64,000 bases of DNA from contig JAGABI010000067.1 in the NCBI GenBank assembly GCA_017614715.1, positions 1 through 64,000 of the forward strand, given 5' to 3'. Of the stretch, positions 1 to 64,000 are shown piece by piece; within the stretch, counting starts at the first letter, position 1; every line of letters begins with the position of its first letter. The position numbers and the translations under genes are program-made. This DNA comes from Bacteroidales bacterium. GTDB lineage: Bacteria; Bacteroidota; Bacteroidia; Bacteroidales; UBA932. A model generated the notes under the pieces. That model was given only the letters and a program-made list of their open reading frames with translations, searched no databases and was not told the DNA's origin.

Positions 1-15
1 ATTATTCGTTAAAAA

Positions 16-132
16 TTATGCTTGACGCATTTTGAATTTCGGATTCTTCTTGCAAATAACATACAAGCGGCCTTTACGCTTAACGATCTTGCAATCGTCA
101 CTACGCTTTTTGATGGAAGTCTTAACTTTCAT
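16..132 (-). CDS. rpmJ: 50S ribosomal protein L36
   Basis: A 38-residue basic protein of the large subunit that begins [14 protein letters not shown] and ends in [10 protein letters not shown], the standard L36 pattern. It starts at an ATG read from 132 and stops with TAA at 16-18. Only two cysteines remain (in DDCK and YVICKK). The usual first cysteine and the C-terminal histidine of the zinc-binding form are absent, so this looks like a form that does not bind zinc. It lies 18 bases downstream of infA, at the left end of the operon; the next gene (normally rpsM) lies outside the window. Confidence 0.93.
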
Positions 133-150
133 TGTGTTTGAGTTTTAATG

Positions 151-369
151 TTATTTATATCTGAAGGAAATTCTTCCTTTGGTCAAATCATACGGAGACA
201 TCTCTACTTTAACCTTGTCACCAGGCAATATCTTGATGTAGTGCATGCGCATCTTGCCCGAAATGTGGGCGATTATCACGTGGCCGTTGTCGAGCTCTAC
301 GCGGAACATAGCGTTTGACAGCGCCTCTATGATTGTTCCATCTTTCTCTATTGCTGACTGTTTTGGCAT
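151..369 (-). CDS. infA: Translation initiation factor IF-1
   Basis: A 72-residue S1-like OB-fold protein with the family motifs [30 protein letters not shown] and [18 protein letters not shown]-1 binds the 30S A site during initiation. Full length for the family. It sits between map and rpmJ, which is the usual Bacteroidales order secY-map-infA-rpmJ, and is probably co-transcribed with them. Confidence 0.97.
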
Positions 370-398
370 AAATACTTGTTATCCGTTGATTTTGGTTA

Positions 399-1166
399 TT
401 ATTTATTATTCTCTATAAAGTCAAAGGTGGTCAATCGCTCGGCAGCGCCTTTGCGCACCACTACTGTCATCTCAAAGTGAGCCGACTTCTTGCGGTCTGC
501 AGTGTAAACACCCCAGCCGTCATCGTCAAGATATACATCTTTCACACCCTGATTGATCATGGGCTCTATGCATATTACAGAACCTTCGGGGAGTTTTACC
601 CCATGTCCGCGGCGCCCGTAGTTGGGCACCTCGGGGCTCTCGTGCATATTGCGCCCGATGCCGTGACCCACAAGTTCCCGGACCACCGAATAACCGCGCT
701 CTTCGCAATAGCTCTGAACGGCAAATCCGATGTCTCCGGTGCGTGAGCCCGCCCTGGCGGCCTCAATACCTTTGAACAGGGAGGCTTTAGTAGTATCCAG
801 AAGTGCCTGGTCAGCCGCACTAAGCTCTCCACAGCCAAATGTATAGGCCGAGTCTCCGTAATATCCCTTGTAAACTGTGCCGCAGTCAACCGAAACTATG
901 TCGCCCTCTTTGAGCTCGTAGTCAGAAGGAAAACCGTGCACCACATACTCGTTGACCGAGATGCAGAGGGAGTACGGATATCCGCCATAACCCAAGAAGC
1001 CGGGCTGCGCACCGTTGTCGCGGATAAACTCCGCTGCCAGTGCGTCAAGATCCTTGGTCTTGACCCCGGGCGCGATGCTGCGGCCCACCTCGGCGAGCGT
1101 ACGGGAGACGATAAGTGCGTTCTCCCTGAGCAGCGCTATTTCTTCTTCGGTTCTGACTTTGATCAT
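399..1166 (-). CDS. map: Methionine aminopeptidase, type I
   Basis: A 255-residue cytoplasmic metallopeptidase that removes the N-terminal methionine from new proteins. The five metal-binding positions are visible: Asp in SVDCGT, Asp in YGDSAYT, His in LVGHGIGRNMHE, Glu in CIEPMI and Glu in HFEMTVVV. Full length. It is 29 bases downstream of secY and 29 bases upstream of infA, inside the ribosomal operon. Confidence 0.96.
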   Translation of the reverse strand: MIKVRTEEEIALLRENALIVSRTLAEVGRSIAPGVKTKDLDALAAEFIRDNGAQPGFLGYGGYPYSLCISVNEYVVHGFPSDYELKEGDIVSVDCGTVYKGYYGDSAYTFGCGELSAADQALLDTTKASLFKGIEAARAGSRTGDIGFAVQSYCEERGYSVVRELVGHGIGRNMHESPEVPNYGRRGHGVKLPEGSVICIEPMINQGVKDVYLDDDGWGVYTADRKKSAHFEMTVVVRKGAAERLTTFDFIENNK

Positions 1167-1195
1167 AATTCTACCTTACGTACCTTATAAGAATG

Positions 1196-2521
1196 TTACA
1201 TTCCAGAACGACCCTGGAGACGGCCAGTCTTCATAAGTCCGTCGTAGTGACGCATAAGCAGGTGGCTCTCGATATGCTGGAGGGTATCCAGGATAACGCC
1301 CACGAGAATCAGCAGTGAGGTGCCGCCGTAGAAGTGTGCGAACTGGTTGTTGACCCCAAGCAGCTGGGCAAATGCAGGCAGGATAGCCACAAGTGCCAGG
1401 AAAATGGAACCGGGAAGCGTAATGCGTGACATAATGGTGTCAAGATAATCGGCTGTCTTCTTACCGGGCTTTACGCCGGGGATGAAACCACCGTTCTTCT
1501 TGAGATCTTCTGCCATGTTGGTGGGGTTGATGGTCACCGCTGTGTAGAAGTAGGTGAAGATGATCACCATCAGGGCGAAGATGAAGTTATACCAGAATCC
1601 TACGGAATTATTGAGCACAGCCGCAAGACCCTTGGTCACGTTGAAGCGGGTAAACAGCAGGGGGATCAGCATCATGGCCTGTGCAAAGATGATGGGCATA
1701 ACGCCTGCCGCATTCACCTTCAAGGGGATGTTGTTCTTGACGCCGCCGTACATCTTGCCGCCGACTACGCGCTTAGCATACTGTACGGGCACCTTGCGGA
1801 CAGCCTGTACCAGAGCGATGGTAGCAACGAACACGAAGAAGAGTACCACGAGTTCAACGATGAACATCAGGATACCGCCGGTGGTGTTGGTGAACTTCTC
1901 CATAAGCTCCAGGTAGAGAGCCTGAGGGAGACGGGCCACGATACCGATCATAATGATCAGGGAGATACCGTTGCCCACGCCGCGGTCGGTGATGCGCTCG
2001 CCCAGCCACATTACAAACATGGAACCGCCCAGCAGGATGAGGGTAGCCAGGAAGGCGTACCAGCCGCTGCCCATCTGCACCAGGAACGCGCTGGCGGGAA
2101 GCTGTGCGCGCATGTTGGCGATGTAAGCGGGACCCTGGATGGCGAGAATCACGATTGTAAGATATCTGGTATACTGGTTCATTTTTCTGCGGCCGCTCTC
2201 ACCCTCGCGCTGCAGGCGCTGGAAGAACGGGAACATCACACCCAGAAGCTGGATGACGATGGACGCAGAAATGTACGGCATAACGCCCAGTGCAAACACC
2301 GAGGCGTTGCCGAAAGCACCACCCGAGAACATGTTCATAAGGCCGAGCAGGCCCTCGGATGATTGACGCTGGAGGTTGGAGAGCTGGGAAGCGTCGATAC
2401 CGGGAATCACGATGTAGCAGCCCAGTCGATAGACAGCTATCAGCGCGATGGTATAGAGAATCCTCTTGCGCAGCTCCTCAATCTTCCAGATATTCTTTAA
2501 TGTCTGAGTAAAACTTGCCAT
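1196..2521 (-). CDS. secY: Preprotein translocase subunit SecY
   Basis: A 441-residue multi-spanning membrane protein that forms the protein-conducting channel of the Sec translocon. The sequence shows about ten hydrophobic spans, the early IPGIDASQL plug region, LGVMPYISASIVIQLL, and the conserved cytosolic loop with KRVVGGKMYGG. Full length. The gene follows rplO by 5 bases, the classic spc-operon position. Confidence 0.97.
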   Translation of the reverse strand: MASFTQTLKNIWKIEELRKRILYTIALIAVYRLGCYIVIPGIDASQLSNLQRQSSEGLLGLMNMFSGGAFGNASVFALGVMPYISASIVIQLLGVMFPFFQRLQREGESGRRKMNQYTRYLTIVILAIQGPAYIANMRAQLPASAFLVQMGSGWYAFLATLILLGGSMFVMWLGERITDRGVGNGISLIIMIGIVARLPQALYLELMEKFTNTTGGILMFIVELVVLFFVFVATIALVQAVRKVPVQYAKRVVGGKMYGGVKNNIPLKVNAAGVMPIIFAQAMMLIPLLFTRFNVTKGLAAVLNNSVGFWYNFIFALMVIIFTYFYTAVTINPTNMAEDLKKNGGFIPGVKPGKKTADYLDTIMSRITLPGSIFLALVAILPAFAQLLGVNNQFAHFYGGTSLLILVGVILDTLQHIESHLLMRHYDGLMKTGRLQGRSGM

Positions 2522-2526
2522 AGTCT

Positions 2527-2973
2527 TTAAAGAACTGTTGTTGTACCCTCTTTAGCCTCAATCTTGGCAATAGCACTCTTGCTGAATGCGTGGGCGGTGA
2601 CATCCAACTTTGCAGTCAGTTCACCGTTGCCCAGCACCTTCACCAGGTCGGTGGGACGAACCAGCCCTGCTACTACCATATCGTCGATGGTGATGGTAGC
2701 GGAACCGATCTTCTCGCTGAGAGCCTGGAGAGCCGATACGTTGACTACTGCATATTCTACTCGTGTAGGGTTCTTGAATCCGTATTTGGGAAGACGACGC
2801 TGGATAGGCATCTGACCACCTTCGAATCCGATTTTGTGAGAATAACCGCTACGGGCCTGGGCGCCTTTGTTACCACGGGTGGCTGTTCCGCCATGTCCCG
2901 AACCTTCGCCGCGGCCGATACGTTTGTCCTTCTTGGTAGAACCTTCTGCCGGTTTAAGATTGCTTAATTTCAT
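2527..2973 (-). CDS. rplO: 50S ribosomal protein L15
   Basis: A 148-residue protein starting MKLSNLKPAEGSTKKDKRIG, followed by the glycine-rich GRGEGSGHGGTATRGNKG segment and GFEGGQMPIQRRLPK, which are diagnostic of L15. Late-assembling large-subunit protein. It lies 13 bases after rpmD and 5 before secY. Confidence 0.97.
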   Translation of the reverse strand: MKLSNLKPAEGSTKKDKRIGRGEGSGHGGTATRGNKGAQARSGYSHKIGFEGGQMPIQRRLPKYGFKNPTRVEYAVVNVSALQALSEKIGSATITIDDMVVAGLVRPTDLVKVLGNGELTAKLDVTAHAFSKSAIAKIEAKEGTTTVL

Positions 2974-2986
2974 TATTGTCTTCTCC

Positions 2987-3169
2987 CTATTTTACTTCTT
3001 CAACTTTTACAAGATGACGAACCTTTTCAATCATGCCAGCGGTTACGGGGGTGAGCTCGACCTCTACAGTCTGGTGCATCCTGTGAATGCCCAGGCACTG
3101 CATGTTGGCCTGCTGACGCTTGGTTGCACTGGCGGTACTTTTAATTTGGGTAATTTTTACTTTTGCCAT
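2987..3169 (-). CDS. rpmD: 50S ribosomal protein L30
   Basis: A 60-residue bacterial-type L30 with the pattern AKVKITQIKSTASATKRQ and LGIHRMHQTVEVELTP. Full length for the short bacterial form. It lies 13 bases downstream of rpsE and upstream of rplO in the expected order. Confidence 0.95.
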   Translation of the reverse strand: MAKVKITQIKSTASATKRQQANMQCLGIHRMHQTVEVELTPVTAGMIEKVRHLVKVEEVK

Positions 3170-3182
3170 GGTTTGGATCTCC

Positions 3183-3701
3183 TTAACCGTTAAATACCCT
3201 TTCCATAGGAATGCCGCGCAGACCTGCTACAGTGTAGGCGTCGCGCATCTCGCAGAGAGCGGCAACAGTGGCCTTCACCAGGTTGTGAGGGTTGGATGAA
3301 CCTTTACTTTTTGCAATGACATCATGAACGCCTACTGCCTCGAATACGGCACGCATCGCACCACCGGCCTTTACACCGGTACCGGGAGCTGCGGGTTTCA
3401 TGAATACGCGGGCACCGCCAAATTTGGCTTCCTGCTCGTGAGGGATAGTCTTCTTGCTCAGAGGGATCTTAACCAGATTCTTCTTAGCATCTTCGATACC
3501 CTTGGATATAGCTGTCGTTACCTCGTTGGCTTTTCCAAGACCATAGCCTACGACACCGTTCTCATCGCCTACAACGACGATGGCTGCAAAGCTGAAGTGA
3601 CGACCACCCTTGGTGACCTTGGTCACTCTCTGAACCGCTACCAGTCTGTCCTTAAGTTCCAGATCGACGGTTTTAACCTTCTTAGTATTGATATCTGCCA
3701 T
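3183..3701 (-). CDS. rpsE: 30S ribosomal protein S5
   Basis: A 172-residue small-subunit protein with the N-terminal double-stranded RNA-binding fold ([27 protein letters not shown]) and the C-terminal [18 protein letters not shown] and [12 protein letters not shown] motifs. S5 affects translational fidelity. The upstream rplR ends 5 bases before its start. Confidence 0.97.
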
Positions 3702-3706
3702 AGCGC

Positions 3707-4066
3707 TTAGAATTTAAGACCACCCTCGCGGGCAGCGTCTGCCAAACTTTTAACTCTTCCGTGATAGAGATAGCCTCCGCGGTCGAAAGAGACCGTGCTG
3801 ATGCCTTTCTCAAGAGCGCGCTGCGCGATGCAGCCACCCACAACCTTAGCGGCCTCGATGCCGGACTTGCCCTTGCACTGCTCTGCGAGAGCCTTCTCGA
3901 GCGAAGATGCCGATGCGAGAGTGATGCCCTTGGTGTCGTCTACCACCTGAACATAAATCTGCTTATTGCTTCTGAACACTACCATACGGGGGCGCTCGGG
4001 AGTGCCGTTAACCACTTTACGGATGCGGTAGTGAACTCTTTGTCTTCTTTCTTGTTTAGTCATCAT
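3707..4066 (-). CDS. rplR: 50S ribosomal protein L18
   Basis: A 119-residue 5S rRNA-binding protein with [20 protein letters not shown] and the C-terminal [18 protein letters not shown] motif. Two adjacent ATG codons begin the frame (MMTKQE), so the second at 4063 is an equally possible start. It is in the expected order between rplF and rpsE. Confidence 0.96.
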
Positions 4067-4081
4067 AATTCATTCCTCCTG

Positions 4082-4642
4082 TTATTTAGCGGCAGCAGAC
4101 TTGCCGGCTTTGCGACGCAGCTGTTCTCCGACGAACTTGATACCCTTGCCCTTATAAGGTTCGGGCTTGCGGAACGAACGTACCTTGTGAGCAACCTGAC
4201 CCAGCAATTGCTTATCGCAACTTTTGAGAATCAAAACCGGGTTTGCACCCTTCTTAACAGCCTCAGCCTCGGCCTTGACCTCCTTGGGAAGCTGGAACTG
4301 GATATCGTGGGAATAACCAAGGCTGAAAGTAAGCATCTGGCCCTGAACGTCAACACGATAACCAACACCCACCAATTCCTGTTTGATGGTAAACATCTCG
4401 TGGCAACCAGTCACCATGTTAGCGATCAGTGCGCGGTAGAGACCGTGCATGGAGCGGTGGCGGGGCTGGTCTGTCGGACGAGAGAGAGTAATTTCATTTC
4501 CCTCTACCTTGACTTCGATGTCGGGATCCACTTTCTGGGACATCTCGCCGTGAGGGCCTTTAACCTTAACCACGTTGTCCTTTGTAACCTCAACGGTTAC
4601 GCCGGCGGGAAGGTGTACAGGTAATTTTCCTATTCGTGACAT
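4082..4642 (-). CDS. rplF: 50S ribosomal protein L6
   Basis: A 186-residue protein made of two related alpha/beta domains. It begins MSRIGKLPVHLPAGVTVEV and has the family signature PEPYKGKGIKF near the end, followed by a short basic and alanine-rich tail. It binds 23S rRNA near the factor-binding site. It lies 16 bases downstream of rpsH. Confidence 0.97.
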   Translation of the reverse strand: MSRIGKLPVHLPAGVTVEVTKDNVVKVKGPHGEMSQKVDPDIEVKVEGNEITLSRPTDQPRHRSMHGLYRALIANMVTGCHEMFTIKQELVGVGYRVDVQGQMLTFSLGYSHDIQFQLPKEVKAEAEAVKKGANPVLILKSCDKQLLGQVAHKVRSFRKPEPYKGKGIKFVGEQLRRKAGKSAAAK

Positions 4643-4658
4643 TATTGTAAGATTTTAA

Positions 4659-5054
4659 TTAATAAACATAGCAGAGAACTTCACCGCCTACGTTCATATC
4701 CTTAGCCTCTTTGTCGGTAACAACACCTTTGGAGGTGGAAATGATGGCGATACCCATTCCGTTAAGTACCCTCGGCATATCGTCGGCGCCGGTGTAACGG
4801 CGAAGACCGGGACGGCTTACGCGGATAATCTTCTTGATAGCGGCCTTCTTGGTCTGGGGATGATACTTGAGAGCGATCTTGATGGTGTTAGAAGGGGTGC
4901 CTTCAACAACCTTGTACGCGAGAACGTAACCCTTCTCGTGTAATACGCGAACGATCTCGCATTTGAGCTTGGAAGAGGGGATCTCCACAGTCTTGTGGCC
5001 CGCTGCATAAGCATTGCGAATTCTCGTCAGCAAATCTGCAATTGGATCAGTCAT
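4659..5054 (-). CDS. rpsH: 30S ribosomal protein S8
   Basis: A 131-residue protein beginning MTDPIADLLTRIRNAYAAGH and ending GVVTDKEAKDMNVGGEVLCYVY, both typical of S8. It binds the central domain of 16S rRNA and is the translational repressor of the spc operon in other bacteria; no regulatory site was recognised here. About 93 bases separate it from rpsN, the widest gap inside the operon. Confidence 0.96.
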   Translation of the reverse strand: MTDPIADLLTRIRNAYAAGHKTVEIPSSKLKCEIVRVLHEKGYVLAYKVVEGTPSNTIKIALKYHPQTKKAAIKKIIRVSRPGLRRYTGADDMPRVLNGMGIAIISTSKGVVTDKEAKDMNVGGEVLCYVY

Positions 5055-5147
5055 GTCTTTTCTTTTTTTCAGAACCGCGACGCCCTATTAAATATATTGG
5101 TGGGCGCCCGATATCCTAATTGTTAATTATTATTGAATTCTATCGGT

Positions 5148-5417
5148 TTACCAACTTGCTTTCTTCACTCCCGGGATGAGGCCTTTGGAAGCCATCTCGC
5201 GGAACTGAATACGGCTGATACCAAACTGGCGCATATATCCTTTCGGACGGCCGGTAAGAGAACAACGGTTATGCATGCGGCAAGGGCAGGAGTTCTTCGG
5301 CAGTTTGTCGAGAGCAGCCCAGTCGCCGGCAGCCTTGAGGGCTGCACGTTTCTCTGCATATTTGGCAACTAATTTCGCGCGCTTTACCTCGCGGGCTTTC
5401 ATTGATTCTTTTGCCAT
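5148..5417 (-). CDS. rpsN: 30S ribosomal protein S14
   Basis: An 89-residue S14 of the longer form, beginning [20 protein letters not shown] and containing [19 protein letters not shown]. The short zinc-ribbon form has two CxxC pairs; here only [11 protein letters not shown] is present, so the zinc site is incomplete and this is best read as the zinc-independent type. It is 6 bases downstream of rplE. Confidence 0.96.
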
Positions 5418-5423
5418 ACTCTG

Positions 5424-6053
5424 TTATTTCTTGATGTTTTTAAACGGTAATCCAAATTCTTTGAGGAGAGCGTAAGCCTCTTCGTCGGTGTTGGCAGTGG
5501 TAACGAAAGTGATTTCGAGACCCATTACCTTGACAATCTTGTCGATGTCAATCTCCGGGAAGATGATCTGCTCCTTGACGCCGAGGGTATAGTTGCCACG
5601 ACCGTCAAAGTTCTCTGCGATACCCTTGAAGTCACGGATACGGGGCAGGGAAACTGCGATGAGCCTCTCGAGGAACTCATACATCTTGTTGCCACGGAGG
5701 GTAACCTTGGCGCCGATGGGCATTCCACGACGGAGCTTGAAGTTGGAGATATCTTTACGGGATACAGTCTGAACTGCTTTCTGACCAGTGATAGCGGTGA
5801 GCTCCTGCTGAGCAACCTCAACCAGCTTGCGGTCCTGGGTAGCCTGGCCGACACCCTCGTTGAGAGTGATCTTGACAAGCTTGGGAACCTGCATTACGGT
5901 GGTGTAAGAGAACTGCTTCATCAGATTAGCAACAATCTCTTCGCGATATTTCTTCTGCATGGAAGGGACGTACCCGTTTGCCTTGGGAGTCTCTGCTGCA
6001 GGTTTAGCGGCTTTCTTGGGTGCAGCCTTTGCTGCCTTTGCTTCAGTTGCCAT
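5424..6053 (-). CDS. rplE: 50S ribosomal protein L5 with N-terminal extension
   Basis: A 209-residue 5S rRNA-binding protein. The conserved part runs from about residue 28 ([12 protein letters not shown]) to the C-terminus and has the expected length. The first roughly 27 residues form an alanine/lysine-rich tail ([17 protein letters not shown]) that most L5 proteins lack. Its ATG overlaps the last base of the rplX stop codon at 6053, which supports this start and suggests coupled translation. No other ATG lies in frame before the conserved part except the methionine in PSMQKK. Confidence 0.95.
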
Positions 6054-6373
6054 TATTTAATCTCCTCTCCTGATTTTTTAGCATAGCGTACAAGTTTGCC
6101 GTTCTTGCCAGCGCGGCGACCGATTCTGGTGGGACCGCCCTTGACGGGATCGACAACCTGAAGATTTGAAATGTGTATGCCAGCTTCCTGTTTAATAATA
6201 CCACCCTGAGGGTGCTGTGCATTGGGTTTGGTGTGTTTGCTTACCATATTGATACCTTCCACGATAGCGCGGTCCTTATCTTTGAGGACCTCAAGCACCT
6301 GACCGGTTTTGCCCTTGTCGTTGCCGGCGTTTACGTAAACCGTATCACCTTTTTTAATATGTAACTTTTTCAT
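6053..6373 (-). CDS. rplX: 50S ribosomal protein L24
   Basis: A 106-residue assembly-initiator protein of the large subunit. The KOW motif near the N-terminus ([20 protein letters not shown]) is followed by [12 protein letters not shown] and [15 protein letters not shown]. It overlaps rplE by one base and is 12 bases downstream of rplN. Confidence 0.96.
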
Positions 6374-6385
6374 AATCGCGCCTAA

Positions 6386-6751
6386 TTAGATTACCTCGGG
6401 GGCAAGTGAAACGATTTTCATATAATTCTCACGCAACTCACGGGCAACGGGGCCGAAGATACGGGTACCTACAACCTCACCTGCTTTTGTGAGCAGAACA
6501 CAAGCATTGTCGTCGAAACGGATATAAGAACCGTCGGGACGGCGGATTTCCTTCTTTGTACGGACTACGACTGCATTGGAAACGGTACCCTTCTTGGTGT
6601 TACCGCCGGGGATAGCGCTCTTTACAGCCACAACAATCTTGTCGCCGACAGTTGCATAACGATGGCGTGTACCACCAAGCACGCGGATGCAGAGAACCTC
6701 TTTTGCACCGCTGTTGTCAGCCACTAATAAACGTGTTTCCTGTTGTATCAT
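6386..6751 (-). CDS. rplN: 50S ribosomal protein L14
   Basis: A 121-residue protein beginning [19 protein letters not shown], with [13 protein letters not shown] and FDDNACVLL, all diagnostic of L14. It binds 23S rRNA near the L19 bridge. It is two bases downstream of rpsQ. Confidence 0.97.
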
Positions 6752-6753
6752 GA

Positions 6754-7008
6754 TTACTTAACTTTTTCTACGATTTCTACTAATCTCCAGCGTTTGGTCT
6801 TGCTAAGGGGACGGGTCTCCATAATGCGAACCTTATCGCCTTCGCTGCACTCGTTCTTATCGTCCTGTGCGACGAACTTGGTGGTTTTATTTACGAACTT
6901 GCCGTAAATGGGATGTTTCTCTTTGGTCTTGACAGCAACGACAATAGACTTGTCCATTTTGTTGCTTACCACAATCCCGACTCTTTCTTTACGAAGATTT
7001 CTTTCCAT
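6754..7008 (-). CDS. rpsQ: 30S ribosomal protein S17
   Basis: An 84-residue OB-fold protein beginning [20 protein letters not shown] with the S17 signature [20 protein letters not shown]. Full length. It lies 12 bases downstream of rpmC. Confidence 0.96.
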
Positions 7009-7020
7009 AAGTCAAATCTA

Positions 7021-7221
7021 TTATTTGTTTTCTGCCTTCTTTCTCTCTTCGAGAATAGTAATCATACGAGCAATGTCGCGGCGTGACTTAGCGATAACCG
7101 AAGTGTTGTCCAGAGGAGAGATCACGTGATTCATCTTTGTTACAGAAAGGTTGTGCTTTTCAGCCTCGATCCTCTCTTCGAGATCCTTGATGGACATCTC
7201 GCGAATTTCTTTAGCTTTCAT
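7021..7221 (-). CDS. rpmC: 50S ribosomal protein L29
   Basis: A 66-residue two-helix protein near the exit tunnel, with MKAKEIREMSIKDLEERIEA and the conserved end KSRRDIARMITILEERKKAE. Full length. It is 11 bases downstream of rplP. Confidence 0.95.
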   Translation of the reverse strand: MKAKEIREMSIKDLEERIEAEKHNLSVTKMNHVISPLDNTSVIAKSRRDIARMITILEERKKAENK

Positions 7222-7232
7222 TTCTATTCTCT

Positions 7233-7661
7233 TTAATTCATTGATTCAACATAATCCCTTCTTACAATGAACTTGCAAGAAACAGGGAGTTTCTGAGCGC
7301 CGAGCTCCAGAGCCTCTTTTGCGATCTGTGCAGGAACGCCCTCTGCCTCAAAGATGATGCGGCCGGGAGTGATGGGAGCAACAAAGCCTTCAGGGTTACC
7401 TTTACCTTTACCCATACGTACCTCAGCGGGCTTCTTAGTGTAAGGCTTGTCGGGGAACACGCGAATCCACAGATTACCCTCACGTTTCATGTGACGGGCA
7501 ATTGCCTGACGGGCAGCCTCGATCTGTTGACCGGTGAGCCAGCAGCTTTCCATTGTCTTGAGACCAAATGAACCGAAAGCGAGTTGGTTGCCCCTGCCCG
7601 CGTTACCTTTCATACGGCCTTTCTGCTGCCTTCTAAATTTGGTTTTCTTAGGTTGTAACAT
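7233..7661 (-). CDS. rplP: 50S ribosomal protein L16
   Basis: A 142-residue protein beginning [19 protein letters not shown], with [12 protein letters not shown]-like and [20 protein letters not shown] motifs, then [16 protein letters not shown]16 contacts the A-site tRNA region. It is the first gene of the ribosomal run in this window. In most Bacteroidota rpsC lies directly upstream; here about 1.4 kb of repeats and non-coding sequence come instead, with a promoter at 7738-7768. Confidence 0.97.
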
Positions 7662-7737
7662 TGTTTTGTTATTTAAATAATTGCTAATTTCCTGTCTATC
7701 AGCCCCTTAATAGCGCTAGTGGCGGAATAAGGGACTG

Positions 7738-7768
7738 CAAAGGTATACAAATTCTTCAAACCAGCAAA
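7738..7768 (-). promoter_or_regulatory. Promoter of the rplP-rpmJ operon
   Basis: Read on the minus strand this is TTTG (7765-7768), 19 bases, then TACCTTTG (7738-7745). It matches the Bacteroidota primary sigma consensus TTTG-N19-21-TAnnTTTG at every defined position. Transcription would begin near 7730, leaving a leader of roughly 70 bases before rplP. The site shows that rplP-rpmJ can be transcribed independently of the rest of the S10 genes. Confidence 0.8.
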
Positions 7769-7925
7769 CTTTTTTGAAATATTTTTGAAGATTTTCGACC
7801 AAATTTTTCTACACTGATTACGCTTAATTTCAGTTCGTTACAAACCTGCATCCCGCCGCGGTTTTGTCAGTTTGCGACAAAATGTGCACGGCAAAACCAG
7901 ACTATTGTTTTGGGGAGACATTATT

Positions 7926-8068
7926 GACATTCACCGGCCACGGGGAGGAGCGACAGGGACGGCTATGGGGTATGGCCCTGTGGTCAGTCGGGGGAATTTG
8001 TCCCGACCGGCCACCGAAAACGAGAAAAGACCACGTCCATCGACACATTATCGTGGCCGGTGAATGTC
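7926..8068 (+). repeat. 143-bp palindrome-ended repeat, family A copy 1
   Basis: The ends are a perfect 16-bp inverted repeat: GACATTCACCGGCCAC at 7926-7941 and its complement at 8053-8068. Inside are two smaller stems, ACAGGG/CCCTGT and TCGGG/CCCGA. The same 143-bp unit recurs at 8342-8484 and 12427-12569. A conserved tail reading about GATAAGATTGAGAGTTGTGG follows each copy. The form is that of a BIME/REP or MITE-like non-autonomous element, and copy 3 abuts the RAYT promoter. Confidence 0.85.
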
Positions 8069-8100
8069 GTGGCGGGGTGATAAGATTGAGAGTTGTGGCA

Positions 8101-8130
8101 GTATGCAGGCAGTTATTCTCGGCGGGGCCG
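8101..8130 (+). repeat. Partial copy of repeat family B
   Basis: The 30 bases match the first 30 bases of the fuller family B region at 8221-8250 (GTATGCGGGCGGTTATCCTC) with a handful of substitutions, then diverge. It directly follows the tail of family A copy 1, so that composite unit is truncated here. Confidence 0.6.
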
Positions 8131-8224
8131 TTGTCAACATGTCGCGAGTGATGCTAGCCGCTGTTGTTCTTTGCGTGCTGAGGCGGGGCGGGCGCGGTTG
8201 TCGCCGGCAAGGGTGAGGCGGTAT

Positions 8225-8297
8225 GCGGGCGGTTATCCTCGGCGGAGCGAGGAGGGCCGGCAGTAGAGCCCCCCGCAGCTCCGACGGGAGATAACCG
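8225..8297 (+). repeat. Repeat family B, copy 1
   Basis: A 73-bp GC-rich element whose ends pair (CGGTTATC at 8230-8237 with GATAACCG at 8290-8297). The core reads GGCGGAGCGAGGAGGGC and AGAGCCCCCCGCAGCTCC. Related copies are at 8585-8653 (inverted), 12651-12723 and, partly, 28874-28937. No coding potential was recognised. Confidence 0.75.
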
Positions 8298-8341
8298 TCT
8301 CCTTCCCGGATGGCCCCTTTTCCCGGACATACCTCTTTCCT

Positions 8342-8484
8342 GACATTCACCGGCCACGGGGATGGGCGACAGGAACGGCTATGGAGTCTATCTCTGTGGT
8401 CAGTCGGGGGAATTTGTCCCGACCGGCCACTGATATCGAGGAAAGACCACATCCATCGACACACTATCGTGGCCGGTGATTGTC
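8342..8484 (+). repeat. 143-bp palindrome-ended repeat, family A copy 2
   Basis: Same length and same ends as copy 1: GACATTCACCGGCCAC at 8342-8357 and its complement at 8469-8484 with one mismatch (GATTGTC for GAATGTC). The internal stem ACAGG/CTGT and the stem TCGGG/CCCGA are retained although the loops differ. The 85 or so bases after it, up to GCGGGCGGTTATCC near 8556, match those after copy 3, so A plus B behaves as one composite unit. Confidence 0.85.
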
Positions 8485-8584
8485 GTGGCGGAGCGATAAG
8501 GTTGAGAGTTGTGGCGCCCGGAGCGGTTTTCATCGGCGGGTCGTCATGATTGATTTGCGGGCGGTTATCCCCGAATGCGTTGCA

Positions 8585-8653
8585 GTTACCTCCCGGCTGA
8601 GCTGCGGGGGGCTCTACTGCCGGCCCTCCTCGCTCAGCCGAGGATAACTGCCG
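8585..8653 (-). repeat. Repeat family B, inverted copy
   Basis: On the minus strand this matches family B copy 1 closely (CAGTTATCCTCGGC, GAGCGAGGAGGGCCGGCAGT, AGAGCCCCCCGCAGCT). A plus-oriented first part of B at 8556-8569 lies just before it, so two opposed B units meet here. Confidence 0.7.
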
Positions 8654-8761
8654 CAACACTCAGCCGATGGCCAAACCATCATTCACCTGCTACTGAAAAT
8701 TCACGGGTTATCGCCTCCAGGGCATTCTCTCTTGGCATAATTATCTCACCGTGTCGGTTAC

Positions 8762-8792
8762 TTGACTAATCTCTGCAAAATGATTACTTTTG
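8762..8792 (+). promoter_or_regulatory. Promoter of the folded RNA upstream of the methyltransferase
   Basis: TTGA at 8762-8765, 19 bases, then TACTTTTG at 8785-8792, a full match to the -7 consensus and a partial match at -33. Transcription would start around 8798-8800, right at the 5' end of a strongly folded stretch. Confidence 0.65.
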
Positions 8793-8797
8793 TAGTG

Positions 8798-8997
8798 TTG
8801 CCCGGTGTTTGGGCGACAGGACATATTGAGAATTAGCATTTGCTATTTATTCGGTTGCCCCTGAAACCTAGGAAATTTCAAGTCGCATTACTCGAGTAAG
8901 TCAGTAGATGCCTGCGCTTCGCGTGGGCATGACTTATTCTAATGCAGGGCTTCCTAGGGCCTCTAGAGCGTGGATAAGTGATGTCCACGCTTTTTTG
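8798..8997 (+). ncRNA. Candidate structured small RNA with its own promoter and terminator
   Basis: About 200 bases fold mostly into one long rod: CCTAGGAA (8867-8874) pairs with TTCCTAGG (8951-8958), GCATTA (8885-8890) with TAATGC (8940-8945), GAGTAAGTCA (8894-8903) with TGACTTATTC (8930-8939), and ATGCC with GGCAT around a CGC-TTC-GCG tip. A smaller 5' hairpin (GTTGCCC/GGGCGAC) precedes it. It ends with GCGTGGA/TCCACGC followed by TTTTTT (8968-8996), a textbook intrinsic terminator. The size, rod shape and asymmetric internal loop recall 6S RNA, but I cannot confirm that family; a cis leader for the downstream methyltransferase is the main alternative. Confidence 0.55.
8968..8996 (+). terminator. 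Intrinsic terminator of the folded RNA
   Basis: The stem GCGTGGA (8968-8974) and TCCACGC (8984-8990) encloses a 9-base loop and is followed at once by six T residues. It lies 54 bases before the methyltransferase start, so either the RNA is a separate transcript or readthrough controls the methyltransferase operon. Confidence 0.75.
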
Positions 8998-9049
8998 GTC
9001 TTAGGCGTAACCCTCCTCGAATAAGCAAGTGCCGTAAGAAGCGCAGCTT

Positions 9050-9640
9050 ATGGCCAACAACAGCAATCTTGGCGCCGCGAAGGCTGCCAAGAACGATGAG
9101 TTTTATACTCAGTATGCTGATATCCAGAAGGAGGTCAACGCGTACCTGGAGTATAATCCCGACACTTTCCGTGACAAGACGGTTCTATTGCCGTGCGACG
9201 ACCCCGAGTGGAGCAACTTCACACGGTTCTTTGCCCAGAACTTCGAGCGGCTGGGGCTCAAGCGGCTCATCAGTACCTCGTATGCGGTGGAGAGCAAAAA
9301 GTACAAGGACTACGAACCGACTCTCTTTGAGACGGTCAGCCCATTGTTTGACCCCGGAAAGACCCGCATTAAGGGGAAGATCTTCGAACTCACCCGCGAC
9401 ACCAACCAGAACGGGCGCATCGACATCGACGACCTCGAGTGGCACTACTTGGAGGGCGACGGCGACTTTCGCAGCCCGGAAGTATGCAAGTTGCGCGACG
9501 AGGCCGATATCATCGTAACGAATCCGCCGTTTAGTTTGTTTCGTGTATTTCTTAACTGGATTGTATCAGCTGGTAAACAATTCCTAATTATTGGGAATAT
9601 CAATTGCGTAACATATAAAGAAGTGTTCCCTTTAATATAA
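9050..9640 (+). CDS. EcoRI-type adenine DNA methyltransferase, N-terminal part (split gene)
   Basis: 196 residues matching the N-terminal half of the EcoRI-family adenine-N6 methyltransferases. LLPCDDPEWSNF (about residues 46-57) belongs to the cofactor-binding region and NPPF (158-161) is the catalytic motif IV. M.EcoRI-type enzymes are normally one chain of 300-odd residues; here the frame stops at 9638-9640 just after CVTYKEVFPLI. The next frame begins with ATG at 9640 and continues the homology. The junction contains TAATATAATG; removing two bases of the AT/TA run would rejoin the frames as FPLI-MTNQIW. It could be a real frameshift mutation, a sequencing error, or two coupled subunits. 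It begins an operon with the DUF262-HNH gene. Confidence 0.8.
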   Translation: MANNSNLGAAKAAKNDEFYTQYADIQKEVNAYLEYNPDTFRDKTVLLPCDDPEWSNFTRFFAQNFERLGLKRLISTSYAVESKKYKDYEPTLFETVSPLFDPGKTRIKGKIFELTRDTNQNGRIDIDDLEWHYLEGDGDFRSPEVCKLRDEADIIVTNPPFSLFRVFLNWIVSAGKQFLIIGNINCVTYKEVFPLI

Positions 9641-10218
9641 TGACTAATCAAATTTGGACGGGCTTGCGTTTCAATAAACGCGATGGCGGGAAAAACATGA
9701 CATTTCTGGTGCCAGATAGTTACGAGATGACGGGAACAGAATTGTATATTGATGAGAAGGGACGAAAATATATCAGTGTGGCTGGAACGGGCTGGTTTAC
9801 TAATCTGGAGCACGGACGACGCCACGAACCGTTACAGCTAATGACAATGAAAGACAATTTGCGATTTAGCCGTCGTAAAGAGATTCGTGAGAAAGGGTAT
9901 CTTCACTATGAGAATTATGACGCTATAGAAATACCGTTTACGGATGCTATACCATCTGATTATGATGGTGTAATGGGTGTTCCTATCTCGTTTATAGATA
10001 AATATTGCCCTGAGCAGTTCAAGATTGTTGGCATGTGTGAAAATCTTGACTTGTATGGTTTAAAGACCCGCATATTTACTTCTGAAGAATGTCGTGCTGC
10101 GTACAAAAGTAAATTTGGCAAAACGGGTACCTATGACTTGAATGCTGCCGGGGTAATAAGACTGGAAGATGGACGTTTGGAGAAAGTATATCAAAGAATT
10201 CTAATCCAAAAGATATGA
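9640..10218 (+). CDS. EcoRI-type adenine DNA methyltransferase, C-terminal part (split gene)
   Basis: 192 residues that read as the continuation of the preceding methyltransferase: [31 protein letters not shown] and FDKYCPEQF-like [14 protein letters not shown] are typical of the second half of the EcoRI-type family. Its ATG overlaps the upstream stop by one base (TAATG), which would allow reinitiation, so a two-chain enzyme is possible. The frame is open upstream of this ATG for several codons, as expected if the split arose by a small insertion. Its own stop overlaps the DUF262-HNH start (ATGA, 10215-10218). Much lower GC than the first half. Confidence 0.78.
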
Positions 10219-11387
10219 TAGCAAAACTCATCCAGGACTGGACCATCGGCGACATTTGCAAGGGGTTCCAGTATAACGAATATGAAGGCAAGGGGCTCTA
10301 TGGCCTGTCCGGTCAACTGACTATTCAGCCGGAGTTCCAGCGCCACTATCTCTATGCCGAGAACGGCGGCAAGAAAGAGGTTGACGTGATCCAGTCGGTG
10401 CGCAACGGATATCCCTTGGGTCTCATCTATTTCTCCAAGGTGGGAGAAGACCGCTACGAAGTGCTGGACGGACAGCAGCGCATAACCTCGCTGGGCCGCT
10501 TCATCACTGAGAAGTTTGCATGGATAGACGCAGACGGCCGTCCATGGTACTTCTCTTCTCTCGACCCCTCGGAGCAAAAGATGTTTCTGGAAACACCCTT
10601 GCTGATATATGTCTGCGAGGGAACTGAGAAAGAGATAAAAGACTGGTTCCGCACCATCAATATCGTTGGTATTCCCCTTAACGCGCAGGAGGTGCTCAAC
10701 GCCGTTTATTCCGGCCCGTTTGTAACCCACGCCAAAGAAGAGTTCTCCAACTCCAACAATACCAACATCAACAAGTGGAGTTGCTTTATCCCGGGCAGCG
10801 CCAAACGACAGGACTATCTGGCAACAGCCCTCGAATGGGTCAGCCGCGGTCATACAGAAGAGTACATGGCGGCCCATCGCTACGACGGCAGCATCCAGGA
10901 GATGCGGGCGTACTTCACCTCCGTAATCGATTGGATCACATCGGTATTCGACATTGCACCCGAGAAAGAGATGTGCGGGCTCAAGTGGGGCGAGTTATAT
11001 GAAAAGTATCACACCAAGGCCTATAACCCAGCCGCAGTCGCTGCCAAGGTGCGTGAACTCTACGAAAACTATTACGTAAAAGAGAAGAAAGGTATCTTCG
11101 AATATATCCTCGGCGGATGCCAGGAACCCCGCCTGTTAAATGTCCGCGTCTTTGACGAGCCCACCAAGAAGGCCGTTTACGCCACCCAAACCGCAGCCGC
11201 AGAATCCTCCGGCCTCTCGAATTGCCCTTTGTGCGCCGTCGGACACGATGCCAACCGCACCCGTATCTGGAAACTCTCCGAGATGGATGCCGACCACGTT
11301 GCCGCCTGGAGCCGCGGCGGCGAAACCACAATCGATAACTGCCAGATGCTCTGCCGTACCCACAACCGGGCAAAGGGCAACCGTTAG
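10215..11387 (+). CDS. DUF262 (GmrSD/ParB-like) protein with C-terminal HNH nuclease domain
   Basis: 390 residues. The N-terminal part is a DUF262 domain with IQPEFQRHY (about 37-45) and the signature DGQQR (85-89), which in GmrSD-like proteins binds and hydrolyses nucleotide. The C-terminus (335-390) is an HNH nuclease: CPLC zinc pair at 337-340, the catalytic DADH at 358-361, N375, and CRTHN at 380-384 ending in KGNR. It overlaps the methyltransferase by four bases, so the genes are translationally coupled. By known families this would be a nuclease whose target is judged by methylation, either a restriction partner of the methyltransferase or a modification-dependent enzyme. It converges with the RAYT gene, one base apart. 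Confidence 0.85.
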
Positions 11388-11388
11388 G

Positions 11389-12357
11389 CTACAGCCGGTC
11401 TTTGACCTCGTCGAAGACAAGTCCGCAGACCCGGGCTATTTGCCTTGCAGAACTGTTGTAGCGCGACTTGAGCGTACGGGCCAGTTTGAGCCGGCGCACC
11501 GTATCCAGCCCAGTCAAGCTCTCTGTACCGAACATCTCCCTGCACAACTCTTTCCGATGCTGCCGCATTTCCTGTATAGGTATCGACAAGTGCGAAACAG
11601 TCCCCTCCCGGGACTCAACATCGTCTTCTCTGCTCGAGCACAAGAAATAATTAAAAGCTCTGCACGTTTTGAAAAGTCTTTCCACCACTTCGCTTGCGAC
11701 ATACTCGCCGGGAAAAACCATCTGACCTATCATCCGGGCAATCTGATTTGCATGCCGCCTGCTTTTCAACACCTGTCGTTGTTCTCTCGCAGTCATCTGT
11801 TTCGTAGATAGTTCGCCCTCTTGGCCACAAAGCCATTGAGGCGAGCACCACAATCCCGGCCTTTTGAAATATAACGGTCCGCTGGACCATGGATAATCCA
11901 GAGCCGTATACATTAAACCTCCCACCGGAGCATTCTTAAGGGTGTAACAGATAGCTGTCTTCAGATAAACATCGTCGGTGATGGCCTGCCGGCTTATCGG
12001 AATATCAGCCAGCCTGTTGGACAGATGATGTTCTGTGGCCAAGTACTGTGATGTCCTTCGCAGGTATTCATGCATGAAGCGGGTGCTCTCTTCCAGTGTC
12101 CCGTAAATGATGAAATGCACATGAGTATCCATGAGCGTAAAAGCGAGAATCACCACCTCGAAACTCTGGCCAGTGATAAAAATGCGGTTCATCCCGTTGA
12201 CGAAATCATTTTCATCATAGAACATCACATCCAAGGCATTTCCATCTGTGCAGAAATGCCAGCAGTTACGAACATGGTTTATACGTCCCTTCACAAAGGG
12301 AAGGCTTAGCCCTAGATCAGAATCGATCTGCGCAAGCAGCCTCTGACTAATCTTCAT
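11389..12357 (-). CDS. REP-associated tyrosine transposase (RAYT, Y1 HUH family)
   Basis: 322 residues from the ATG at 12357. The HUH motif is THVHFIIYG, followed by a helix with the likely catalytic tyrosine in AICYTLKNAPVGG and the RAYT hallmark YPWSS; a long C-terminal helical region follows. RAYTs are domesticated IS200-like enzymes that act on short palindromes near their own gene. A TTG-initiated extension to 12417 is open, but a perfect promoter lies between 12393 and 12425, so the ATG at 12357 is preferred. The 143-bp repeat copy 3 begins only 70 bases upstream. No insertion-sequence ends of its own were seen, which fits RAYT and not an active IS200. Confidence 0.85.
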   Translation of the reverse strand: MKISQRLLAQIDSDLGLSLPFVKGRINHVRNCWHFCTDGNALDVMFYDENDFVNGMNRIFITGQSFEVVILAFTLMDTHVHFIIYGTLEESTRFMHEYLRRTSQYLATEHHLSNRLADIPISRQAITDDVYLKTAICYTLKNAPVGGLMYTALDYPWSSGPLYFKRPGLWCSPQWLCGQEGELSTKQMTAREQRQVLKSRRHANQIARMIGQMVFPGEYVASEVVERLFKTCRAFNYFLCSSREDDVESREGTVSHLSIPIQEMRQHRKELCREMFGTESLTGLDTVRRLKLARTLKSRYNSSARQIARVCGLVFDEVKDRL

Positions 12358-12392
12358 CACAATACTCCGCCGCCGCTTATGGCTGCTCACTA

Positions 12393-12425
12393 CAAATGTA
12401 GCATTATTGCCCGGCAATCATCAAA
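12393..12425 (-). promoter_or_regulatory. Promoter of the RAYT gene
   Basis: On the minus strand: TTTG (12422-12425), 21 bases, TACATTTG (12393-12400), a full consensus match. The predicted start of transcription near 12386 decides for the 12357 start codon. The -33 box touches the edge of repeat copy 3 (12427-12569), so binding at the repeat could affect this promoter. Confidence 0.75.
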
Positions 12426-12426
12426 A

Positions 12427-12569
12427 AAAATTCACCGGCCACGAGGAGGAGCGACAGGGACGGCTATGGGGCAACAGCCTGTGGTCAGTCGGGGCAATTT
12501 GTCCCGACCGGCCACGAGAATAGGGCAAAGACCCCACCCATCGACACACTATCGTGGCCGGTGAATGTC
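12427..12569 (+). repeat. 143-bp palindrome-ended repeat, family A copy 3
   Basis: ATTCACCGGCCAC at 12430-12442 pairs with GTGGCCGGTGAAT at 12554-12566; the outer three bases have changed to AAA on the left. Length, internal stems and the following tail match copies 1 and 2. It lies immediately upstream of the RAYT promoter, the usual place for a RAYT's cognate REP. Confidence 0.85.
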
Positions 12570-12650
12570 GTGGTGGGGCGTCAAGATTGAGAGTTGTGGC
12601 GCCTGGAGCGGTTTCCATCGGCGGGGCGTCAAGATTGATTTGTGGGGGTT

Positions 12651-12723
12651 GCGGGCGGTTATCCTCGGCGGAGCGAGGAGGGCCTCCGGCAGAGCCCCCC
12701 GCAGCTACGACGGGAGATAACCG
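12651..12723 (+). repeat. Repeat family B, copy 3
   Basis: GCGGGCGGTTATC (12651-12663) and GATAACCG (12716-12723) bound a GC-rich core almost identical to copy 1 (GGCGGAGCGAGGAGGGC, AGAGCCCCCCGCAGCT). It follows family A copy 3 at nearly the same distance as in copy 2. The stretch 12570-12650 between them is the shared linker; nothing else was seen there. Confidence 0.75.
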
Positions 12724-12755
12724 CGCTGAGCCGTATGCGTGGCAGCTATGACAAA

Positions 12756-13859
12756 TTAGCGTTCAAAAGATGGTTGGAGGAGATAGAGGCCGGCGTTATG
12801 TTCTTCCCGGGCACGCGTAGCAAGCTGACCGATGGGGGACTCTGCGCTGCGACCTACATCAATGATGAGACCTCGCCTCATTGCGGGGAAGGCCGTGAGC
12901 ATAGGGACATCGCCGTTGCTGTCACCAGCCAACAGCAGTGGATCTGCACCGCCATACGAAGGGGCCATATAAGCCTTGATGCAATCTATCTTACCCTCCT
13001 TGTTGGGTTGTTTATATTCAGAGTCGAATTCCGGTACGATTATGTCCCCGGGGACAAAGCGCAGGCCGAACACCCGTTCCGGCTCAATCCCGAATCCCAG
13101 GTCAGCATCGCAGGCCAGCACCTCAACAATCATTTCCAAAGATGCTGAGCAGATATATACGTCAATGCCAGCCTCTTCCAGGCATTTATACAGGTCTTTC
13201 ATTTCCGGGGAGACCCAGATGCCGCGCTGTACGTCTCCAGACCAGCGTCCATCGGGTGAGGTCCAGCGCTCTACGGCAAGAAGCTCTATGCCGAGGTGTT
13301 CCGAGATGGCATCGCGGATAAGAGCATCGGCTTCTGCACGGGTAAAACCAGCCAGCAGGCCGGGCTGCCAGAGATACGAAATCCAGCTGCCGTACTGCTC
13401 GTCCATCTTCGTGAGAAAGATGTTCATACGGGCGCGGAAGTCCAGATATTCGTCTGATTTTCTGATATCTTCTATGCTTTCCCCGCCATCCAGCCTGGAC
13501 TTCAGGGTCTCGTACTCGGCCGACATGGCCCGTCCCATCTCTGCGTAGCTAAGTCCCGTGACGCCCATCTGCTCCTCCGGAGAAGGGATGCCGTCAAGGA
13601 AATCGTGCGTGGGAGCATCGGCATATCGCAGGTGCTCTATCTGATAGACCCACAGGGCCTGTGATATATCGTGAACAATGGAGGTCTTGTCAAAGTCAAA
13701 TACAGCATAAGCGTCCTTCCCGGGATTGGCCATCAGATTGTTGAGCGACTCACGTACCTCCGGGGCCCATTTGCCCTCCTGAAGAGCTACCGTCTGCCTG
13801 CCATGGCTGCAAGAGGCCACAATCAAGAGAAAAAGAACACCTCTCAGAATTCTTCTCAT
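12756..13859 (-). CDS. Secreted HAD-family phosphatase (lipoprotein)
   Basis: 367 residues from the ATG at 13859, chosen because MRRILRGVLFLLIVASC gives a lipoprotein signal with the cysteine at 17; the frame also opens 30 bases earlier. HAD motifs are all present: DFDKT (about 55-59), ICSAS in the middle, a lysine in KEGKIDC, and AGDSNGDVPML near the end. The closest recognisable relatives are phosphoserine- or phosphocholine-phosphatase-like enzymes. Its place after a glycerophosphodiesterase hints at periplasmic release of phosphate from lipid head groups, but the substrate is unproven. The C-terminal end reaches the repeat region. Confidence 0.8.
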   Translation of the reverse strand: MRRILRGVLFLLIVASCSHGRQTVALQEGKWAPEVRESLNNLMANPGKDAYAVFDFDKTSIVHDISQALWVYQIEHLRYADAPTHDFLDGIPSPEEQMGVTGLSYAEMGRAMSAEYETLKSRLDGGESIEDIRKSDEYLDFRARMNIFLTKMDEQYGSWISYLWQPGLLAGFTRAEADALIRDAISEHLGIELLAVERWTSPDGRWSGDVQRGIWVSPEMKDLYKCLEEAGIDVYICSASLEMIVEVLACDADLGFGIEPERVFGLRFVPGDIIVPEFDSEYKQPNKEGKIDCIKAYMAPSYGGADPLLLAGDSNGDVPMLTAFPAMRRGLIIDVGRSAESPIGQLATRAREEHNAGLYLLQPSFER

Positions 13860-13904
13860 AACACGGATATTTGAAGCGGCCTCACACACCGCAATTACGG
13901 AGAG

Positions 13905-14723
13905 CTAGAACTCTACCTGCACCCACTTCATGCCGTCTTTGAGGGCTTTCTTGGCCTCGACGGGGATGTCGGTGCAGACATTGTCGGCACCCAGGCTGAT
14001 GCCCAGGGCAACGTCGTTCATGTTGTCGGAGGGCCAGAGGGTCACCTTGATTCCGTCCAGGTGGGCCTTATCCACAGCCGTGCGGGAGGTACCGGGCATC
14101 TTTGCGGCCAGGCGCTTGATGCCAAGTTCTTTAACCTTCGCGATTGCGGCATCGTTGAGTGGTTCGTCCGTGATGAACATAAGGTCGGCGTCGGAATGTT
14201 TCAGCTTGACGTAAATGAGCGGACGCTGGTCAAAAGATGTTATTACAAAAGTAGAGCCGGCAGGCTTCACCGACATAATCTTGTTATAGACCTCGTCGCA
14301 CATCTTGCATACCAGATCCTCGCTATAAAGCGCCGGGTCGGTCTTGAGCTCAAACTCAACATATTCTATATCTCCCTTGCTTTCAATCCATTTGATGAAG
14401 TCGTCAAACATCACCAGACGGTTCCCCTTGAGGGTCTTGGCGTTCTTCACCACCTTGGTCTTGCTGGTCTCCACTGCCCCTTTGGCGTTGGTTGTGCGCT
14501 CCAGGGTGCTGTCGTGCATCAGCACAAGGTCACCCTCTTTGGTCATCCTGATATCTACCTCAAAGCCGCGGATACCGGCCTTATATGCACCGTTGAAGGC
14601 TTGCATGGTGTTCTCGTCAAACTCTGCGCGGCCGCCGCGATGGGCAAATACGCGCACCTGCTGCTGGGCAAAAACACCAAATGACAACATGGTAAGAATG
14701 GTTATGGTCAATAGTCTTTTCAT
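13905..14723 (-). CDS. Secreted glycerophosphodiester phosphodiesterase
   Basis: 272 residues with a signal peptide (MKRLLTITILTMLSFGVFAQ). The GDPD barrel signatures are visible: HRG at 28-30, ENT at 37-39, FEVDIRMT with E55 and D57, and LMHDSTLERT with H70. These enzymes cleave glycerophosphodiesters to an alcohol and glycerol 3-phosphate, here outside the cytoplasm. It is 24 bases downstream of the DUF4294 gene and 45 upstream of the HAD phosphatase, so the two hydrolases may act in sequence. Confidence 0.88.
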   Translation of the reverse strand: MKRLLTITILTMLSFGVFAQQQVRVFAHRGGRAEFDENTMQAFNGAYKAGIRGFEVDIRMTKEGDLVLMHDSTLERTTNAKGAVETSKTKVVKNAKTLKGNRLVMFDDFIKWIESKGDIEYVEFELKTDPALYSEDLVCKMCDEVYNKIMSVKPAGSTFVITSFDQRPLIYVKLKHSDADLMFITDEPLNDAAIAKVKELGIKRLAAKMPGTSRTAVDKAHLDGIKVTLWPSDNMNDVALGISLGADNVCTDIPVEAKKALKDGMKWVQVEF

Positions 14724-14747
14724 AGCTTTTTATATTTTTATAGATTG

Positions 14748-15506
14748 TTATTTTGATTTCTCCTTTTTTGCACGACGGGCAGCACGGCCGCGGGCTTTGT
14801 TCTCTTCCAGCGACTTGTAATAGGGTTCACGGAACTTCTCCGGGATTAATATCTCCGGGCGAGGCTTGCCAAAGAGCCACAGGTACAGGTCGTCAAACTC
14901 GCCATAGTTCCACGCCTTGCAGAGCTCTTCCAGATCGGCATCCTCCCCTTCCGGCTCGTAACGCTGCTTGATATCACCTTTCAGGAGTTTTGCCACCCCC
15001 TGCCAGAAACCGGCGTTGACCCTTCCAAGATACTTGCGGATAATGTCGTAAGGGGGCATCCCCACCTCGCGGTCTATCAGACGTATCATCATAAGTCCCT
15101 GGTTAAGGGTTAGCTGCCGGAACAGCGGCTCAAAGTTGTGGAGCAGTTCGTCCTTGATGCTGGCAAGGTATTTTTCCTGCTGACGCTCGGTATAACCGCG
15201 AGCGGCAAACAGACTGTCGGTCTCCCGGATGGTCTGCGCAATGAACAGCGCGTACGGATAAGCCTTGCTGAAGTTGTGCACACGACGGGCGCGGGCACGC
15301 CATTGCCGCTTTGTCAGATATGTCTTGGGGTGGATGCGTGCCGGCATGATCTCATCCACATAGATGGTGTCACCCCGCTCGTTAATCTCGTACCTGAGGA
15401 TGCTCTGCTGGCTGGAATACTCCTGGGCAAATAGCTGTGGAACCGCAGCCAATGCCAGCGTCAGCACCCAGAGGGTGCGCAGGGATATGTACCGTAACCG
15501 AGTCAT
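14748..15506 (-). CDS. DUF4294 family exported protein
   Basis: 252 residues from the ATG at 15506, two bases past the radA stop; an ATG 24 bases earlier would overlap radA. A signal peptide (MTRLRYISLRTLWVLTLALA) precedes the DUF4294 region, with IMPARIHPKTYLTKRQWRARAR, AYPYALFIAQTIRE and LIDREVGMPPYDIIR. The tail is highly charged and basic (KARGRAARRAKKEKSK). DUF4294 proteins are widespread in Bacteroidota with no established activity. Confidence 0.82.
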   Translation of the reverse strand: MTRLRYISLRTLWVLTLALAAVPQLFAQEYSSQQSILRYEINERGDTIYVDEIMPARIHPKTYLTKRQWRARARRVHNFSKAYPYALFIAQTIRETDSLFAARGYTERQQEKYLASIKDELLHNFEPLFRQLTLNQGLMMIRLIDREVGMPPYDIIRKYLGRVNAGFWQGVAKLLKGDIKQRYEPEGEDADLEELCKAWNYGEFDDLYLWLFGKPRPEILIPEKFREPYYKSLEENKARGRAARRAKKEKSK

Positions 15507-15508
15507 TT

Positions 15509-16882
15509 CTATTTGAATACAAGCCTGCAAAGGGCAGGTATATCCGCCACAGGTACAACTTCAATGCCACTTTGGGAGAAGGCCCCCTCCTTGTTGAATG
15601 AGGAGATGTATATCCGCTTGAAGCCTATCTTCTCCGCCTCCGCTATCCGGCGCTGTATCTGGCTCACCGGACGCAGCTCCCCGCTGAGGCCAATCTCTGC
15701 ACAGAAGCAGCTCTCCAGCGGAACGCTGATGTCAAAGTTGCTGGCCAGGATTGCCACCGCCACCGCCATGTCGCACGCCGGATCACTTACACGGAGCCCT
15801 CCAGCCACGTTCAGGAATACATCTTTGGCAGCCAACTTGAAGCCGGCACGCTTTTCAAGCACCGCCAGCAACATGTTCATGCGGCGGGCGTCAAAACCGT
15901 TGGCGTTGCGCTGCGGCATACCATACGCCGCCGTGCTTACCAGCGCCTGAATCTCTATCATGAAGGGGCGCGTGCCATCCATCACCGAGGCGACGGCGAT
16001 GCCGCTCAGATTGTCCTGATGCATCGGGATGAGTATTTCAGAGGGGTTCAGCACCTCGCGCAGCCCGGCGCCGGTCATCTCGAACACCGCGAGCTCTGCG
16101 GTGCTGCCAAAGCGGTTCTTGATGCTGCGCAGCAGGCGATACGCGCCGCGCGTATCCCCTTCAAACTGCAATACCACGTCCACTATATGCTCCAGTACCT
16201 TGGGGCCGGCAATGGTCCCGTCTTTTGTGATGTGGCCAATCAGTATTACCGGAGTGCCGCTCTCCTTGGCGTAGCGCAGCAGGCGGGAGGCGCACTCACG
16301 CACCTGCGACACACTGCCGGCAGAAGAGTCGAGCGCATCACTGTATATGGTCTGGATGGAGTCCACCACCAGCAGGTCGGGCGCCACCGCAGCCGCCTGC
16401 TCCAGGATATTCTCAAGTATTGTCTCAGAGAGGATGCTGCACGAGGAGGCATCGCCCCCAAGGCGCATGGCGCGCATCTTTATCTGGCGCGGACTCTCCT
16501 CTCCCGAGACGTAGAGTGTTTTCAAAGATGGACAACCCAGGGGAATCTGCAGGGCCAGGGTAGATTTGCCTATTCCGGGCTCTCCCCCCAGCAAAATCAT
16601 GGAGCCCTCCACCATGCCTCCGCCCAGCAGGCGGTCAACCTCGTTCAGACCTATGGAGAAGCGGTTTTCAGAGGTGAGGGATATCTCCTCCAGGGTCAGC
16701 GGGCGGGCGTCAGATTCGGTAGCCACAAAAGCCCGGCTCCGGGCGCCGGAAGAGGTCTTCTTATCTCTTTTAGGCTCCTCCACCATCGTATTCCACTCAC
16801 CGCAGGCGGGGCAGCGTCCCATCCACTTGGGACTCTCGTTCCCGCACGAAGTGCAAAACCAGGATGTGTGTTGTTTTGCCAT
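15509..16882 (-). CDS. radA: DNA repair protein RadA
   Basis: 457 residues. An N-terminal zinc finger (CTSCGNESPKWMGRCPAC, residues 10-27), a RecA-like ATPase with Walker A GGEPGIGKST (99-108) and DLLVVDSIQT as Walker B, the RadA-specific KNRFG motif, and a Lon-protease-like C-terminal domain. RadA drives branch migration in recombination. Only one base separates it from prmC, and it is followed by DUF4294. Confidence 0.95.
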   Translation of the reverse strand: MAKQHTSWFCTSCGNESPKWMGRCPACGEWNTMVEEPKRDKKTSSGARSRAFVATESDARPLTLEEISLTSENRFSIGLNEVDRLLGGGMVEGSMILLGGEPGIGKSTLALQIPLGCPSLKTLYVSGEESPRQIKMRAMRLGGDASSCSILSETILENILEQAAAVAPDLLVVDSIQTIYSDALDSSAGSVSQVRECASRLLRYAKESGTPVILIGHITKDGTIAGPKVLEHIVDVVLQFEGDTRGAYRLLRSIKNRFGSTAELAVFEMTGAGLREVLNPSEILIPMHQDNLSGIAVASVMDGTRPFMIEIQALVSTAAYGMPQRNANGFDARRMNMLLAVLEKRAGFKLAAKDVFLNVAGGLRVSDPACDMAVAVAILASNFDISVPLESCFCAEIGLSGELRPVSQIQRRIAEAEKIGFKRIYISSFNKEGAFSQSGIEVVPVADIPALCRLVFK

Positions 16883-16883
16883 A

Positions 16884-17738
16884 CTACTTCTTCACTACGA
16901 TGAACCGGTCTTTACCGTTGATGTCCTGAATGACTGCGGCGCCTGTGAAAAGCTCTGCCGTCTCCTGTCCAAAGCGCTCGTTTATCTCAAGCCAGAGGCT
17001 GCCGTTATCCTTGAGCAGCCGGTCGGCCCAGAGGGCGATGGCGCGGTAGAACACCAGCGGATCGCTGTCGGGCACGAACAGCGCCCTTTCGGGCTCCCAG
17101 TCGAGCACATTTGAGCGCATCGACTCCCGTTCGCTCTCGGCCACATAGGGGGGATTGCTGATAATCAGGTCAAACTTGGGGAGGCCCTGCGGGGGATCCT
17201 GCAGCACGTCCGCCTCGAATATAACCGGCCGCGCCCCCTGCAGCTTGACACGCTGCCGGCAGGCGTACCGGAGGGCATCCTCGCTGATATCGCATCCGTA
17301 GACGTGCGCCTCGGGGAACTCCGATGCAAAGGCCCAGGCCAGGCACCCGCTCCCGGTGCATATATCCAGTATGTTAAAAGTATCGTCTTCGCTCGCGGCC
17401 ATCAGGTTGTCGCAGTCCTGGGCGGCGAGTTCGTACATCTGTTCAGTTTCCGGACGGGGGATCAGCACCCCGCTACCTACCCTGATGCGCAGCCCGGCAA
17501 ACCATGTGTAGCCCAGCACATACTGCATGGGTTCTCCCTCCGAGAGCCTGCGGGCGGCATCGTTAAGCAGCTCTTCCTTTTCCGGATCTACCTGTGTATC
17601 GGGTTCGCTAAGGTGCTTGTAATCCGGCACGGAGAGCAACCCGGTGACGGTGCGCACCGCAATGGCGTGCGCCTCCTGCTCCGGATAACGGCCGGTAAGG
17701 GCAGCAGTCAGATTGTCTATATGCTGCTTGAGGGTCAT
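16884..17738 (-). CDS. prmC: Peptide chain release factor N5-glutamine methyltransferase
   Basis: 284 residues from the ATG at 17738 (MTLKQHIDNLTAAL). The frame is open much further upstream inside ddl, but that part shows no homology. This ATG overlaps the ddl stop as ATGA (17735-17738), which settles the start. SAM-binding motif ILDICTGSGCLAWAFA and catalytic SNPPY are clear. It methylates the GGQ glutamine of release factors. Confidence 0.94.
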   Translation of the reverse strand: MTLKQHIDNLTAALTGRYPEQEAHAIAVRTVTGLLSVPDYKHLSEPDTQVDPEKEELLNDAARRLSEGEPMQYVLGYTWFAGLRIRVGSGVLIPRPETEQMYELAAQDCDNLMAASEDDTFNILDICTGSGCLAWAFASEFPEAHVYGCDISEDALRYACRQRVKLQGARPVIFEADVLQDPPQGLPKFDLIISNPPYVAESERESMRSNVLDWEPERALFVPDSDPLVFYRAIALWADRLLKDNGSLWLEINERFGQETAELFTGAAVIQDINGKDRFIVVKK

Positions 17739-18712
17739 TTGCGCAGGGCGTTGTCTATCAATGCGGTAAAGAATTCGGTCATGGTCCGGCCGGAGACTCT
17801 CACCATCTTGGGAACCAGGCTCATACGGGTCATGCCCGGGGTGGCGTTGATCTCCAGGAAATATACTCCGTCCTCCGCAGCTATATAATCGATGCGTATC
17901 AAACCTGTACCTCCAAGGTGGGAGTAAATGCTCTTGGTGCAGCGGGTAACTTCTGCCGCCAGAGCCTCCGAAATCGGGGCGGGGCATATCTCCTCGCTCT
18001 TGCCGTTGTACTTGGCATCGTAGTCGAAATATTCGTTGGTGGTGACAATCTCGGTAATGGGGAGCGCCACAGCCTCTCCGCCATCCATATAAATTGCCTG
18101 GGTCAGCTCGCGCCCCGTGATGGCCTTCTCTATCAGTATGGTGTCACCCTCTTCAAAGGCATAGTCTATCGCCGCCGGAATCTGGGATGCCTCCTTCACC
18201 TTGGTCACGCCAAAACTGCTGCCGCCGTCGGAGGGCTTCACAAACATGGGGAATCCAAGTTTGGCGACAATACTGGAGGCATCATAGCTCTGGCCGCGGC
18301 GCAGAAACACGTCGTCCGCCATCTTCACGCCGGTATCGGCCAGCAGGCGCTTGCATGAGTATTTGTTGAAGGCGATGGTGCAGACAAAAGAGGAACATGT
18401 GGTCACCGGAATCCCCATCATCTCAAAATATCCCTGAAGCAGGCCGTTTTCACCGGGGATGCCGTGAATCATTATGCAAGCCACATCAAACCGGATGCCG
18501 TTGCAGGAGAAATCCCCCTTGTCCACGGTGCCCAGCACGCTCATGTCATCGCCGTCCCACTCCACCATCTGCCAGCAGTCGGTATTGAAGAGGACCTCAA
18601 ATACATTATATCTCTCCCTGTCTATCACAGAAGCGGCGTATCTGCCGCTCAATATTGAAATCTGGCGCTCCGAGGATGGACCGCCGTAAATTACTGCTAC
18701 GTTGCTTTTCAT
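17735..18712 (-). CDS. ddl: D-alanine--D-alanine ligase
   Basis: 325 residues of an ATP-grasp enzyme making the D-Ala-D-Ala dipeptide of peptidoglycan. Visible signatures are VIYGGPSSERQISILSG, MIHGIPGENG, PSDGGSSFGVTKV and the metal-site segment FLEINATPGMT. The stop overlaps prmC by four bases, and the start is three bases after PBP1A, placing two peptidoglycan genes together. Confidence 0.95.
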   Translation of the reverse strand: MKSNVAVIYGGPSSERQISILSGRYAASVIDRERYNVFEVLFNTDCWQMVEWDGDDMSVLGTVDKGDFSCNGIRFDVACIMIHGIPGENGLLQGYFEMMGIPVTTCSSFVCTIAFNKYSCKRLLADTGVKMADDVFLRRGQSYDASSIVAKLGFPMFVKPSDGGSSFGVTKVKEASQIPAAIDYAFEEGDTILIEKAITGRELTQAIYMDGGEAVALPITEIVTTNEYFDYDAKYNGKSEEICPAPISEALAAEVTRCTKSIYSHLGGTGLIRIDYIAAEDGVYFLEINATPGMTRMSLVPKMVRVSGRTMTEFFTALIDNALRK

Positions 18713-18715
18713 CTG

Positions 18716-21043
18716 CTAGTCAAAATACTCATCATTCTGAAATCCACCAGATCCGGCATCGGAAGAGAGGTCGCTGCCGCCGCCGGAGCACCCAAAATCA
18801 AAACTCCAGCCCGGAGGTGCCACAAACTCCTCTCCGTTCGCTATACCTATGGATTTGTCGGCCATAACCTTCTGCATGAACAAGCCCCAAATGGGGAGCG
18901 CAGCATTGGCTCCCTGGCCCAGCGCCCCGCTTTCAAAATGCACCTGGCGGTCCTCACAACCGACCCAGACGCCGGTCGTAAGGCGGGGAACATAGCCTAT
19001 GAACCAGCCGTCGGAGTTGTCGTTGGTGGTACCCGTCTTGCCGGCGGCGTTCTGGATGCCATATCTCCACTTGAGGCGGCTGCCGGTACCTTCGTTTACC
19101 ACACCCTGCATCAGGTTCACCATCAGATAGGCGGTCTGCGCGCTGAGTGCCTCCCGCTTGCGGGTAGTAAAACTCTCCAGCAGGTTCCCCTGGCTGTCTT
19201 CTATCTTGTCCACGAACATACTGTTCACATATACGCCCCTGGAAGGGTATGTGTTATATGCCGATACCATCTCATATACGGAGATGTCGCAGGAGCCCAC
19301 GCAGAGCGAATAGACAGGCTCCAAAGGGCTGCTGATGCCCATCTTGCGGCACATTTCAATCATCGCCTCCGGGCCGAACTGCTTCATGAGGAAGGCCGAT
19401 ATATTGTTGGAGGAGTTGGTCAGGCCCCACTTCAAGGTCACCGTACGGCCGATATACTCCTGCCTGTCGGTGCTCCTGGGGGTCCAGATATCGTTCCCTA
19501 TCACAAAGCTATAAGGGATGTTCACCACCCTGTCGCAGGGGGTGTACCCCTCCTGCATTGCCAGCGTGTAGAGATACGGCTTGATGGTGGATCCCACCTG
19601 GCGGCGGCCCTGGCGGACATTGTCATATTTGAAATAGCGGTAGTCGGGACCGCCAACGTATGCCTTCACCTTTCCGGTGTTGGGCTCTACCGCCATCAGG
19701 GCGGCGCGAAGGAAAGCCTTGTAATACCGGATAGAGTCATTGGGGGTCATCACCGTATCTATGTAACCCTTCTTGTTCCAGGCGAAGATGGACATCGGCA
19801 CCGGTACGTCAAAACTCTTGATGATATCCTTCTCCGCAATGCCGGCCTTTTTCATCCCGGTGTAACGGTCGCTCCAGCGGCGCGCCTGCTCCATCGAGTG
19901 CTTAATTACGTCTTCCGGAATATCGTTGCTGTACGGGCGGTTGCGCTTGTAGCGCAGCTCACGGTTGAAAGCTGGCTGCAAGTCACTGCTAAGATGCTGG
20001 CGGACAGCCTGCTCCGCATACTTCTGCATGCGGCTGTCGATAGTGGTATAGATGCGCAGGCCGTCCTTGTCAAGGTTATATTTGGTCCCGTCGGGCTTGA
20101 GGTTCTTGTTGAGCCATCCGAACAGCGGGTCTTCCACCCACGCCACAGAGTCTATCTGATAATCGACATGATTGCGGTAATCGCTCCGTTTGGGCTTGTC
20201 GGCGTTCATGGTGCGGCGCAGCATATCGCGCAGGTATGGGGCAAGGCCGGTGTTGTGGTCCTGACGCTGGTAGTTGAGCACTATGTCCAGCTGCTGCAGC
20301 GAGTCGCACTCATGTTTGGAGATGTATCCGTAACGCTTCATTCGCGAAAGAATCAGGTTGCGGCGGGCCATGGACTGCTCGTAATTCAGCGCTGGGTTGT
20401 AGCGGGTGGGCTTGTTTATCATACCCACCAGGCAGGCGCTCTCCTCAACGGTGAGCTCAGAGGGCTTCTTGTCAAAAAAAGTGCGGGCCGCCGTGTTGAT
20501 GCCATAGGCGTTGCTGCCAAAGAACACGGCGTTCATATACATTGTGATAATCTCGTTCTTGGTGTAGTTGCGCTCCAGCTTCACGGCCGTGATCCACTCC
20601 TTGAACTTGATTATTAACATATTTGACTTGTCGCGGGGGAAAAGGGTCTTTGCAAGCTGCTGGGTGATGGTACTGCCGCCGCCGGAAGAGCTGTTCCGCA
20701 TGGCCAGCGTCTTTACCGCCACGCGGGCCAGGCCGCGGAAGTCGATGCCGGAGTGCTTGTAAAAGCGGGCGTCCTCCGTGGCCACCGCAGCATCTATCAG
20801 CGACTGTGGCAGATCTTCATAGGTTGCAAAGGTGCGATTTTCTATATGATAAGTGCTCAACACCTTGCCGTCGCAGCTCATAAGCACGGTGGCAAGGTTG
20901 GACTTGTGGTTTTCCAATTCCTCGAAAGACGGTATCTTGGCAAAAAGCGCGACCAGAAACAACGAGAACCCGATTAAAACAAATGGTGCAATCAGAATAA
21001 TCCACCACCACTTTATTATTGTTTTGCGAGTGTTGTCTTTCAT
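18716..21043 (-). CDS. Bifunctional penicillin-binding protein 1A (glycosyltransferase/transpeptidase)
   Basis: 775 residues from the ATG at 21043 (MKDNTRKTIIKWWW), preferred over an upstream start at 21157 because a -7 promoter element lies at 21058-21065. One membrane anchor follows the start. The glycosyltransferase domain has EDARFYKHSGIDFRG, and the transpeptidase domain has STIK in RQVGSTIKPYLYT, SSN in GLTNSSNNIS and KTGT in AAGKTGTTNDNSDG. The C-terminus ends in a glycine/serine-rich tail. It polymerises and cross-links peptidoglycan at the inner membrane. Confidence 0.93.
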   Translation of the reverse strand: MKDNTRKTIIKWWWIILIAPFVLIGFSLFLVALFAKIPSFEELENHKSNLATVLMSCDGKVLSTYHIENRTFATYEDLPQSLIDAAVATEDARFYKHSGIDFRGLARVAVKTLAMRNSSSGGGSTITQQLAKTLFPRDKSNMLIIKFKEWITAVKLERNYTKNEIITMYMNAVFFGSNAYGINTAARTFFDKKPSELTVEESACLVGMINKPTRYNPALNYEQSMARRNLILSRMKRYGYISKHECDSLQQLDIVLNYQRQDHNTGLAPYLRDMLRRTMNADKPKRSDYRNHVDYQIDSVAWVEDPLFGWLNKNLKPDGTKYNLDKDGLRIYTTIDSRMQKYAEQAVRQHLSSDLQPAFNRELRYKRNRPYSNDIPEDVIKHSMEQARRWSDRYTGMKKAGIAEKDIIKSFDVPVPMSIFAWNKKGYIDTVMTPNDSIRYYKAFLRAALMAVEPNTGKVKAYVGGPDYRYFKYDNVRQGRRQVGSTIKPYLYTLAMQEGYTPCDRVVNIPYSFVIGNDIWTPRSTDRQEYIGRTVTLKWGLTNSSNNISAFLMKQFGPEAMIEMCRKMGISSPLEPVYSLCVGSCDISVYEMVSAYNTYPSRGVYVNSMFVDKIEDSQGNLLESFTTRKREALSAQTAYLMVNLMQGVVNEGTGSRLKWRYGIQNAAGKTGTTNDNSDGWFIGYVPRLTTGVWVGCEDRQVHFESGALGQGANAALPIWGLFMQKVMADKSIGIANGEEFVAPPGWSFDFGCSGGGSDLSSDAGSGGFQNDEYFD

Positions 21044-21052
21044 TTGAGAAGT

Positions 21053-21086
21053 TTTGACAAATGTAAAAATAAATCCTTTATCTTTG
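21053..21086 (+). promoter_or_regulatory. Promoter of topA
   Basis: TTTG at 21053-21056, 22 bases, TATCTTTG at 21079-21086. The -7 box is perfect and the spacer one base longer than usual. The start of transcription would be near 21093, with a leader of about 20 bases. Confidence 0.6.
21058..21065 (-). promoter_or_regulatory. -7 element of the PBP1A-ddl-prmC-radA operon
   Basis: TACATTTG on the minus strand, a full TAnnTTTG match, 15 bases before the preferred PBP1A start codon. No clear TTTG is found 19-21 bases upstream. It lies within the topA promoter spacer, so the two divergent promoters occupy the same DNA. Confidence 0.5.
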
Positions 21087-21114
21087 CGGGTCACTATAAA
21101 AATATAAGATTGAT

Positions 21115-23394
21115 ATGGGAGATAATTTGGTGATAGTAGAGTCCCCGGCAAAGGCAAAGACCATCGGTAAGTTCCTGGGAGAGGGGTATGTAGTAAAGTC
21201 GAGTTACGGCCACATCCGCGACTTGACCAAGCACAACGACGGGATAGATGTGGAGCACGGCTTTACCCCCAAGTACGAGGTATCGCCAGACAAGAAAAAG
21301 GTGGTTGCAGACCTCAAGAAGGCTGCGGATAAAGCCTCCATGGTGTGGCTCGCTTCCGATGAAGACCGCGAGGGAGAGGCCATTGCATGGCATATATTTG
21401 ATACGCTGAAGTTGAGCGACGGCACAACCAAGCGCATCGCCTTCCACGAAATCACCAAGAGCGCCATCCTGGCGGCGCTGGAGAACCCGCGTGACATAGA
21501 CATGGACCTGGTGATGGCCCAGCAGGCCCGCCGCATACTGGACCGTCTGGTCGGCTTTGAACTCTCGCCCATACTGTGGCGCAAGGTGCAGGGAAATCTC
21601 TCAGCCGGGCGCGTACAATCTGTGGCAGTGCGGCTTATAGTAGATCGCGAGCGCGAAATCGCAGCTTATGATTATCGCCCTTACTTCAGGGTGGACGGCA
21701 CCTTCACTGCAAAGGGCAGCCGCAGCCGCCTGCGCGGGGTGCTGGACAAGAAGTTTGCTACCGCAGCAGAGGCAGAAAGCTTCCTCAAGAAGTGCAACGG
21801 ATGCAGTTTCTCAATCGGCAACATAGAGAAGAAAGACGGCACAAAATCTCCCGCAGCCCCCTTCACCACCAGCGTCCTGCAGCAGGAGGCGGCCCGCAAG
21901 CTCGGCTTCAGCGTGAGTGCCACCATGCAGGTTGCCCAAGGGCTTTATGAGCGAGGCTTGATCACCTATATGCGTACCGACTCCGTGAATCTATCTTCGC
22001 TGGCAATCAACACAGCAAAGCAGTATATCACAGACAATTACGGGGCAGAGTACTCGCACGTGCGCCAGTACAAGACCAAGACCAAAGGGGCGCAGGAGGC
22101 ACACGAGGCAATCCGTCCGACCTACATCCAGAACACGGAGATTGAAGGTACCGTTGCAGAGAAAAAACTCTACGACCTGATCTGGAAGCGGACTATCGCC
22201 AGCCAGATGGCCGACGCCCGGGTGGAGAAGACCACCGTGGAGGTGAACGGCAGCAAGATAGAGGAGAAATTCCTGATGGAGGAGGAGAAGGTCCTCTTTG
22301 ACGGTTTCCTGAAGGTCTATATAGAGGGGCGCGACGACGAGCAGGCCCAGGGCAAGAGCCTCACCCTCCCCGTCCTCGCAGTTGGCCAGGAACTCCAGAT
22401 GCTGGACATCGTGGCCAGCGAAAAGCTCACACAGGGGCCCCAGCACTACAGCGAGGCGACCCTTGTCAAGAAGCTGGAAGAGCTGGGAATCGGCCGTCCG
22501 TCTACCTACGCTCCCACCATCTCCACAATATTCAAACGCGGTTACATAACCAAGGGCGACGTGGCCGGCACGGAGCACACCTGCACCACCCTCACCCTGA
22601 AGGGGGGCGAGATTACCCGCGCCACAGTTGTCGAGACCGTGGGCAAAGAGAAGAAGAAACTCCTCCCGGAAAACATCGGAATAGTGGTTACCGACTATCT
22701 GGCAGCCAATTTCCCCGAGATCCTGGACTATAACTTCACCGCCAAGGTGGAGGAGGATTTTGATGATATCGCCAAGGGTAACAAAGTCTGGAACAACGTC
22801 ATAAGTGAGTTCTACACCCCCTTCCACGCCGTTGTAAAGAGCAAGCTGGAGGATAACGAATATACCCGTGCAGAGCGCACCATAGGCATTGACCCCGCCA
22901 GCGGAAAGCCCATCATCGCCCGTATGGGACGCTACAGCCCCATTGTGCAGAAGGGTGCCAACGACGACCCCGACAAGCAGTTCGCAGGGATGAAGAAGGG
23001 GCAGCTGATAGAATCGCTCACGCTGGAAGAGGCGCTCAAACTGTTTGATTTGCCAAGGAAGGTGGGCTCGTTCGAGGGGGAGGAGATCACTGCCGCCATC
23101 GGCCGCTTTGGCCCCTACATCCGCCACGCCGGTAAATTTTACTCTCTGGGCAAGACCCTCTCTCCCTACACCATTACTGAGGAGGAGGCAGAAAAGGTAA
23201 TCCTTGAGAAGCGCTCTCAGGAAGAGGCGTCGTTCCTGGCGTCGTTCCCGGAGCACGACATCGAGATCAAGGCTGGCCGCTTTGGCCCCTACATCAAGCA
23301 CGGCGGCAAGAACTATAAGATTCCCAAGAAAACCGATCCCAAGAACCTTACGGCAGAGGCCTGCTTAGAAATAATAAATAATCAAAATAAATAA
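21115..23394 (+). CDS. topA: DNA topoisomerase I (type IA)
   Basis: 759 residues. The N-terminal Toprim domain has LVIVESPAKAKTIGKFLG and ASDEDREGEAIAWH; the active-site tyrosine is in GLITYMRTDSVNLSS. The C-terminal zinc fingers of enterobacterial TopA are replaced by short GRFGPYI repeats (IGRFGPYIRHAGKFY and AGRFGPYIKHGGKNY), as is usual in this phylum. It relaxes negative supercoils. The Lrp-type gene follows two bases after the stop. Confidence 0.96.
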   Translation: MGDNLVIVESPAKAKTIGKFLGEGYVVKSSYGHIRDLTKHNDGIDVEHGFTPKYEVSPDKKKVVADLKKAADKASMVWLASDEDREGEAIAWHIFDTLKLSDGTTKRIAFHEITKSAILAALENPRDIDMDLVMAQQARRILDRLVGFELSPILWRKVQGNLSAGRVQSVAVRLIVDREREIAAYDYRPYFRVDGTFTAKGSRSRLRGVLDKKFATAAEAESFLKKCNGCSFSIGNIEKKDGTKSPAAPFTTSVLQQEAARKLGFSVSATMQVAQGLYERGLITYMRTDSVNLSSLAINTAKQYITDNYGAEYSHVRQYKTKTKGAQEAHEAIRPTYIQNTEIEGTVAEKKLYDLIWKRTIASQMADARVEKTTVEVNGSKIEEKFLMEEEKVLFDGFLKVYIEGRDDEQAQGKSLTLPVLAVGQELQMLDIVASEKLTQGPQHYSEATLVKKLEELGIGRPSTYAPTISTIFKRGYITKGDVAGTEHTCTTLTLKGGEITRATVVETVGKEKKKLLPENIGIVVTDYLAANFPEILDYNFTAKVEEDFDDIAKGNKVWNNVISEFYTPFHAVVKSKLEDNEYTRAERTIGIDPASGKPIIARMGRYSPIVQKGANDDPDKQFAGMKKGQLIESLTLEEALKLFDLPRKVGSFEGEEITAAIGRFGPYIRHAGKFYSLGKTLSPYTITEEEAEKVILEKRSQEEASFLASFPEHDIEIKAGRFGPYIKHGGKNYKIPKKTDPKNLTAEACLEIINNQNK

Positions 23395-23396
23395 TT

Positions 23397-23933
23397 ATGC
23401 CTATCAACACAGAAGGTCACCAGCTTGATGCCACCGACCTCAAGATATTAGCATTTCTGGTCAAGAATGCCCGTATGCCATACCTGGAAATCTCCCGGGA
23501 GTGCGGCATCTCCGGCGCTGCCATCCATCAGAGAGTCAAGAAGATGGAGAATATGGGCATCATCACCGGCAGCCGCCTGCTGGTGAAGCCTCAGGCCCTC
23601 GGACTCAACGTTTGCGCCTATATCGGCATCGCCCTCTCCAGCGCCAACGAATACAACCATGTGGTGCAGGAGCTCAAGAAACTCCCCGAGGTTGTGGAGT
23701 GCCACTTTATCACCGGCGTACACGCCCTGATGATAAAGATTTACTGCTTTGACAACGAGCACCTGATGAACGTCCTTATCAACACCATCCAGAACATAGA
23801 GGGTATCGAGCGCACCGAGACCTGGATCTCCCTGGATCAGGCCTTCGAGCGTCAGGTTTGGGTCAAAGACTACGGCGAGAACAAGGCCCCCGAAAAGGCC
23901 AGATCCGCAGGCAAGAAAAAATCGGGGAAATAA
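23397..23933 (+). CDS. Lrp/AsnC family transcriptional regulator
   Basis: 178 residues. An N-terminal winged helix (LDATDLKILAFLVKNARMPY, then GISGAAIHQRVKKMENMGII) is followed by the ligand-binding RAM-type domain (HFITGVHALMIKIYCFDNEHL) and a lysine-rich tail (KAPEKARSAGKKKSGK). Lrp-type regulators act as octamers or dimers that respond to amino acids. It is probably co-transcribed with topA; the effector is unknown. Confidence 0.88.
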   Translation: MPINTEGHQLDATDLKILAFLVKNARMPYLEISRECGISGAAIHQRVKKMENMGIITGSRLLVKPQALGLNVCAYIGIALSSANEYNHVVQELKKLPEVVECHFITGVHALMIKIYCFDNEHLMNVLINTIQNIEGIERTETWISLDQAFERQVWVKDYGENKAPEKARSAGKKKSGK

Positions 23934-23936
23934 TCC

Positions 23937-24719
23937 CTACTCAACTACGATGGTTACCAGGTCTTCATAGTCTGCGACAACGATATTAATGCAGTTGCCG
24001 TTGTCTGTGATGCCGTTGAAGTAACCGAAAACCATTATGTGCTTGCCGTCCCGTTCCTCCATATAGAGTTCCGGATCGGGAGAGACAATCAGGCCCGCCC
24101 TTGAGGCATTGCCGTCTATCTTCAGTTTATAGCTGCCGTCTTCTATTGCAAGGGTCCCCTTCAGGCTGATAAATTCTGCCTCTGCAGCAGAATATGTATC
24201 TGCCATCTCAGTGATATCCATATCTTTGGGATAATTCACTTTGTTGTGGCTGGACATGACCTCCAGAGCACTCACCTGCCCTATTTGGGGCACACCGCCC
24301 GCTTCTGTCTTGGTACCGGAGAGCTTCACCGAGTCACCAATCTTTGCCACCCCGTTGAAATCGCTGCCCGCAGTGCATACATACACCGCCTTGCTGCCAT
24401 CCGTAGCCATAAACCCCTCACCCGTAACGACTGTTACAAGGCTCTCATAAGATATCACAATAGTGCCGTTTTCCACTGAAAGAATGTCGGAAACAGCTCC
24501 TTCTACCGTAACGGGTTCCGGCTCAGGCTCAGGCTCGGGTTCTGGCTCGGGCTCGGGTTCGGGTTCTGGCTCTGGATCCGGCTTCGGGTCGGGGTCGGGC
24601 ACCGGATCGACTTTTTCTTCCGGGTCCTGATTCTGGGGATCCTTCTGGCAACCACATGCCAGAACGGGTACAGAGACCGCGAGCGCAATTATCAGAACGA
24701 TATTCAGTAATCTTTTCAT
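23937..24719 (-). CDS. Lipoprotein with proline-glutamate repeat linker and OB-like domain
   Basis: 260 residues. A lipoprotein signal precedes a cysteine in LACGC, followed by a DPxPDP and PEPEPE repeat (about residues 38-70), which would extend the protein from the membrane. The C-terminal 190 residues hold two related beta-rich stretches (KIGDSVKLSGTKTEAGGVPQI and FISLKGTLAIEDGSYKLKID) that suggest OB-fold or DUF5689-like modules. The function is not known. It is three bases downstream of the DUF4249 gene and is probably part of the receptor operon. Confidence 0.65.
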   Translation of the reverse strand: MKRLLNIVLIIALAVSVPVLACGCQKDPQNQDPEEKVDPVPDPDPKPDPEPEPEPEPEPEPEPEPEPEPVTVEGAVSDILSVENGTIVISYESLVTVVTGEGFMATDGSKAVYVCTAGSDFNGVAKIGDSVKLSGTKTEAGGVPQIGQVSALEVMSSHNKVNYPKDMDITEMADTYSAAEAEFISLKGTLAIEDGSYKLKIDGNASRAGLIVSPDPELYMEERDGKHIMVFGYFNGITDNGNCINIVVADYEDLVTIVVE

Positions 24720-24722
24720 CTC

Positions 24723-25784
24723 TTAATAATACAAATTATCCACGTAACGGTATGCTGTATAGGGTGGAACACCCTCATACGGCTCGGCGGAGAACTTTAT
24801 GGTATATGAAGAGGGGGTCATCGCAGTAACAAAACCCAGCCCTCCCGTGACATTCTCTGCATAAATAACCGGCTCTGTCATGAACCCGAGGTCGTTGTTG
24901 GCAGCGACTATCGATTTCAGGTACACATACTCGTCAAAAGTGAGGGTATAAACCCTGATGACCCTGTCCATGCTGTAATAGTCACCCTCCTGGAAATCGT
25001 CCCAGAACATCACCCAGTTCTCATCGTAAAATCCGTATGTACTGTCCATTACCTTGAGGGTGTAAGACGCTCCTGCAAACATCTCGTCGGTAAAAATGTT
25101 ATACCGGTTGTCATCTCCAAGTATGTCGCCAAGCATACTCGTCTCCATCGGGTGCAGCAGGTGGTCGGCAGAGCTGTCAAAAGCCCCCTCGTTTGTCATT
25201 TGGGCCAGCTTTTCCCCGGTGGGAGAGATGCGGTAAAATGTCTCCTGGAAACTGAGCATATAATAATTTTTCTCCCCGGAGCGGTCCTGCACGGCGATGC
25301 TGTACTGGCGGCTGCGGTAGTCGTGGCCATCCTCGCCCCCCGCCGGGACAAATATCATTGCAGTATCCACCGCAGATATCACGCCGCATGCTTCGGGCAC
25401 CTCAATGCTTGCTGAGGCTGATAGCGACCTCCAACTGGCTTTGACATCTACTTTGTCTCCTGGAGAAAGGGCCACCTTTACCTCGTAGCCGTCAAAGTAA
25501 TCCAGCGTATAGCCGCCGAAACCCTCCCTGGTGTAGGCCAGCGGCACACCCTTCACGGACGCCCCTCCGTTTACACTCACAGTGACTTCTGCATCTTCAA
25601 CAGTTTCAGAACGGCTGCCGGAGCTGCAGTTCACAAATATCCTGTGACTTGTCTCATCCTGCCTGAGCTGTGCATTGAGCACCAGCATCGCCTCGTTGTC
25701 GCTGCTCCATATCTCCTCCACGATATTCTCGCAAGATACCGTAGCAAAGGCCGCCGCCAATATCATCATTATATATCTTCTCAT
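24723..25784 (-). CDS. DUF4249 lipoprotein partner of the TonB receptor
   Basis: 353 residues with a short signal peptide and lipobox (AAAFATVSCEN, cysteine near 19). The DUF4249 pattern is recognisable in LVLNAQLRQDETSHRIFV, DAEVTVSVNGG, GDKVDVKASW and the C-terminal NVTGGLGFVTAMTPSSYTIKF. DUF4249 proteins are usually encoded directly after a TonB-dependent receptor with a carboxypeptidase-like domain, as here (6-base gap), and are thought to be its surface lipoprotein. The substrate is unknown. Confidence 0.83.
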   Translation of the reverse strand: MRRYIMMILAAAFATVSCENIVEEIWSSDNEAMLVLNAQLRQDETSHRIFVNCSSGSRSETVEDAEVTVSVNGGASVKGVPLAYTREGFGGYTLDYFDGYEVKVALSPGDKVDVKASWRSLSASASIEVPEACGVISAVDTAMIFVPAGGEDGHDYRSRQYSIAVQDRSGEKNYYMLSFQETFYRISPTGEKLAQMTNEGAFDSSADHLLHPMETSMLGDILGDDNRYNIFTDEMFAGASYTLKVMDSTYGFYDENWVMFWDDFQEGDYYSMDRVIRVYTLTFDEYVYLKSIVAANNDLGFMTEPVIYAENVTGGLGFVTAMTPSSYTIKFSAEPYEGVPPYTAYRYVDNLYY

Positions 25785-25790
25785 GGCTCT

Positions 25791-28223
25791 CTAGAATTTG
25801 CGGGTGTAACTGAACGACGGCAGCAGCGGCAGCACGGTAATCTTGGTTACCCTGACCCCTTCGCGTTTCACGGTGTATGTGCCTGGGTCATATTCCGTTG
25901 CCCTTTCCTTATATACAAAGTCGGGGTTCATGTTGTTGTAGACGTTATAGAGGCTGATGTTCCAGACGCGCTCCCCGTGGCGTTTCTTCTTGTGGAAGTT
26001 GACACCGAGGTTAAGGGTGTGGGTCGGGGGGAGGCGATAGTTGCCGCGGGACGACACATAATCTTCTTCGCGACGGTTGTCATTCACGTCCACCACGGTG
26101 AATTCCCTGGTAGTGAGGGTGGTGACGCCACCGGTAAAGAATTTCCAGCTGCCGGAGATATCGATGCAGTCATTGAAACGGTGGTTCACTACCAGGCTTA
26201 TGTCATGCCTGCGGTCGTATTTGAAAGGGAACCACTCGCCGCGATTGATGCTCCCGTCAGGGAAGCGGCGGTCACTCTTGGCCAGGGTGTAACCCAGCCA
26301 GCCGGTGGTGTTGCCCGTCTTTTTCTGAATGAAAAGTTCCATGCCGTAGGCACGCCCCTCGCCCATCGCCACCTTGTCTTCCCAGCCGCTGGATGTGATG
26401 AGAACCGACATGCCGTCTTTATACTCCAGGATGTTGTTCATCTTTTTATAATAACCCTCCAGGGAGAGCTCCCAGCCATGTCCGGCATCCCAGTAGGTAC
26501 CCAGGGAGAACTGGTCTGCCGTCTCCGGTTTGATATCCTTGGTGATGGGGACCCAGAGGTCGGTGGGGAGGGAAATATCTGTGGAGGCCAGCAGATGGAC
26601 ATATTGCGACATCCGGGCGTAAGAGGCCTTGACGCTGACCCCGCCGCCAATATCCAGGCGGCCGGAGAAGCGTGGTTGCGGGGAGAAGTAATTCTTACCC
26701 TGGGTGCGGAAGTAGCCCAGGTGTAACCCGGGATTGAAAGAGAGACGCTGCCCAATTACAAAGTCGTCTTCTATATAGAGCGATACCTCGTGCCCGATAA
26801 GTTTGTTCCCGGAAGACATGTTCATGGTTGTGTCCATCAGAGTCTCTTTGCCGACGGTCTCCTTCTCGGAGAAGGTCGCCGTCTGGGGCCGGAAGTCATG
26901 GTGGATATACTCCACGCCAAATTTTACGAGGTGCTCGGGGACCGGGTTGTAATCGAAATCCATCTTGAAATCGATGTCGTTTATGCCCGAATCGTATGTC
27001 ACGTCCATTTTCTGCTGGGTCTCTATCCCCCTCTCTTTGCAGTAATCGAGATAGGTCAAATCTACATCCATCTCGTAGTGGTTATAGGCCAGGGTGGTGT
27101 TTGCAAAGAGTTTGCTGCCAAAGGCATGGTTCCAGCGGAGCGCCCCCACCGTATTGCCCCAATCCACGTTGATGTTGGTGTTTTCCCGGCGTACTACGTC
27201 AGAATCAGACCCGCGATGGGTGTAATCGTCGTAATTGTAACTGTAGTCGTCTTCATATTTCACCAGGAAGCGGTCGCGGCCGTGATATACGCTCGCAATC
27301 AGGCGGTCGCCGTTGCTGAACTTGTGTGCAATCTTGCCGTTCAGGTCGTAGAAATAGTAGTTGGCCGGGACGTCAAAGTAGCGCAATATCGGGGTGAAGA
27401 GGAACGAATGGAGCACGCGCCCGCTCATGGAGAAGGTGGTCGTACCCTTCACAATGGGGCCCTCCAGGTGTACCCGGTCAGAAAGCATTCCCACGCTCAC
27501 CAGGCCGTGGAACTCCTGGTCGTTACCGTCGTTGGTGCGCACATCAATCACAGACGACAACCGTCCGCCGTAGCGGGCCGGGAAGGAGCCCTTGAACAAG
27601 GTCACCTTCTTCACCGCCTCCGGCGTAAACACGGAGAAGATGCCGAACATGTGGTTGACTCCGTAGAGCGGGATATCGTCCAGAAGGATAAGGTTTTCGT
27701 CAGGGCCGCCGCCGCGCACATAGATGCCGGACGATCCGGTGGAACCGCCCTGCACGCCGGGCAAAAACTGCAGAGACTTGAGCACATCCTTCTCACCGAA
27801 CAGGGCCGGCATGGTCTCCAGCACACTCTGCGGCACCTCCAGCGCGCCGGTGTTGGTGGAGTTAAGTCCCGCCTCCTTACGTGCCGTCACCACCGCCTCC
27901 TTTATTGAAGCCGATGGCTCCAGATGGACGTTTATCACAGTATCCCGGCTCAAGAAGAGCGTCTCTGTGTGGTCTGCATAACCCAAAAATGACCATGTAA
28001 CAGAGCGTTCCCCTGCCGGCAGGCTCAGCGTATAATAGCCGTAATTGTTTGAAACCGCTCCCACCAGGGGCGCCCCCTGCACCGGATTATTATAAATGAC
28101 GCCGGCACCAATCAAGCTCTCCCCGCTCTTCGCGTCAGTGATATAGCCGCTCACAGTAATCTTCTGGGCAAAGGCCGCCGCCCACGCCGCAATCATCATC
28201 AAAACACACAATACCCTTTTCAT
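25791..28223 (-). CDS. TonB-dependent outer membrane receptor
   Basis: 810 residues. A signal peptide is followed by a carboxypeptidase-regulatory-like domain (VSGYITDAKSGESLIGAGVI, about 24-110), a plug with GIYVRGGGPDENLILLDDIPLYG, and a 22-stranded-type barrel ending in ...PSFSYTRKF with a C-terminal phenylalanine. It imports an unknown ligand using TonB energy. No SusD partner follows; the DUF4249 lipoprotein takes that place. It is the first gene of a three-gene operon. A weak -7-like TAACTTCG lies about 35 bases upstream. Confidence 0.93.
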   Translation of the reverse strand: MKRVLCVLMMIAAWAAAFAQKITVSGYITDAKSGESLIGAGVIYNNPVQGAPLVGAVSNNYGYYTLSLPAGERSVTWSFLGYADHTETLFLSRDTVINVHLEPSASIKEAVVTARKEAGLNSTNTGALEVPQSVLETMPALFGEKDVLKSLQFLPGVQGGSTGSSGIYVRGGGPDENLILLDDIPLYGVNHMFGIFSVFTPEAVKKVTLFKGSFPARYGGRLSSVIDVRTNDGNDQEFHGLVSVGMLSDRVHLEGPIVKGTTTFSMSGRVLHSFLFTPILRYFDVPANYYFYDLNGKIAHKFSNGDRLIASVYHGRDRFLVKYEDDYSYNYDDYTHRGSDSDVVRRENTNINVDWGNTVGALRWNHAFGSKLFANTTLAYNHYEMDVDLTYLDYCKERGIETQQKMDVTYDSGINDIDFKMDFDYNPVPEHLVKFGVEYIHHDFRPQTATFSEKETVGKETLMDTTMNMSSGNKLIGHEVSLYIEDDFVIGQRLSFNPGLHLGYFRTQGKNYFSPQPRFSGRLDIGGGVSVKASYARMSQYVHLLASTDISLPTDLWVPITKDIKPETADQFSLGTYWDAGHGWELSLEGYYKKMNNILEYKDGMSVLITSSGWEDKVAMGEGRAYGMELFIQKKTGNTTGWLGYTLAKSDRRFPDGSINRGEWFPFKYDRRHDISLVVNHRFNDCIDISGSWKFFTGGVTTLTTREFTVVDVNDNRREEDYVSSRGNYRLPPTHTLNLGVNFHKKKRHGERVWNISLYNVYNNMNPDFVYKERATEYDPGTYTVKREGVRVTKITVLPLLPSFSYTRKF

Positions 28224-28672
28224 ACCACCTTAAATGAAGATATTGTGCGAAGTTAACAAAAAATACTGCAACGAGATAATCATGGCTCTGGGAAAGAACG
28301 TATCTGGGCCGGGCAGAAGCCTCCGCTTGCAAAGGAATCGTCGCTATTCCGTTCGGTGGCCTTTTCTCCCACACAATACTGGGGCTCTGCCCCAAACCCT
28401 GCCGCTACAGCCTTGCTATTGTACACCCCAACCCTGCTCGGCTTCCGCTATCGCCTGCAGGCGACTACCTAATCTCGAGGACTCGCTACGGGTACTAGCG
28501 TCCCCTCCGCTCAGACATCTCTCGCTTTTAACGGCATTTTTGAGCGCTGCGAAATAGCACGATGGAAGCCTCACGGCTCCCATCGCTTGCACCGGCCCCC
28601 TCACTCAAACCGCTCCGACCCTTTCAAGCTGCGGCATTTTCTGCCCGGCAATCTGGCACAGTTGTATTTTTC

Positions 28673-28814
28673 CGGCAATCACAAGCGGCCGATGTACGCC
28701 CGTACACCACTGTGTCGTGGGGGATCCCGCTTTGGGTGCTGATATCAGCGAGTAGAGCGGACGCCCCTGCCTCATACACACGCGTCACGGCATTTAATCC
28801 GCTTGTGATTGCCG
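28673..28814. repeat. 142-bp element with 16-bp perfect terminal inverted repeats
   Basis: CGGCAATCACAAGCGG at 28673-28688 is the exact complement of 28799-28814, and the flanks TTTTC/GAAAA extend the symmetry imperfectly. Internal hairpins such as GTACGCCCGTAC are present. Its size is almost the same as that of family A (143 bp), but the sequence differs, so it may be a second family of REP/MITE-like element. Confidence 0.7.
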
Positions 28815-28873
28815 AAGAAAACTGACTAATAGACATAAATCAAACCCTTCCCACAAGCACCGACGAGACCACC

Positions 28874-28937
28874 GGCGGAGCCCGCCGAGGAGGGCAGTCG
28901 GTATAGCCCACCGCAGCTCCAACGGGAAATAACCGCC
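28874..28937 (+). repeat. Repeat family B, degenerate copy 4
   Basis: GGCGGAGCCCGCCGAGGAGG, then ATAGCCCACCGCAGCTCCAACGGG and AATAACCGCC follow the order of family B. The left end (GGTTATCC) is lost and several positions have changed. It shows the family is dispersed beyond the RAYT neighbourhood. Confidence 0.6.
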
Positions 28938-29013
28938 ACCGACCTGTCACGAGTTGCAGGCAGAAGCCTCCGCAAGAAGGCCTTGCTCTGCAACAATTAT
29001 TTGTTTTAAATAA

Positions 29014-29052
29014 ATATAATCGGCAATTTATTCTTGCTGTTGCCGATTTATT
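29014..29052 (+). promoter_or_regulatory. Inverted repeat matching the antitoxin upstream palindrome
   Basis: AATCGGCAA (29018-29026) and TTGCCGATTTATT (29040-29052) form an imperfect palindrome with a 13-base spacer. The full 39 bases match, on the opposite strand, the palindrome at 32943-32981 with a few changes, spacer included (TTTATTCTTGCTG against TTATTTCTTGTTG). It lies about 140 bases before the promoter at 29195-29225. A shared operator is the simplest reading; a leftover piece of a related antitoxin gene is the alternative. Confidence 0.5.
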
Positions 29053-29194
29053 AAAAATCTAACTACGGCAAATTGCACTACGTGCTGTCTTACGACACGT
29101 CGGCTTCACTAGCGCCCATCACATTTTCTACATACTTTGGGCCGCTTCGAGATAATGTTTTCGGTAAAAATATCTAAAAAAATAATAGAAATAT

Positions 29195-29225
29195 ATTGTT
29201 TAGGTTGAAATCGTTACTATATTTG
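29195..29225 (+). promoter_or_regulatory. Promoter of the HARE-HTH/glycosylase operon
   Basis: ATTG at 29195-29198, 19 bases, TATATTTG at 29218-29225. The -7 box is perfect and the -33 box has three of four bases. Transcription would start near 29232, about 24 bases before the ATG. Confidence 0.65.
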
Positions 29226-29255
29226 CACAAAAAAGTTTACTAGCCACAAATCTAT

Positions 29256-29966
29256 ATGATACATGATCATACCCCGACGGAAGTTGCAGCTTCCATCAAG
29301 GAAATCATTAAAGAGAAATATGGTAGCATAAACGCGTATGCTCAAGAGAAGAAAAAAACGGCTACTCAAATGTACGCTCTGCTTAATGGTAAGGATTATC
29401 TAAAATTGTTCACGGCTGTTCGATTCAGCGCCGACTTGGACGTAACCATTGATTATTGCACAAAAGGTACCCTACCTATCCTCAGCCCGGAACATAATTA
29501 CAACCTGCTGCTTGATGCTGCCACAGATTTCTATTATGCCGTAAGAGATGAAGACAAAGCCCGCGATGAGTATGAACGCAGATATGATAATCTGTCTTCA
29601 GAGGACAGAGCCATTTTCAAGAAGGTCTTAACAAAACTGCGTATTGACAAAGCAAAAGCAGGATGTGCGCTTGTTGATTTGCTGAACGCTGGATGGGATG
29701 AAGAGAACTACGAAAATAATATTGAGAAACCAACAATACCCAAAAGCTCTATGAAACTACACGAAGCCATTCAAGAGGTAATCCGCGAAAGCGGGATAGC
29801 TCTTACATTCACAGAAATCGCAAACCAAATCAATGCGCAAGGTCTTTACACACGAAAAGACGGCCAGAAAGTCCCTGCCAGCCAGATTTCTGCCAGAGTG
29901 AAGAATTATCCGCATCTATTTATCGTCGACACTGATAACTGCCCCCATACGGTAACATTGAATTAA
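29256..29966 (+). CDS. HTH protein with C-terminal HARE-HTH domain
   Basis: 236 residues. Residues about 11-66 look like a helix-turn-helix of the Cro/XRE type (IKEIIKEKYGSINAYAQEKK, TATQMYALLNGKDYLKLFT). Residues 166-226 match the HARE-HTH winged helix (MKLHEAIQEVIRESGIALTF, TEIANQINAQGLYTRKDG, QISARVKNYPHLFIVD), a domain found in RNA polymerase delta subunits, restriction enzymes and chromatin proteins. The middle is helical and charged. It is probably a DNA-binding regulator or sensor for the operon. AT-richer than the core genes, so likely acquired. Confidence 0.7.
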   Translation: MIHDHTPTEVAASIKEIIKEKYGSINAYAQEKKKTATQMYALLNGKDYLKLFTAVRFSADLDVTIDYCTKGTLPILSPEHNYNLLLDAATDFYYAVRDEDKARDEYERRYDNLSSEDRAIFKKVLTKLRIDKAKAGCALVDLLNAGWDEENYENNIEKPTIPKSSMKLHEAIQEVIRESGIALTFTEIANQINAQGLYTRKDGQKVPASQISARVKNYPHLFIVDTDNCPHTVTLN

Positions 29967-30004
29967 TAACTCTGACCGATAATGGTCACTTTTGCAATAT
30001 AACT

Positions 30005-30499
30005 ATGAACTATAAAGAAGGATTACAGCCAATCATTGGCAATAACCCAAGAATCCTTATTCTTGGATCCCTCCCCGGCGACGAATCCTTGAGAAAGCAG
30101 GAGTATTACGGCAACCCAAAAAATATGTTTTGGGATGTGATGAATGGTATTCTTGGAGAGCCTGTACCGGTGCAATATGCTAAAAAGGTTGATTATTTGA
30201 AACGTCATGGAATTGCATTATGGGATGTCCTCCATGTAGCAGAAAGAGCAGGAAGCCTTGACGCAAATATACGTAATGGAGAGTTCAATGATATCGAAAG
30301 ACTGATTTCTGAGAACCCGTCTATAGCGGTCATTGCCACGAATGGTGGCGAGGCAGAAAAGTCTTTCAGAAAATACCTGCGCAGGCATCCATCCATTATC
30401 GGCCATAGAATTTGTTATTGTAAAAGTACAAGTCCGATGGTCTTATGCTCAGGATGGAATCTTGATAAACTGATCGAACAGTGGCGTGAAATCCTGTAG
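30005..30499 (+). CDS. DNA-deoxyinosine (hypoxanthine) glycosylase, UDG superfamily
   Basis: 164 residues with the compact uracil-glycosylase fold. ILILGSLPGDESLRKQEYYG and NPKNMFWDVMNGIL are typical of the hypoxanthine-DNA glycosylase branch (UDG family 6), followed by GIALWDVLHVAERAGSLDA and the C-terminal TSPMVLCSG loop. It removes deaminated bases to begin excision repair. It lies 38 bases after the HARE-HTH gene and 3 bases before the membrane protein, so the three genes are probably one operon. Confidence 0.85.
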   Translation: MNYKEGLQPIIGNNPRILILGSLPGDESLRKQEYYGNPKNMFWDVMNGILGEPVPVQYAKKVDYLKRHGIALWDVLHVAERAGSLDANIRNGEFNDIERLISENPSIAVIATNGGEAEKSFRKYLRRHPSIIGHRICYCKSTSPMVLCSGWNLDKLIEQWREIL

Positions 30500-30502
30500 C
30501 CA

Positions 30503-30886
30503 ATGAAGCAGAAAGGACAGAGTGACATAAAGGAAAATGAACCCTTCATTGACAAGTTGAAGGTGATTGGTCTTATCGGCACTCCGCTTTGGATCCTTTT
30601 ATTCTTTTTTTGCTGCGTAGGAATATGTGAGTGTTTTGATAAACACGAAAAGAAAGCAGTAACGTCTCCGCCCTATAGGTTAGAAGAAATCAAAAACCAT
30701 CACACACTGGATCAAACGATTTCTGGCGAAGGACATACTTTTAAGTCCTTTCAAAGTAAAGAGAATCAATTGTTAGACGAGTTGTACAATGACGACTATT
30801 ACGATTATTCCGATTATTATGACGGCCTTGACGGAGAGCACGCCGATATTGATTTCAATGACATCATTGATTATTTCGAAGATTAG
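30503..30886 (+). CDS. Small membrane protein with acidic, tyrosine-rich tail
   Basis: 127 residues of no recognised family. One hydrophobic span (VIGLIGTPLWILLFFFCCVG, about residues 22-41) with three cysteines just after it separates a charged N-terminus from a soluble tail. The last 35 residues are rich in Asp and Tyr (DDYYDYSDYYDGLDGEH). It starts three bases after the glycosylase stop, which suggests shared expression. Role unknown. Confidence 0.6.
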   Translation: MKQKGQSDIKENEPFIDKLKVIGLIGTPLWILLFFFCCVGICECFDKHEKKAVTSPPYRLEEIKNHHTLDQTISGEGHTFKSFQSKENQLLDELYNDDYYDYSDYYDGLDGEHADIDFNDIIDYFED

Positions 30887-31644
30887 CTTGCACTTCGTGG
30901 AAGAGGGTTTTGTGTATTTTCAAAAATGCGCAACAGTTTTTGAAACGACAATTGCTCTTTTGCGCTTTCTGAACGCTTTATTTTGAGATTTTGTCCAATC
31001 GTTTGTCTGAAAAACTCCTATATTGCGTCCTGGCTCAAGCTAAATGCCTGGGGCGGACTGTATAGAATTGTTTGGTTATCAGAAAATAATCCATAACTGG
31101 GATATTAGACATTTGGGGTGATGGAATCGCTGTAATTGACTATCATTCATATATTTGCAGCGATTATTACTGATATGCTTAAAAAATGCTTTTTTGTGGG
31201 TCTACATATGTGGTCCACAATGGCCTGAGAGGTTGTATCCAACGGTATAAAAGCAACGATGTGGCCACCGATATTATCTAATTCCTATTCCAGTCCCGCC
31301 AAAGCGCCATGAGATCCGCGACGGCCCGTCCGTTTTATGCGGCAGTTGAGGGGCCAAAGGATTTAGGAAGGTTGGAGGTAGTGCTCCCTCTATAGTTTCA
31401 TGGAGACCATAACAAAACTTGACGGCCGATTTGGCGGAGCATTAGTCGGAGGTCGGCACTTACCTCAAAGAAACCGTGGGCGCCCGTGCCCTCGTAAAAC
31501 GGGAGGGGCCCGCAAGATGCTAGTTATCGCGCAGCGATGACGTAGCAGATTGTGGGAGGGATGGAGTGAGCGTAGCGAACGGAAGTTTCTGGAGGTAAGT
31601 GCCGCCGCAGCATTGCTCCGCCACTTACATTGTAACAACACTCT
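30887..31644. other. Non-coding segment between the glycosylase operon and hepT
   Basis: About 750 bases with no supported gene. A TATATTTG -7-like box occurs near 31150 without a clear -33 partner. The stretch 31195-31275 contains short frames that could be gene remnants but show no family match. The right half carries the 190-bp inverted-repeat element at 31433-31622. Confidence 0.55.
31433..31622. repeat. 190-bp element with two-part inverted ends
   Basis: The outer arms GGCGGAGC (31433-31440) and GCTCCGCC (31615-31622) pair, and so do inner arms GGCACTTACCTC (31455-31466) and GAGGTAAGTGCC (31592-31603); 11-14 unpaired bases lie between. The similarity continues a little inward (AAAGAAAC against CAGAAAC). 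It is a third palindrome-ended element in the window, unlike families A and B in sequence. It lies 22 bases from the hepT stop. Confidence 0.65.
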
Positions 31645-31983
31645 CTATTCTGCTGCTTTCAAGTAAGCACTCAAAGCAGGAAGGTCTTTTTGGATTATTT
31701 CCCAAACAGTCTTCATATCCACAGTGTAATAATCGTGGACGAGTACGTGGCGAAGCCCTTCTATCGCTGCCCAATCTATCGTTGGATGATTGACCACATA
31801 GTCCCTTGACAGTTTATATGCTCCCTCCCCAATACATTGCAGGTTATATATAACTGCGTGGCATAACAATTTGTTCTTCACAAAAGATTCGCAGGAATCC
31901 ACACCTGCCATATATTCTCCTATGTTGGCAATAGAGTCCCGCATCAATTCTAGTCTGGCGCCATCATTCACTTTATCTCTCAT
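31645..31983 (-). CDS. HepT-like toxin (HEPN domain)
   Basis: 112 residues, all helical, with the HEPN RNase motif R-x4-H-x-Y as R78 HVLV H83 D Y85 (RHVLVHDYY), and LCHAVIYNLQCIGEGAYKLS typical of the HepT/DUF86 family. HepT is an RNase toxin silenced when the partner MNT nucleotidyltransferase adds AMP to the motif tyrosine (Y85 here). Its start overlaps the end of the nucleotidyltransferase gene by 11 bases, as in known pairs. Confidence 0.87.
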   Translation of the reverse strand: MRDKVNDGARLELMRDSIANIGEYMAGVDSCESFVKNKLLCHAVIYNLQCIGEGAYKLSRDYVVNHPTIDWAAIEGLRHVLVHDYYTVDMKTVWEIIQKDLPALSAYLKAAE

Positions 31984-32911
31984 AAATCAGGTATTTATCT
32001 CTATCTGCAGAAGGTACGGCAAATGGTTTTAGAGTACCATTGGTAACCAAGTCTACTTCACGGTTTATGGCCTGCTCAATGTTGAGTTTGAATCGGATTA
32101 TATCAAGCAGCGATATGTGCGCCTCTTTGTCGTAATCCACAAGCAGGTCCAGATCACTTTCGGGCTTTTCTTCCCCTCTGGCAAATGACCCGAACACCCA
32201 AGCTCTTGTGACAGGGATAGTCGACAAACAATCCTGTACTTTGGAAAACATTTCTATACGGGATGTATCTAGCGACGATACGCAGTGCATCAATTCTTCT
32301 GTCACGCCACGCCTTGCCGCGTATCGTTTCATCCGGTTGTGATTAATGGGGAATATTTCCATCATTCTTTGAAATTGATGCTTTGCCGAGGCCTCGTCTG
32401 CAGGCTTTTGGCACAGCAAATCCACCAGACTTTTCTCCAAAGACGGTATCACAATCCCTTCATCTTGGATTAGCGGAGCTTCAGATACAGAAGGGCCAAC
32501 AATAACATACCCCTCAATTGGCGCGGGGAACCTGTCGGCAGCCTTCTTATCAACCACCTTGTAACCATGCATTTCCAAGCACTTGCTGATTTCAGGCAAA
32601 TCACCTTTGTATGCCTCTACATAAAGGTTCTTGTTCTTTTCATAAAGACAGTGATCTATCCCAACACACTCGCTTATCAGAAGTTTGTTTACCTCCCGCA
32701 TCAATGGGGTGATGTCTGGCTGATACGTAGGCTTATGAATCGGTATGTATCTACCACGCCCGACCCTAGATAAGAGCCCCGCATTACAAAGAGCCCGTAT
32801 TTTAGAATACACTGTCGCAACCGGAACACCTTCATACTCTTCAAGAAAGGCCTTTGTCGTCAACTCTTTCTGTGTTCTTAAGAGTCTTTCCGTCTTTTCA
32901 TCTGTGCGCAT
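31973..32911 (-). CDS. MntA-type nucleotidyltransferase antitoxin fused to an N-terminal winged-helix domain
   Basis: 312 residues from the ATG at 32911 (MRTDEKTERLL). ATGs at 32989 and 33010 are also open, but the latter overlaps ispD. The first 60 residues resemble the AbiEi-type winged helix (LTTKAFLEEYEGVPVATVYS, LCNAGLLSRVGRGRYIP), followed by an AbiEi-like middle region (EGIVIPSLEKSLVDLL). The last 85 residues are the MNT domain with GSFARGEEKPESDLD (the GSx10DxD motif) and the third carboxylate in REVDLV. Most MntA antitoxins are only the nucleotidyltransferase. The fusion would join DNA-binding autoregulation and toxin modification in one chain. HepT follows with an 11-base overlap. 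Confidence 0.82.
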   Translation of the reverse strand: MRTDEKTERLLRTQKELTTKAFLEEYEGVPVATVYSKIRALCNAGLLSRVGRGRYIPIHKPTYQPDITPLMREVNKLLISECVGIDHCLYEKNKNLYVEAYKGDLPEISKCLEMHGYKVVDKKAADRFPAPIEGYVIVGPSVSEAPLIQDEGIVIPSLEKSLVDLLCQKPADEASAKHQFQRMMEIFPINHNRMKRYAARRGVTEELMHCVSSLDTSRIEMFSKVQDCLSTIPVTRAWVFGSFARGEEKPESDLDLLVDYDKEAHISLLDIIRFKLNIEQAINREVDLVTNGTLKPFAVPSADRDKYLIYER

Positions 32912-32942
32912 CGCTTCAATATCATTTTCGCGCAAGATACTA

Positions 32943-32981
32943 AATAAATCGGCAACAACAAGAAATAATTGCCGATTTATT
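32943..32981 (-). promoter_or_regulatory. Perfect 13-bp inverted repeat upstream of the fused antitoxin
   Basis: AATAAATCGGCAA (32943-32955), 13 bases, TTGCCGATTTATT (32969-32981): arms perfectly symmetric. It ends 32 bases before the preferred antitoxin start, where an autorepressor would bind. The near-copy at 29014-29052 has the same spacing. If translation began at 32989 or 33010 the palindrome would be inside the coding region instead. Confidence 0.6.
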
Positions 32982-32996
32982 AAAAACATATATACG

Positions 32997-33680
32997 CTAT
33001 TCAGCTGCATTCTTCAGCCGCAGCCGGGCTAACTCCAGGTCTTCCGGGGTGGTGATTTTGATGTTGTATTTGATGCCTTCGACCAGGTTGACGCGGTAGC
33101 CGGCGGCCTCTACAACGGAGGCGTCGTCGGTAAAGGCGGGGTCGAAGGGGAGTTTGTAGGCGGCTTTGATGACTTCGCTGCGGAAGACTTGAGGCGTCTG
33201 GATCAGGCGGATATCGTCTCTTTTGAGGACATAGCTCTCGGGGCCGTTGACCTCGCGGACGGTCTCTACGGGCGCCAGGGCGGGAATGGCGTTGCCCAGC
33301 TCCTCCCCCGCGGCGAACATATTTTCCAGAAACTCCTCGGTGACAAACGGCCGCACCCCGTCGTGTACCGCCACCACGCTGTTGTCGGGCAGGTACTGCA
33401 GCGCGTTCTGTACGGAATGGAAGCGGGTGACGCCACCGGAAGGGATGGCGTAACGCTCCAGGAAGCCGTAATCGTCGCAATATTTCTTCCAATACTCTTT
33501 CCACTCCTGGTTCACCACCACGATGATTCCCACGGGGAAAGAGAGCGAGAGGAACCGCTCTATAGTGTGACGCAGGATGGGCTTGCCGCCGACAGATATG
33601 AACTGCTTGGGGAGGTCTCCACCCATGCGGGTGCCGCTCCCTCCGGCCACGATAATCGCGTATTTCTTACGACCGTCCAT
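32997..33680 (-). CDS. ispD: 2-C-methyl-D-erythritol 4-phosphate cytidylyltransferase
   Basis: 227 residues. The nucleotide-binding start IIVAGGSGTRMGGDLPKQF, the central VAVHDGVRPFV and the C-terminal DDASVVEAAGYRVNLVEG and NIKITTPEDLELA are diagnostic. It activates MEP with CTP in non-mevalonate isoprenoid synthesis. It is divergent from purH, and its 3' end borders the toxin-antitoxin segment. Confidence 0.95.
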   Translation of the reverse strand: MDGRKKYAIIVAGGSGTRMGGDLPKQFISVGGKPILRHTIERFLSLSFPVGIIVVVNQEWKEYWKKYCDDYGFLERYAIPSGGVTRFHSVQNALQYLPDNSVVAVHDGVRPFVTEEFLENMFAAGEELGNAIPALAPVETVREVNGPESYVLKRDDIRLIQTPQVFRSEVIKAAYKLPFDPAFTDDASVVEAAGYRVNLVEGIKYNIKITTPEDLELARLRLKNAAE

Positions 33681-33700
33681 AAACCGCTATTTTTCCATCA

Positions 33701-33708
33701 CAAATGTA
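33701..33708 (-). promoter_or_regulatory. -7 element of ispD
   Basis: TACATTTG on the minus strand, a full TAnnTTTG match, 20 bases before the ispD ATG. The -33 region has only weak TTTA/TTAG matches. Confidence 0.5.
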
Positions 33709-33729
33709 ATGTATTTCACACAATTTAAC

Positions 33730-33737
33730 TAAATTTG
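33730..33737 (+). promoter_or_regulatory. -7 element of purH
   Basis: TAAATTTG at 33730-33737, a full -7 match. Transcription would start near 33744, after the first in-frame ATG at 33735 and before the ATG at 33762; this decides the purH start. No good -33 box was found. Confidence 0.55.
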
Positions 33738-33761
33738 TGGGCTATATTACTCTTATTGAAA

Positions 33762-35288
33762 ATGGACCAAATCAAAAAAATAGAAAGGGCTTTGATATCT
33801 GTCTTTTACAAAGACGGAATCGATGAAATTGCCGCTGCTTTGACCTCGCGCGGAGCTGAACTGCTCTCAACCGGAGGCACTTATGACTATCTGGCACAGA
33901 AGGGATTTGCCGTTAAGAAGGTGGAAGACCTTACCGGCTACCCCTCAATTCTCGGGGGACGCGTGAAGACCCTCCACCCCAAAGTTTTCGGCGGCATCCT
34001 GGCCCGCAGGGAAGAGGCCGGCGACTTCGCCCAGATGGAGCAGTACGACATCCCCGCCATCGACCTGGTGGTGGTGGACCTCTACCCTTTTGACGAATAT
34101 GTGGCCAAGGGCGCATCCCACGAGGACATTATCGAGAAAATCGACATCGGCGGCATCTCGCTGATCCGCGCTGCAGCCAAGAATTACAAGGATGTGGTAA
34201 TTGTTCCCTGCCAGAAGCTTTACGGCAAACTGGTGGAGTGCATCGAGGCGCACGACGGCGGCACCACCCTCGCTGAGCGCGAATTCTTTGCAAAATGGGC
34301 CTTTGCCACCAGCAGCAACTACGATACCTCCATCTTCCGCTACCTCAACCGCGACGGCGAGGTTAACGCATTCGCATTCAACTCCCTGGAGCCCACTCCG
34401 CTCCGCTACGGCGAGAATCCTCACCAGGAGGCGGCATATTTCGGCGGCGCCGGCACCCTGCCCAAACAGCTGCACGGCAAGGAGATATCCTACAACAACA
34501 TGCTGGATATCGAGGCCGCAATTGAGCTGATTGACGATTTTGACAGCACCGCGCTGGCAATTATCAAGCACAACAACGCCTGCGGATGCGCAGTGCGCCC
34601 CACTGTGATGGAGGCCTGGAAGGACGCCCTAGCCGGCGACCCCGTATCGGCCTTTGGCGGCATCATCATCACCAATGCGGAGATCGATGCAAAAGTGGCT
34701 GAAGAGATCAACAAGATATTCTTTGAGGTAATCATCGCGCCGTCATACACTAAAGAGGCGCTGGATATACTGGAGACCAAGAAGAACCGCATCATCCTGG
34801 AGCGCGGCGGCGTGAAACCTTCTTCCATCAAGTTCCGCTCCATGCTGGGCGGCGCACTGGTGCAGCAGCGCGACACCGTGGCCGAGACTGCAGCCGACCT
34901 GACCCCCGTTACCGAGGCCAAGCCCACCGCAGAACAGGTTAACGACCTGCTGTTCGCAAACCGCCTGGTTAAGCACAGCAAGAGCAACGCTATTGTACTG
35001 GCCAAGGGCAACATGCTGCTGGCCAGCGGAATAGGGCAGACATCCCGCGTGGATGCCCTCCGTCAGGCAATTGCCAAGGCTCAGAGTTTTGACTTTGACC
35101 TGAACGGCGCAGTGATGGCTTCCGACGCATTCTTCCCCTTCCCCGACTGCGTGGAAATCGCATCCAAGGCTGGCATCACCGCTGTGATCCACCCCGGCGG
35201 CAGCATCCGTGACGACGAGAGCATCAGCTTCTGCAATGCCCACGGCATGGCGATGGTCACCACCGGCAAGCGCCACTTCAAACACTAG
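33762..35288 (+). CDS. purH: Bifunctional AICAR formyltransferase / IMP cyclohydrolase
   Basis: 508 residues from the ATG at 33762 (MDQIKKIERALIS). The N-terminal cyclohydrolase (MGS-like) domain has GAELLSTGGTYDYL, VEDLTGYPSILGGRVKTLHP and IDIGGISLIRAAAKN. The C-terminal transformylase has RYGENPHQEAAYFG, KHNNACGCAV and SDAFFPFPD. It catalyses the last two steps of IMP synthesis. It heads the run into mreB, with a 23-base gap and no promoter seen between. Confidence 0.96.
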   Translation: MDQIKKIERALISVFYKDGIDEIAAALTSRGAELLSTGGTYDYLAQKGFAVKKVEDLTGYPSILGGRVKTLHPKVFGGILARREEAGDFAQMEQYDIPAIDLVVVDLYPFDEYVAKGASHEDIIEKIDIGGISLIRAAAKNYKDVVIVPCQKLYGKLVECIEAHDGGTTLAEREFFAKWAFATSSNYDTSIFRYLNRDGEVNAFAFNSLEPTPLRYGENPHQEAAYFGGAGTLPKQLHGKEISYNNMLDIEAAIELIDDFDSTALAIIKHNNACGCAVRPTVMEAWKDALAGDPVSAFGGIIITNAEIDAKVAEEINKIFFEVIIAPSYTKEALDILETKKNRIILERGGVKPSSIKFRSMLGGALVQQRDTVAETAADLTPVTEAKPTAEQVNDLLFANRLVKHSKSNAIVLAKGNMLLASGIGQTSRVDALRQAIAKAQSFDFDLNGAVMASDAFFPFPDCVEIASKAGITAVIHPGGSIRDDESISFCNAHGMAMVTTGKRHFKH

Positions 35289-35311
35289 CAAACAAATAAA
35301 TACACACAGAT

Positions 35312-36331
35312 ATGGCATTCAATTTTCTGACTCAAGAACTGGCTATCGACCTGGGTACCGCCAACACCGTCATCTTCATGAACGACAAGAAGGTGATTGA
35401 CGAGCCCTCTATCGTTGCCATCGACGCCTACACCGACAAGCCCATGGCAGTCGGCACCCGCGCTAAGCTGATGCACGAGCGTACCAACCCCGGCATCAAG
35501 ACCATCCGCCCCCTCAAAGACGGTGTGATTGCCGACTTTGACGCTGCTGAGATCATGATCCGCGAGTTGATCAAGATGATAAATTACAAGAAGTCGTTCC
35601 TCACCCCCAGCCTCAAGATGGTTGTCGGCATCCCCCAGGGCTCTACCGAGGTTGAGAAGCGCGCCGTACGCGACAGCTGCGAGCACGCCGGAGGCCGCGA
35701 CATCTACATGGTATATGAGCCTATGGCTGCAGCGCTCGGTATCGGCCTTGACGTGACTGAGCCCAGCGGCAACATGATTGTCGATATCGGAGGCGGTACC
35801 ACAGAGATCGCCATCATCTCCCTGGGCGGCATTGTGTCTGCACAGAGCATCCGCGTAGCGGGTGACATCTTCACCCGCGAGATTCAGCAGTACATGCGCC
35901 AGCAGCACAATATCCGCGTTGGTGAAATCACCGCAGAGGATATCAAGATAAAGATTGGTGCGGCTGTCACAGACCTGGAAGAGGATATCCCGGCAATGGT
36001 GGTTAAGGGTCCCAATATCATGACCGCACACCCCATCGAGGCCGAAATCACCTCCCAGGAGGTTGCCCACTGCCTGGACAAGCAGCTCGCCCGCATCGAG
36101 GCCGGCATTCTGGCAGTGCTGGAGCAGACTCCGCCGGAACTCTATTCCGACATCGTGGACAAGGGTATCTTCCTCACCGGCGGCGGCGCCCTGCTCAAGG
36201 GTATCGACCAGCGCTTCAGCAAGAAGATCAACATCCCGTTCCACGTCTCCGAGGATCCGCTCCGCAGCGTAGCCCGCGGTACTTGCGCAGCTCTCAAGAA
36301 CATAGACAAGTATCCGTTCCTGATGAGATAG
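35312..36331 (+). CDS. mreB: Rod shape-determining protein MreB
   Basis: 339 residues of an actin-like ATPase. LAIDLGTANTVIF (phosphate 1), MIVDIGGGTTEIA (phosphate 2) and IFLTGGGALLKGID (adenosine motif) are all present. Filaments at the inner membrane guide wall elongation. It is the first gene of mreBCD-mrdA-rodA, and mreC starts 6 bases later. Confidence 0.97.
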   Translation: MAFNFLTQELAIDLGTANTVIFMNDKKVIDEPSIVAIDAYTDKPMAVGTRAKLMHERTNPGIKTIRPLKDGVIADFDAAEIMIRELIKMINYKKSFLTPSLKMVVGIPQGSTEVEKRAVRDSCEHAGGRDIYMVYEPMAAALGIGLDVTEPSGNMIVDIGGGTTEIAIISLGGIVSAQSIRVAGDIFTREIQQYMRQQHNIRVGEITAEDIKIKIGAAVTDLEEDIPAMVVKGPNIMTAHPIEAEITSQEVAHCLDKQLARIEAGILAVLEQTPPELYSDIVDKGIFLTGGGALLKGIDQRFSKKINIPFHVSEDPLRSVARGTCAALKNIDKYPFLMR

Positions 36332-36337
36332 CATTGG

Positions 36338-37165
36338 ATGGACTACCGCGCCAACTCATACAAGTTGCTGCTCACCATAGGCGTATTCATCGCCCTGGAG
36401 GTAATCTCCATTGTGATGATTACCCAGAACAGCGTGTTGCAGCGCTATCTGATAATGGGCGGAGTCCGTTCCACACAAGTGTTTTTCTGGGAGAGAAGCG
36501 AAGGTATCCGCGACTTTTTCAGCCTGCGCAAATACAACCAGTCGCTGCAGCAGGAGAACGCAGAACTGCGCAGCAGGCTCTCCCAGGTGCAATACCTGCG
36601 CGAGATGGAGCCGGTGCCCGACACCACCCCCGGCCTGTACAAATGGATTCCCGCCAGCATCATCAAAAACAACCCCAACAAGCAGCATAACTATCTGATA
36701 CTGAACAGAGGGGCAAAAGACGGCGTGGAGACGGAAATGGGCGTGGTGACCCACAACGCCATCGTGGGCGTGGTGGGGGCTGTGAGCGAGCACTACTGTT
36801 ATGTGATATCTTTCCTCAACAAGAGCCAGCGGGCCAGCGCAATGATCTCCGGCACATCGGACTTTGGCCTGCTAAGCTGGGACGGCGTCGGGACCCGCGG
36901 GGCAACCCTCTCGCATGTCCCCCTCTCCTCTTCCGGAGCTGTGGGTGACACCGTCTGCACCAGCGGTTATTCCACCATCTATCCTCCCGATATCCCTGTG
37001 GGCACCATCTCGGATGTCGATGCCGTGAGCGGTATGTATAAGGATATGAAGATTGACCTGTTCCAGGACCTGGGCAGCTTGAAATATGTCTACATAGTTC
37101 AGCGGCATCATCAAGACGAGATAGACGAACTCTCAAAAAACGCCAACAACGCTAACAACAAGTAA
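36338..37165 (+). CDS. mreC: Rod shape-determining protein MreC
   Basis: 275 residues. One N-terminal membrane span (LLLTIGVFIALEVISIVMI), a coiled coil (SLRKYNQSLQQENAELRSRL), and the periplasmic beta-rich domain with ILNRGAKDGVETEMGVVT and GDTVCTSGYSTIYPPDIPVG. It links MreB with the elongation enzymes PBP2 and RodA. The tail is Asn/Lys-rich. Confidence 0.94.
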   Translation: MDYRANSYKLLLTIGVFIALEVISIVMITQNSVLQRYLIMGGVRSTQVFFWERSEGIRDFFSLRKYNQSLQQENAELRSRLSQVQYLREMEPVPDTTPGLYKWIPASIIKNNPNKQHNYLILNRGAKDGVETEMGVVTHNAIVGVVGAVSEHYCYVISFLNKSQRASAMISGTSDFGLLSWDGVGTRGATLSHVPLSSSGAVGDTVCTSGYSTIYPPDIPVGTISDVDAVSGMYKDMKIDLFQDLGSLKYVYIVQRHHQDEIDELSKNANNANNK

Positions 37166-37168
37166 CAG

Positions 37169-37678
37169 ATGCCGTCTTATCTCCGTCAGATAATCATATA
37201 CGCGGTGGTGATCATGCTTCAGGTCATCACAAACAACTATGTCAATCTGGGGCCGATGATCTACATCTGCCTGGTCCCGCTGCTGGTAATGTACCTGCCG
37301 CTGGACCAGAAGTCGTATATCTCGCTTATCATCGCCTTCGGGCTCGGCCTGATAATAGACATCCTCTCCGATGGGGTTATGGGGCTGAACGCCGGCGCCG
37401 CCACACTGCTGGCGCTGGTTTACAAGCCGCTCTTCTACCCGGTGTTCCAGAAGAACAACTACAGCAAGAAGTTCATCCCCACGGTAGCAGAGAGCGACAT
37501 CTGGCATCACGTGCTGTACCTGCTGATTATCATTGCCATATATTTCCTTTTCTACATAGCATTCGACGGACTGGCCAAGACAACCCTGCTGGTATCCCTG
37601 ATAAGGTATGTGATTAACATAGCCGTGAACCTTGCGCTGGCCGTGGTAGTTGACGTCACCCTGTTCAACAAGAGCTGA
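37169..37678 (+). CDS. mreD: Rod shape-determining protein MreD
   Basis: 169 residues with about five membrane spans, beginning MPSYLRQIIIYAVVIMLQVI and including the conserved GLGLIIDILSDGVMGLNA segment. It is an inner-membrane partner of MreC. Its stop overlaps the mrdA start as TGATG. Confidence 0.9.
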   Translation: MPSYLRQIIIYAVVIMLQVITNNYVNLGPMIYICLVPLLVMYLPLDQKSYISLIIAFGLGLIIDILSDGVMGLNAGAATLLALVYKPLFYPVFQKNNYSKKFIPTVAESDIWHHVLYLLIIIAIYFLFYIAFDGLAKTTLLVSLIRYVINIAVNLALAVVVDVTLFNKS

Positions 37679-39516
37679 TGAGCAGGCGCAACACCATATT
37701 GCTTGTGATTTTTGTGATTTTCCTGGTGATGGCCATCCGGCTCTTCACCATCCAGATCATAGACAAGCAGTACAGTGAGACGGCGGGCAATAACGCCCTC
37801 AAATACGTAACGATTTACCCCGCCCGCGGCCGTATCCTGGACCGCTACGGCAACACCATCGTAGAGAACAAGATTACCTACGACATAATGGTCTCCCCAC
37901 GCCTGGTAGAGCCCTTCGACACGCTGGCGCTGTGTGAGATATTTGGCATAGACCGCGACTTTGTGCGCGAACGCTTTGAGCAGTACCATGCCAACGCCCG
38001 CAAGATAGGCTACGGCTCGATGCCCTTTATGAAGCAGGTGAGCAGCGAGCAGTACAACGCCTTCGCGGAGCGGGAGTTCCTTTTCCCCGGCTTCGACGCC
38101 ATTGCCCGCACCGCCCGCGTATATCCCATCAACGCCGGCGGAAACCTCATAGGCTACGTATCTGAGGTAGACCGCGACTATATAGAGAAGCACCCCGAAT
38201 ACCGCGCCGGCGACTATGCAGGCAAGACCGGCATAGAGAGGGCCTACGAGCATCGCCTCAGCGGAGAGAAAGGCTATACGGTGTATTACCGCGACGCCCG
38301 CGGCCGCATCAAAGGGCATTACGACAACGGTTCCCTTGACAAGGAGGCGGTGGCCGGGAGCGACATCACCACCACCATCGATGCAGAACTTCAGGCCTAT
38401 GGCGAGCGGCTGATGAAGAACAAGGTAGGGAGCGTGGTTGCCATAGAGCCCTCCACCGGAGAGATCCTGACCCTTATCTCCAGCCCCGGCATCAGCGTAA
38501 ACCAGCTGGCGGAAATAAACAAATACTATAAGGAGATCAGCGACAACCCGTACAACCCTATGTTCAACCGCACCGTGCAGAGCGCCCAGCCCCCGGGCAG
38601 TGTATTCAAACTAGTAAACGGCCTGATAGGTCTTCAGGAAGGGGTCCTCAGGCGCGAGACCCTCTACCCCTGCGCCCACGGCTACACCAACGGCAAGGTC
38701 CACGTAGGGTGCCACGGCCACCCTTCTCCCATCAACCTGACGCAATCCATAGCCATGTCGTGCAACGCATATTACTGTTATGTGCTGCGCACCATACTGG
38801 ACAACCGCAAATACGACAATATTGAGGAATCGTTCAACAAGTGGCGTGACTATGTCACCAGTTTCGGTTTCGGCCGCAAACTGGGGAGCGACGTGCCGTA
38901 CGAGCTTGGCGGCAACGTCCCCACGGTAAACACATATAACAAGCTTCACGGCAAGGGACGCTGGAAATCGCTCTCCATAATATCGCTCTCCATCGGACAG
39001 GGAGAACTGGGGTGCACCCCGCTCCACCTGGCCAATCTCTCCGCCACCATAGCCAACCGGGGCTTCTTCTACACCCCGCATATGCTAAAGGGGACTGAGG
39101 ACTACCCCTTGGATTCCATCTACACGGTGCCCAACTATACAATGGTGGACCCTAAGTATTTCCCCTACATTGTGGAGGGTATGAACATGTCTGTCTATGG
39201 GGCCGGCGGCACTTCACACGTAGCCCAGGTGCCCGGGGTGAATATGTGCGGCAAGACCGGCACGGCCCAGAACCCTCACGGCGACGACCACTCCGTATTC
39301 ATCTGCTTCGCACCCAAGGACGACCCCAAGATTGCTGTGGCTGCTTATATAGAGAACGGCGGCTTCGGCGCCACCTGGGCGGCCCCCATCGCCTCCCTCA
39401 TTGTTGAGAAATACCTCAACGGCGAGATTGCAGAGGGGGCCCGCAAGGATCTGGAGACCCGGGTACGCAACGGCTACCTGCTTAACAAGGTGCCTGTAAA
39501 GAAGAGGAGAAAATAA
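37678..39516 (+). CDS. mrdA: Penicillin-binding protein 2 (elongation transpeptidase)
   Basis: 612 residues. One N-terminal membrane span, a pedestal domain (YPARGRILDRYGNTIVENK), and a transpeptidase domain with SVFK in QPPGSVFKLVNG, SCN in SIAMSCNAYY and KTGT in MCGKTGTAQNPHG. It cross-links peptidoglycan in the elongasome with RodA, whose start overlaps its stop by one base (TAATG). Confidence 0.95.
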   Translation: MSRRNTILLVIFVIFLVMAIRLFTIQIIDKQYSETAGNNALKYVTIYPARGRILDRYGNTIVENKITYDIMVSPRLVEPFDTLALCEIFGIDRDFVRERFEQYHANARKIGYGSMPFMKQVSSEQYNAFAEREFLFPGFDAIARTARVYPINAGGNLIGYVSEVDRDYIEKHPEYRAGDYAGKTGIERAYEHRLSGEKGYTVYYRDARGRIKGHYDNGSLDKEAVAGSDITTTIDAELQAYGERLMKNKVGSVVAIEPSTGEILTLISSPGISVNQLAEINKYYKEISDNPYNPMFNRTVQSAQPPGSVFKLVNGLIGLQEGVLRRETLYPCAHGYTNGKVHVGCHGHPSPINLTQSIAMSCNAYYCYVLRTILDNRKYDNIEESFNKWRDYVTSFGFGRKLGSDVPYELGGNVPTVNTYNKLHGKGRWKSLSIISLSIGQGELGCTPLHLANLSATIANRGFFYTPHMLKGTEDYPLDSIYTVPNYTMVDPKYFPYIVEGMNMSVYGAGGTSHVAQVPGVNMCGKTGTAQNPHGDDHSVFICFAPKDDPKIAVAAYIENGGFGATWAAPIASLIVEKYLNGEIAEGARKDLETRVRNGYLLNKVPVKKRRK

Positions 39517-40952
39517 TGGGCAAGCATCGCAATCCATACCGCAATCTGGACTGGACGCTGATAGGGTGCTATCTGGCGCTGGTGTTCTTCGGCTGGATAA
39601 ACATCTTCTCCGTGCTGCACGGCGACAGCGGCAACATTTTCGATTTCAGCCAGAAATACGGCATGCACCTGATCTGGATATGCATTTCGCTCCTCACCGG
39701 CGTAGTGATAATCCGGTTGCTGCCGGCCAATTTGTGGCCCAGCGTGGCCTGGGTGGCGTATGGGGCTGTGATTCTGCTGCTGCTTGCAACACTGGTGCTG
39801 GGTGTGAGCAGCCACGGCTCCCAGAGCTGGATTTCGATAGGCAGCTTCCGGTTGCAGCCCGCCGAATTCTCCAAGATTACCACCGCCCTGGCACTATCTA
39901 CGGTGATGAGCAAATACGGTTTCACCCTGAAGAGTGTACCAAGTATCTTCAAGATAGCGGGTCTGCTGCTGCTCCCGATGGCGCTGATTCTGCTGGAGAA
40001 GGAGACCGGCTCCGTACTGGTTTACGTGGGCTTCCTAATTGTCCTCTATCGTGAAGGGATGTCGGGATGGCTCATCACCATCGCCTTCCTGGTGGTACTG
40101 GAGTTCATACTCACCATTATCACCTCGCCATACGTGGCTATGGTGGTGGCAATATGCATCTTCCTGCTGATATTCTTCTTCAAAAAAGAGAATTATCTGT
40201 TCGGCCTGATAGTGGTGACTCTTACGGCCGTGGCCCTGGCATTCCTGCCAAAGCTTTTCCAGATTGAAGCCATCGCCGCAATCAATCCCCTCCCCGTGGA
40301 GGCCTGGCTGGCAATAATCACCAGCGCCATAGCGGTGTTCTTCATTCTTCAGTTAATCATCCTCTCCCCAAGAAAGAAGTTTGAGCGCAACTCGCTTATC
40401 GTGCTGCTGTGCGGCATCCTGTTTATCCTGTCGGTACAGTTCTTTTACAACAACATCCTCCAGGATCACCAGCGCAACCGTATAGACGTGTTCCTGGGGC
40501 GGGTAGATGACCCTAAGGGCATCGGCTATAACCTGCACCAGTCCATGGTGGCCATCGGCTCGGGCGGATTTGCCGGCAAGGGCTTTATGAACGGCACCCA
40601 GACCAGTCTGGGATACGTGCCGGAGCAGGAGACCGACTTTATCTTCTGCACCATTGGCGAAGAATGGGGCCTGCTGGGCGCCCTCTTTGTACTGGCACTC
40701 TACCTGACCATAATCAGCCGCACCATTATCCTGGCAGACAAGGCCAAGGACTCCTTTACCAGAATCTACGGCTACTGTGTGGCGATGTGCATATCCGTGC
40801 ACGTAGTTATCAACATAGGTATGACCATCGGCCTGATGCCGGTGATTGGCATCCCGCTGCCGTTCCTCAGCTATGGCGGCAGTGCGCTGCTGGCCTTCAC
40901 AATTATGCTGGCCATATTTATCAAACTGATATTCAACGAACAAAGAGCATAA
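39516..40952 (+). CDS. rodA: Rod shape-determining glycosyltransferase RodA
   Basis: 478 residues of the SEDS family with about ten membrane spans. GSFRLQPAEFSKI, SMVAIGSGGFAGKGFMNGTQ, PEQETDFIFCTIGEEWG and the C-terminal GIPLPFLSYGGSAL are the family signatures. It polymerises glycan chains together with PBP2. It is longer than the enterobacterial protein because of an extra central hydrophobic region (about residues 205-300), as is common in this phylum. Confidence 0.95.
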   Translation: MGKHRNPYRNLDWTLIGCYLALVFFGWINIFSVLHGDSGNIFDFSQKYGMHLIWICISLLTGVVIIRLLPANLWPSVAWVAYGAVILLLLATLVLGVSSHGSQSWISIGSFRLQPAEFSKITTALALSTVMSKYGFTLKSVPSIFKIAGLLLLPMALILLEKETGSVLVYVGFLIVLYREGMSGWLITIAFLVVLEFILTIITSPYVAMVVAICIFLLIFFFKKENYLFGLIVVTLTAVALAFLPKLFQIEAIAAINPLPVEAWLAIITSAIAVFFILQLIILSPRKKFERNSLIVLLCGILFILSVQFFYNNILQDHQRNRIDVFLGRVDDPKGIGYNLHQSMVAIGSGGFAGKGFMNGTQTSLGYVPEQETDFIFCTIGEEWGLLGALFVLALYLTIISRTIILADKAKDSFTRIYGYCVAMCISVHVVINIGMTIGLMPVIGIPLPFLSYGGSALLAFTIMLAIFIKLIFNEQRA

Positions 40953-40961
40953 ATACACATT

Positions 40962-43760
40962 ATGAATTTTGCAGAGAGACATATCGGCCCCAGGAACGGA
41001 CAGGTAGAGCAGATGCTCCGCACCATAGGCGCATCTTCCCTGGAAGAACTTTCGCAGCAGGCCATTCCGCACGACATTCTGCTGGAGAAGCCGCTGGAGC
41101 TTGATGCCCCCGTGGGAGAAGGGGAATACCTGGCACGTCTCAAACAGATTGCCGGCAAGAACAAAAGTTTCCGTTCGTTGATAGGGATGGGCTGGTACCG
41201 CACCGCGACCCCTGCCGTAATTGCCCGCAACATCTTTGAGAACCCCTCCTGGTACACCTCTTACACCCCCTATCAGGCGGAGATTTCGCAGGGGAGGCTC
41301 GAGGCCCTGATGGTATTCCAGACCATGATTGCCTCCATGACCGGCCTGCCGCTGGCCAACTGCTCCATGCTGGACGATGCCACCGCCGCCGCGGAGGCGA
41401 TGCGCATGATGTACAACCTGCGCAGCCGTGAGGCTGTTGCCGCCGGACGCAACCTGCTCTTTGTGGATGAGAATATATTCCCTAACGTCCTCTCGGTAAT
41501 AAAAACCCGCGCCGAGGCGCTCGGAATCATAGTGGAAACGGGCGTTTTCAACACATATACTATCAAAGAGCGCTGCTTCGGGGCCATCCTGCAATACCCT
41601 GCCGCCAACGGCCAGGTGCGCGACTACGCCCCCTTCTGCGAGAAGGCACATGGACGGGGGATGCTGATAACGGCATACTGTGACCTGCTATCCCTGGCAA
41701 TGTTCCGGGAGCCCGCCGCCTGGGGTGCCGACATTGCCGTGGGGAGCGCCCAGCGTATGGGTCTGCCGATGGGCTTCGGAGGCCCCACCGCAGGGTTTAT
41801 GGCGACCCGCGACGAATTCAAGAGGTCCCTGCCGGGACGCATCATAGGCGCCTCTAAAGACCGGCTGGGTAACACCGCATACCGACTGGCCCTGCAGACC
41901 CGCGAGCAGCACATCAAGCGCGAACGGGCAACATCCAATATCTGCACCGCATCTGCACTTATGGCCATAATGACCGGCATGTTTGCCGTATGGCACGGCC
42001 CCGACGGCATCCGGCAGATTGCTGCAAGGACCCACGGCTATGCCCGCCTGTTTGCCCGTGCACTGGAAAAAAACGGCTACAGGCTCGCCTGCCAGGATTA
42101 TTTCGATACCCTGGAGGTACACGCTCCCAACGTGGACGCCATCCGCGCCCGTGCCCTGGAGAAGGGTTTCAACTTCTACTACCCCGACGACGAAACGGTA
42201 CGCATCAGCTTTGACGAGCTCTCGTGCGACGCCGAGATTGCACAGATGTGCGAGATATTCCAGATAAAGACCGTCCCCGTGCCGGAAAGGGAGGAGACGC
42301 TGCTGCGCGAGAGCCCTTACCTCACAGAGGCGGTGTTCAACACATATCACAGCGAGACGGAGATGATGCGCTACATCAAATCGCTGGAGAGGCGCGACAT
42401 ATCCCTCACGCACTCCATGATTCCGCTGGGCAGCTGCACCATGAAACTAAATGCGGCGGTGGAGATGATGCCCCTCTCGTGGCGCGAATTTGCCGACGTG
42501 CACCCCTATGCCCCCAAAGATCAGATAGAGGGGACCATGCAGATTATCGGCGAGGTGGAGCGCGACCTGGCAACAATCACCGGCTTTGACTCGTGCAGCC
42601 TGCAGCCCAACAGCGGCGCGGCCGGAGAATATGCCGGGCTTATCACCATACGCAACTATTTCAAAGCCACGGGTCAGCAGCAGCGCAGCGTCATGCTGAT
42701 TCCCGCCAGCGCCCACGGCACCAACCCCGCCTCCGCCACTATGGCCGGCTTTGAACTGGACATAGTAGATTTTGACGACAAGGGCGACACCAGCGTAGAG
42801 CAGCTGGAAGCCAAGGCGGCGGCTGCGGGTGACCGTCTCGCAGGCCTGATGATAACTTACCCTTCCACTAACGGCATTTTTGAAGAGAAGATACGCAAGA
42901 TAGTAGAAATCATCCACCGCTACGGCGGACTGGTATATATGGACGGGGCCAACATGAACGCTCAGGTGGGGCTCACCTGCCCCGGCTTCATAGGCGCCGA
43001 CATCTGCCATCTGAATCTTCACAAGACCTTTGCGATGCCTCACGGCGGTGGCGGTCCCGGAGTGGGTCCCATCTGCTGCACAAAGGCTCTCGCACCGTAT
43101 CTTCCGGGGCATCCGGAGGTACCCGCCTGCGGCGGTCGCGGAATAAGCGCCGTGTCGGCCGCCCCCTACGGCAGTCCGCTCCTGCTGGTCATCACCCACG
43201 CTTACATCAAACTGCTGGGGGCAGAGGGGCTTCGCCTCGCTTCCCAGATGGCCATCCTCAATGCAAATTATCTCTCGGCAGCCCTGCAGCCGCAGTTCAG
43301 CACCCTTTACCATGGTGAGCGCGGACGCGTTGCCCACGAATGCATAATTGACCTGCGCCACTTCAAGGCAGAGTATGGGGTGGATGCTACCGATGTAGCC
43401 AAGCGTCTGATGGACTTTGGGTTCCACGCCCCCACCCTCAGCTTCCCGGTACACGAAACGCTTATGATAGAGCCCACCGAGAGCGAACCGCTCTCTGACC
43501 TGGACCGCTTTGCAGAGGCTATGAAGTGCATCTTTGCAGAGTGCGAGGCCATCAAGGCCGGTAAGCTGGATGCTGCCGACAACCCCGTGAAAATGGCGCC
43601 GCACACAGCGGTGGAGTGCTGCAGCGACTCCTGGAGCCACCCCTATGGCAGGGAAGTTGCAGCTTTCCCCCTGGAATGGATTAAAGCGAACAAATTCTGG
43701 CCCGCCTCTGCCCGTGTGGACAACGGCTACGGCGACCGCAACCTGATAGCCACCCTATAG
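40962..43760 (+). CDS. gcvP: Glycine dehydrogenase (decarboxylating), single-chain P protein
   Basis: 932 residues carrying both halves of the P protein: the N-terminal FAERHIGP start and the C-terminal PLP domain with NLHKTFAMPHGGGGPG, where K688 should hold the cofactor. It decarboxylates glycine and loads the aminomethyl group onto the H protein. No gcvT or gcvH is nearby. It lies between rodA (9-base gap) and lgt (3-base gap), an unusual metabolic insertion in a cell-envelope operon. Confidence 0.96.
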   Translation: MNFAERHIGPRNGQVEQMLRTIGASSLEELSQQAIPHDILLEKPLELDAPVGEGEYLARLKQIAGKNKSFRSLIGMGWYRTATPAVIARNIFENPSWYTSYTPYQAEISQGRLEALMVFQTMIASMTGLPLANCSMLDDATAAAEAMRMMYNLRSREAVAAGRNLLFVDENIFPNVLSVIKTRAEALGIIVETGVFNTYTIKERCFGAILQYPAANGQVRDYAPFCEKAHGRGMLITAYCDLLSLAMFREPAAWGADIAVGSAQRMGLPMGFGGPTAGFMATRDEFKRSLPGRIIGASKDRLGNTAYRLALQTREQHIKRERATSNICTASALMAIMTGMFAVWHGPDGIRQIAARTHGYARLFARALEKNGYRLACQDYFDTLEVHAPNVDAIRARALEKGFNFYYPDDETVRISFDELSCDAEIAQMCEIFQIKTVPVPEREETLLRESPYLTEAVFNTYHSETEMMRYIKSLERRDISLTHSMIPLGSCTMKLNAAVEMMPLSWREFADVHPYAPKDQIEGTMQIIGEVERDLATITGFDSCSLQPNSGAAGEYAGLITIRNYFKATGQQQRSVMLIPASAHGTNPASATMAGFELDIVDFDDKGDTSVEQLEAKAAAAGDRLAGLMITYPSTNGIFEEKIRKIVEIIHRYGGLVYMDGANMNAQVGLTCPGFIGADICHLNLHKTFAMPHGGGGPGVGPICCTKALAPYLPGHPEVPACGGRGISAVSAAPYGSPLLLVITHAYIKLLGAEGLRLASQMAILNANYLSAALQPQFSTLYHGERGRVAHECIIDLRHFKAEYGVDATDVAKRLMDFGFHAPTLSFPVHETLMIEPTESEPLSDLDRFAEAMKCIFAECEAIKAGKLDAADNPVKMAPHTAVECCSDSWSHPYGREVAAFPLEWIKANKFWPASARVDNGYGDRNLIATL

Positions 43761-43763
43761 CTT

Positions 43764-44696
43764 ATGTTCAACCTGTTATACGTAACATGGGACGTCAACC
43801 CTGTCCTGTTGCAGATAGGCCCCCTGGCCATACGATACTATTCTTTACTGTTCATAGCCGGCTTCCCGTTCGGCTATTGGCTGTTTACCAAGTTCTACAA
43901 ACGCGAAGGGAAGAATACCGACCTGCTTGAGCCGCTGCTGTATGCCCTGCTGATTGGCACCATCGTGGGCGCCCGCCTGGGACACTGCCTGTTTTACGAG
44001 CCGGAATATTACTTCAAAAACCCCGCTGAGATAATCAAGGTGTGGCACGGAGGCCTTGCCAGCCACGGCGGCGCAATCGGCGTGCTGCTGGCCATCTTCT
44101 GGTATGTGGGCCGCTACGGCAAGAAGAATAACTTTGACACCATGTGGCTGCTGGACCGACTGGCCATAGCCATCTGCTTCGCAGGGTGCTGCATCCGCCT
44201 GGGCAACCTGTTCAACTCTGAGATATTCGGCGGTGCCACCACCCTCCCCTGGGGCTTCAAATTTGTCCGCTCCGCACAGTGGGTTGCAGAATATGGCCCC
44301 ACAATTAATCCGCCGGACGGCGCAGCCTGCCATCCCACCCAGATTTACGAGGCGCTCAGCTATCTGCTGCTGGGGCTCTGTCTCCTTTGGGCATACTGGA
44401 AAAAGGGAGAGAAAGTCTATAAAGGTACTTTGTTCGGCGTGTTCCTGATAGTATTGTTCGGGATGCGCTTCCTTATAGAGTTCATCAAAAACGACCAGGT
44501 AGATTTTGAGAGCGGAATGCTCTTGAATATGGGGCAGCTGCTCAGCATACCGTTTGTTGTGGCGGGTCTCGTGATACTTGTGCTGAGCCTCGTTAAGAAG
44601 CGCCCCATGCTGATGATTACTCCAAAGGAGGAACCCAAGGAGAAAGGTCCCCGCATGTCTCACGCAAAGCGGATGGCCGCTGGAATGAAACAGTAG
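43764..44696 (+). CDS. lgt: Prolipoprotein diacylglyceryl transferase
   Basis: 310 residues with about seven membrane spans. SHGGAIGVLLAI, the GRxGNF-like IRLGNLFNSEIFG and HPTQIYEALSYLLLG mark Lgt. It attaches diacylglycerol to the lipobox cysteine, the first step in lipoprotein maturation. The C-terminal 35 residues are a basic cytosolic tail. It is the last gene of the long plus-strand run. Confidence 0.95.
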   Translation: MFNLLYVTWDVNPVLLQIGPLAIRYYSLLFIAGFPFGYWLFTKFYKREGKNTDLLEPLLYALLIGTIVGARLGHCLFYEPEYYFKNPAEIIKVWHGGLASHGGAIGVLLAIFWYVGRYGKKNNFDTMWLLDRLAIAICFAGCCIRLGNLFNSEIFGGATTLPWGFKFVRSAQWVAEYGPTINPPDGAACHPTQIYEALSYLLLGLCLLWAYWKKGEKVYKGTLFGVFLIVLFGMRFLIEFIKNDQVDFESGMLLNMGQLLSIPFVVAGLVILVLSLVKKRPMLMITPKEEPKEKGPRMSHAKRMAAGMKQ

Positions 44697-44702
44697 AATC
44701 TG

Positions 44703-44841
44703 TTTGCTAGTGATTAACTTCTATCTTTATGGCTTGTTTTGGCGCTTTTATCAGCCTTCTTCAGTTACATAGGAACCCCTATGCGCCTTCATCAGGCCGT
44801 CAAAATCACTCAAAACAGCCTCATAAATCTTATCGCAAACC
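44703..44841 (+). repeat. 139-bp dispersed element, copy 1
   Basis: This stretch from TTTGC to about CGCAAACC recurs on the minus strand at 53309-53447 with the same length and roughly 85-90% identity by eye. The core from about 44755 to 44797 is identical: CCTTCTTCAGTTACATAGG then AACCCCTATGCGCCTTCATC. CATAGG-AACC-CCTATG is a perfect hairpin, and CCTTCTTCAG/CCTTCATCAG is a direct repeat across it. It fills the gap between lgt and the next gene, 19 bases before that ATG. Confidence 0.8.
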
Positions 44842-44859
44842 ACTAACAAACAGATTCTT

Positions 44860-45771
44860 ATGATTCTTATAGAGAGTCCCTCACCCGCCTGGAAGGATTA
44901 TGAACTGATAGACTGCGGCGACTTTTGCAAGCTGGAGCGGTTTGGCAAGTATGTCACAATCCGCCCCGAGCCCAAGGCGCTCTGGAAAAAGAGCATGTCC
45001 GATGACGAGTGGAACCGTCTGGCCCATACCCGGTTTATCCCGGGCGGCGGCTTCTCCACCGCCGGGCAGCAGGACAGCGGCTCCTGGAAAACCCTCAAAC
45101 GGATGGAAGAGCAGTGGCCGGTAACATATCAGCCGCTGGGCCTCACGCTCCGGATGGGCATGACCTCCTTCAAACACGTGGGTGTGTTCCCCGAGCAAGC
45201 CCCCAACTGGGAGTTCATCTATGAGAATACATCGCGCCTTGTTGCCAATTCAGGCGGCAAGCCGGTCAAAGTTTTGAATCTGTTCGCTTATACCGGCGGC
45301 GCCTCGCTGGCAGCCCGCAAGGCGGGGGCGGATGTCACCCACCTCGACTCCGTGAAGCAGGTCGTAACCTGGGCCCGCCAGAACATGGAGCTCAGCCGCA
45401 TGGATTCCATCCGCTGGGTAGTGGAAGACGCCCTCAAGTTTGTCCGTCGCGAGGCGCGTCGCGGCAATAAATATCAGGGGATTATGCTGGACCCTCCCGC
45501 CTACGGCCACGGCCCCGACGGCGAGAAGTGGAAACTGGACGATTGCCTCTACGAGATGCTCTGCCTGGTGGGAGAAATCCTTGCCCCTAAAGAGAGTTTC
45601 CTGATACTTAACCTGTACGCCAACGGCTACTCCTCCCTGCTGTCGGAGACGGCCGTTCGCAGCGCCCTCAACCCGGGCAAAGGAGCCGACGTGGACAGCG
45701 GCGAACTGGTCTTGACCGACCGTTTTGGCAAGATATTGCCACTAAGCGTGTTCACGCGGGTGAGATTGTAG
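44860..45771 (+). CDS. SAM-dependent methyltransferase (RlmI/RsmC-like, probably rRNA)
   Basis: 303 residues. An N-terminal region (LIDCGDFCKLERFGKYVTIR) precedes a Rossmann methyltransferase with motif I LNLFAYTGGASLAARKAGA and motif IV LDPPAYGHG. These are shared with class I methyltransferases of the RlmI type that act on 23S rRNA. The PUA domain of RlmI is not evident, so the exact target is uncertain. It is preceded by the 139-bp element and followed by the pgk promoter, whose -33 box overlaps its stop codon. Confidence 0.8.
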   Translation: MILIESPSPAWKDYELIDCGDFCKLERFGKYVTIRPEPKALWKKSMSDDEWNRLAHTRFIPGGGFSTAGQQDSGSWKTLKRMEEQWPVTYQPLGLTLRMGMTSFKHVGVFPEQAPNWEFIYENTSRLVANSGGKPVKVLNLFAYTGGASLAARKAGADVTHLDSVKQVVTWARQNMELSRMDSIRWVVEDALKFVRREARRGNKYQGIMLDPPAYGHGPDGEKWKLDDCLYEMLCLVGEILAPKESFLILNLYANGYSSLLSETAVRSALNPGKGADVDSGELVLTDRFGKILPLSVFTRVRL

Positions 45772-45798
45772 GATAAACAGAAATATTTATTACTTTTG
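45766..45798 (+). promoter_or_regulatory. Promoter of pgk
   Basis: TTGT at 45766-45769, 21 bases, TACTTTTG at 45791-45798. The -7 box is a perfect match. The predicted leader is about 35 bases. Confidence 0.65.
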
Positions 45799-45840
45799 CG
45801 CTCCATACCTTCTGGTCAGAAATTATTAACCTAACATATC

Positions 45841-47091
45841 ATGCAAAACATTTCAAACTACGATTTCTCCGGCAAAAGAGCCATCGTGAGAGTTGACTTC
45901 AATGTTCCTTTGAACGAAAAATTCGAAATCACCGACGACACCCGCATCCGTGCGGCTATCCCTACCCTCAAGAAGGTTCTTGAGAAGGGTGGATCCCTGA
46001 TTATCATGTCCCATCTGGGCCGTCCCAAGGGTGTTGAAGCCAAGTATTCCCTCAAGCACATTATCTCTGCCGTAGAGGCAAAGCTCGGCGCCAAGATCCA
46101 GTTTGCAGATGATTGTATGAAAGCCGATGCACAGGCCGCAGCCCTCAAGCCGGGCGACGTGCTGCTGCTCGAAAACCTCCGCTTCTATGCAGAGGAAGAG
46201 GGTAAGCCCAGAGGTCTCGCTGCTGACGCTTCCGATGAAGAGAAGAAAGCTGCAAAGGCTGTCGTCAAGGCCAGCCAGAAAGAGTTCGTGAAGAAGCTCG
46301 CTTCTTACGCAGACTGCTATATCAACGATGCATTCGGCACCGCACACCGCGCACACGCTTCCACAGCCCTCATCGCAGAGTACTTCCCCAACGACAAGAT
46401 GTTCGGTTATGTGATGGAAGGTGAAATCAAGGCCATCAACACCGTTCTGGAGTCTCCTCAGCGCCCGCTCACAGCAATCATCGGCGGCAGCAAGGTATCT
46501 TCCAAGATTGGCATCATCTCCCACCTGCTTGACCTGGTGGACAACCTGGTTATCGGCGGCGGTATGGTTTACACCTTCAAGAAGGCTCTCGGCGGCAAGG
46601 TCGGCAAATCTCTCTGCGAAGATGACCAGCAGGATGTGGCACTCAACGTGCTCTCCGAGGCAAAGAAAAAAGGCGTCAAGGTTTACCTCTCCGACACTGT
46701 AGTGGCAGCTGACGATTTCAGCAACGATGCCAAAACGATAATCTGCCCCTCCGACAATATTCCCGATGATTACGAGGGTGTAGATGCAGCTCCCGAATCC
46801 GTAGAAAAGTTCCGCGAAGTTATTCTCGCCTCCAAGACCATCCTCTGGAACGGCCCCGTGGGCGTATTTGAGATGCCCAACTTTGCAAAGGGCACCAACG
46901 CAATCGCCCAAACCCTCAAAGAGGCCACCGACAAGGGTGCGTTCACCCTGGTAGGCGGCGGCGACAGCGTTGCAGCAGTCACCCAGATGGGTTATGCCGA
47001 CAAGGTCAGCTACGTCTCCACCGGCGGCGGCGCAATGCTCGAATATCTGGAAGGCAAAGTCCTCCCCGGCATCGCAGCAATCCAGGGCTAA
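45841..47091 (+). CDS. pgk: Phosphoglycerate kinase
   Basis: 416 residues. [28 protein letters not shown], the arginine loop region ([15 protein letters not shown]), [15 protein letters not shown], and the C-terminal GGGDSVAAV and [16 protein letters not shown] are diagnostic. It makes ATP from 1,3-bisphosphoglycerate. Monocistronic: its own promoter and a strong terminator. Confidence 0.97.
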
Positions 47092-47110
47092 AACCCCTTT
47101 TGCCCAAGAG

Positions 47111-47149
47111 CCAAAAGAGGCCGACTCTCCACTGAGCCGGCCTCTTTGG
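47111..47149. terminator. Bidirectional terminator between pgk and the epimerase-like gene
   Basis: CCAAAAGAGGCCG (47111-47123) pairs with CGGCCTCTTTGG (47138-47149) with one bulged A. A-rich and T-rich flanks make it usable from both strands, as expected between converging genes. Confidence 0.8.
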
Positions 47150-47167
47150 TATAATAATGTATCGGAA

Positions 47168-48037
47168 TTACTCCGGGCGCATGGTTTTGACGTAGGCGCA
47201 GGAGCGGGCGACGCTCTCGTAGGGGTCGCTCCCCTCGGGGAAACCTTCCTGCTCCACAACCTGGTATTTCATACCGGCGAGGGATGCATACTTGTAAATT
47301 GTGGGGAAATCAACTATGCCGGTATCGGGGTCACCTACCTCAACTTCGTCCTTTACGTGCCACATGTAGAAGCGGCCGGGGTTGGCCTTGAACAGCTCCA
47401 CAATATCGGCGCCGCCCACGGTAGCCCAATAGAGATCTATCTCAAAGAAGACCTTGTCGGGATCGGTATTGGCCAGAAGGAAATCGTACCAGCTGATTTC
47501 TGAGCCATCTTCCTGCGTATATTTGAACTTGAACTCGTTGTCGTGGTTGTGATAACCGAACTTGAGCCCCTGCCCGTTACACATCTCACCTACCTTATTA
47601 TAGAGTTCGCAGTAGCGCGCCAGGGTCTGGAGAGAATCGCAAGCCATGGCGGGAGCCACAATCGCGATGCAGCCGGCTGCGGCATGGTGCTCGATTGCAC
47701 GGCGCCACCATGCAACGCAATCTTCCATAGGCGTGCAATCGGGGTTTGGACCGTTGGTGTGAGAAGAGAGCACCTGCAGGCCGTTTGCCTCGCAGAGCGC
47801 TTTGAACTCCTCAGGTGTACGGCCGTAGAACAGCCCTGCTTCATCGTTGTAATTAGCCATCTCCACAAAGGAGTAGCCGGCCTCTGCAATCTTGGCCAGG
47901 CCATCTTCCAGCGGGTTCAGGGAGGACCTTACAGAATACATCTGAAGGCCTATAAAATCGTTGGCGCTCTTCTCTTTGCAGCCATAAGCCGCAAAGAGCG
48001 AGAGCGTCAAAACGATTGCCGTGAAAAACCTTTTCAT
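47168..48037 (-). CDS. Exported sugar phosphate isomerase/epimerase-like lipoprotein (TIM barrel)
   Basis: 289 residues. A lipoprotein signal (MKRFFTAIVLTLSLFAAYGC, cysteine 20) precedes an AP-endonuclease-2-like TIM barrel with IGLQMYSVRSSL, AGYSFVEMANYN, FGYHNHDNEFKF, FEIDLYWATVGG and FYMWHVKDE carrying the metal-binding His, Glu and Asp residues. In a Bacteroides thetaiotaomicron operon with the same gene types (BT2156-BT2159, reported for glucosinolate and 3-keto-glycoside breakdown) such a protein acts with a DUF1080 enzyme. It is 17 bases after the DUF1080 gene. Confidence 0.82.
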   Translation of the reverse strand: MKRFFTAIVLTLSLFAAYGCKEKSANDFIGLQMYSVRSSLNPLEDGLAKIAEAGYSFVEMANYNDEAGLFYGRTPEEFKALCEANGLQVLSSHTNGPNPDCTPMEDCVAWWRRAIEHHAAAGCIAIVAPAMACDSLQTLARYCELYNKVGEMCNGQGLKFGYHNHDNEFKFKYTQEDGSEISWYDFLLANTDPDKVFFEIDLYWATVGGADIVELFKANPGRFYMWHVKDEVEVGDPDTGIVDFPTIYKYASLAGMKYQVVEQEGFPEGSDPYESVARSCAYVKTMRPE

Positions 48038-48054
48038 GGCAACTATGTCAGGGA

Positions 48055-48819
48055 TTAGAGCTCCTTAACCTTCAGGTTGCGATACCAAACGGTGTCACCA
48101 TGGTCCTGGAGACCGATGTAACCCTCGTGGTTCTCGCCACCTACGTTGAGGATGTACTGATAAGACTCAGGCATGTTGGCCTCGGAGAACTTGCTGTTGT
48201 TGATTTGCTCCTCCCACTTCGGGGTCCAGAGGTGATATTCAACTACAGGCTCGCCGTTCTGGTAGTGAACAACAGTACCTTCGTAAACCATTATCTTGGC
48301 GGTATTCCACTCACCTGCAGGCTTGGCGTTCTGCGGATTTGCAGGGATGATGTCATACAGCGAAGCGCTCTGGCGGTTGCCGTCGCGACCAAGCTTAGCG
48401 TCAGGGTGACGCTCGTTGTCAAGAATCTGGTACTCAGGGCAGGTCTGGAAGATAGAGAGACCGGGAACCTCCTGTGCGAGGTAGAAGACGCCGGAGTTTG
48501 CACCCTCGGAAACCTTCCACTCAAAGGTGAACTCAAAGTTTTTGAACTTGGTGGTGTAGATGATGTCACCGCCGTCAACTGCGCCAGCCTCACCGCGGCC
48601 GCTGCCGTTGATCTTTATGCAACCGTCCTCGATGGTCCATGCACCGGGAACGTGGTCGGTGTTATAACCGCGCCAGCCTTCAAAAGTCTCGCCGTCGAAG
48701 ATAGCCACTGCGTCGTCTGCAGCTGCATCTGCTGCGGCAGCAGCTTTCTTTTTGTTCTTGCAGGCGCCAAGAGAGAGCACCATAAGGCAGAGAACTGCCA
48801 ATGCAAATATTTTCTTCAT
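48055..48819 (-). CDS. DUF1080 (3-keto-disaccharide hydrolase-like) lipoprotein
   Basis: 254 residues. A lipoprotein signal with LMVLSLGAC (cysteine 20) and an alanine-rich linker precede a single concanavalin-like DUF1080 domain: AIFDGETFEGWRGY, FEFTFEWKVSEGANSGVFYL, EYQILDNERHPDAKLG, SLYDIIPA and a C-terminal GYIGLQDHGDTVWYRNLKVK. DUF1080 enzymes cleave or eliminate glycosides whose sugar has a 3-keto group. It lies 23 bases after the Gfo/Idh gene. Confidence 0.87.
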   Translation of the reverse strand: MKKIFALAVLCLMVLSLGACKNKKKAAAAADAAADDAVAIFDGETFEGWRGYNTDHVPGAWTIEDGCIKINGSGRGEAGAVDGGDIIYTTKFKNFEFTFEWKVSEGANSGVFYLAQEVPGLSIFQTCPEYQILDNERHPDAKLGRDGNRQSASLYDIIPANPQNAKPAGEWNTAKIMVYEGTVVHYQNGEPVVEYHLWTPKWEEQINNSKFSEANMPESYQYILNVGGENHEGYIGLQDHGDTVWYRNLKVKEL

Positions 48820-48842
48820 AATTCTGTTATAATAGTTATAGT

Positions 48843-50342
48843 TTATTCGGGCATGTTAGGCAGTGCGAAGCCCTCGCGGTAGGTGTGCTTGATAAGCTCT
48901 GCTGCGAAAGCCTGTGCATTGATGGGGTCGGTGTATTTGTCCTCGAAAGTCGGGTGACCATCGTGTACGCTGAAGCCGTCCTTAACCTTGAACTGAATTG
49001 TCTCGTCGGGGTTGATGTTGGTGAACTTCATGTTCTTGCCGTCCCATGCGAGCTCACGGTTGAGGCCCTGCAGACGAACTGCGAGAACACCCATTACAAC
49101 CATCTCGTTCAGAGGACCTGCAAACTGGAAGTCAGACTTGCAAGGTACGCGGTTCTCCTTGGACTCCTTGCAGGCACGGATAAAGTCTGCATGGTGATCC
49201 TGGTTCTCAACCTCGCGGGTAACGCTTGCTGCGGGGATGGGTTTGCCGCTGAGCAGCCAAGGGTTAACGCCGTAGCAGCCGCATACGAGAACGTCCTTGG
49301 TTCCGTAGAAGATTGCTGCACCACCGCTCTGGTTCATGTTCCTGCCGATAGGCCAGCCTGCAGGGAAGTCGGGCTTCAGGCCACCGTCGTACCATGTAAC
49401 TTCGCACTCAGGCATAGCCACCTTAGGCATATTGTCACGAGCAGGGAAGCGGAACTTAACTATCTGTGCATTAGGTGCGCAGTCAATCATCAGGTTGGTA
49501 GAGCTACCCTGGCATGCGATAGGGCTGCCGAGCTTGAGGGCGTCAACTACCGGCTGGAGGATGTGGCAAGCCATATCACCGAGTGCGCCGGTACCGAAGT
49601 CCCACCAGCCACGCCAGTTCCAGGGGTGATAGATGGTGTTGAAAGGACGATACTTGGCAGGGCCGATGAACAGATCCCAGTCGAGAGTGTCGGGGATGGG
49701 ATCCACGCCTGCAGGAGTCTCAAGACCCTGGGGCCAGATAGGACGGTCGGTGAAAGCGTCAACCTTGCGAACCTCACCGATGAGACCGCTCTGGATGGCC
49801 TCAATCACCTGACGGGTGGAGTTGAGAGATGCACCCTGGTTACCCATCTGGGTTGCAAGACCGTTAGCTGCAGCCAGCTTGGTGAGCAGGCGGGTCTCAT
49901 AAACAGTGTGGGTCAGAGGCTTCTCGCAATATACATGCTTGCCCATTGCAAGTGCCTGGGCAGCGATGCAGGCATGAGTGTGGTCTGCAGTACCTACTAC
50001 TACTGCGTCAAACTCGTTGCCGATCTCGTCGAACATCTTGCGGTAATCTTTGTACTTCTTTGCGTTGGGGAAGCGTGCCATCTCGTTGGCAGCATAGTTC
50101 CAGTCGCAGTCGCACAATGCAACGATGTTCTGGGACTCCATACCGTTGATGTCAGCTGCACCACGGCCGCCGATACCTACACCCACGATGTTGAGCCTGT
50201 CTGTTGCGGCAGCCTTTTTAGCCTTCTTGGGAGCTGCTGCTGATGCAGAAGTTGACCAGAACGGAGTAGAAGCGATGGCAGCAGCACCTGCAGCCATTGC
50301 GCTTGTTTGAAGGAATGACCTTCTTGACATGTTTTTACTCAT
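48843..50342 (-). CDS. Tat-exported Gfo/Idh/MocA family oxidoreductase
   Basis: 499 residues. A twin-arginine signal (MSKNMSRRSFLQTSAMAAGA) suggests export in folded form with NAD(P) bound. The Rossmann domain starts at RLNIVGVGIGGRGAADINGM and includes GKHVYCEKPLTHTVYET, the EKP catalytic lysine motif of the family. Likely function: oxidise the 3-hydroxyl of a glycoside in the periplasm. It is 38 bases downstream of the HEAT-DUF1080 gene. Confidence 0.88.
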   Translation of the reverse strand: MSKNMSRRSFLQTSAMAAGAAAIASTPFWSTSASAAAPKKAKKAAATDRLNIVGVGIGGRGAADINGMESQNIVALCDCDWNYAANEMARFPNAKKYKDYRKMFDEIGNEFDAVVVGTADHTHACIAAQALAMGKHVYCEKPLTHTVYETRLLTKLAAANGLATQMGNQGASLNSTRQVIEAIQSGLIGEVRKVDAFTDRPIWPQGLETPAGVDPIPDTLDWDLFIGPAKYRPFNTIYHPWNWRGWWDFGTGALGDMACHILQPVVDALKLGSPIACQGSSTNLMIDCAPNAQIVKFRFPARDNMPKVAMPECEVTWYDGGLKPDFPAGWPIGRNMNQSGGAAIFYGTKDVLVCGCYGVNPWLLSGKPIPAASVTREVENQDHHADFIRACKESKENRVPCKSDFQFAGPLNEMVVMGVLAVRLQGLNRELAWDGKNMKFTNINPDETIQFKVKDGFSVHDGHPTFEDKYTDPINAQAFAAELIKHTYREGFALPNMPE

Positions 50343-50380
50343 ACTCGGTAAATGTTTATAAAATATTGGTTAATTGTTGT

Positions 50381-53272
50381 TTATAGTCTCTTGACACGTA
50401 CGTTGCGGATCCACAGGCGGTCGCCGTGACCCAGGAAGCCGATATAGCCGCTGGTGCGTTTCAGGCCCGGGTGCTCGTTGCCGTCGATGGTGCCGTTCTT
50501 GCTGGCCTCTACGATGTCACCCTCGGTGACTACCTGACCGTTGACGGTCACGCGGATGTAGCTGCCTTTCATGTAAATCTCCTCGCTGTTCCACTCGCCG
50601 ACGGGGTTGAGGGCGTCGCGGTTCTTGGCGGGGATGATACCGTAGAGCGAGCCGTGGTACTGATAAGGTGCCAGCCAGCCCTTGTAGATATCGTTGTAGT
50701 GGTCCAGAATCTGCACCTCGTAACCCTCATAAGCAGAGTCTCCCACGCCGGGGGAGCGGACACCCACACCGTTATTGGCGCCGGGGGTGAGCTTGAACTC
50801 AAAACGATAGATGAAATCGGCATACTCCTCGTTGGTATAGAGGTCGCCGACCCAGTTGCCACCGCGGCTGCGGCTCTCAACTGCAATGACACCGTCTTTC
50901 ACGTTATAATCGACTTTGTTGCCATGCCACTTGTGAAGGCTGGTGCCGTCGAACAGCATCTCAAAGCCCTCTGCCTCCTCTTCCGGAGAGAGCTTGGTGG
51001 GCTCTACGCTCGGAAGCTCATGGATGTAAAGGTCACGGTAAGCGATGCGGCTGCCGTGTGCCTGCAGCTCGATGTATTCCTCAGCGGGGATGGGGAGGTC
51101 GCGGTTCCAGTAGTTCTCGAGAACGATGTTGTCCACTACCAGCTGGCCGTTGAGATAAACGGTGACGCGCTCACCCTGCATCTTGATATAGAAGCTGTTC
51201 CACTCGCCAACCGCGTTGTCTGCGATTACCAGAGGGATGCGCTCTGTCTTCTGGTTGTTATAGAGTCCGCCGCTGCCGACCTGTGCACCAACCCATACGC
51301 GGGCGGTGTCCCAGATCTGTACCTGAGGGCAGGAACGCAGATAGATACCTGCATCACCCTCTTTCTGGCCGGGATAAATCTTCCAGTCGAGATACATCTC
51401 AAAGTCTTTGTACTTCTTGGTGGTGCAGAGGTTGTCGTATGCATGACCTACGAACTCGATGTTGCCGTTTTCAACAACCCAGTTCTCTGCCATCACCTTG
51501 TTGGCCTTTGCCTGGGCAGCTGCGAGCTGCTTTGCAGAGAGCTTGTAACGGAGGAACGGGTCACCCTCGCCATATTCGTTGGTGGGGATCATACCCTGCC
51601 AGCCGGTAAGGTCTTTGCCGTTGAACATGGATACATAACCGGGATCGTCGGTGGGAACTGCAGCGAGATAATTCTCGATGCGCTGCAAATCGTAAGGATA
51701 GTCGCGGCCGGTATCAACGCTCTTGATACGGTTCATCAGAGCCACGATTTCGGGACCATAGAAGCTGGGGTTGCGGGTTGCAATGTTGCGGATTGCGCTG
51801 GCAGCCTCTACCTCAGTGGCCTTGTCATCCAGGAATTTAGCAGCATACATAATGCCCTGGAATGCGCCGGTCTCACCGATGCGCTCCAGAATTGCGTTCT
51901 TCTGGGCAGCTTCAGTAGCATAATCCATTACTGCGCGGTAGCGGAGCAGGCGCTGCGCGCCAGGTTCCTCAGCAGCCTCCACCTTCTCCATATAGGATGC
52001 GATGGCCTTCTCAGTAAGGTCCTTATCAGAAGTGTTCTTGCTCAGGATGTCGATAATCTGAGGCATGCTTGCCACCTTGATGATCATCGGCCAGTAAGCC
52101 GCTTTGCTCTGGGGAGTAACGATATTGTTGCGGTTGGAGAGAAGCTCGTATTTCTCGGCATCGCTCTTGCCATCCAAAGCAGCCAGGATAGCGTCCTGGA
52201 TCTTTGCACGGTTCGCCTCACCGCTGCTCTCCAGCAGGGAGTAGAGGGTCAGCAGGTCATCACCTTCAGCAACTGATGCCAGGGCGGAGAATGCCGCATC
52301 GCCAACCTGTTGGCTGTCGTCAAACAGGCTGCCGAGAACCAGGGACTTGTAGTTGAGAGACTCGCGCTGGCTGATGAGGTTTAGGATTGCCTGTTTGCCG
52401 GCATCACCCGCTTTGTCAAAATAGGGAGCCACAACATCCGCCACTCTGCCGGGGATGCAGCGCAGGCAGGACTCAGCCAATGCCACATCATTTGCATCGC
52501 TGCTGGTGAGCATCTTGGCCATTGTGGGAAGAGCGCAGCCGCAACCAGATTTGGTGAGAGCCCAAGCAGCTTCCTTGCGGATGCGGGCGTCAGAATCTGA
52601 AAGATATGACTTGAAGGTCTTTGCAAGAGACTTGTCTTTCTGCTCGCCCAGCCACCAGATGAGGTCGGCCTTGTTGTCGAGGCTCTTGACTTTGGGAAGT
52701 GCCTCAACGATAGCAGTTTTAGCCGCATCTACATTGCTCACCTTGTTGAGCATGTCAAAGAGGGTTACATTGTCCACACCCTTCTTGAGGCTGTTCACGA
52801 TATCCTTGATCTTGGGTTCCGGGGTTGTGCCGGGATCCAGTTCAGAGGAGGTGGTAACATTCTTGCCTTCATAGTTGTCGCCAAGGAAGAGGAGCTGGCG
52901 GACAAAGAGCTGCTTGATGGTCTCGTCCTTTGTTTTGTCTGCATAACCCTTGAATGCATCTTTCACATTCTCGAGGGTCTCGCCGCCCATCTCGGTAGCC
53001 TTGGTGGTGATGGCGCTCAGGGCAAACTCAACGGGAACCATGGAGTCGTCCTGCTTCTCCAGCATATTGTAGAGCAGGTCCATACCCTCTTTTCCGGTAC
53101 CGATGAGCTCGGTGGCAAGCTCGTTATAGAGCTTCATGTCCTTAGCGGGGAACTTTGCCAGAGCGTCACCAACTACGGTGCTGGCTTTACGCTGACTGGG
53201 TTGCGCAAAAATGTTCACCGACATGAACATCAGCACAACACATAAAATGCTATTAGCTATTATCTTTTTCAT
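50381..53272 (-). CDS. Large secreted protein with HEAT-like repeats and two DUF1080 domains
   Basis: 963 residues. A signal peptide (MKKIIANSILCVVLMFMSVNIFA) leads to about 500 residues of HEAT-like helical repeats (SDARIRKEAAWALTKSGC, VGDAAFSALASVAEG). Two DUF1080 domains follow: one from about 565 (VSMFNGKDLTGWQG) with YLDWKIYPGQKEGDAGIYLR and a second from about 750 (EMLFDGTSLHKWHG) with FRFEFKLTPGANNGVGVRSP-type motifs and a terminal GDRLWIRNVRVKRL. The helical part may hold partners or substrates. The gene starts 37 bases after the 139-bp element. Confidence 0.85.
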   Translation of the reverse strand: MKKIIANSILCVVLMFMSVNIFAQPSQRKASTVVGDALAKFPAKDMKLYNELATELIGTGKEGMDLLYNMLEKQDDSMVPVEFALSAITTKATEMGGETLENVKDAFKGYADKTKDETIKQLFVRQLLFLGDNYEGKNVTTSSELDPGTTPEPKIKDIVNSLKKGVDNVTLFDMLNKVSNVDAAKTAIVEALPKVKSLDNKADLIWWLGEQKDKSLAKTFKSYLSDSDARIRKEAAWALTKSGCGCALPTMAKMLTSSDANDVALAESCLRCIPGRVADVVAPYFDKAGDAGKQAILNLISQRESLNYKSLVLGSLFDDSQQVGDAAFSALASVAEGDDLLTLYSLLESSGEANRAKIQDAILAALDGKSDAEKYELLSNRNNIVTPQSKAAYWPMIIKVASMPQIIDILSKNTSDKDLTEKAIASYMEKVEAAEEPGAQRLLRYRAVMDYATEAAQKNAILERIGETGAFQGIMYAAKFLDDKATEVEAASAIRNIATRNPSFYGPEIVALMNRIKSVDTGRDYPYDLQRIENYLAAVPTDDPGYVSMFNGKDLTGWQGMIPTNEYGEGDPFLRYKLSAKQLAAAQAKANKVMAENWVVENGNIEFVGHAYDNLCTTKKYKDFEMYLDWKIYPGQKEGDAGIYLRSCPQVQIWDTARVWVGAQVGSGGLYNNQKTERIPLVIADNAVGEWNSFYIKMQGERVTVYLNGQLVVDNIVLENYWNRDLPIPAEEYIELQAHGSRIAYRDLYIHELPSVEPTKLSPEEEAEGFEMLFDGTSLHKWHGNKVDYNVKDGVIAVESRSRGGNWVGDLYTNEEYADFIYRFEFKLTPGANNGVGVRSPGVGDSAYEGYEVQILDHYNDIYKGWLAPYQYHGSLYGIIPAKNRDALNPVGEWNSEEIYMKGSYIRVTVNGQVVTEGDIVEASKNGTIDGNEHPGLKRTSGYIGFLGHGDRLWIRNVRVKRL

Positions 53273-53308
53273 AATGATAACTTATCTTATTAGAAGCTTT
53301 TTTGTAAT

Positions 53309-53447
53309 GGTTAACGATTAGATTTATTGGGATGTTTTGAGTGATTTTTCCGACCTGATGAAGGCGCATAGGGGTTCCTATGTAACTGAAGAAGGTTGGG
53401 AAAAGCGCCAAAACAGGACATAAAGATTGAAGTTAATTATTGCAAAA
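53309..53447 (-). repeat. 139-bp dispersed element, copy 2
   Basis: The minus strand matches copy 1 (44703-44841) over the whole length, with an identical central stretch holding the CATAGG-AACC-CCTATG hairpin. As in copy 1 it sits after a stop codon and just before the next co-directional gene, in the same orientation relative to transcription. Confidence 0.8.
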
Positions 53448-53453
53448 GAGCTT

Positions 53454-54722
53454 CTACAATTTCCATGGAGCGCGCATAGGCTGGTAAACCAGACGGTTGG
53501 CGGCATCGTCATTGATGAATTCCTGCTTTTCGGAGTCGAAGTAGAGGGTGCGGCCAAGCTGCAGCGCCACAGCACCGATGTTGACCAGGGTGCAGCTGCG
53601 GTGGCCGTTGATCTCGTTGAGGGCAAATTTCTTGCGGGTACGTACGCACTCCAGGAAATCGGTCTCCTGAGGCAGCGGATCGGGGAAGTCTGCAAGTTTA
53701 TCCTTCCAACCGGGGATATCGCATACGAAATTGTTGTAAACGTTGCCGTTGGGGCCCTGGATATACGGGGTCTTGGGGTCGCCGAAGTCTTCGCCCCAGA
53801 GGACGATCTGGCAACCGTCGGCATAGGTGTATTTAATCTCGCGCCAGGTACCGGCAGCGTCGTAATGCTGCTGGGGAGCGTCAATCTCAACCTTTACAGG
53901 GCTCTCGTCGTCCTTGCCCAGCAGATACTGGACGGGGTCGAGGTAGTGCTGGCCCATGTCGCCAAGTCCGCCGGCATCGTAGTCCCAATAGCCGCGGAAG
54001 GTGTCGTGGCAGCGGTGCTCGTTATACGGCTTGTAGGGTGCGGGACCCAGCCAGAGGTCGTAATCGAAGTAGCTGGGGATGGGCTGGGGATCAAGATGCT
54101 CCTTACCTACCCAGAAGAACTTCCAGTCAAAACCGGTGTGCTTGGAAACGGTCACTTTGAGGGGCCATCCCAGCAGACCGCTCTGAACGAGCTTCTTCAG
54201 GGGAGCCACCTCTGTGCCGAGGCCGTAGAAGGTATCCTCAAAGCGGAACCAGGTGTTAAGTCGGAAAATGGTGTTGTAGCGCTTCATCGCCTCAACAACT
54301 CTCTTACCCTCGCCAATGGTACGGGTCATGGGCTTTTCACACCATACATCCTTGCCAGCCTTGGCAGCCTCGATGGACATTATTGCATGCCAGTGAGGCG
54401 GGGTGCAGACGTGTACGATATCCACGTTGGGGTCGTTGATCAGGTCCATGAAGTCGTGGTAGCAGGCTACCTGGCCGAATCCGGCCTCTTTGGCCATTTT
54501 CTCGCCCCTGTCCAGACGGGTCTGGTCAACGTCGCAAACTGCAACCAGACGGTCAGGCATGTGGAAGTGGTGGCCGCGGCCGATGCCGCCGAAGCCGATG
54601 ATACCCTTTGTCAGTTGGTCGCTGGGAGCAATGTAACCTTTACCGCCGAGCACGTGGCGCGGCAAGATGGTGAACGCAGCCACAGCCGCTGTTCCCTTGA
54701 GGAATTGTCTTCTGCTTGTCAT
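53454..54722 (-). CDS. Tat-exported Gfo/Idh/MocA family oxidoreductase
   Basis: 422 residues. A clear twin-arginine signal (MTSRRQFLKGTAAVAAF) and a Rossmann domain (GIIGFGGIGRGHHFHM) with KAGKDVWCEKPMTRTIGEGK carrying the EKP motif; the C-terminal part holds the substrate-binding sheet. It is the first gene of the five-gene cluster. With the second oxidoreductase it could cover oxidation and re-reduction at C3 of a sugar. Separated from the next gene by 181 bases that contain the 139-bp element, so the cluster may have two transcription units. Confidence 0.88.
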   Translation of the reverse strand: MTSRRQFLKGTAAVAAFTILPRHVLGGKGYIAPSDQLTKGIIGFGGIGRGHHFHMPDRLVAVCDVDQTRLDRGEKMAKEAGFGQVACYHDFMDLINDPNVDIVHVCTPPHWHAIMSIEAAKAGKDVWCEKPMTRTIGEGKRVVEAMKRYNTIFRLNTWFRFEDTFYGLGTEVAPLKKLVQSGLLGWPLKVTVSKHTGFDWKFFWVGKEHLDPQPIPSYFDYDLWLGPAPYKPYNEHRCHDTFRGYWDYDAGGLGDMGQHYLDPVQYLLGKDDESPVKVEIDAPQQHYDAAGTWREIKYTYADGCQIVLWGEDFGDPKTPYIQGPNGNVYNNFVCDIPGWKDKLADFPDPLPQETDFLECVRTRKKFALNEINGHRSCTLVNIGAVALQLGRTLYFDSEKQEFINDDAANRLVYQPMRAPWKL

Positions 54723-54849
54723 GTCTTTTATTGTTATTTAACTGATATTAAATCTGTTATATGATATTTCGGTCCGTTTTGGTTCAATATCTGTCAAAAT
54801 TAAGCATTTTTCGTGGAAAAATACGCCCCTATAAAGAAAAAAGAGAGGA

Positions 54850-55299
54850 TTATTTCCTCTCCATTTCTCTTCTCAAATCTTTCTCTTTAATGGACTCCCG
54901 CTTGTCAAACTCCCGCTTGCCCCGGGCAAGGGCGATTTCAAGCTTTGCGAACCCCTTGTCGCTTATAAAAATCTTCACTGCGACTATGGTCATCCCCTTC
55001 TCCCGCGTGGAGCGCTGCAGGCGGCGCAGTTCCCGCTTGGTGAGCAGCAGTTTGCGGTCACGCATCGGGTCGTGCCGGTTGTAGCTCCCCCACCAGTACT
55101 CTGCCACGTTCATATTGCGAACATATAACTCACCGCCCACAAAATAGCAGTATGCATCCACAAGGGAGGCCTTCCCGGCCCGGATAGATTTGATCTCGGT
55201 ACCGGAGAGCACAATGCCGGCCGTGAACTTCTCGATGAACTCGTAATCAAAGGAAGCCCGGCGGTTTTTTATTACTATGGTGCTCTTTGCCTTTGGCAT
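54850..55299 (-). CDS. smpB: SsrA-binding protein
   Basis: 149 residues from the ATG at 55299 ([20 protein letters not shown]). A longer frame to 55353 exists, but a perfect -7 element at 55342-55349 rules it out. Family motifs are [41 protein letters not shown] and [20 protein letters not shown]. It brings tmRNA to stalled ribosomes; no tmRNA gene was found in the window. Confidence 0.95.
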
Positions 55300-55341
55300 A
55301 ATCCGCTGTCTGTTTTTCGTAGAGATCGTCTTCGACGTCCG

Positions 55342-55349
55342 CAAATATA
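55342..55349 (-). promoter_or_regulatory. -7 element of smpB
   Basis: TATATTTG on the minus strand, full consensus, 42 bases before the preferred start codon. No clear -33 box. Confidence 0.5.
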
Positions 55350-55373
55350 GCATAAAAAACGTACCTTCGCAGT

Positions 55374-56240
55374 ATGTTCGAGGAATACGATATCGTTTGC
55401 GTGCTGGGGCCCACCGCCTCCGGAAAGACCCGCTACGCTGTTGACCTGGCCCGCAGGATGGGGGCGGAGATACTCTCTGCCGACTCGCGTCAGGTTTACC
55501 GCGGGATGGATATCGGCACCGGAAAGGACCTCGATGAATACGGCGATGTCCCCTACCACCTGATTGACATAGTAGATGCCGGCACCAAATACGACATCTA
55601 CCAGTACCAGCGCGATTTTGAGCGGGCCTACCGCGACATTATCCAGCGGGGCAAAAGGGCGATAATCTGCGGTGGGAGCGGCCTTTACATAGAGGCGGCC
55701 TGCTGCGGCTACTCCCTGCCCGACGTCCCCGCCGACCCCGCCTTGCGGGCAGAGCTTGAAAAGTATGATGATGAGACCCTTATAGCGCGCCTGGCCAGTC
55801 TCAAGACGCTCCACAACCACACTGACTACGACACCCGTCGCAGGCTGATCCGCGCCCTGGAAATCGCAATCTGGGAGAGTACCCACCCGGTGGAGCGGAG
55901 CGACTATCTCCCCAAAAAAACAAAATTCATCGGGATCAATGTCTCACGGGAAGAGCGGCGCGCTCGCATTGACCGCCGCCTGGACGAGCGCCTTGATGCT
56001 GGGATGATAGATGAGGTCAAACGGCTTCTGGACAGCGGCATTGCCCCGGAGGACCTGATTTATTACGGCCTGGAATACAAGTTCGTGACCCGCTACCTGA
56101 TTGGCGAGCTCACTTATGAAGAGATGAAAAGCGGCCTCAAGACCGCTATTCATCAATTTGCGAAACGCCAGATGACCTGGTTCCGCGGTATGGAGAGGAG
56201 GGGTATAGAGATCGAATGGGTGGACCCTATACGGTCATAA
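55374..56240 (+). CDS. miaA: tRNA dimethylallyltransferase
   Basis: 288 residues. P-loop GPTASGKT (12-19), then [18 protein letters not shown], the GGSGLYIEA substrate loop, and a C-terminal [13 protein letters not shown]. It adds the isopentenyl group to A37 of tRNAs that read U-starting codons. It converges with frr, the two coding ends overlapping by 14 bases. Confidence 0.94.
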
Positions 56241-56790
56241 TCTCCTTCTCTTTGGCATCCAGAACCTCATCGACTTTTTTAACAAACTTGTCGGTGAACT
56301 TCTGAACCTTCTCCTCGTCGTCTTTCTCCACATCTTCCGGCAGACCCTCTTTCTGCAATTTCTTGAGGGACTCCATAGCCTCGCGGCGGGCGTTGCGCAC
56401 GCTCACCTTTGCAGTTTCACCGGCAGTGCGGGCCTTCTTGACCAGCTCGCGACGACGCTCCTCTGTGAGCGCGGGGACATTGATGCGGATAACCTCGCCG
56501 TTATTCTGGGGGGTGAAGCCCAGGTTGGCGTCCATGATAGCCTTCTCAATGGTGTGGATCATGCTCTTGTCCCAAGGCTGGATAAGCATGGTCTTGGCAT
56601 CGGGAGTAGTTATGTTGGACATCTGGGGCAGCGGGGTGGCGGCTCCGTAGTAATTAACAATCACAGAAGCAAAAACCTCGGGGTTGGCCTTGCCTGCCCG
56701 GTAGGTTTTAAGCTCTTCCTGGAGATGCGTCACCGCATCCTCCATCTTGAGTTCCGCAAACTCAAGAACTTCTTTTGCTTTCTCAATCAT
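56227..56790 (-). CDS. frr: Ribosome recycling factor
   Basis: 187 residues, tRNA-mimic shape, with LKTYRAGKANPEVFASVIVN, YYGAATPLPQMSNIT, NLGFTPQNNGEVIRINVP and the RRELVKKARTAGETAKVSVRN helix. It splits the post-termination ribosome with EF-G. It is 18 bases downstream of pyrH, the usual pairing. Confidence 0.96.
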   Translation of the reverse strand: MIEKAKEVLEFAELKMEDAVTHLQEELKTYRAGKANPEVFASVIVNYYGAATPLPQMSNITTPDAKTMLIQPWDKSMIHTIEKAIMDANLGFTPQNNGEVIRINVPALTEERRRELVKKARTAGETAKVSVRNARREAMESLKKLQKEGLPEDVEKDDEEKVQKFTDKFVKKVDEVLDAKEKEIMTV

Positions 56791-56808
56791 ATCTGAAACT
56801 TTTAAAAA

Positions 56809-57519
56809 TTATCCATTACTAACCACCGTGCCGAGATCCTTGCCCGCCACGATTCCTTCCAGCGTACCCTCATCCTCCATCTTAAACACAACGATGGGGA
56901 TGTCGTTCTCGCGGCAAAGGGTAAACGCTGTGGCGTCCATCACTTTCAAATTGTCTGCCAAAGCCTTTTCAAAGGTGAGGGTATGATATTTCCGGGCATC
57001 GGGGTTCTTCATGGGGTCGCTGTCGTACACGCCATCTACCTTTGTCCCCTTGAGCAGCGCGTCCGCGCCGATTTCACAGGCACGCAGGGCTGCTGCTGAG
57101 TCGGTGGTAAAGAAGGGGTTTCCGGTGCCGCCGGCGATTATTGCCACGCCGCCGTTCTTCATTACCTCGACCGCCTCGTCGCGCACATAATATTTGCACA
57201 TAGGCTCTACGCGGGTGCTGGAGAAAACCTCTGCGGGCACCCCCTCCGCCTTGATGAACAGCGAAAGGCCGATGGAATTGATGATGGTGGCGAGCATGCC
57301 CATCTGGTCGCCGCGAACCCGCTCAAAACCGGCCCCGGCACCCTGCAGGCCGCGGAAAATATTACCGCCGCCGACCACAATCGCCACCTGGGCGCCGCTC
57401 TTTGCCACTGCGGCTATCTGACGTGCGAACGTTGCTATAGTTGCCTCGTCCAAACCCTTCCCGGAGGCTCCTGCAAGGGCCTCTCCGCTGAGTTTGAGAA
57501 GAATCCTGTTGTATTTCAT
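56809..57519 (-). CDS. pyrH: UMP kinase
   Basis: 236 residues from the ATG at 57519 (MKYNRILLKLSGEAL); an ATG 15 bases earlier (MKNQAMKY) is possible. Amino-acid-kinase motifs KLSGEALAG, VAIVVGGGNIFRGLQG, IIAGGTGNPFFTTDSAA and ATAFTLCRENDIPI are clear. It phosphorylates UMP to UDP. A good promoter lies just upstream at 57546-57577, shared with frr. Confidence 0.95.
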   Translation of the reverse strand: MKYNRILLKLSGEALAGASGKGLDEATIATFARQIAAVAKSGAQVAIVVGGGNIFRGLQGAGAGFERVRGDQMGMLATIINSIGLSLFIKAEGVPAEVFSSTRVEPMCKYYVRDEAVEVMKNGGVAIIAGGTGNPFFTTDSAAALRACEIGADALLKGTKVDGVYDSDPMKNPDARKYHTLTFEKALADNLKVMDATAFTLCRENDIPIVVFKMEDEGTLEGIVAGKDLGTVVSNG

Positions 57520-57545
57520 AGCTTGGTTTTTCAATTAAATTCTAA

Positions 57546-57577
57546 CAAAAGTATTCAAAGATTATGTTATTTACAAC
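57546..57577 (-). promoter_or_regulatory. Promoter of pyrH-frr
   Basis: On the minus strand GTTG (57574-57577), 20 bases, TACTTTTG (57546-57553). The -7 box is perfect. It lies 27 bases before the preferred pyrH start. Confidence 0.6.
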
Positions 57578-57585
57578 TTTAGGGT

Positions 57586-57593
57586 TAACTTTG
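57586..57593 (+). promoter_or_regulatory. -7 element of the cytochrome b gene
   Basis: TAACTTTG, a full -7 match, about 37 bases before the ATG at 57630. The in-frame ATG at 57564 is upstream of this box, which supports 57630 as the start. The -33 region is weak. Confidence 0.5.
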
Positions 57594-57629
57594 CACCACT
57601 TAAAGGAAAAAGAAACAAAAATCATAACT

Positions 57630-58295
57630 ATGGCAAAACTCTTCACATCTTCTATCGGCAAAAAGCTCATTATGAGCGTCACCGGTCTGTTTATGATTCT
57701 CTTCCTGACCATGCACATGGTGCTTAACTTCACCAGCGTGTTCAGCGCAGAGACTTTCAAGGCTGTGTGCGATTTTATGGCGCTTCCGATTGTGACCATC
57801 ATGGTCCCCGTCCTTGCCGCAGGCTTTATCTTCCACATTATCTACGCCTTCGTACTTGAAATCGGGAACATGAAGGCACGCGGCGGTGTCAAGAGATATG
57901 AAGTTTCCAATAAGGCGGCTACCGATTCATGGGCTGCCCGCAATATGATCTGGCTGGGCATCATCGTGCTTTGCGGCCTCTGCCTCCATCTCACCCACTT
58001 CTGGGCAGACATGCAGCTGGCCGACCTCACCGGCGGTAAGGCTGCCGACCCCAACATGCTGCTGGGTCAGACATTCGGCTCCTGGTGCATCACCATCATC
58101 TATCTGATATGGTTCTTTGCCCTCTGGATGCACCTCACCCACGGTTTCTGGAGCGCTTTCCAGACCATCGGCTGGAGCAACAACGCATGGTACAAGCGTA
58201 CCAAAGTCATCGGCATTATCTATGCTACCCTGCTTATGGGCGGTTTTGCAGTCACTGCAATTGTTGCCTGCCTGAAAGCAAACGGCCTATTATAA
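57630..58295 (+). CDS. sdhC: Succinate dehydrogenase/fumarate reductase cytochrome b subunit
   Basis: 221 residues with five membrane spans. The start MAKLFTSSIGKKLIMSVTG is characteristic of the Bacteroidota type. Histidines in LTMHMVLNF, FHIIYAF, LHLTHFW and MHLTHGFWSAFQ are the likely ligands of the two haems. It anchors the flavoprotein and iron-sulfur subunits and passes electrons to or from quinone. Normally sdhA and sdhB follow at once; here hemW on the other strand follows, so the gene stands alone. Confidence 0.92.
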   Translation: MAKLFTSSIGKKLIMSVTGLFMILFLTMHMVLNFTSVFSAETFKAVCDFMALPIVTIMVPVLAAGFIFHIIYAFVLEIGNMKARGGVKRYEVSNKAATDSWAARNMIWLGIIVLCGLCLHLTHFWADMQLADLTGGKAADPNMLLGQTFGSWCITIIYLIWFFALWMHLTHGFWSAFQTIGWSNNAWYKRTKVIGIIYATLLMGGFAVTAIVACLKANGLL

Positions 58296-58379
58296 CGGGC
58301 GCTGCCCGCACCCGCCGCTCCGCTCTGGCTATTCTGTAGGCCTACCCGCGCGAGCTACGCTATCGGCTGATGCCGATTG

Positions 58380-59468
58380 TTAACACAGGTACTTCTCTAT
58401 TATAGAGTCACAGATAAAAAATTTATCGCGGGGGATGCGCAAGCAATCCCCCGCTTTTTCTAATACCCCCTGGTCACTGATCAGGGATTTCTCCACGCCG
58501 CGGGCGGTACGGAGGCCAAGCATTATCTGTTCGTTGTAGATATCGCGCTCTGAGAGAGTTTCTCCGCCGCCGGGAGGAAGAATGCCCGATTGAAGCGCGG
58601 TGCAATATTCTTCCACAGAAGGATTGTTCCAACGCCGGCTTGCGTTGCCGTCAAAAGAATGTGCGGCAGGGCCCAGCCCAAGATATGCGGTGCGGTCCCA
58701 GTATGCACTGTTATGGCGCGAATGGCGGCCCGGGCGACAGAAGCTTGACACTTCATATTGCTCGTAACCCGCCCCCTGCAACTCTTCCTGCAGCATGGCG
58801 TATTGGCGCGCACATGTTTCATCGTCTGGCTCTACATACTTCCCCTGAGCCGCCAGTTCCGCCAGTGTGCTCTCCGAATCTAAGCTCATCTGGTAGGCGG
58901 AGATGTGTTCCGGAGCAAGCCCTGTGGCCCGCTTCAGGGTATCGAGCCACTGCCCTTCTTCCAGGCCGGCGAAGCCGAATATCAGGTCGATGGAGATGTT
59001 GTCAAAGTCCGCCTCGCGCAACTTTTTGAACGCGGATATGGCGGTGGCGGCGTTATGGCGACGGTTCATCCATCTAAGATGCCGGTCGCAAAACGACTGC
59101 ACCCCCATACTGATCCTGTTCACGCCTATCTCCTTCAAGGCGGGCAGCAGACCGCTGCATGTTACCACATCCTCCGGATTGACCTCAACGGTGAACTCTT
59201 CCACTGCGTCAAGGTCAAAACCGGCCGCAAGCATGTCATGGATGGTCCGGAACTCGTCCGGGGAGAGCAGCGACGGGGTCCCGCCGCCAAAGTAGATGGT
59301 CTTTGCCCCCCCATGACCCGCGAGGTATCCGCGCCGGAGGGCTATTTCACGGCCAAGAGCCTCGATATAACGGGTATGCGACCCCTGCCGGGGGCACACC
59401 TCGGAATAGAATCCGCAATAAGTGCAGAAAGAGGCACAAAACGGGATATGGAGATATATCCCGGCCAA
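58380..59468 (-). CDS. hemW: Radical SAM heme chaperone HemW
   Basis: 362 residues. YLHIPFCASFCTYCGF carries the radical-SAM CxxxCxxC (C11, C15, C18), followed by TIYFGGGTPSLLSPDE and RISMGVQSF; the C-terminal HemW domain ends the protein. It inserts haem into respiratory proteins. The start codon is TTG at 59468: it gives the standard MAGIYLHIPFC and lies two bases after the upstream stop. No ATG fits. A cytochrome gene lies next to it, but on the opposite strand. Confidence 0.92.
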   Translation of the reverse strand: MAGIYLHIPFCASFCTYCGFYSEVCPRQGSHTRYIEALGREIALRRGYLAGHGGAKTIYFGGGTPSLLSPDEFRTIHDMLAAGFDLDAVEEFTVEVNPEDVVTCSGLLPALKEIGVNRISMGVQSFCDRHLRWMNRRHNAATAISAFKKLREADFDNISIDLIFGFAGLEEGQWLDTLKRATGLAPEHISAYQMSLDSESTLAELAAQGKYVEPDDETCARQYAMLQEELQGAGYEQYEVSSFCRPGRHSRHNSAYWDRTAYLGLGPAAHSFDGNASRRWNNPSVEEYCTALQSGILPPGGGETLSERDIYNEQIMLGLRTARGVEKSLISDQGVLEKAGDCLRIPRDKFFICDSIIEKYLC

Positions 59469-59470
59469 AA

Positions 59471-60337
59471 CTATCTCAGGATAAGGTCTGCGCTGCCCAA
59501 CTTGCCGTCGGCACTGTAAACGTCAACAGAATATGTACCCTTGGTAAAGTTGCCGTCGCCGGAGAAGTAGATGCTCATCTCAACCTCGCTCCCCTGGTAG
59601 TCGACCTCGCGGGATGCACTGCAAACCATCTGCTCGCCGCCGGCGGTGAACATCTTCTGGTCTCCGGAGGTCATCAGGATGCCGTCGGGACCCTTGACGC
59701 GAATATAGACGCGCCTGTACCCCGTCTTGGCGAGGGCATTTTCTATCAAGCAGAGGTCGGTGCGAAGCTTGACCACACGGCTGCTGCGGTCGGTTGCGCT
59801 GCCGCTGCCGTTGATGCCGACCAGCGCTATGCCGCGGGCCTTGAGCACACTTCCCTTGGAAACCTGTTTCTCCAGGTTGTCGGTGGTATTGCGCAGTTCA
59901 TCATATTTCTTGCGGCTGGCGTCGGCCTCCTTCTTGGCGTTGGTAGCCTCCTCGCGCAAGGTGCTGTTCAGGTTATTGAGAGAGTCTATCTGAACTATGT
60001 AGTGCTTCATTATGGAGCGCATCGTACCCAGCTCATTCTCATACTTCTTGATCTGGGCGCGGTTGGTGGCCTCGGTCTTCTTCAGGCGCTCAATCATCTG
60101 GTCTACCTTCTCGCGCTCCACCGCCAGCGAGTCGGAGAGCATGGTGCTGTTGGTCTGCAATGAGTCATAGTCACTGCGGAGGGCTATCATCTGCTCTGTA
60201 AGGTCGGCCTTCTCTACCTTGAGCTGGGTCACGATCTTGTTGTTGTTGATCCAGATAATCACCAGGGCTATCAACAGCATCGCCGCCACCATACCCAGGG
60301 CGATTATTATTTTTCTTAATTTCTCGGCCGTTTCCAT
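59471..60337 (-). CDS. Membrane-anchored coiled-coil protein
   Basis: 288 residues from the ATG at 60337 (METAEKLRKIIIALG); frames further upstream run into the neighbouring promoter. One membrane span (VAAMLLIALVIIWI) near the N-terminus, a coiled coil of roughly 130 residues (MIALRSDYDSLQTNS ... LREEATNAKKEADASRKKYD), and a C-terminal beta-rich domain (YRRVYIRVKGPDGILMTSGD, MSIYFSGDGNFTKGTYSVDV). Similar proteins occur widely in Bacteroidales without known function; an envelope role is likely. The stop is two bases before hemW. Confidence 0.7.
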   Translation of the reverse strand: METAEKLRKIIIALGMVAAMLLIALVIIWINNNKIVTQLKVEKADLTEQMIALRSDYDSLQTNSTMLSDSLAVEREKVDQMIERLKKTEATNRAQIKKYENELGTMRSIMKHYIVQIDSLNNLNSTLREEATNAKKEADASRKKYDELRNTTDNLEKQVSKGSVLKARGIALVGINGSGSATDRSSRVVKLRTDLCLIENALAKTGYRRVYIRVKGPDGILMTSGDQKMFTAGGEQMVCSASREVDYQGSEVEMSIYFSGDGNFTKGTYSVDVYSADGKLGSADLILR

Positions 60338-60373
60338 ATGCTCAAGTATTATGTTATTTGATACAAAAATAGT

Positions 60374-60381
60374 TAAATTTG
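60374..60381 (+). promoter_or_regulatory. -7 element of the small membrane protein gene
   Basis: TAAATTTG at 60374-60381, full consensus, 23 bases before the ATG at 60405. It supports that start over open frames further upstream. Confidence 0.5.
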
Positions 60382-60404
60382 CAATAATCAAACCATTTAG
60401 TCTT

Positions 60405-60890
60405 ATGAAATACCTTATTCGTTCGCTGAAATACCTGTTGTACTTTGTTATAATTTTTTTCCTGTGCCTGGTGATTGTGAGTGTTTTCTCACACCAGAGC
60501 CTCGCCAACATTCCGGCGCTTTTCAAAGAGGGCTCCATGCTCCCCATCTGCCTCATATTCCTTGGGGTTGCTGCGCTTTACCCCGCCGTGGGCTACCGCA
60601 AGGGGCGCCTGAACCTGGACGGCGAATGGAAAGAATATCGCAGCGCCGTGGTGGAGACAATGGAGGGAGCCGGCTACCAGCTGATTAGCGAAGACGACAA
60701 CAAGATGGTCTGGCGCAGCACCCGGCCGCTGATCCGCCTCACCCGTATGTGGGAAGACACCATCACCTTCGAACGGCAGGAGAGCGACCCTTATCTGGTG
60801 CTGGTGGACGGCCCCAGCCGCGATACCTTCCGCATTGTGGGGGCCGTGTATTACAACTATAGAATGTCCCACCCCCAAAGCGAAGAATAG
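60405..60890 (+). CDS. Conserved small membrane protein
   Basis: 161 residues. Two membrane spans (YLLYFVIIFFLCLVIVSVF and MLPICLIFLGVAALYPAVGY) are followed by a soluble domain of about 95 residues (EYRSAVVETMEGAGYQLISE, DTITFERQESDPYLVLVDGP) that may fold as a small alpha/beta unit. I do not recognise a named family. It ends one base before the DUF2007 gene, with which it must be co-expressed. Confidence 0.7.
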   Translation: MKYLIRSLKYLLYFVIIFFLCLVIVSVFSHQSLANIPALFKEGSMLPICLIFLGVAALYPAVGYRKGRLNLDGEWKEYRSAVVETMEGAGYQLISEDDNKMVWRSTRPLIRLTRMWEDTITFERQESDPYLVLVDGPSRDTFRIVGAVYYNYRMSHPQSEE

Positions 60891-61109
60891 ATGAAAACCG
60901 TCAAGTATTACGCCAATGACGTAGAGGCCCAGATGGACCGCTCCCTGCTGGAGGCGGAGGGCATCACAAGCAACGTTCTCAACGAGAATATGAATTACGC
61001 GGGTTATTTTGCCGGCAGCAATTTTGATATCCAGCTGGTGGTTGCGGACGAGGACTACGACCTGGCCATCAAGATTCTGGCCGCTCCCCCGGAGCCTATC
61101 GAAGAATAG
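60891..61109 (+). CDS. DUF2007 family protein (putative signal-transducing)
   Basis: 72 residues. VKYYANDVEAQMDRSLLEAE, GITSNVLNEN and the C-terminal VVADEDYDLAIKILA match the DUF2007 fold, a small ferredoxin-like domain resembling GlnB. The exact function is unknown. Directly adjacent to the membrane protein gene. Confidence 0.82.
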   Translation: MKTVKYYANDVEAQMDRSLLEAEGITSNVLNENMNYAGYFAGSNFDIQLVVADEDYDLAIKILAAPPEPIEE

Positions 61110-61124
61110 TTTACATGCCCGTCG

Positions 61125-61757
61125 CTAAGGCTGCAACTCCTCAATAAGAGAAGCCGCTACGGAGAGCTGGGCGTAAAAGTCTGCACCAAAGGCGGCGATG
61201 ATGGGCTCTTTCAGGAACTTATATACTTTGATCCCTTCGCGGCGTCCCTTCTTAAATGCACACTTGCAGAGATTCCAGCGGTGAAGGTTCAGCGCCTTGC
61301 TCCCGTCGGAGAAGGTTACAACCCGTATCGGATAGAGGCGGCAGGAGATTGGTTTGACGAAATCGCACTTGCCATTGATATGTGCCCTCTCCACTGCACA
61401 CAGGCAATTCCCCCCCTCAAAAAAAGTGAACGCGCAAGGTTTGTCCGGATTCTCACAAAGGGTCTTGTTGCCGGCTGCGGCACGCTCGGCGGGCGTCATC
61501 TCCATCAGCGGCGTCACCATATCGCCGTCGCCATCAATCTCAAAAAGACCTTTTGCAGCAACGCACTTTCGTCCGCAGTCTGTCATTATCGGGCTGAATG
61601 CAGGCCAGGCCCTCTCCAAAGCCCCCTCTTCACCTTTTTCCAGCGGCGCTCCGCTCTCCCCAATCACGCAGCACGCCCCCATGCACACGGCATAATCGCA
61701 CGCAAAGTACTCTGTGAGAATCTCGTCGGAGATCAGGATGTCGTCTATAGAGATCAT
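61125..61757 (-). CDS. DUF3109 family cysteine-rich protein
   Basis: 210 residues. Many conserved cysteines in YAVCMGACCVIGESGAPL, MTDCGRKCVA, KPCAFTFFEGGNCLCAVERA, CDFVKPISCRLYPIR and LCKCAFKKGR suggest metal or iron-sulfur binding, as in YkgJ-type proteins. DUF3109 is common in Bacteroidota, function unknown. It is 8 bases downstream of the cytidylate-kinase-like gene. Confidence 0.85.
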   Translation of the reverse strand: MISIDDILISDEILTEYFACDYAVCMGACCVIGESGAPLEKGEEGALERAWPAFSPIMTDCGRKCVAAKGLFEIDGDGDMVTPLMEMTPAERAAAGNKTLCENPDKPCAFTFFEGGNCLCAVERAHINGKCDFVKPISCRLYPIRVVTFSDGSKALNLHRWNLCKCAFKKGRREGIKVYKFLKEPIIAAFGADFYAQLSVAASLIEELQP

Positions 61758-61765
61758 CTATTCTC

Positions 61766-62419
61766 TCAGCGGCTGATATACGACATGATAATGTCGGCAA
61801 GGGCATCTTCGCTGTGGTCGTCGGCATTCAGTACAACATCGTAGTTGCGCAGGTCATAGCGGCTCACCCCGGCATAGCGCTTCACATAATTCTCCCGTGC
61901 GCTGTCAAGCTTGTTGATTATCTCAGCTGCCTCTGCTTCAGAGATGCCCTGCCTGGACATGACCCGCTGGATGCGATGCTGCATTGATGCGGCGATGAAT
62001 ACATTCAACTTGTTGGGATGATTCTTGAAAACATAGAAGCCAGAACGCCCGGCCACAACACAGGAGCCGATTGCCGCAAAACTTCTAAGAATCTCCACCT
62101 CAGCTTTGAAAAGATCGTCGGTGGTGACAGCGGAACCTATCTCCTTGCTGTATCTTGAATTGAAGCCCAATGCATCCATGGTGGGCATCGGGGATACTTT
62201 AGATACAATATCGGCAAGCCAGCCCTTCTTTTCTCCTTTAAGACGCTCAATCTCATCTGCGCTGAGATTGAACTTTTTCTCAAGCGCTTCCAGCAGGAAT
62301 TTATCGCAATAGCGGGCGCCCAGTCTTTCTGCCAGTATGGCGCCGACAGTATGGCCGCCGGAGCCAACCTCACGGCTGATGGTAATGACAAAAGGGTTAT
62401 TTGTATTCATAATGCTCAA
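61766..62419 (-). CDS. Cytidylate kinase-like protein
   Basis: 217 residues. A modified P-loop in ITISREVGSGGHTVGAILAE, followed by LGARYCDKFLLEAL, VVAGRSGFYVFKNHPNKLNV and RYDLRNYDVVLNAD. It belongs to the cytidylate-kinase-like family (AAK-type P-loop kinases) and not to the main Cmk; the substrate is unsettled. It lies 4 bases after trmB. Confidence 0.85.
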   Translation of the reverse strand: MSIMNTNNPFVITISREVGSGGHTVGAILAERLGARYCDKFLLEALEKKFNLSADEIERLKGEKKGWLADIVSKVSPMPTMDALGFNSRYSKEIGSAVTTDDLFKAEVEILRSFAAIGSCVVAGRSGFYVFKNHPNKLNVFIAASMQHRIQRVMSRQGISEAEAAEIINKLDSARENYVKRYAGVSRYDLRNYDVVLNADDHSEDALADIIMSYISR

Positions 62420-62423
62420 TATT

Positions 62424-63092
62424 TTACTGGAGACGGAAAGCCATATAGGTTATAGGCAACCCCTCTGCAAGGAATTTCTGCTCGTAATAAGTCTTTACAT
62501 TGAGGATGTCATCCTCGGTGACGCGGCCGGAACCGTAAATATCGTTGTTGGCCTCAAGAATTTCCAGCTTCTGTTCGCGGGCCACCTCAAGGGTATACTC
62601 GTGCAACAGCTGGCTGTCGGTCTTGAGATTGACTATGCCGCCAGGCTTCAGGAACGCACGGTAGCGATCCAGGAACACCGGCGAGGTGAGCCGGCGGTTG
62701 GCGCTCTTGGGTTGCGGGTCGGCAAAGGTTATCCAGATTTCCGAGACCTCGCCCGGGGCGAATATCGATTTGATAAAGTCGATGCGGGTGCGCAGGAAAG
62801 CGACGTTGGGCATCTGGTTAAGGGTGGCGAACTTGGCCCCTTTCCAGAGCCGCGCTCCCTTGATGTCCACCCCGATATAGTTTACATCCGGATTGCGTTG
62901 GGCCAGCGCAATGGTATATTCCCCCTTACCGCAGCCCAGCTCCAGCACTATCGGATTGCTGTTGTGAAACACATCACGCCCCCAGTTACCCTTGAGCGGA
63001 TGGCTGCCGGAGAGCATCTGCTCCGTTGTGGGCTGGATCAGGCAGGAGAATGTCTCGTTCTCTGCAAACTTGAAGAGTTTATTCTTGCTCAT
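62424..63092 (-). CDS. trmB: tRNA (guanine-N7-)-methyltransferase
   Basis: 222 residues. SAM motif LELGCGKGEYTIALAQRNP, GVDIKGARLWKGAKFA, the catalytic EIWITFADPQPKSANRRLTS and KTDSQLLHEYTL are diagnostic. It methylates G46 of tRNA. Its start lies inside the last 14 bases of gldH, so the genes are coupled. Confidence 0.95.
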   Translation of the reverse strand: MSKNKLFKFAENETFSCLIQPTTEQMLSGSHPLKGNWGRDVFHNSNPIVLELGCGKGEYTIALAQRNPDVNYIGVDIKGARLWKGAKFATLNQMPNVAFLRTRIDFIKSIFAPGEVSEIWITFADPQPKSANRRLTSPVFLDRYRAFLKPGGIVNLKTDSQLLHEYTLEVAREQKLEILEANNDIYGSGRVTEDDILNVKTYYEQKFLAEGLPITYMAFRLQ

Positions 63093-63585
63093 CGCACACC
63101 CCCTTATATGAAAAACCTAACGCCATGATGCGTTTCTGGTCAACCTGGTCCTTTGCAGTGACAAGCACCCTCCAGCGCCCGGGAACAGTGTCGCAGGTGA
63201 TGTTCTTCCGCCATCCCCACTGATTGTCCAGAGCTCCGCCGCGCCGCTTGAACTGGACCTGAGCCCCGCTGCCGAGCGCATTTTTCTGGCGGACATTGCT
63301 CACCACCGGGAAAGCCACCGTCTCTTTATATGACTCGTGGTTGGGAGAGATTACCTCAAAGGTAAGGTCCACCGTCTCCTTGAAGAGCTGGGTGGCATCC
63401 AGCCTGCAAACCAGTGTAGTAGAATAGGTTATACCCTCCTCCATGGGCAAATCAAAGCTGATGCCCATGCTCAGGTCTTCTGGCAGCGTGTCCTGCACCA
63501 GCGAAAACTGCTCGTGCGGGTCGTCGCAGGCAGCGACCACCAGGGCACATACCACCGCAAACAAAAACTTAAGACTTGCTTTCAT
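63079..63585 (-). CDS. gldH: Gliding motility lipoprotein GldH
   Basis: 168 residues from the ATG at 63585 (MKASLKFLFAVVCALVVAAC), chosen for its lipobox with cysteine 20; open frame further upstream lies in ricT and is not related. The family pattern includes MGISFDLPMEEGITYSTTLV, TFEVISPNHES and the end GRWRVLVTAKDQ...IMALGFSYKG. In gliding flavobacteria GldH is needed for motility, but it is also conserved in non-gliding Bacteroidales, where its role is unknown. Overlaps both neighbours. Confidence 0.88.
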   Translation of the reverse strand: MKASLKFLFAVVCALVVAACDDPHEQFSLVQDTLPEDLSMGISFDLPMEEGITYSTTLVCRLDATQLFKETVDLTFEVISPNHESYKETVAFPVVSNVRQKNALGSGAQVQFKRRGGALDNQWGWRKNITCDTVPGRWRVLVTAKDQVDQKRIMALGFSYKGVCDEQE

Positions 63586-64000
63586 TCTTGTCGTTCCTGT
63601 TCCTGCGGCGGTTGTTATTGTTGTGGTTATGCCCGCCACCCTTATTGCCTTTAGCGCCACCATTGTCGCCATTGTTGGCAGTGCTATCGCTACCTTGCTT
63701 GCTCCCTTTGCCGCCGCTGTTGCCGGCATTTTCTCCTCCCTTGCTCCCTTTGCCGCCGCCTTCGCCAGCGTTGTTGTCGTTACCGCCACGTCCGCCGTGA
63801 CCCTTGCCGCGCTCTTTGCCGCGATCCTTGCTGCGACGCTTGCCGTTAGAGTCAAAGCGGGCTATGTTGTCGCCTTCTCCGCCAGTAACAAAGTCGGGCG
63901 TGTCGTCGCTACCGCGTGACTTCTCAATCACCGGATCTCCCTTGGCCCCGCGACGGTTCAAGGCCTTTATCTGCACCACCTGCTCCGCGCTCAGCGGGAA
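63569..64000 (-). CDS. ricT: C-terminal part of a PSP1-domain (RicT-like) protein with low-complexity tail, partial
   Basis: The frame enters from beyond the right edge; 143 residues are visible. The first (FPLSAEQVVQIKALNRRGAK) resemble the end of PSP1/RicT proteins, which in Bacteroidales precede gldH; the remaining 115 or so are low-complexity, rich in Gly, Asn, Lys and Ser (GGNDNNAGEGGGKGSKGG), ending in a basic NNNNRRRNRNDKNESKS. The stop overlaps the gldH start by 17 bases. The identification rests on synteny and a short homologous piece. Confidence 0.6.
   Translation of the reverse strand, partial: FPLSAEQVVQIKALNRRGAKGDPVIEKSRGSDDTPDFVTGGEGDNIARFDSNGKRRSKDRGKERGKGHGGRGGNDNNAGEGGGKGSKGGENAGNSGGKGSKQGSDSTANNGDNGGAKGNKGGGHNHNNNNRRRNRNDKNESKS

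Follow-up and report, generated by a model that had tools for sequence, protein, structure and literature searches.

Gene Organization of the Locus

The window, meaning the whole stretch of 64,000 nucleotides analysed here, lies on C46, a contig of a rumen Bacteroidales MAG (2.0 Mb in 69 contigs) named G000. On its reverse strand (11389..12357), it carries a gene for a RAYT-like HUH/Y1 protein, which we characterized by homologue alignment, fold, and dN/dS, together with three copies of a composite palindrome and an R-M cassette. The open reading frame (12417..11389) would code for 342 residues from a TTG at 12417, adding a 20-residue leader; alignment with relatives placed the start at the ATG at 12357, giving a protein of 322 residues. 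A locus 89% identical to that of the window was found in a sheep-reticulum MAG.

The palindrome, approximately 143 bp long and given here without a strand, is found at 7929..8071 (copy 1), 8345..8487 (copy 2), and 12426..12572 (copy 3, also delimited as 12430..12569). Copy 3 is a four-arm, REPIN-like unit that adjoins the RAYT promoter, and copies 1 and 2 are 87 and 84% identical to it, respectively, with an overall range of 84–87% and one shared orientation for the three. The two further copies that an earlier note on this DNA had placed within 4.5 kb of the RAYT gene are thus confirmed, starting at 7929 and 8345. Searches in which each element was queried singly, on which all our element counts rest, returned no full copy other than these three from the 2.0-Mb genome, and one isolated central hairpin, on contig C35. 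In copy 3 the central hairpin, composed of an arm and the AAATT core, spans 12480..12516; it also stands alone elsewhere in G000, G006, G007, and G021. Folded as single-stranded DNA, copy 3 reaches a z-score of −5.2, with none of 200 shuffles as good, and an Rfam scan of positions 7600–13000 gave nothing credible.

Other repeats surround these copies. A second palindrome family, with a TTATCCTCG...CGGGAGATAA hairpin, is present at 8233..8294 (+), as an inverted copy at 8582..8652 (−), and on the far side at 12659..12720 (+). Its TTATCCTCG-(N)-CGGGAGATAA feet are fixed and asymmetric and its stems variable; the exact pattern occurs in 10 of 26 congeners, with G023 alone having 17 copies, and in none of 74 other genomes, and members of the family lie beyond the window in G001, G004, G005, G006, G008, G014, G015, G020, and G023. 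A further self-complementary repeat of about 152 bp (L118:1453–1610, on contig C1 of G023) has dozens of copies in G001, G004, G005, G015, and G023, where it forms mosaics with both palindrome families. Elsewhere in the window, a 194-nt inverted repeat (44668–44861 and 53289–53482) is 80% complementary, its halves being 8.4 kb apart.

The RAYT gene is preceded by Bacteroidales-type promoter-like boxes (12393..12425, reverse strand), TTTG at 12425–12422 and TACATTTG at 12400–12393, separated by 21 nt. The edge of copy 3 (GTGAAT) lies at about 12430, so the element does adjoin the promoter, as the earlier note had it, with a gap to the −33-like box of about four to five bases rather than two. 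A −7-like box, TAnnTTTG, was found in 21 of the 32 homologues with a placeable start, mostly near −43. This conserved layout of element and promoter suggests that the RAYT may be autoregulated through the element, whose binding beside the promoter may repress the gene. In most homologues the RAYT leader (12357–12393 in the window) carries GAGCAGCCAYWAGCGGCG directly 5′ of the start codon, possibly a regulatory motif of the 5′ UTR.

Motifs and Predicted Fold of the RAYT-like Protein

In an alignment of 33 homologues, His79, His81, Tyr138, Tyr155, and Trp157 are invariant, and the HUH motif (His79, His81), Tyr138, and the Y155-P-W157-S-S motif as a whole are invariant or near-invariant. The protein therefore carries the HUH pair and the catalytic tyrosine of RAYTs within a Y1 core (H79/H81, Y138), and the HUH, tyrosine, and YPWSS motifs read in the earlier note from the sequence alone are borne out. 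The window protein itself has a sub-threshold match to Pfam Y1_Tnp (E 0.011–0.021) and a weak one to NCBIfam REP_Tyr_transpos (E 0.05). Among its 33 homologues, 24 match Y1_Tnp, 27 match REP_Tyr_transpos (best E 5.6e-9), and three match IS200. Searches of PHROGs and PADLOC with the RAYT gave no match.

The AF2 model of the protein (pLDDT 85.5) has the E. coli TnpA-REP from the RAYT-REP complex (PDB entry 4er8) as its first-ranked Foldseek match, with an E-value of 1.3e-3. In a VIA comparison 4er8 reached a Z-score of 12.1 over 150 residues, followed by IS608 at 7.8, with ISDra2 at 7.8 or below. The predicted fold is thus nearer to TnpA-REP than to TnpA-IS200, as expected for a RAYT. A profile search of PDB sequences with the RAYT gave no RAYT match, the relation being visible by fold comparison only. 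The window protein also possesses a long C-terminal helical extension.

The dN/dS ratio of the RAYT gene is 0.10 between G000 and its ortholog in G006, and 0.09 and 0.05 in two other types, resembling the value for a neighbouring gene; such low ratios (0.05–0.10) indicate that the protein is under purifying selection. The homologues in its own genome, on contigs C69, C44, C23, and C15, are about 54% identical to it or less, and each genome has one RAYT gene per type, not the several near-identical copies of an autonomous mobile unit of the IS200/IS605 kind. In 394 other genomes across the phylum no match to the RAYT reached E 1e-40, so the clade looks narrow.

Architecture of the Composite Palindromes

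Most homologues of 48–61% identity have a composite palindrome of approximately 140–160 bp upstream of the RAYT gene. In most of those with at least 48% identity, it lies at about −75 to −330, and its end is 75–100 bp from the start codon in many loci and 150–180 bp in type B. Many loci have a downstream copy in direct orientation, often 83–97% identical. Three close homologues (L032, L039, and L061) have no clear palindrome upstream.

Twenty elements could be aligned. They have in common a foot, AACCCGAAATTCRC ... GYGAAATTTGGGTT (AACCC..TTCRC), and an AAAAT/AATTT core, and each contains an arm, X, four times in the order X-X′-core-X-X′, the arm sequence differing between RAYT types. Because of this order, the element can adopt two folds, either a pair of side hairpins or a single long hairpin that has a central stem. 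For the nested fold, 89.8% of the cells in the alignment are paired versus 67.1% after shuffling, with a covariation score of 0.572 versus 0.167 (0 of 500 shuffles as high), and slid control structures pair in 35–45%. The arms keep their pairing by compensatory change: two-sided changes were observed at 23 of 29 pairs in the nested fold and at 17 of 20 in the side-hairpin fold, so that covariation supports the side-hairpin fold as well as the nested fold. The element is therefore organized as a REPIN is: two REP-like units in inverted orientation (X X′ core X X′) make up a larger hairpin, and covariation is seen in both folds.

In other respects the elements depart from classical REPs. The GT[AG]G head is not conserved, being present in at most 5 of the 20 elements at any column, versus 17 of 20 for TTCRC. 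The gene is not flanked by inverted REPs: whole units, each itself an inverted pair, bracket it in direct orientation, with, for example, 92–97% identity in direct versus about 62–64% in inverted orientation where both were found. The number of elements per genome, about 1–12, is also far below the more than 100 copies of classical REPs.

Co-occurrence of RAYT and Element Types in the Genus

We examined the linkage between RAYTs and elements in 26 genomes of the genus and 74 genomes outside it, a close RAYT being one of at least 48% identity, present in 16 of the 26 congeners and absent from 10. Window-type elements, full or partial, occur in four congeners (G000, G006, G021, and G007). Two of these, G000 and G006, are the two congeners with the orthologous RAYT; G021 has one full and three partial elements with no cognate RAYT detected, and G007 has one hairpin only. 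The type-A element is found only in G001, G004, G015, and G023, exactly the type-A RAYT genomes (4 of 26; Fisher p about 7e-5 on the assumption, which fails here, of independent genomes). The type-B element is present in six genomes, five of them with the type-B RAYT and the sixth 74% complete, and the L028 element was found only together with its RAYT.

A search for the foot-to-foot pattern gave 35 composites in 10 of the 26 congeners, none in the 74 genomes outside the genus, and none with the reversed pattern as control. Of the 16 congeners with a close RAYT, 10 have composites, versus none of the 10 without. Sixteen of the 35 have a close RAYT within 2 kb, and for the other 19, which are dispersed, the distance exceeds 2 kb. 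For the dispersed type-B elements of G023, empty-site comparisons yielded no clean insertion site, the surrounding intergenic DNA being a mosaic of several repeats.

The arms follow the RAYT type. They are 33–44% identical between the elements of paralogous RAYTs within one genome and 67–95% identical between those of orthologous RAYTs across genomes; the paralogue on contig C69 of the window's own genome, for example, has an element with a different arm. The palindromes are thus specific to the RAYT they flank, as in known RAYTs. RAYT and arm similarity correlate with r 0.76 overall, driven by the close types, and among nine diverged representatives the correlation is not significant (r 0.27, p 0.15). 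Host phylogeny and MAG completeness are confounders for the sharing of types between RAYT and element.

This partial tracking of host subclades would also be expected if the palindromes were host intergenic elements, such as terminators, co-inherited with a nearby RAYT that does not act on them. The second palindrome family, which lies in the same intergenic regions without an assigned RAYT, and the presence in G021 of the element without the gene are compatible with such an origin. We nevertheless consider it quite improbable, given the 16 composites close to a RAYT, the two-sided bracketing, the paralogue-specific arms inside one genome, and the complete lack of composites where a close RAYT is absent (10 congeners).

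The association of RAYT and REPIN-like element is well supported. The earlier note had made the link depend on copy counts in genomes with and without the RAYT, and these mostly uphold it, with no composite in the RAYT-lacking congeners and three other types agreeing as well or better; on the other side, G021 and G007 keep window-type elements, G021 doing so without a RAYT at the same site. As for the note's view that the RAYT is the cognate of the palindromes, the identity of the protein and the association both hold, and binding and cleavage are predicted by analogy with known RAYTs.

Variation at the rplP-HAD Site

The R-M cassette (8778..11387, forward strand) occupies the interval between copies 1–2 and the RAYT gene. 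It is composed of an EcoRI-type methyltransferase, split in two ORFs (9050–9640 and 9640–10218), and a GmrSD_N-HNH endonuclease (10215–11387). The methyltransferase is a single ORF of 387–395 residues in G004 and G024, and the split seen here (9050–10218) reflects either a frameshift or an assembly error; the endonuclease gene is intact. The cassette abuts the RAYT stop codon, where homology to other loci stops. Relatives of 87–88% identity sit elsewhere in the genomes of G001, G004, and G024, so the cassette was probably a separate arrival.

In G021 the left flank (window 6665–8068) is followed by one element, about 180 bp, and the right flank (window 12738–15735), with neither RAYT nor R-M at the rplP-HAD site. 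In G006 the locus is split over two contigs: the left one carries the flank, two elements, and a diversity-generating retroelement (DGR; RVT_1, bAvd-like), and the right one carries the RAYT with elements and the other flank. This DGR, which occupies the corresponding chromosomal position in a sister species (L111:6446–9700, on contig C55 of G006), has a reverse transcriptase, a bAvd-like accessory protein, and an Lcl_C-type target. Both flanks are joined in G021 and present in G006 on the two contigs, and a chimeric origin of the window contig at the RAYT locus was accordingly considered and dropped. On the left side of the site, a ribosomal operon segment (7233–7900) begins with rplP after a promoter-like region; rpsC/rplV, the usual genes, are not directly upstream, and this junction is common to G006 and G021.

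The right flank of G000 is 86.4% identical to that of G021 versus 83.4% to that of G006. We therefore prefer to think that recombination between direct copies removed the RAYT in G021, an insertion in G000 and G006 being the possible alternative. The gene-less site of G021 and the direct copies bracketing the gene at many loci could also be taken to mean that the RAYT and its two flanking composites form an autonomous IS200/IS605-like transposon, which moves whole with the composites as its ends. Such a transposon seems improbable: there is a single gene copy per type and genome, under strong purifying selection, the flanking sequence is often common to the orthologues of a type, full composites are also found without the gene, and the fold is closer to RAYT than to IS200.

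The different contents of this one site in three species (R-M in G000, DGR in G006, nothing in G021), with the R-M relatives of G001, G004, and G024 (87–88% identity) sitting at unrelated loci, raise another alternative, namely that the brackets are a platform for cargo exchange, the site gaining and losing cassettes through direct-copy recombination or RAYT action. This is very improbable, as the stretches read beside the R-M copies in these three genomes contain no window-type composite or RAYT gene, the RAYT and DGR of G006 are on separate contigs, and most other RAYT loci have no cargo.

Discussion

Taken together, the gene probably encodes a RAYT (a HUH/Tyr protein of the TnpA-REP type) belonging to a diverged clade in the Bacteroidales, with the 143-bp element as its cognate REPIN-like substrate. 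Close relatives of the RAYT in related species mostly come with a matching palindrome of their own, so gene and element look like a genuine enzyme-substrate system that uses unusual repeats. By extension from E. coli-type TnpA-REP, the RAYT would recognize the hairpins where DNA is single-stranded, as on the lagging strand, and its tyrosine would nick at a foot and then rejoin the strand; the paired-hairpin unit may occasionally be copied or moved to other intergenic sites, while the RAYT gene would stay in place.

The REPs by which RAYTs have been defined flank the gene in inverted orientation, carry a GT(A/G)G head, and are abundant (PMC2817692); REPINs are paired REPs (PMC3116915). The window system shares with the RAYT/TnpA-REP systems of E. 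coli, Pseudomonas, and Stenotrophomonas (PMC2817692, PMC3116915, PMC8266576) the HUH and tyrosine fold, a YPWSS-like motif, RAYT-specific palindromes that bracket the gene, paired inverted hairpins as the unit, and purifying selection. It differs by a protein of about 322 residues with a C-terminal helical extension and by elements of ∼140–160 bp with four arms, an AACCC..TTCRC foot, no GT[AG]G head, direct brackets, and about 1–12 instead of more than 100 copies per genome. With IS200/IS605 TnpA (IS608, ISDra2), the RAYT shares the HUH/Tyr core fold and, as predicted, hairpin substrates; its fold is nearer to RAYT, no TnpB was seen beside the gene, multi-copy identical elements are absent, and the C-terminal extension is long.

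Bacteroidetes RAYTs flanked by “atypical secondary structures” are already known as subclass 2.6 of TnpA-Y1 (PMC6006769), which makes the taxonomic novelty less than the earlier note supposed when it saw a Bacteroidales version as extending the concept. Subclass 2.6 resembles the window clade in its Bacteroidetes hosts, its atypical flanking structures with further genomic copies, and an SS tail motif. Its published motifs are NH[LIV]H, WQ, and YIH[QN]NP, with a median of 179 residues (PMC6006769, Table 1), whereas the window clade has mostly DTHVH, no WQ, CYTxKNAP, and about 322 residues. The clade conforms to the RAYT concept but fits none of the subclass motif sets of that study. The TIRYT genes of TIRtrons, RAYT-like genes with long repeats (PMC3733652), are similar in being bracketed by long, partly self-complementary repeats of low to moderate copy number that are unrelated to GTAG REPs; their TIRs, in groups that we compared by description, are inverted, some with GGGGWSAS, whereas the brackets of the window clade are direct, with AACCC..TTCRC feet. 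Tentatively, the clade may represent a separate RAYT subclass, in which the AACCC..TTCRC foot replaces GTRG, the four-fold arms vary, a genome holds several orthogonal pairs, and direct brackets allow loss of the RAYT or a swap of cargo such as R-M.

Why bacterial genomes retain RAYTs over long times is not understood. In the RAYT literature cited here, recognition biochemistry is confined to Proteobacteria (PMC8266576). This Bacteroidales genus possesses five or more RAYT types, every one of them paired with a separate element built to a common plan. It thereby offers natural cognate and non-cognate pairs, which would make substrate recognition, the function of the foot as a guide, and any benefit to the host testable.
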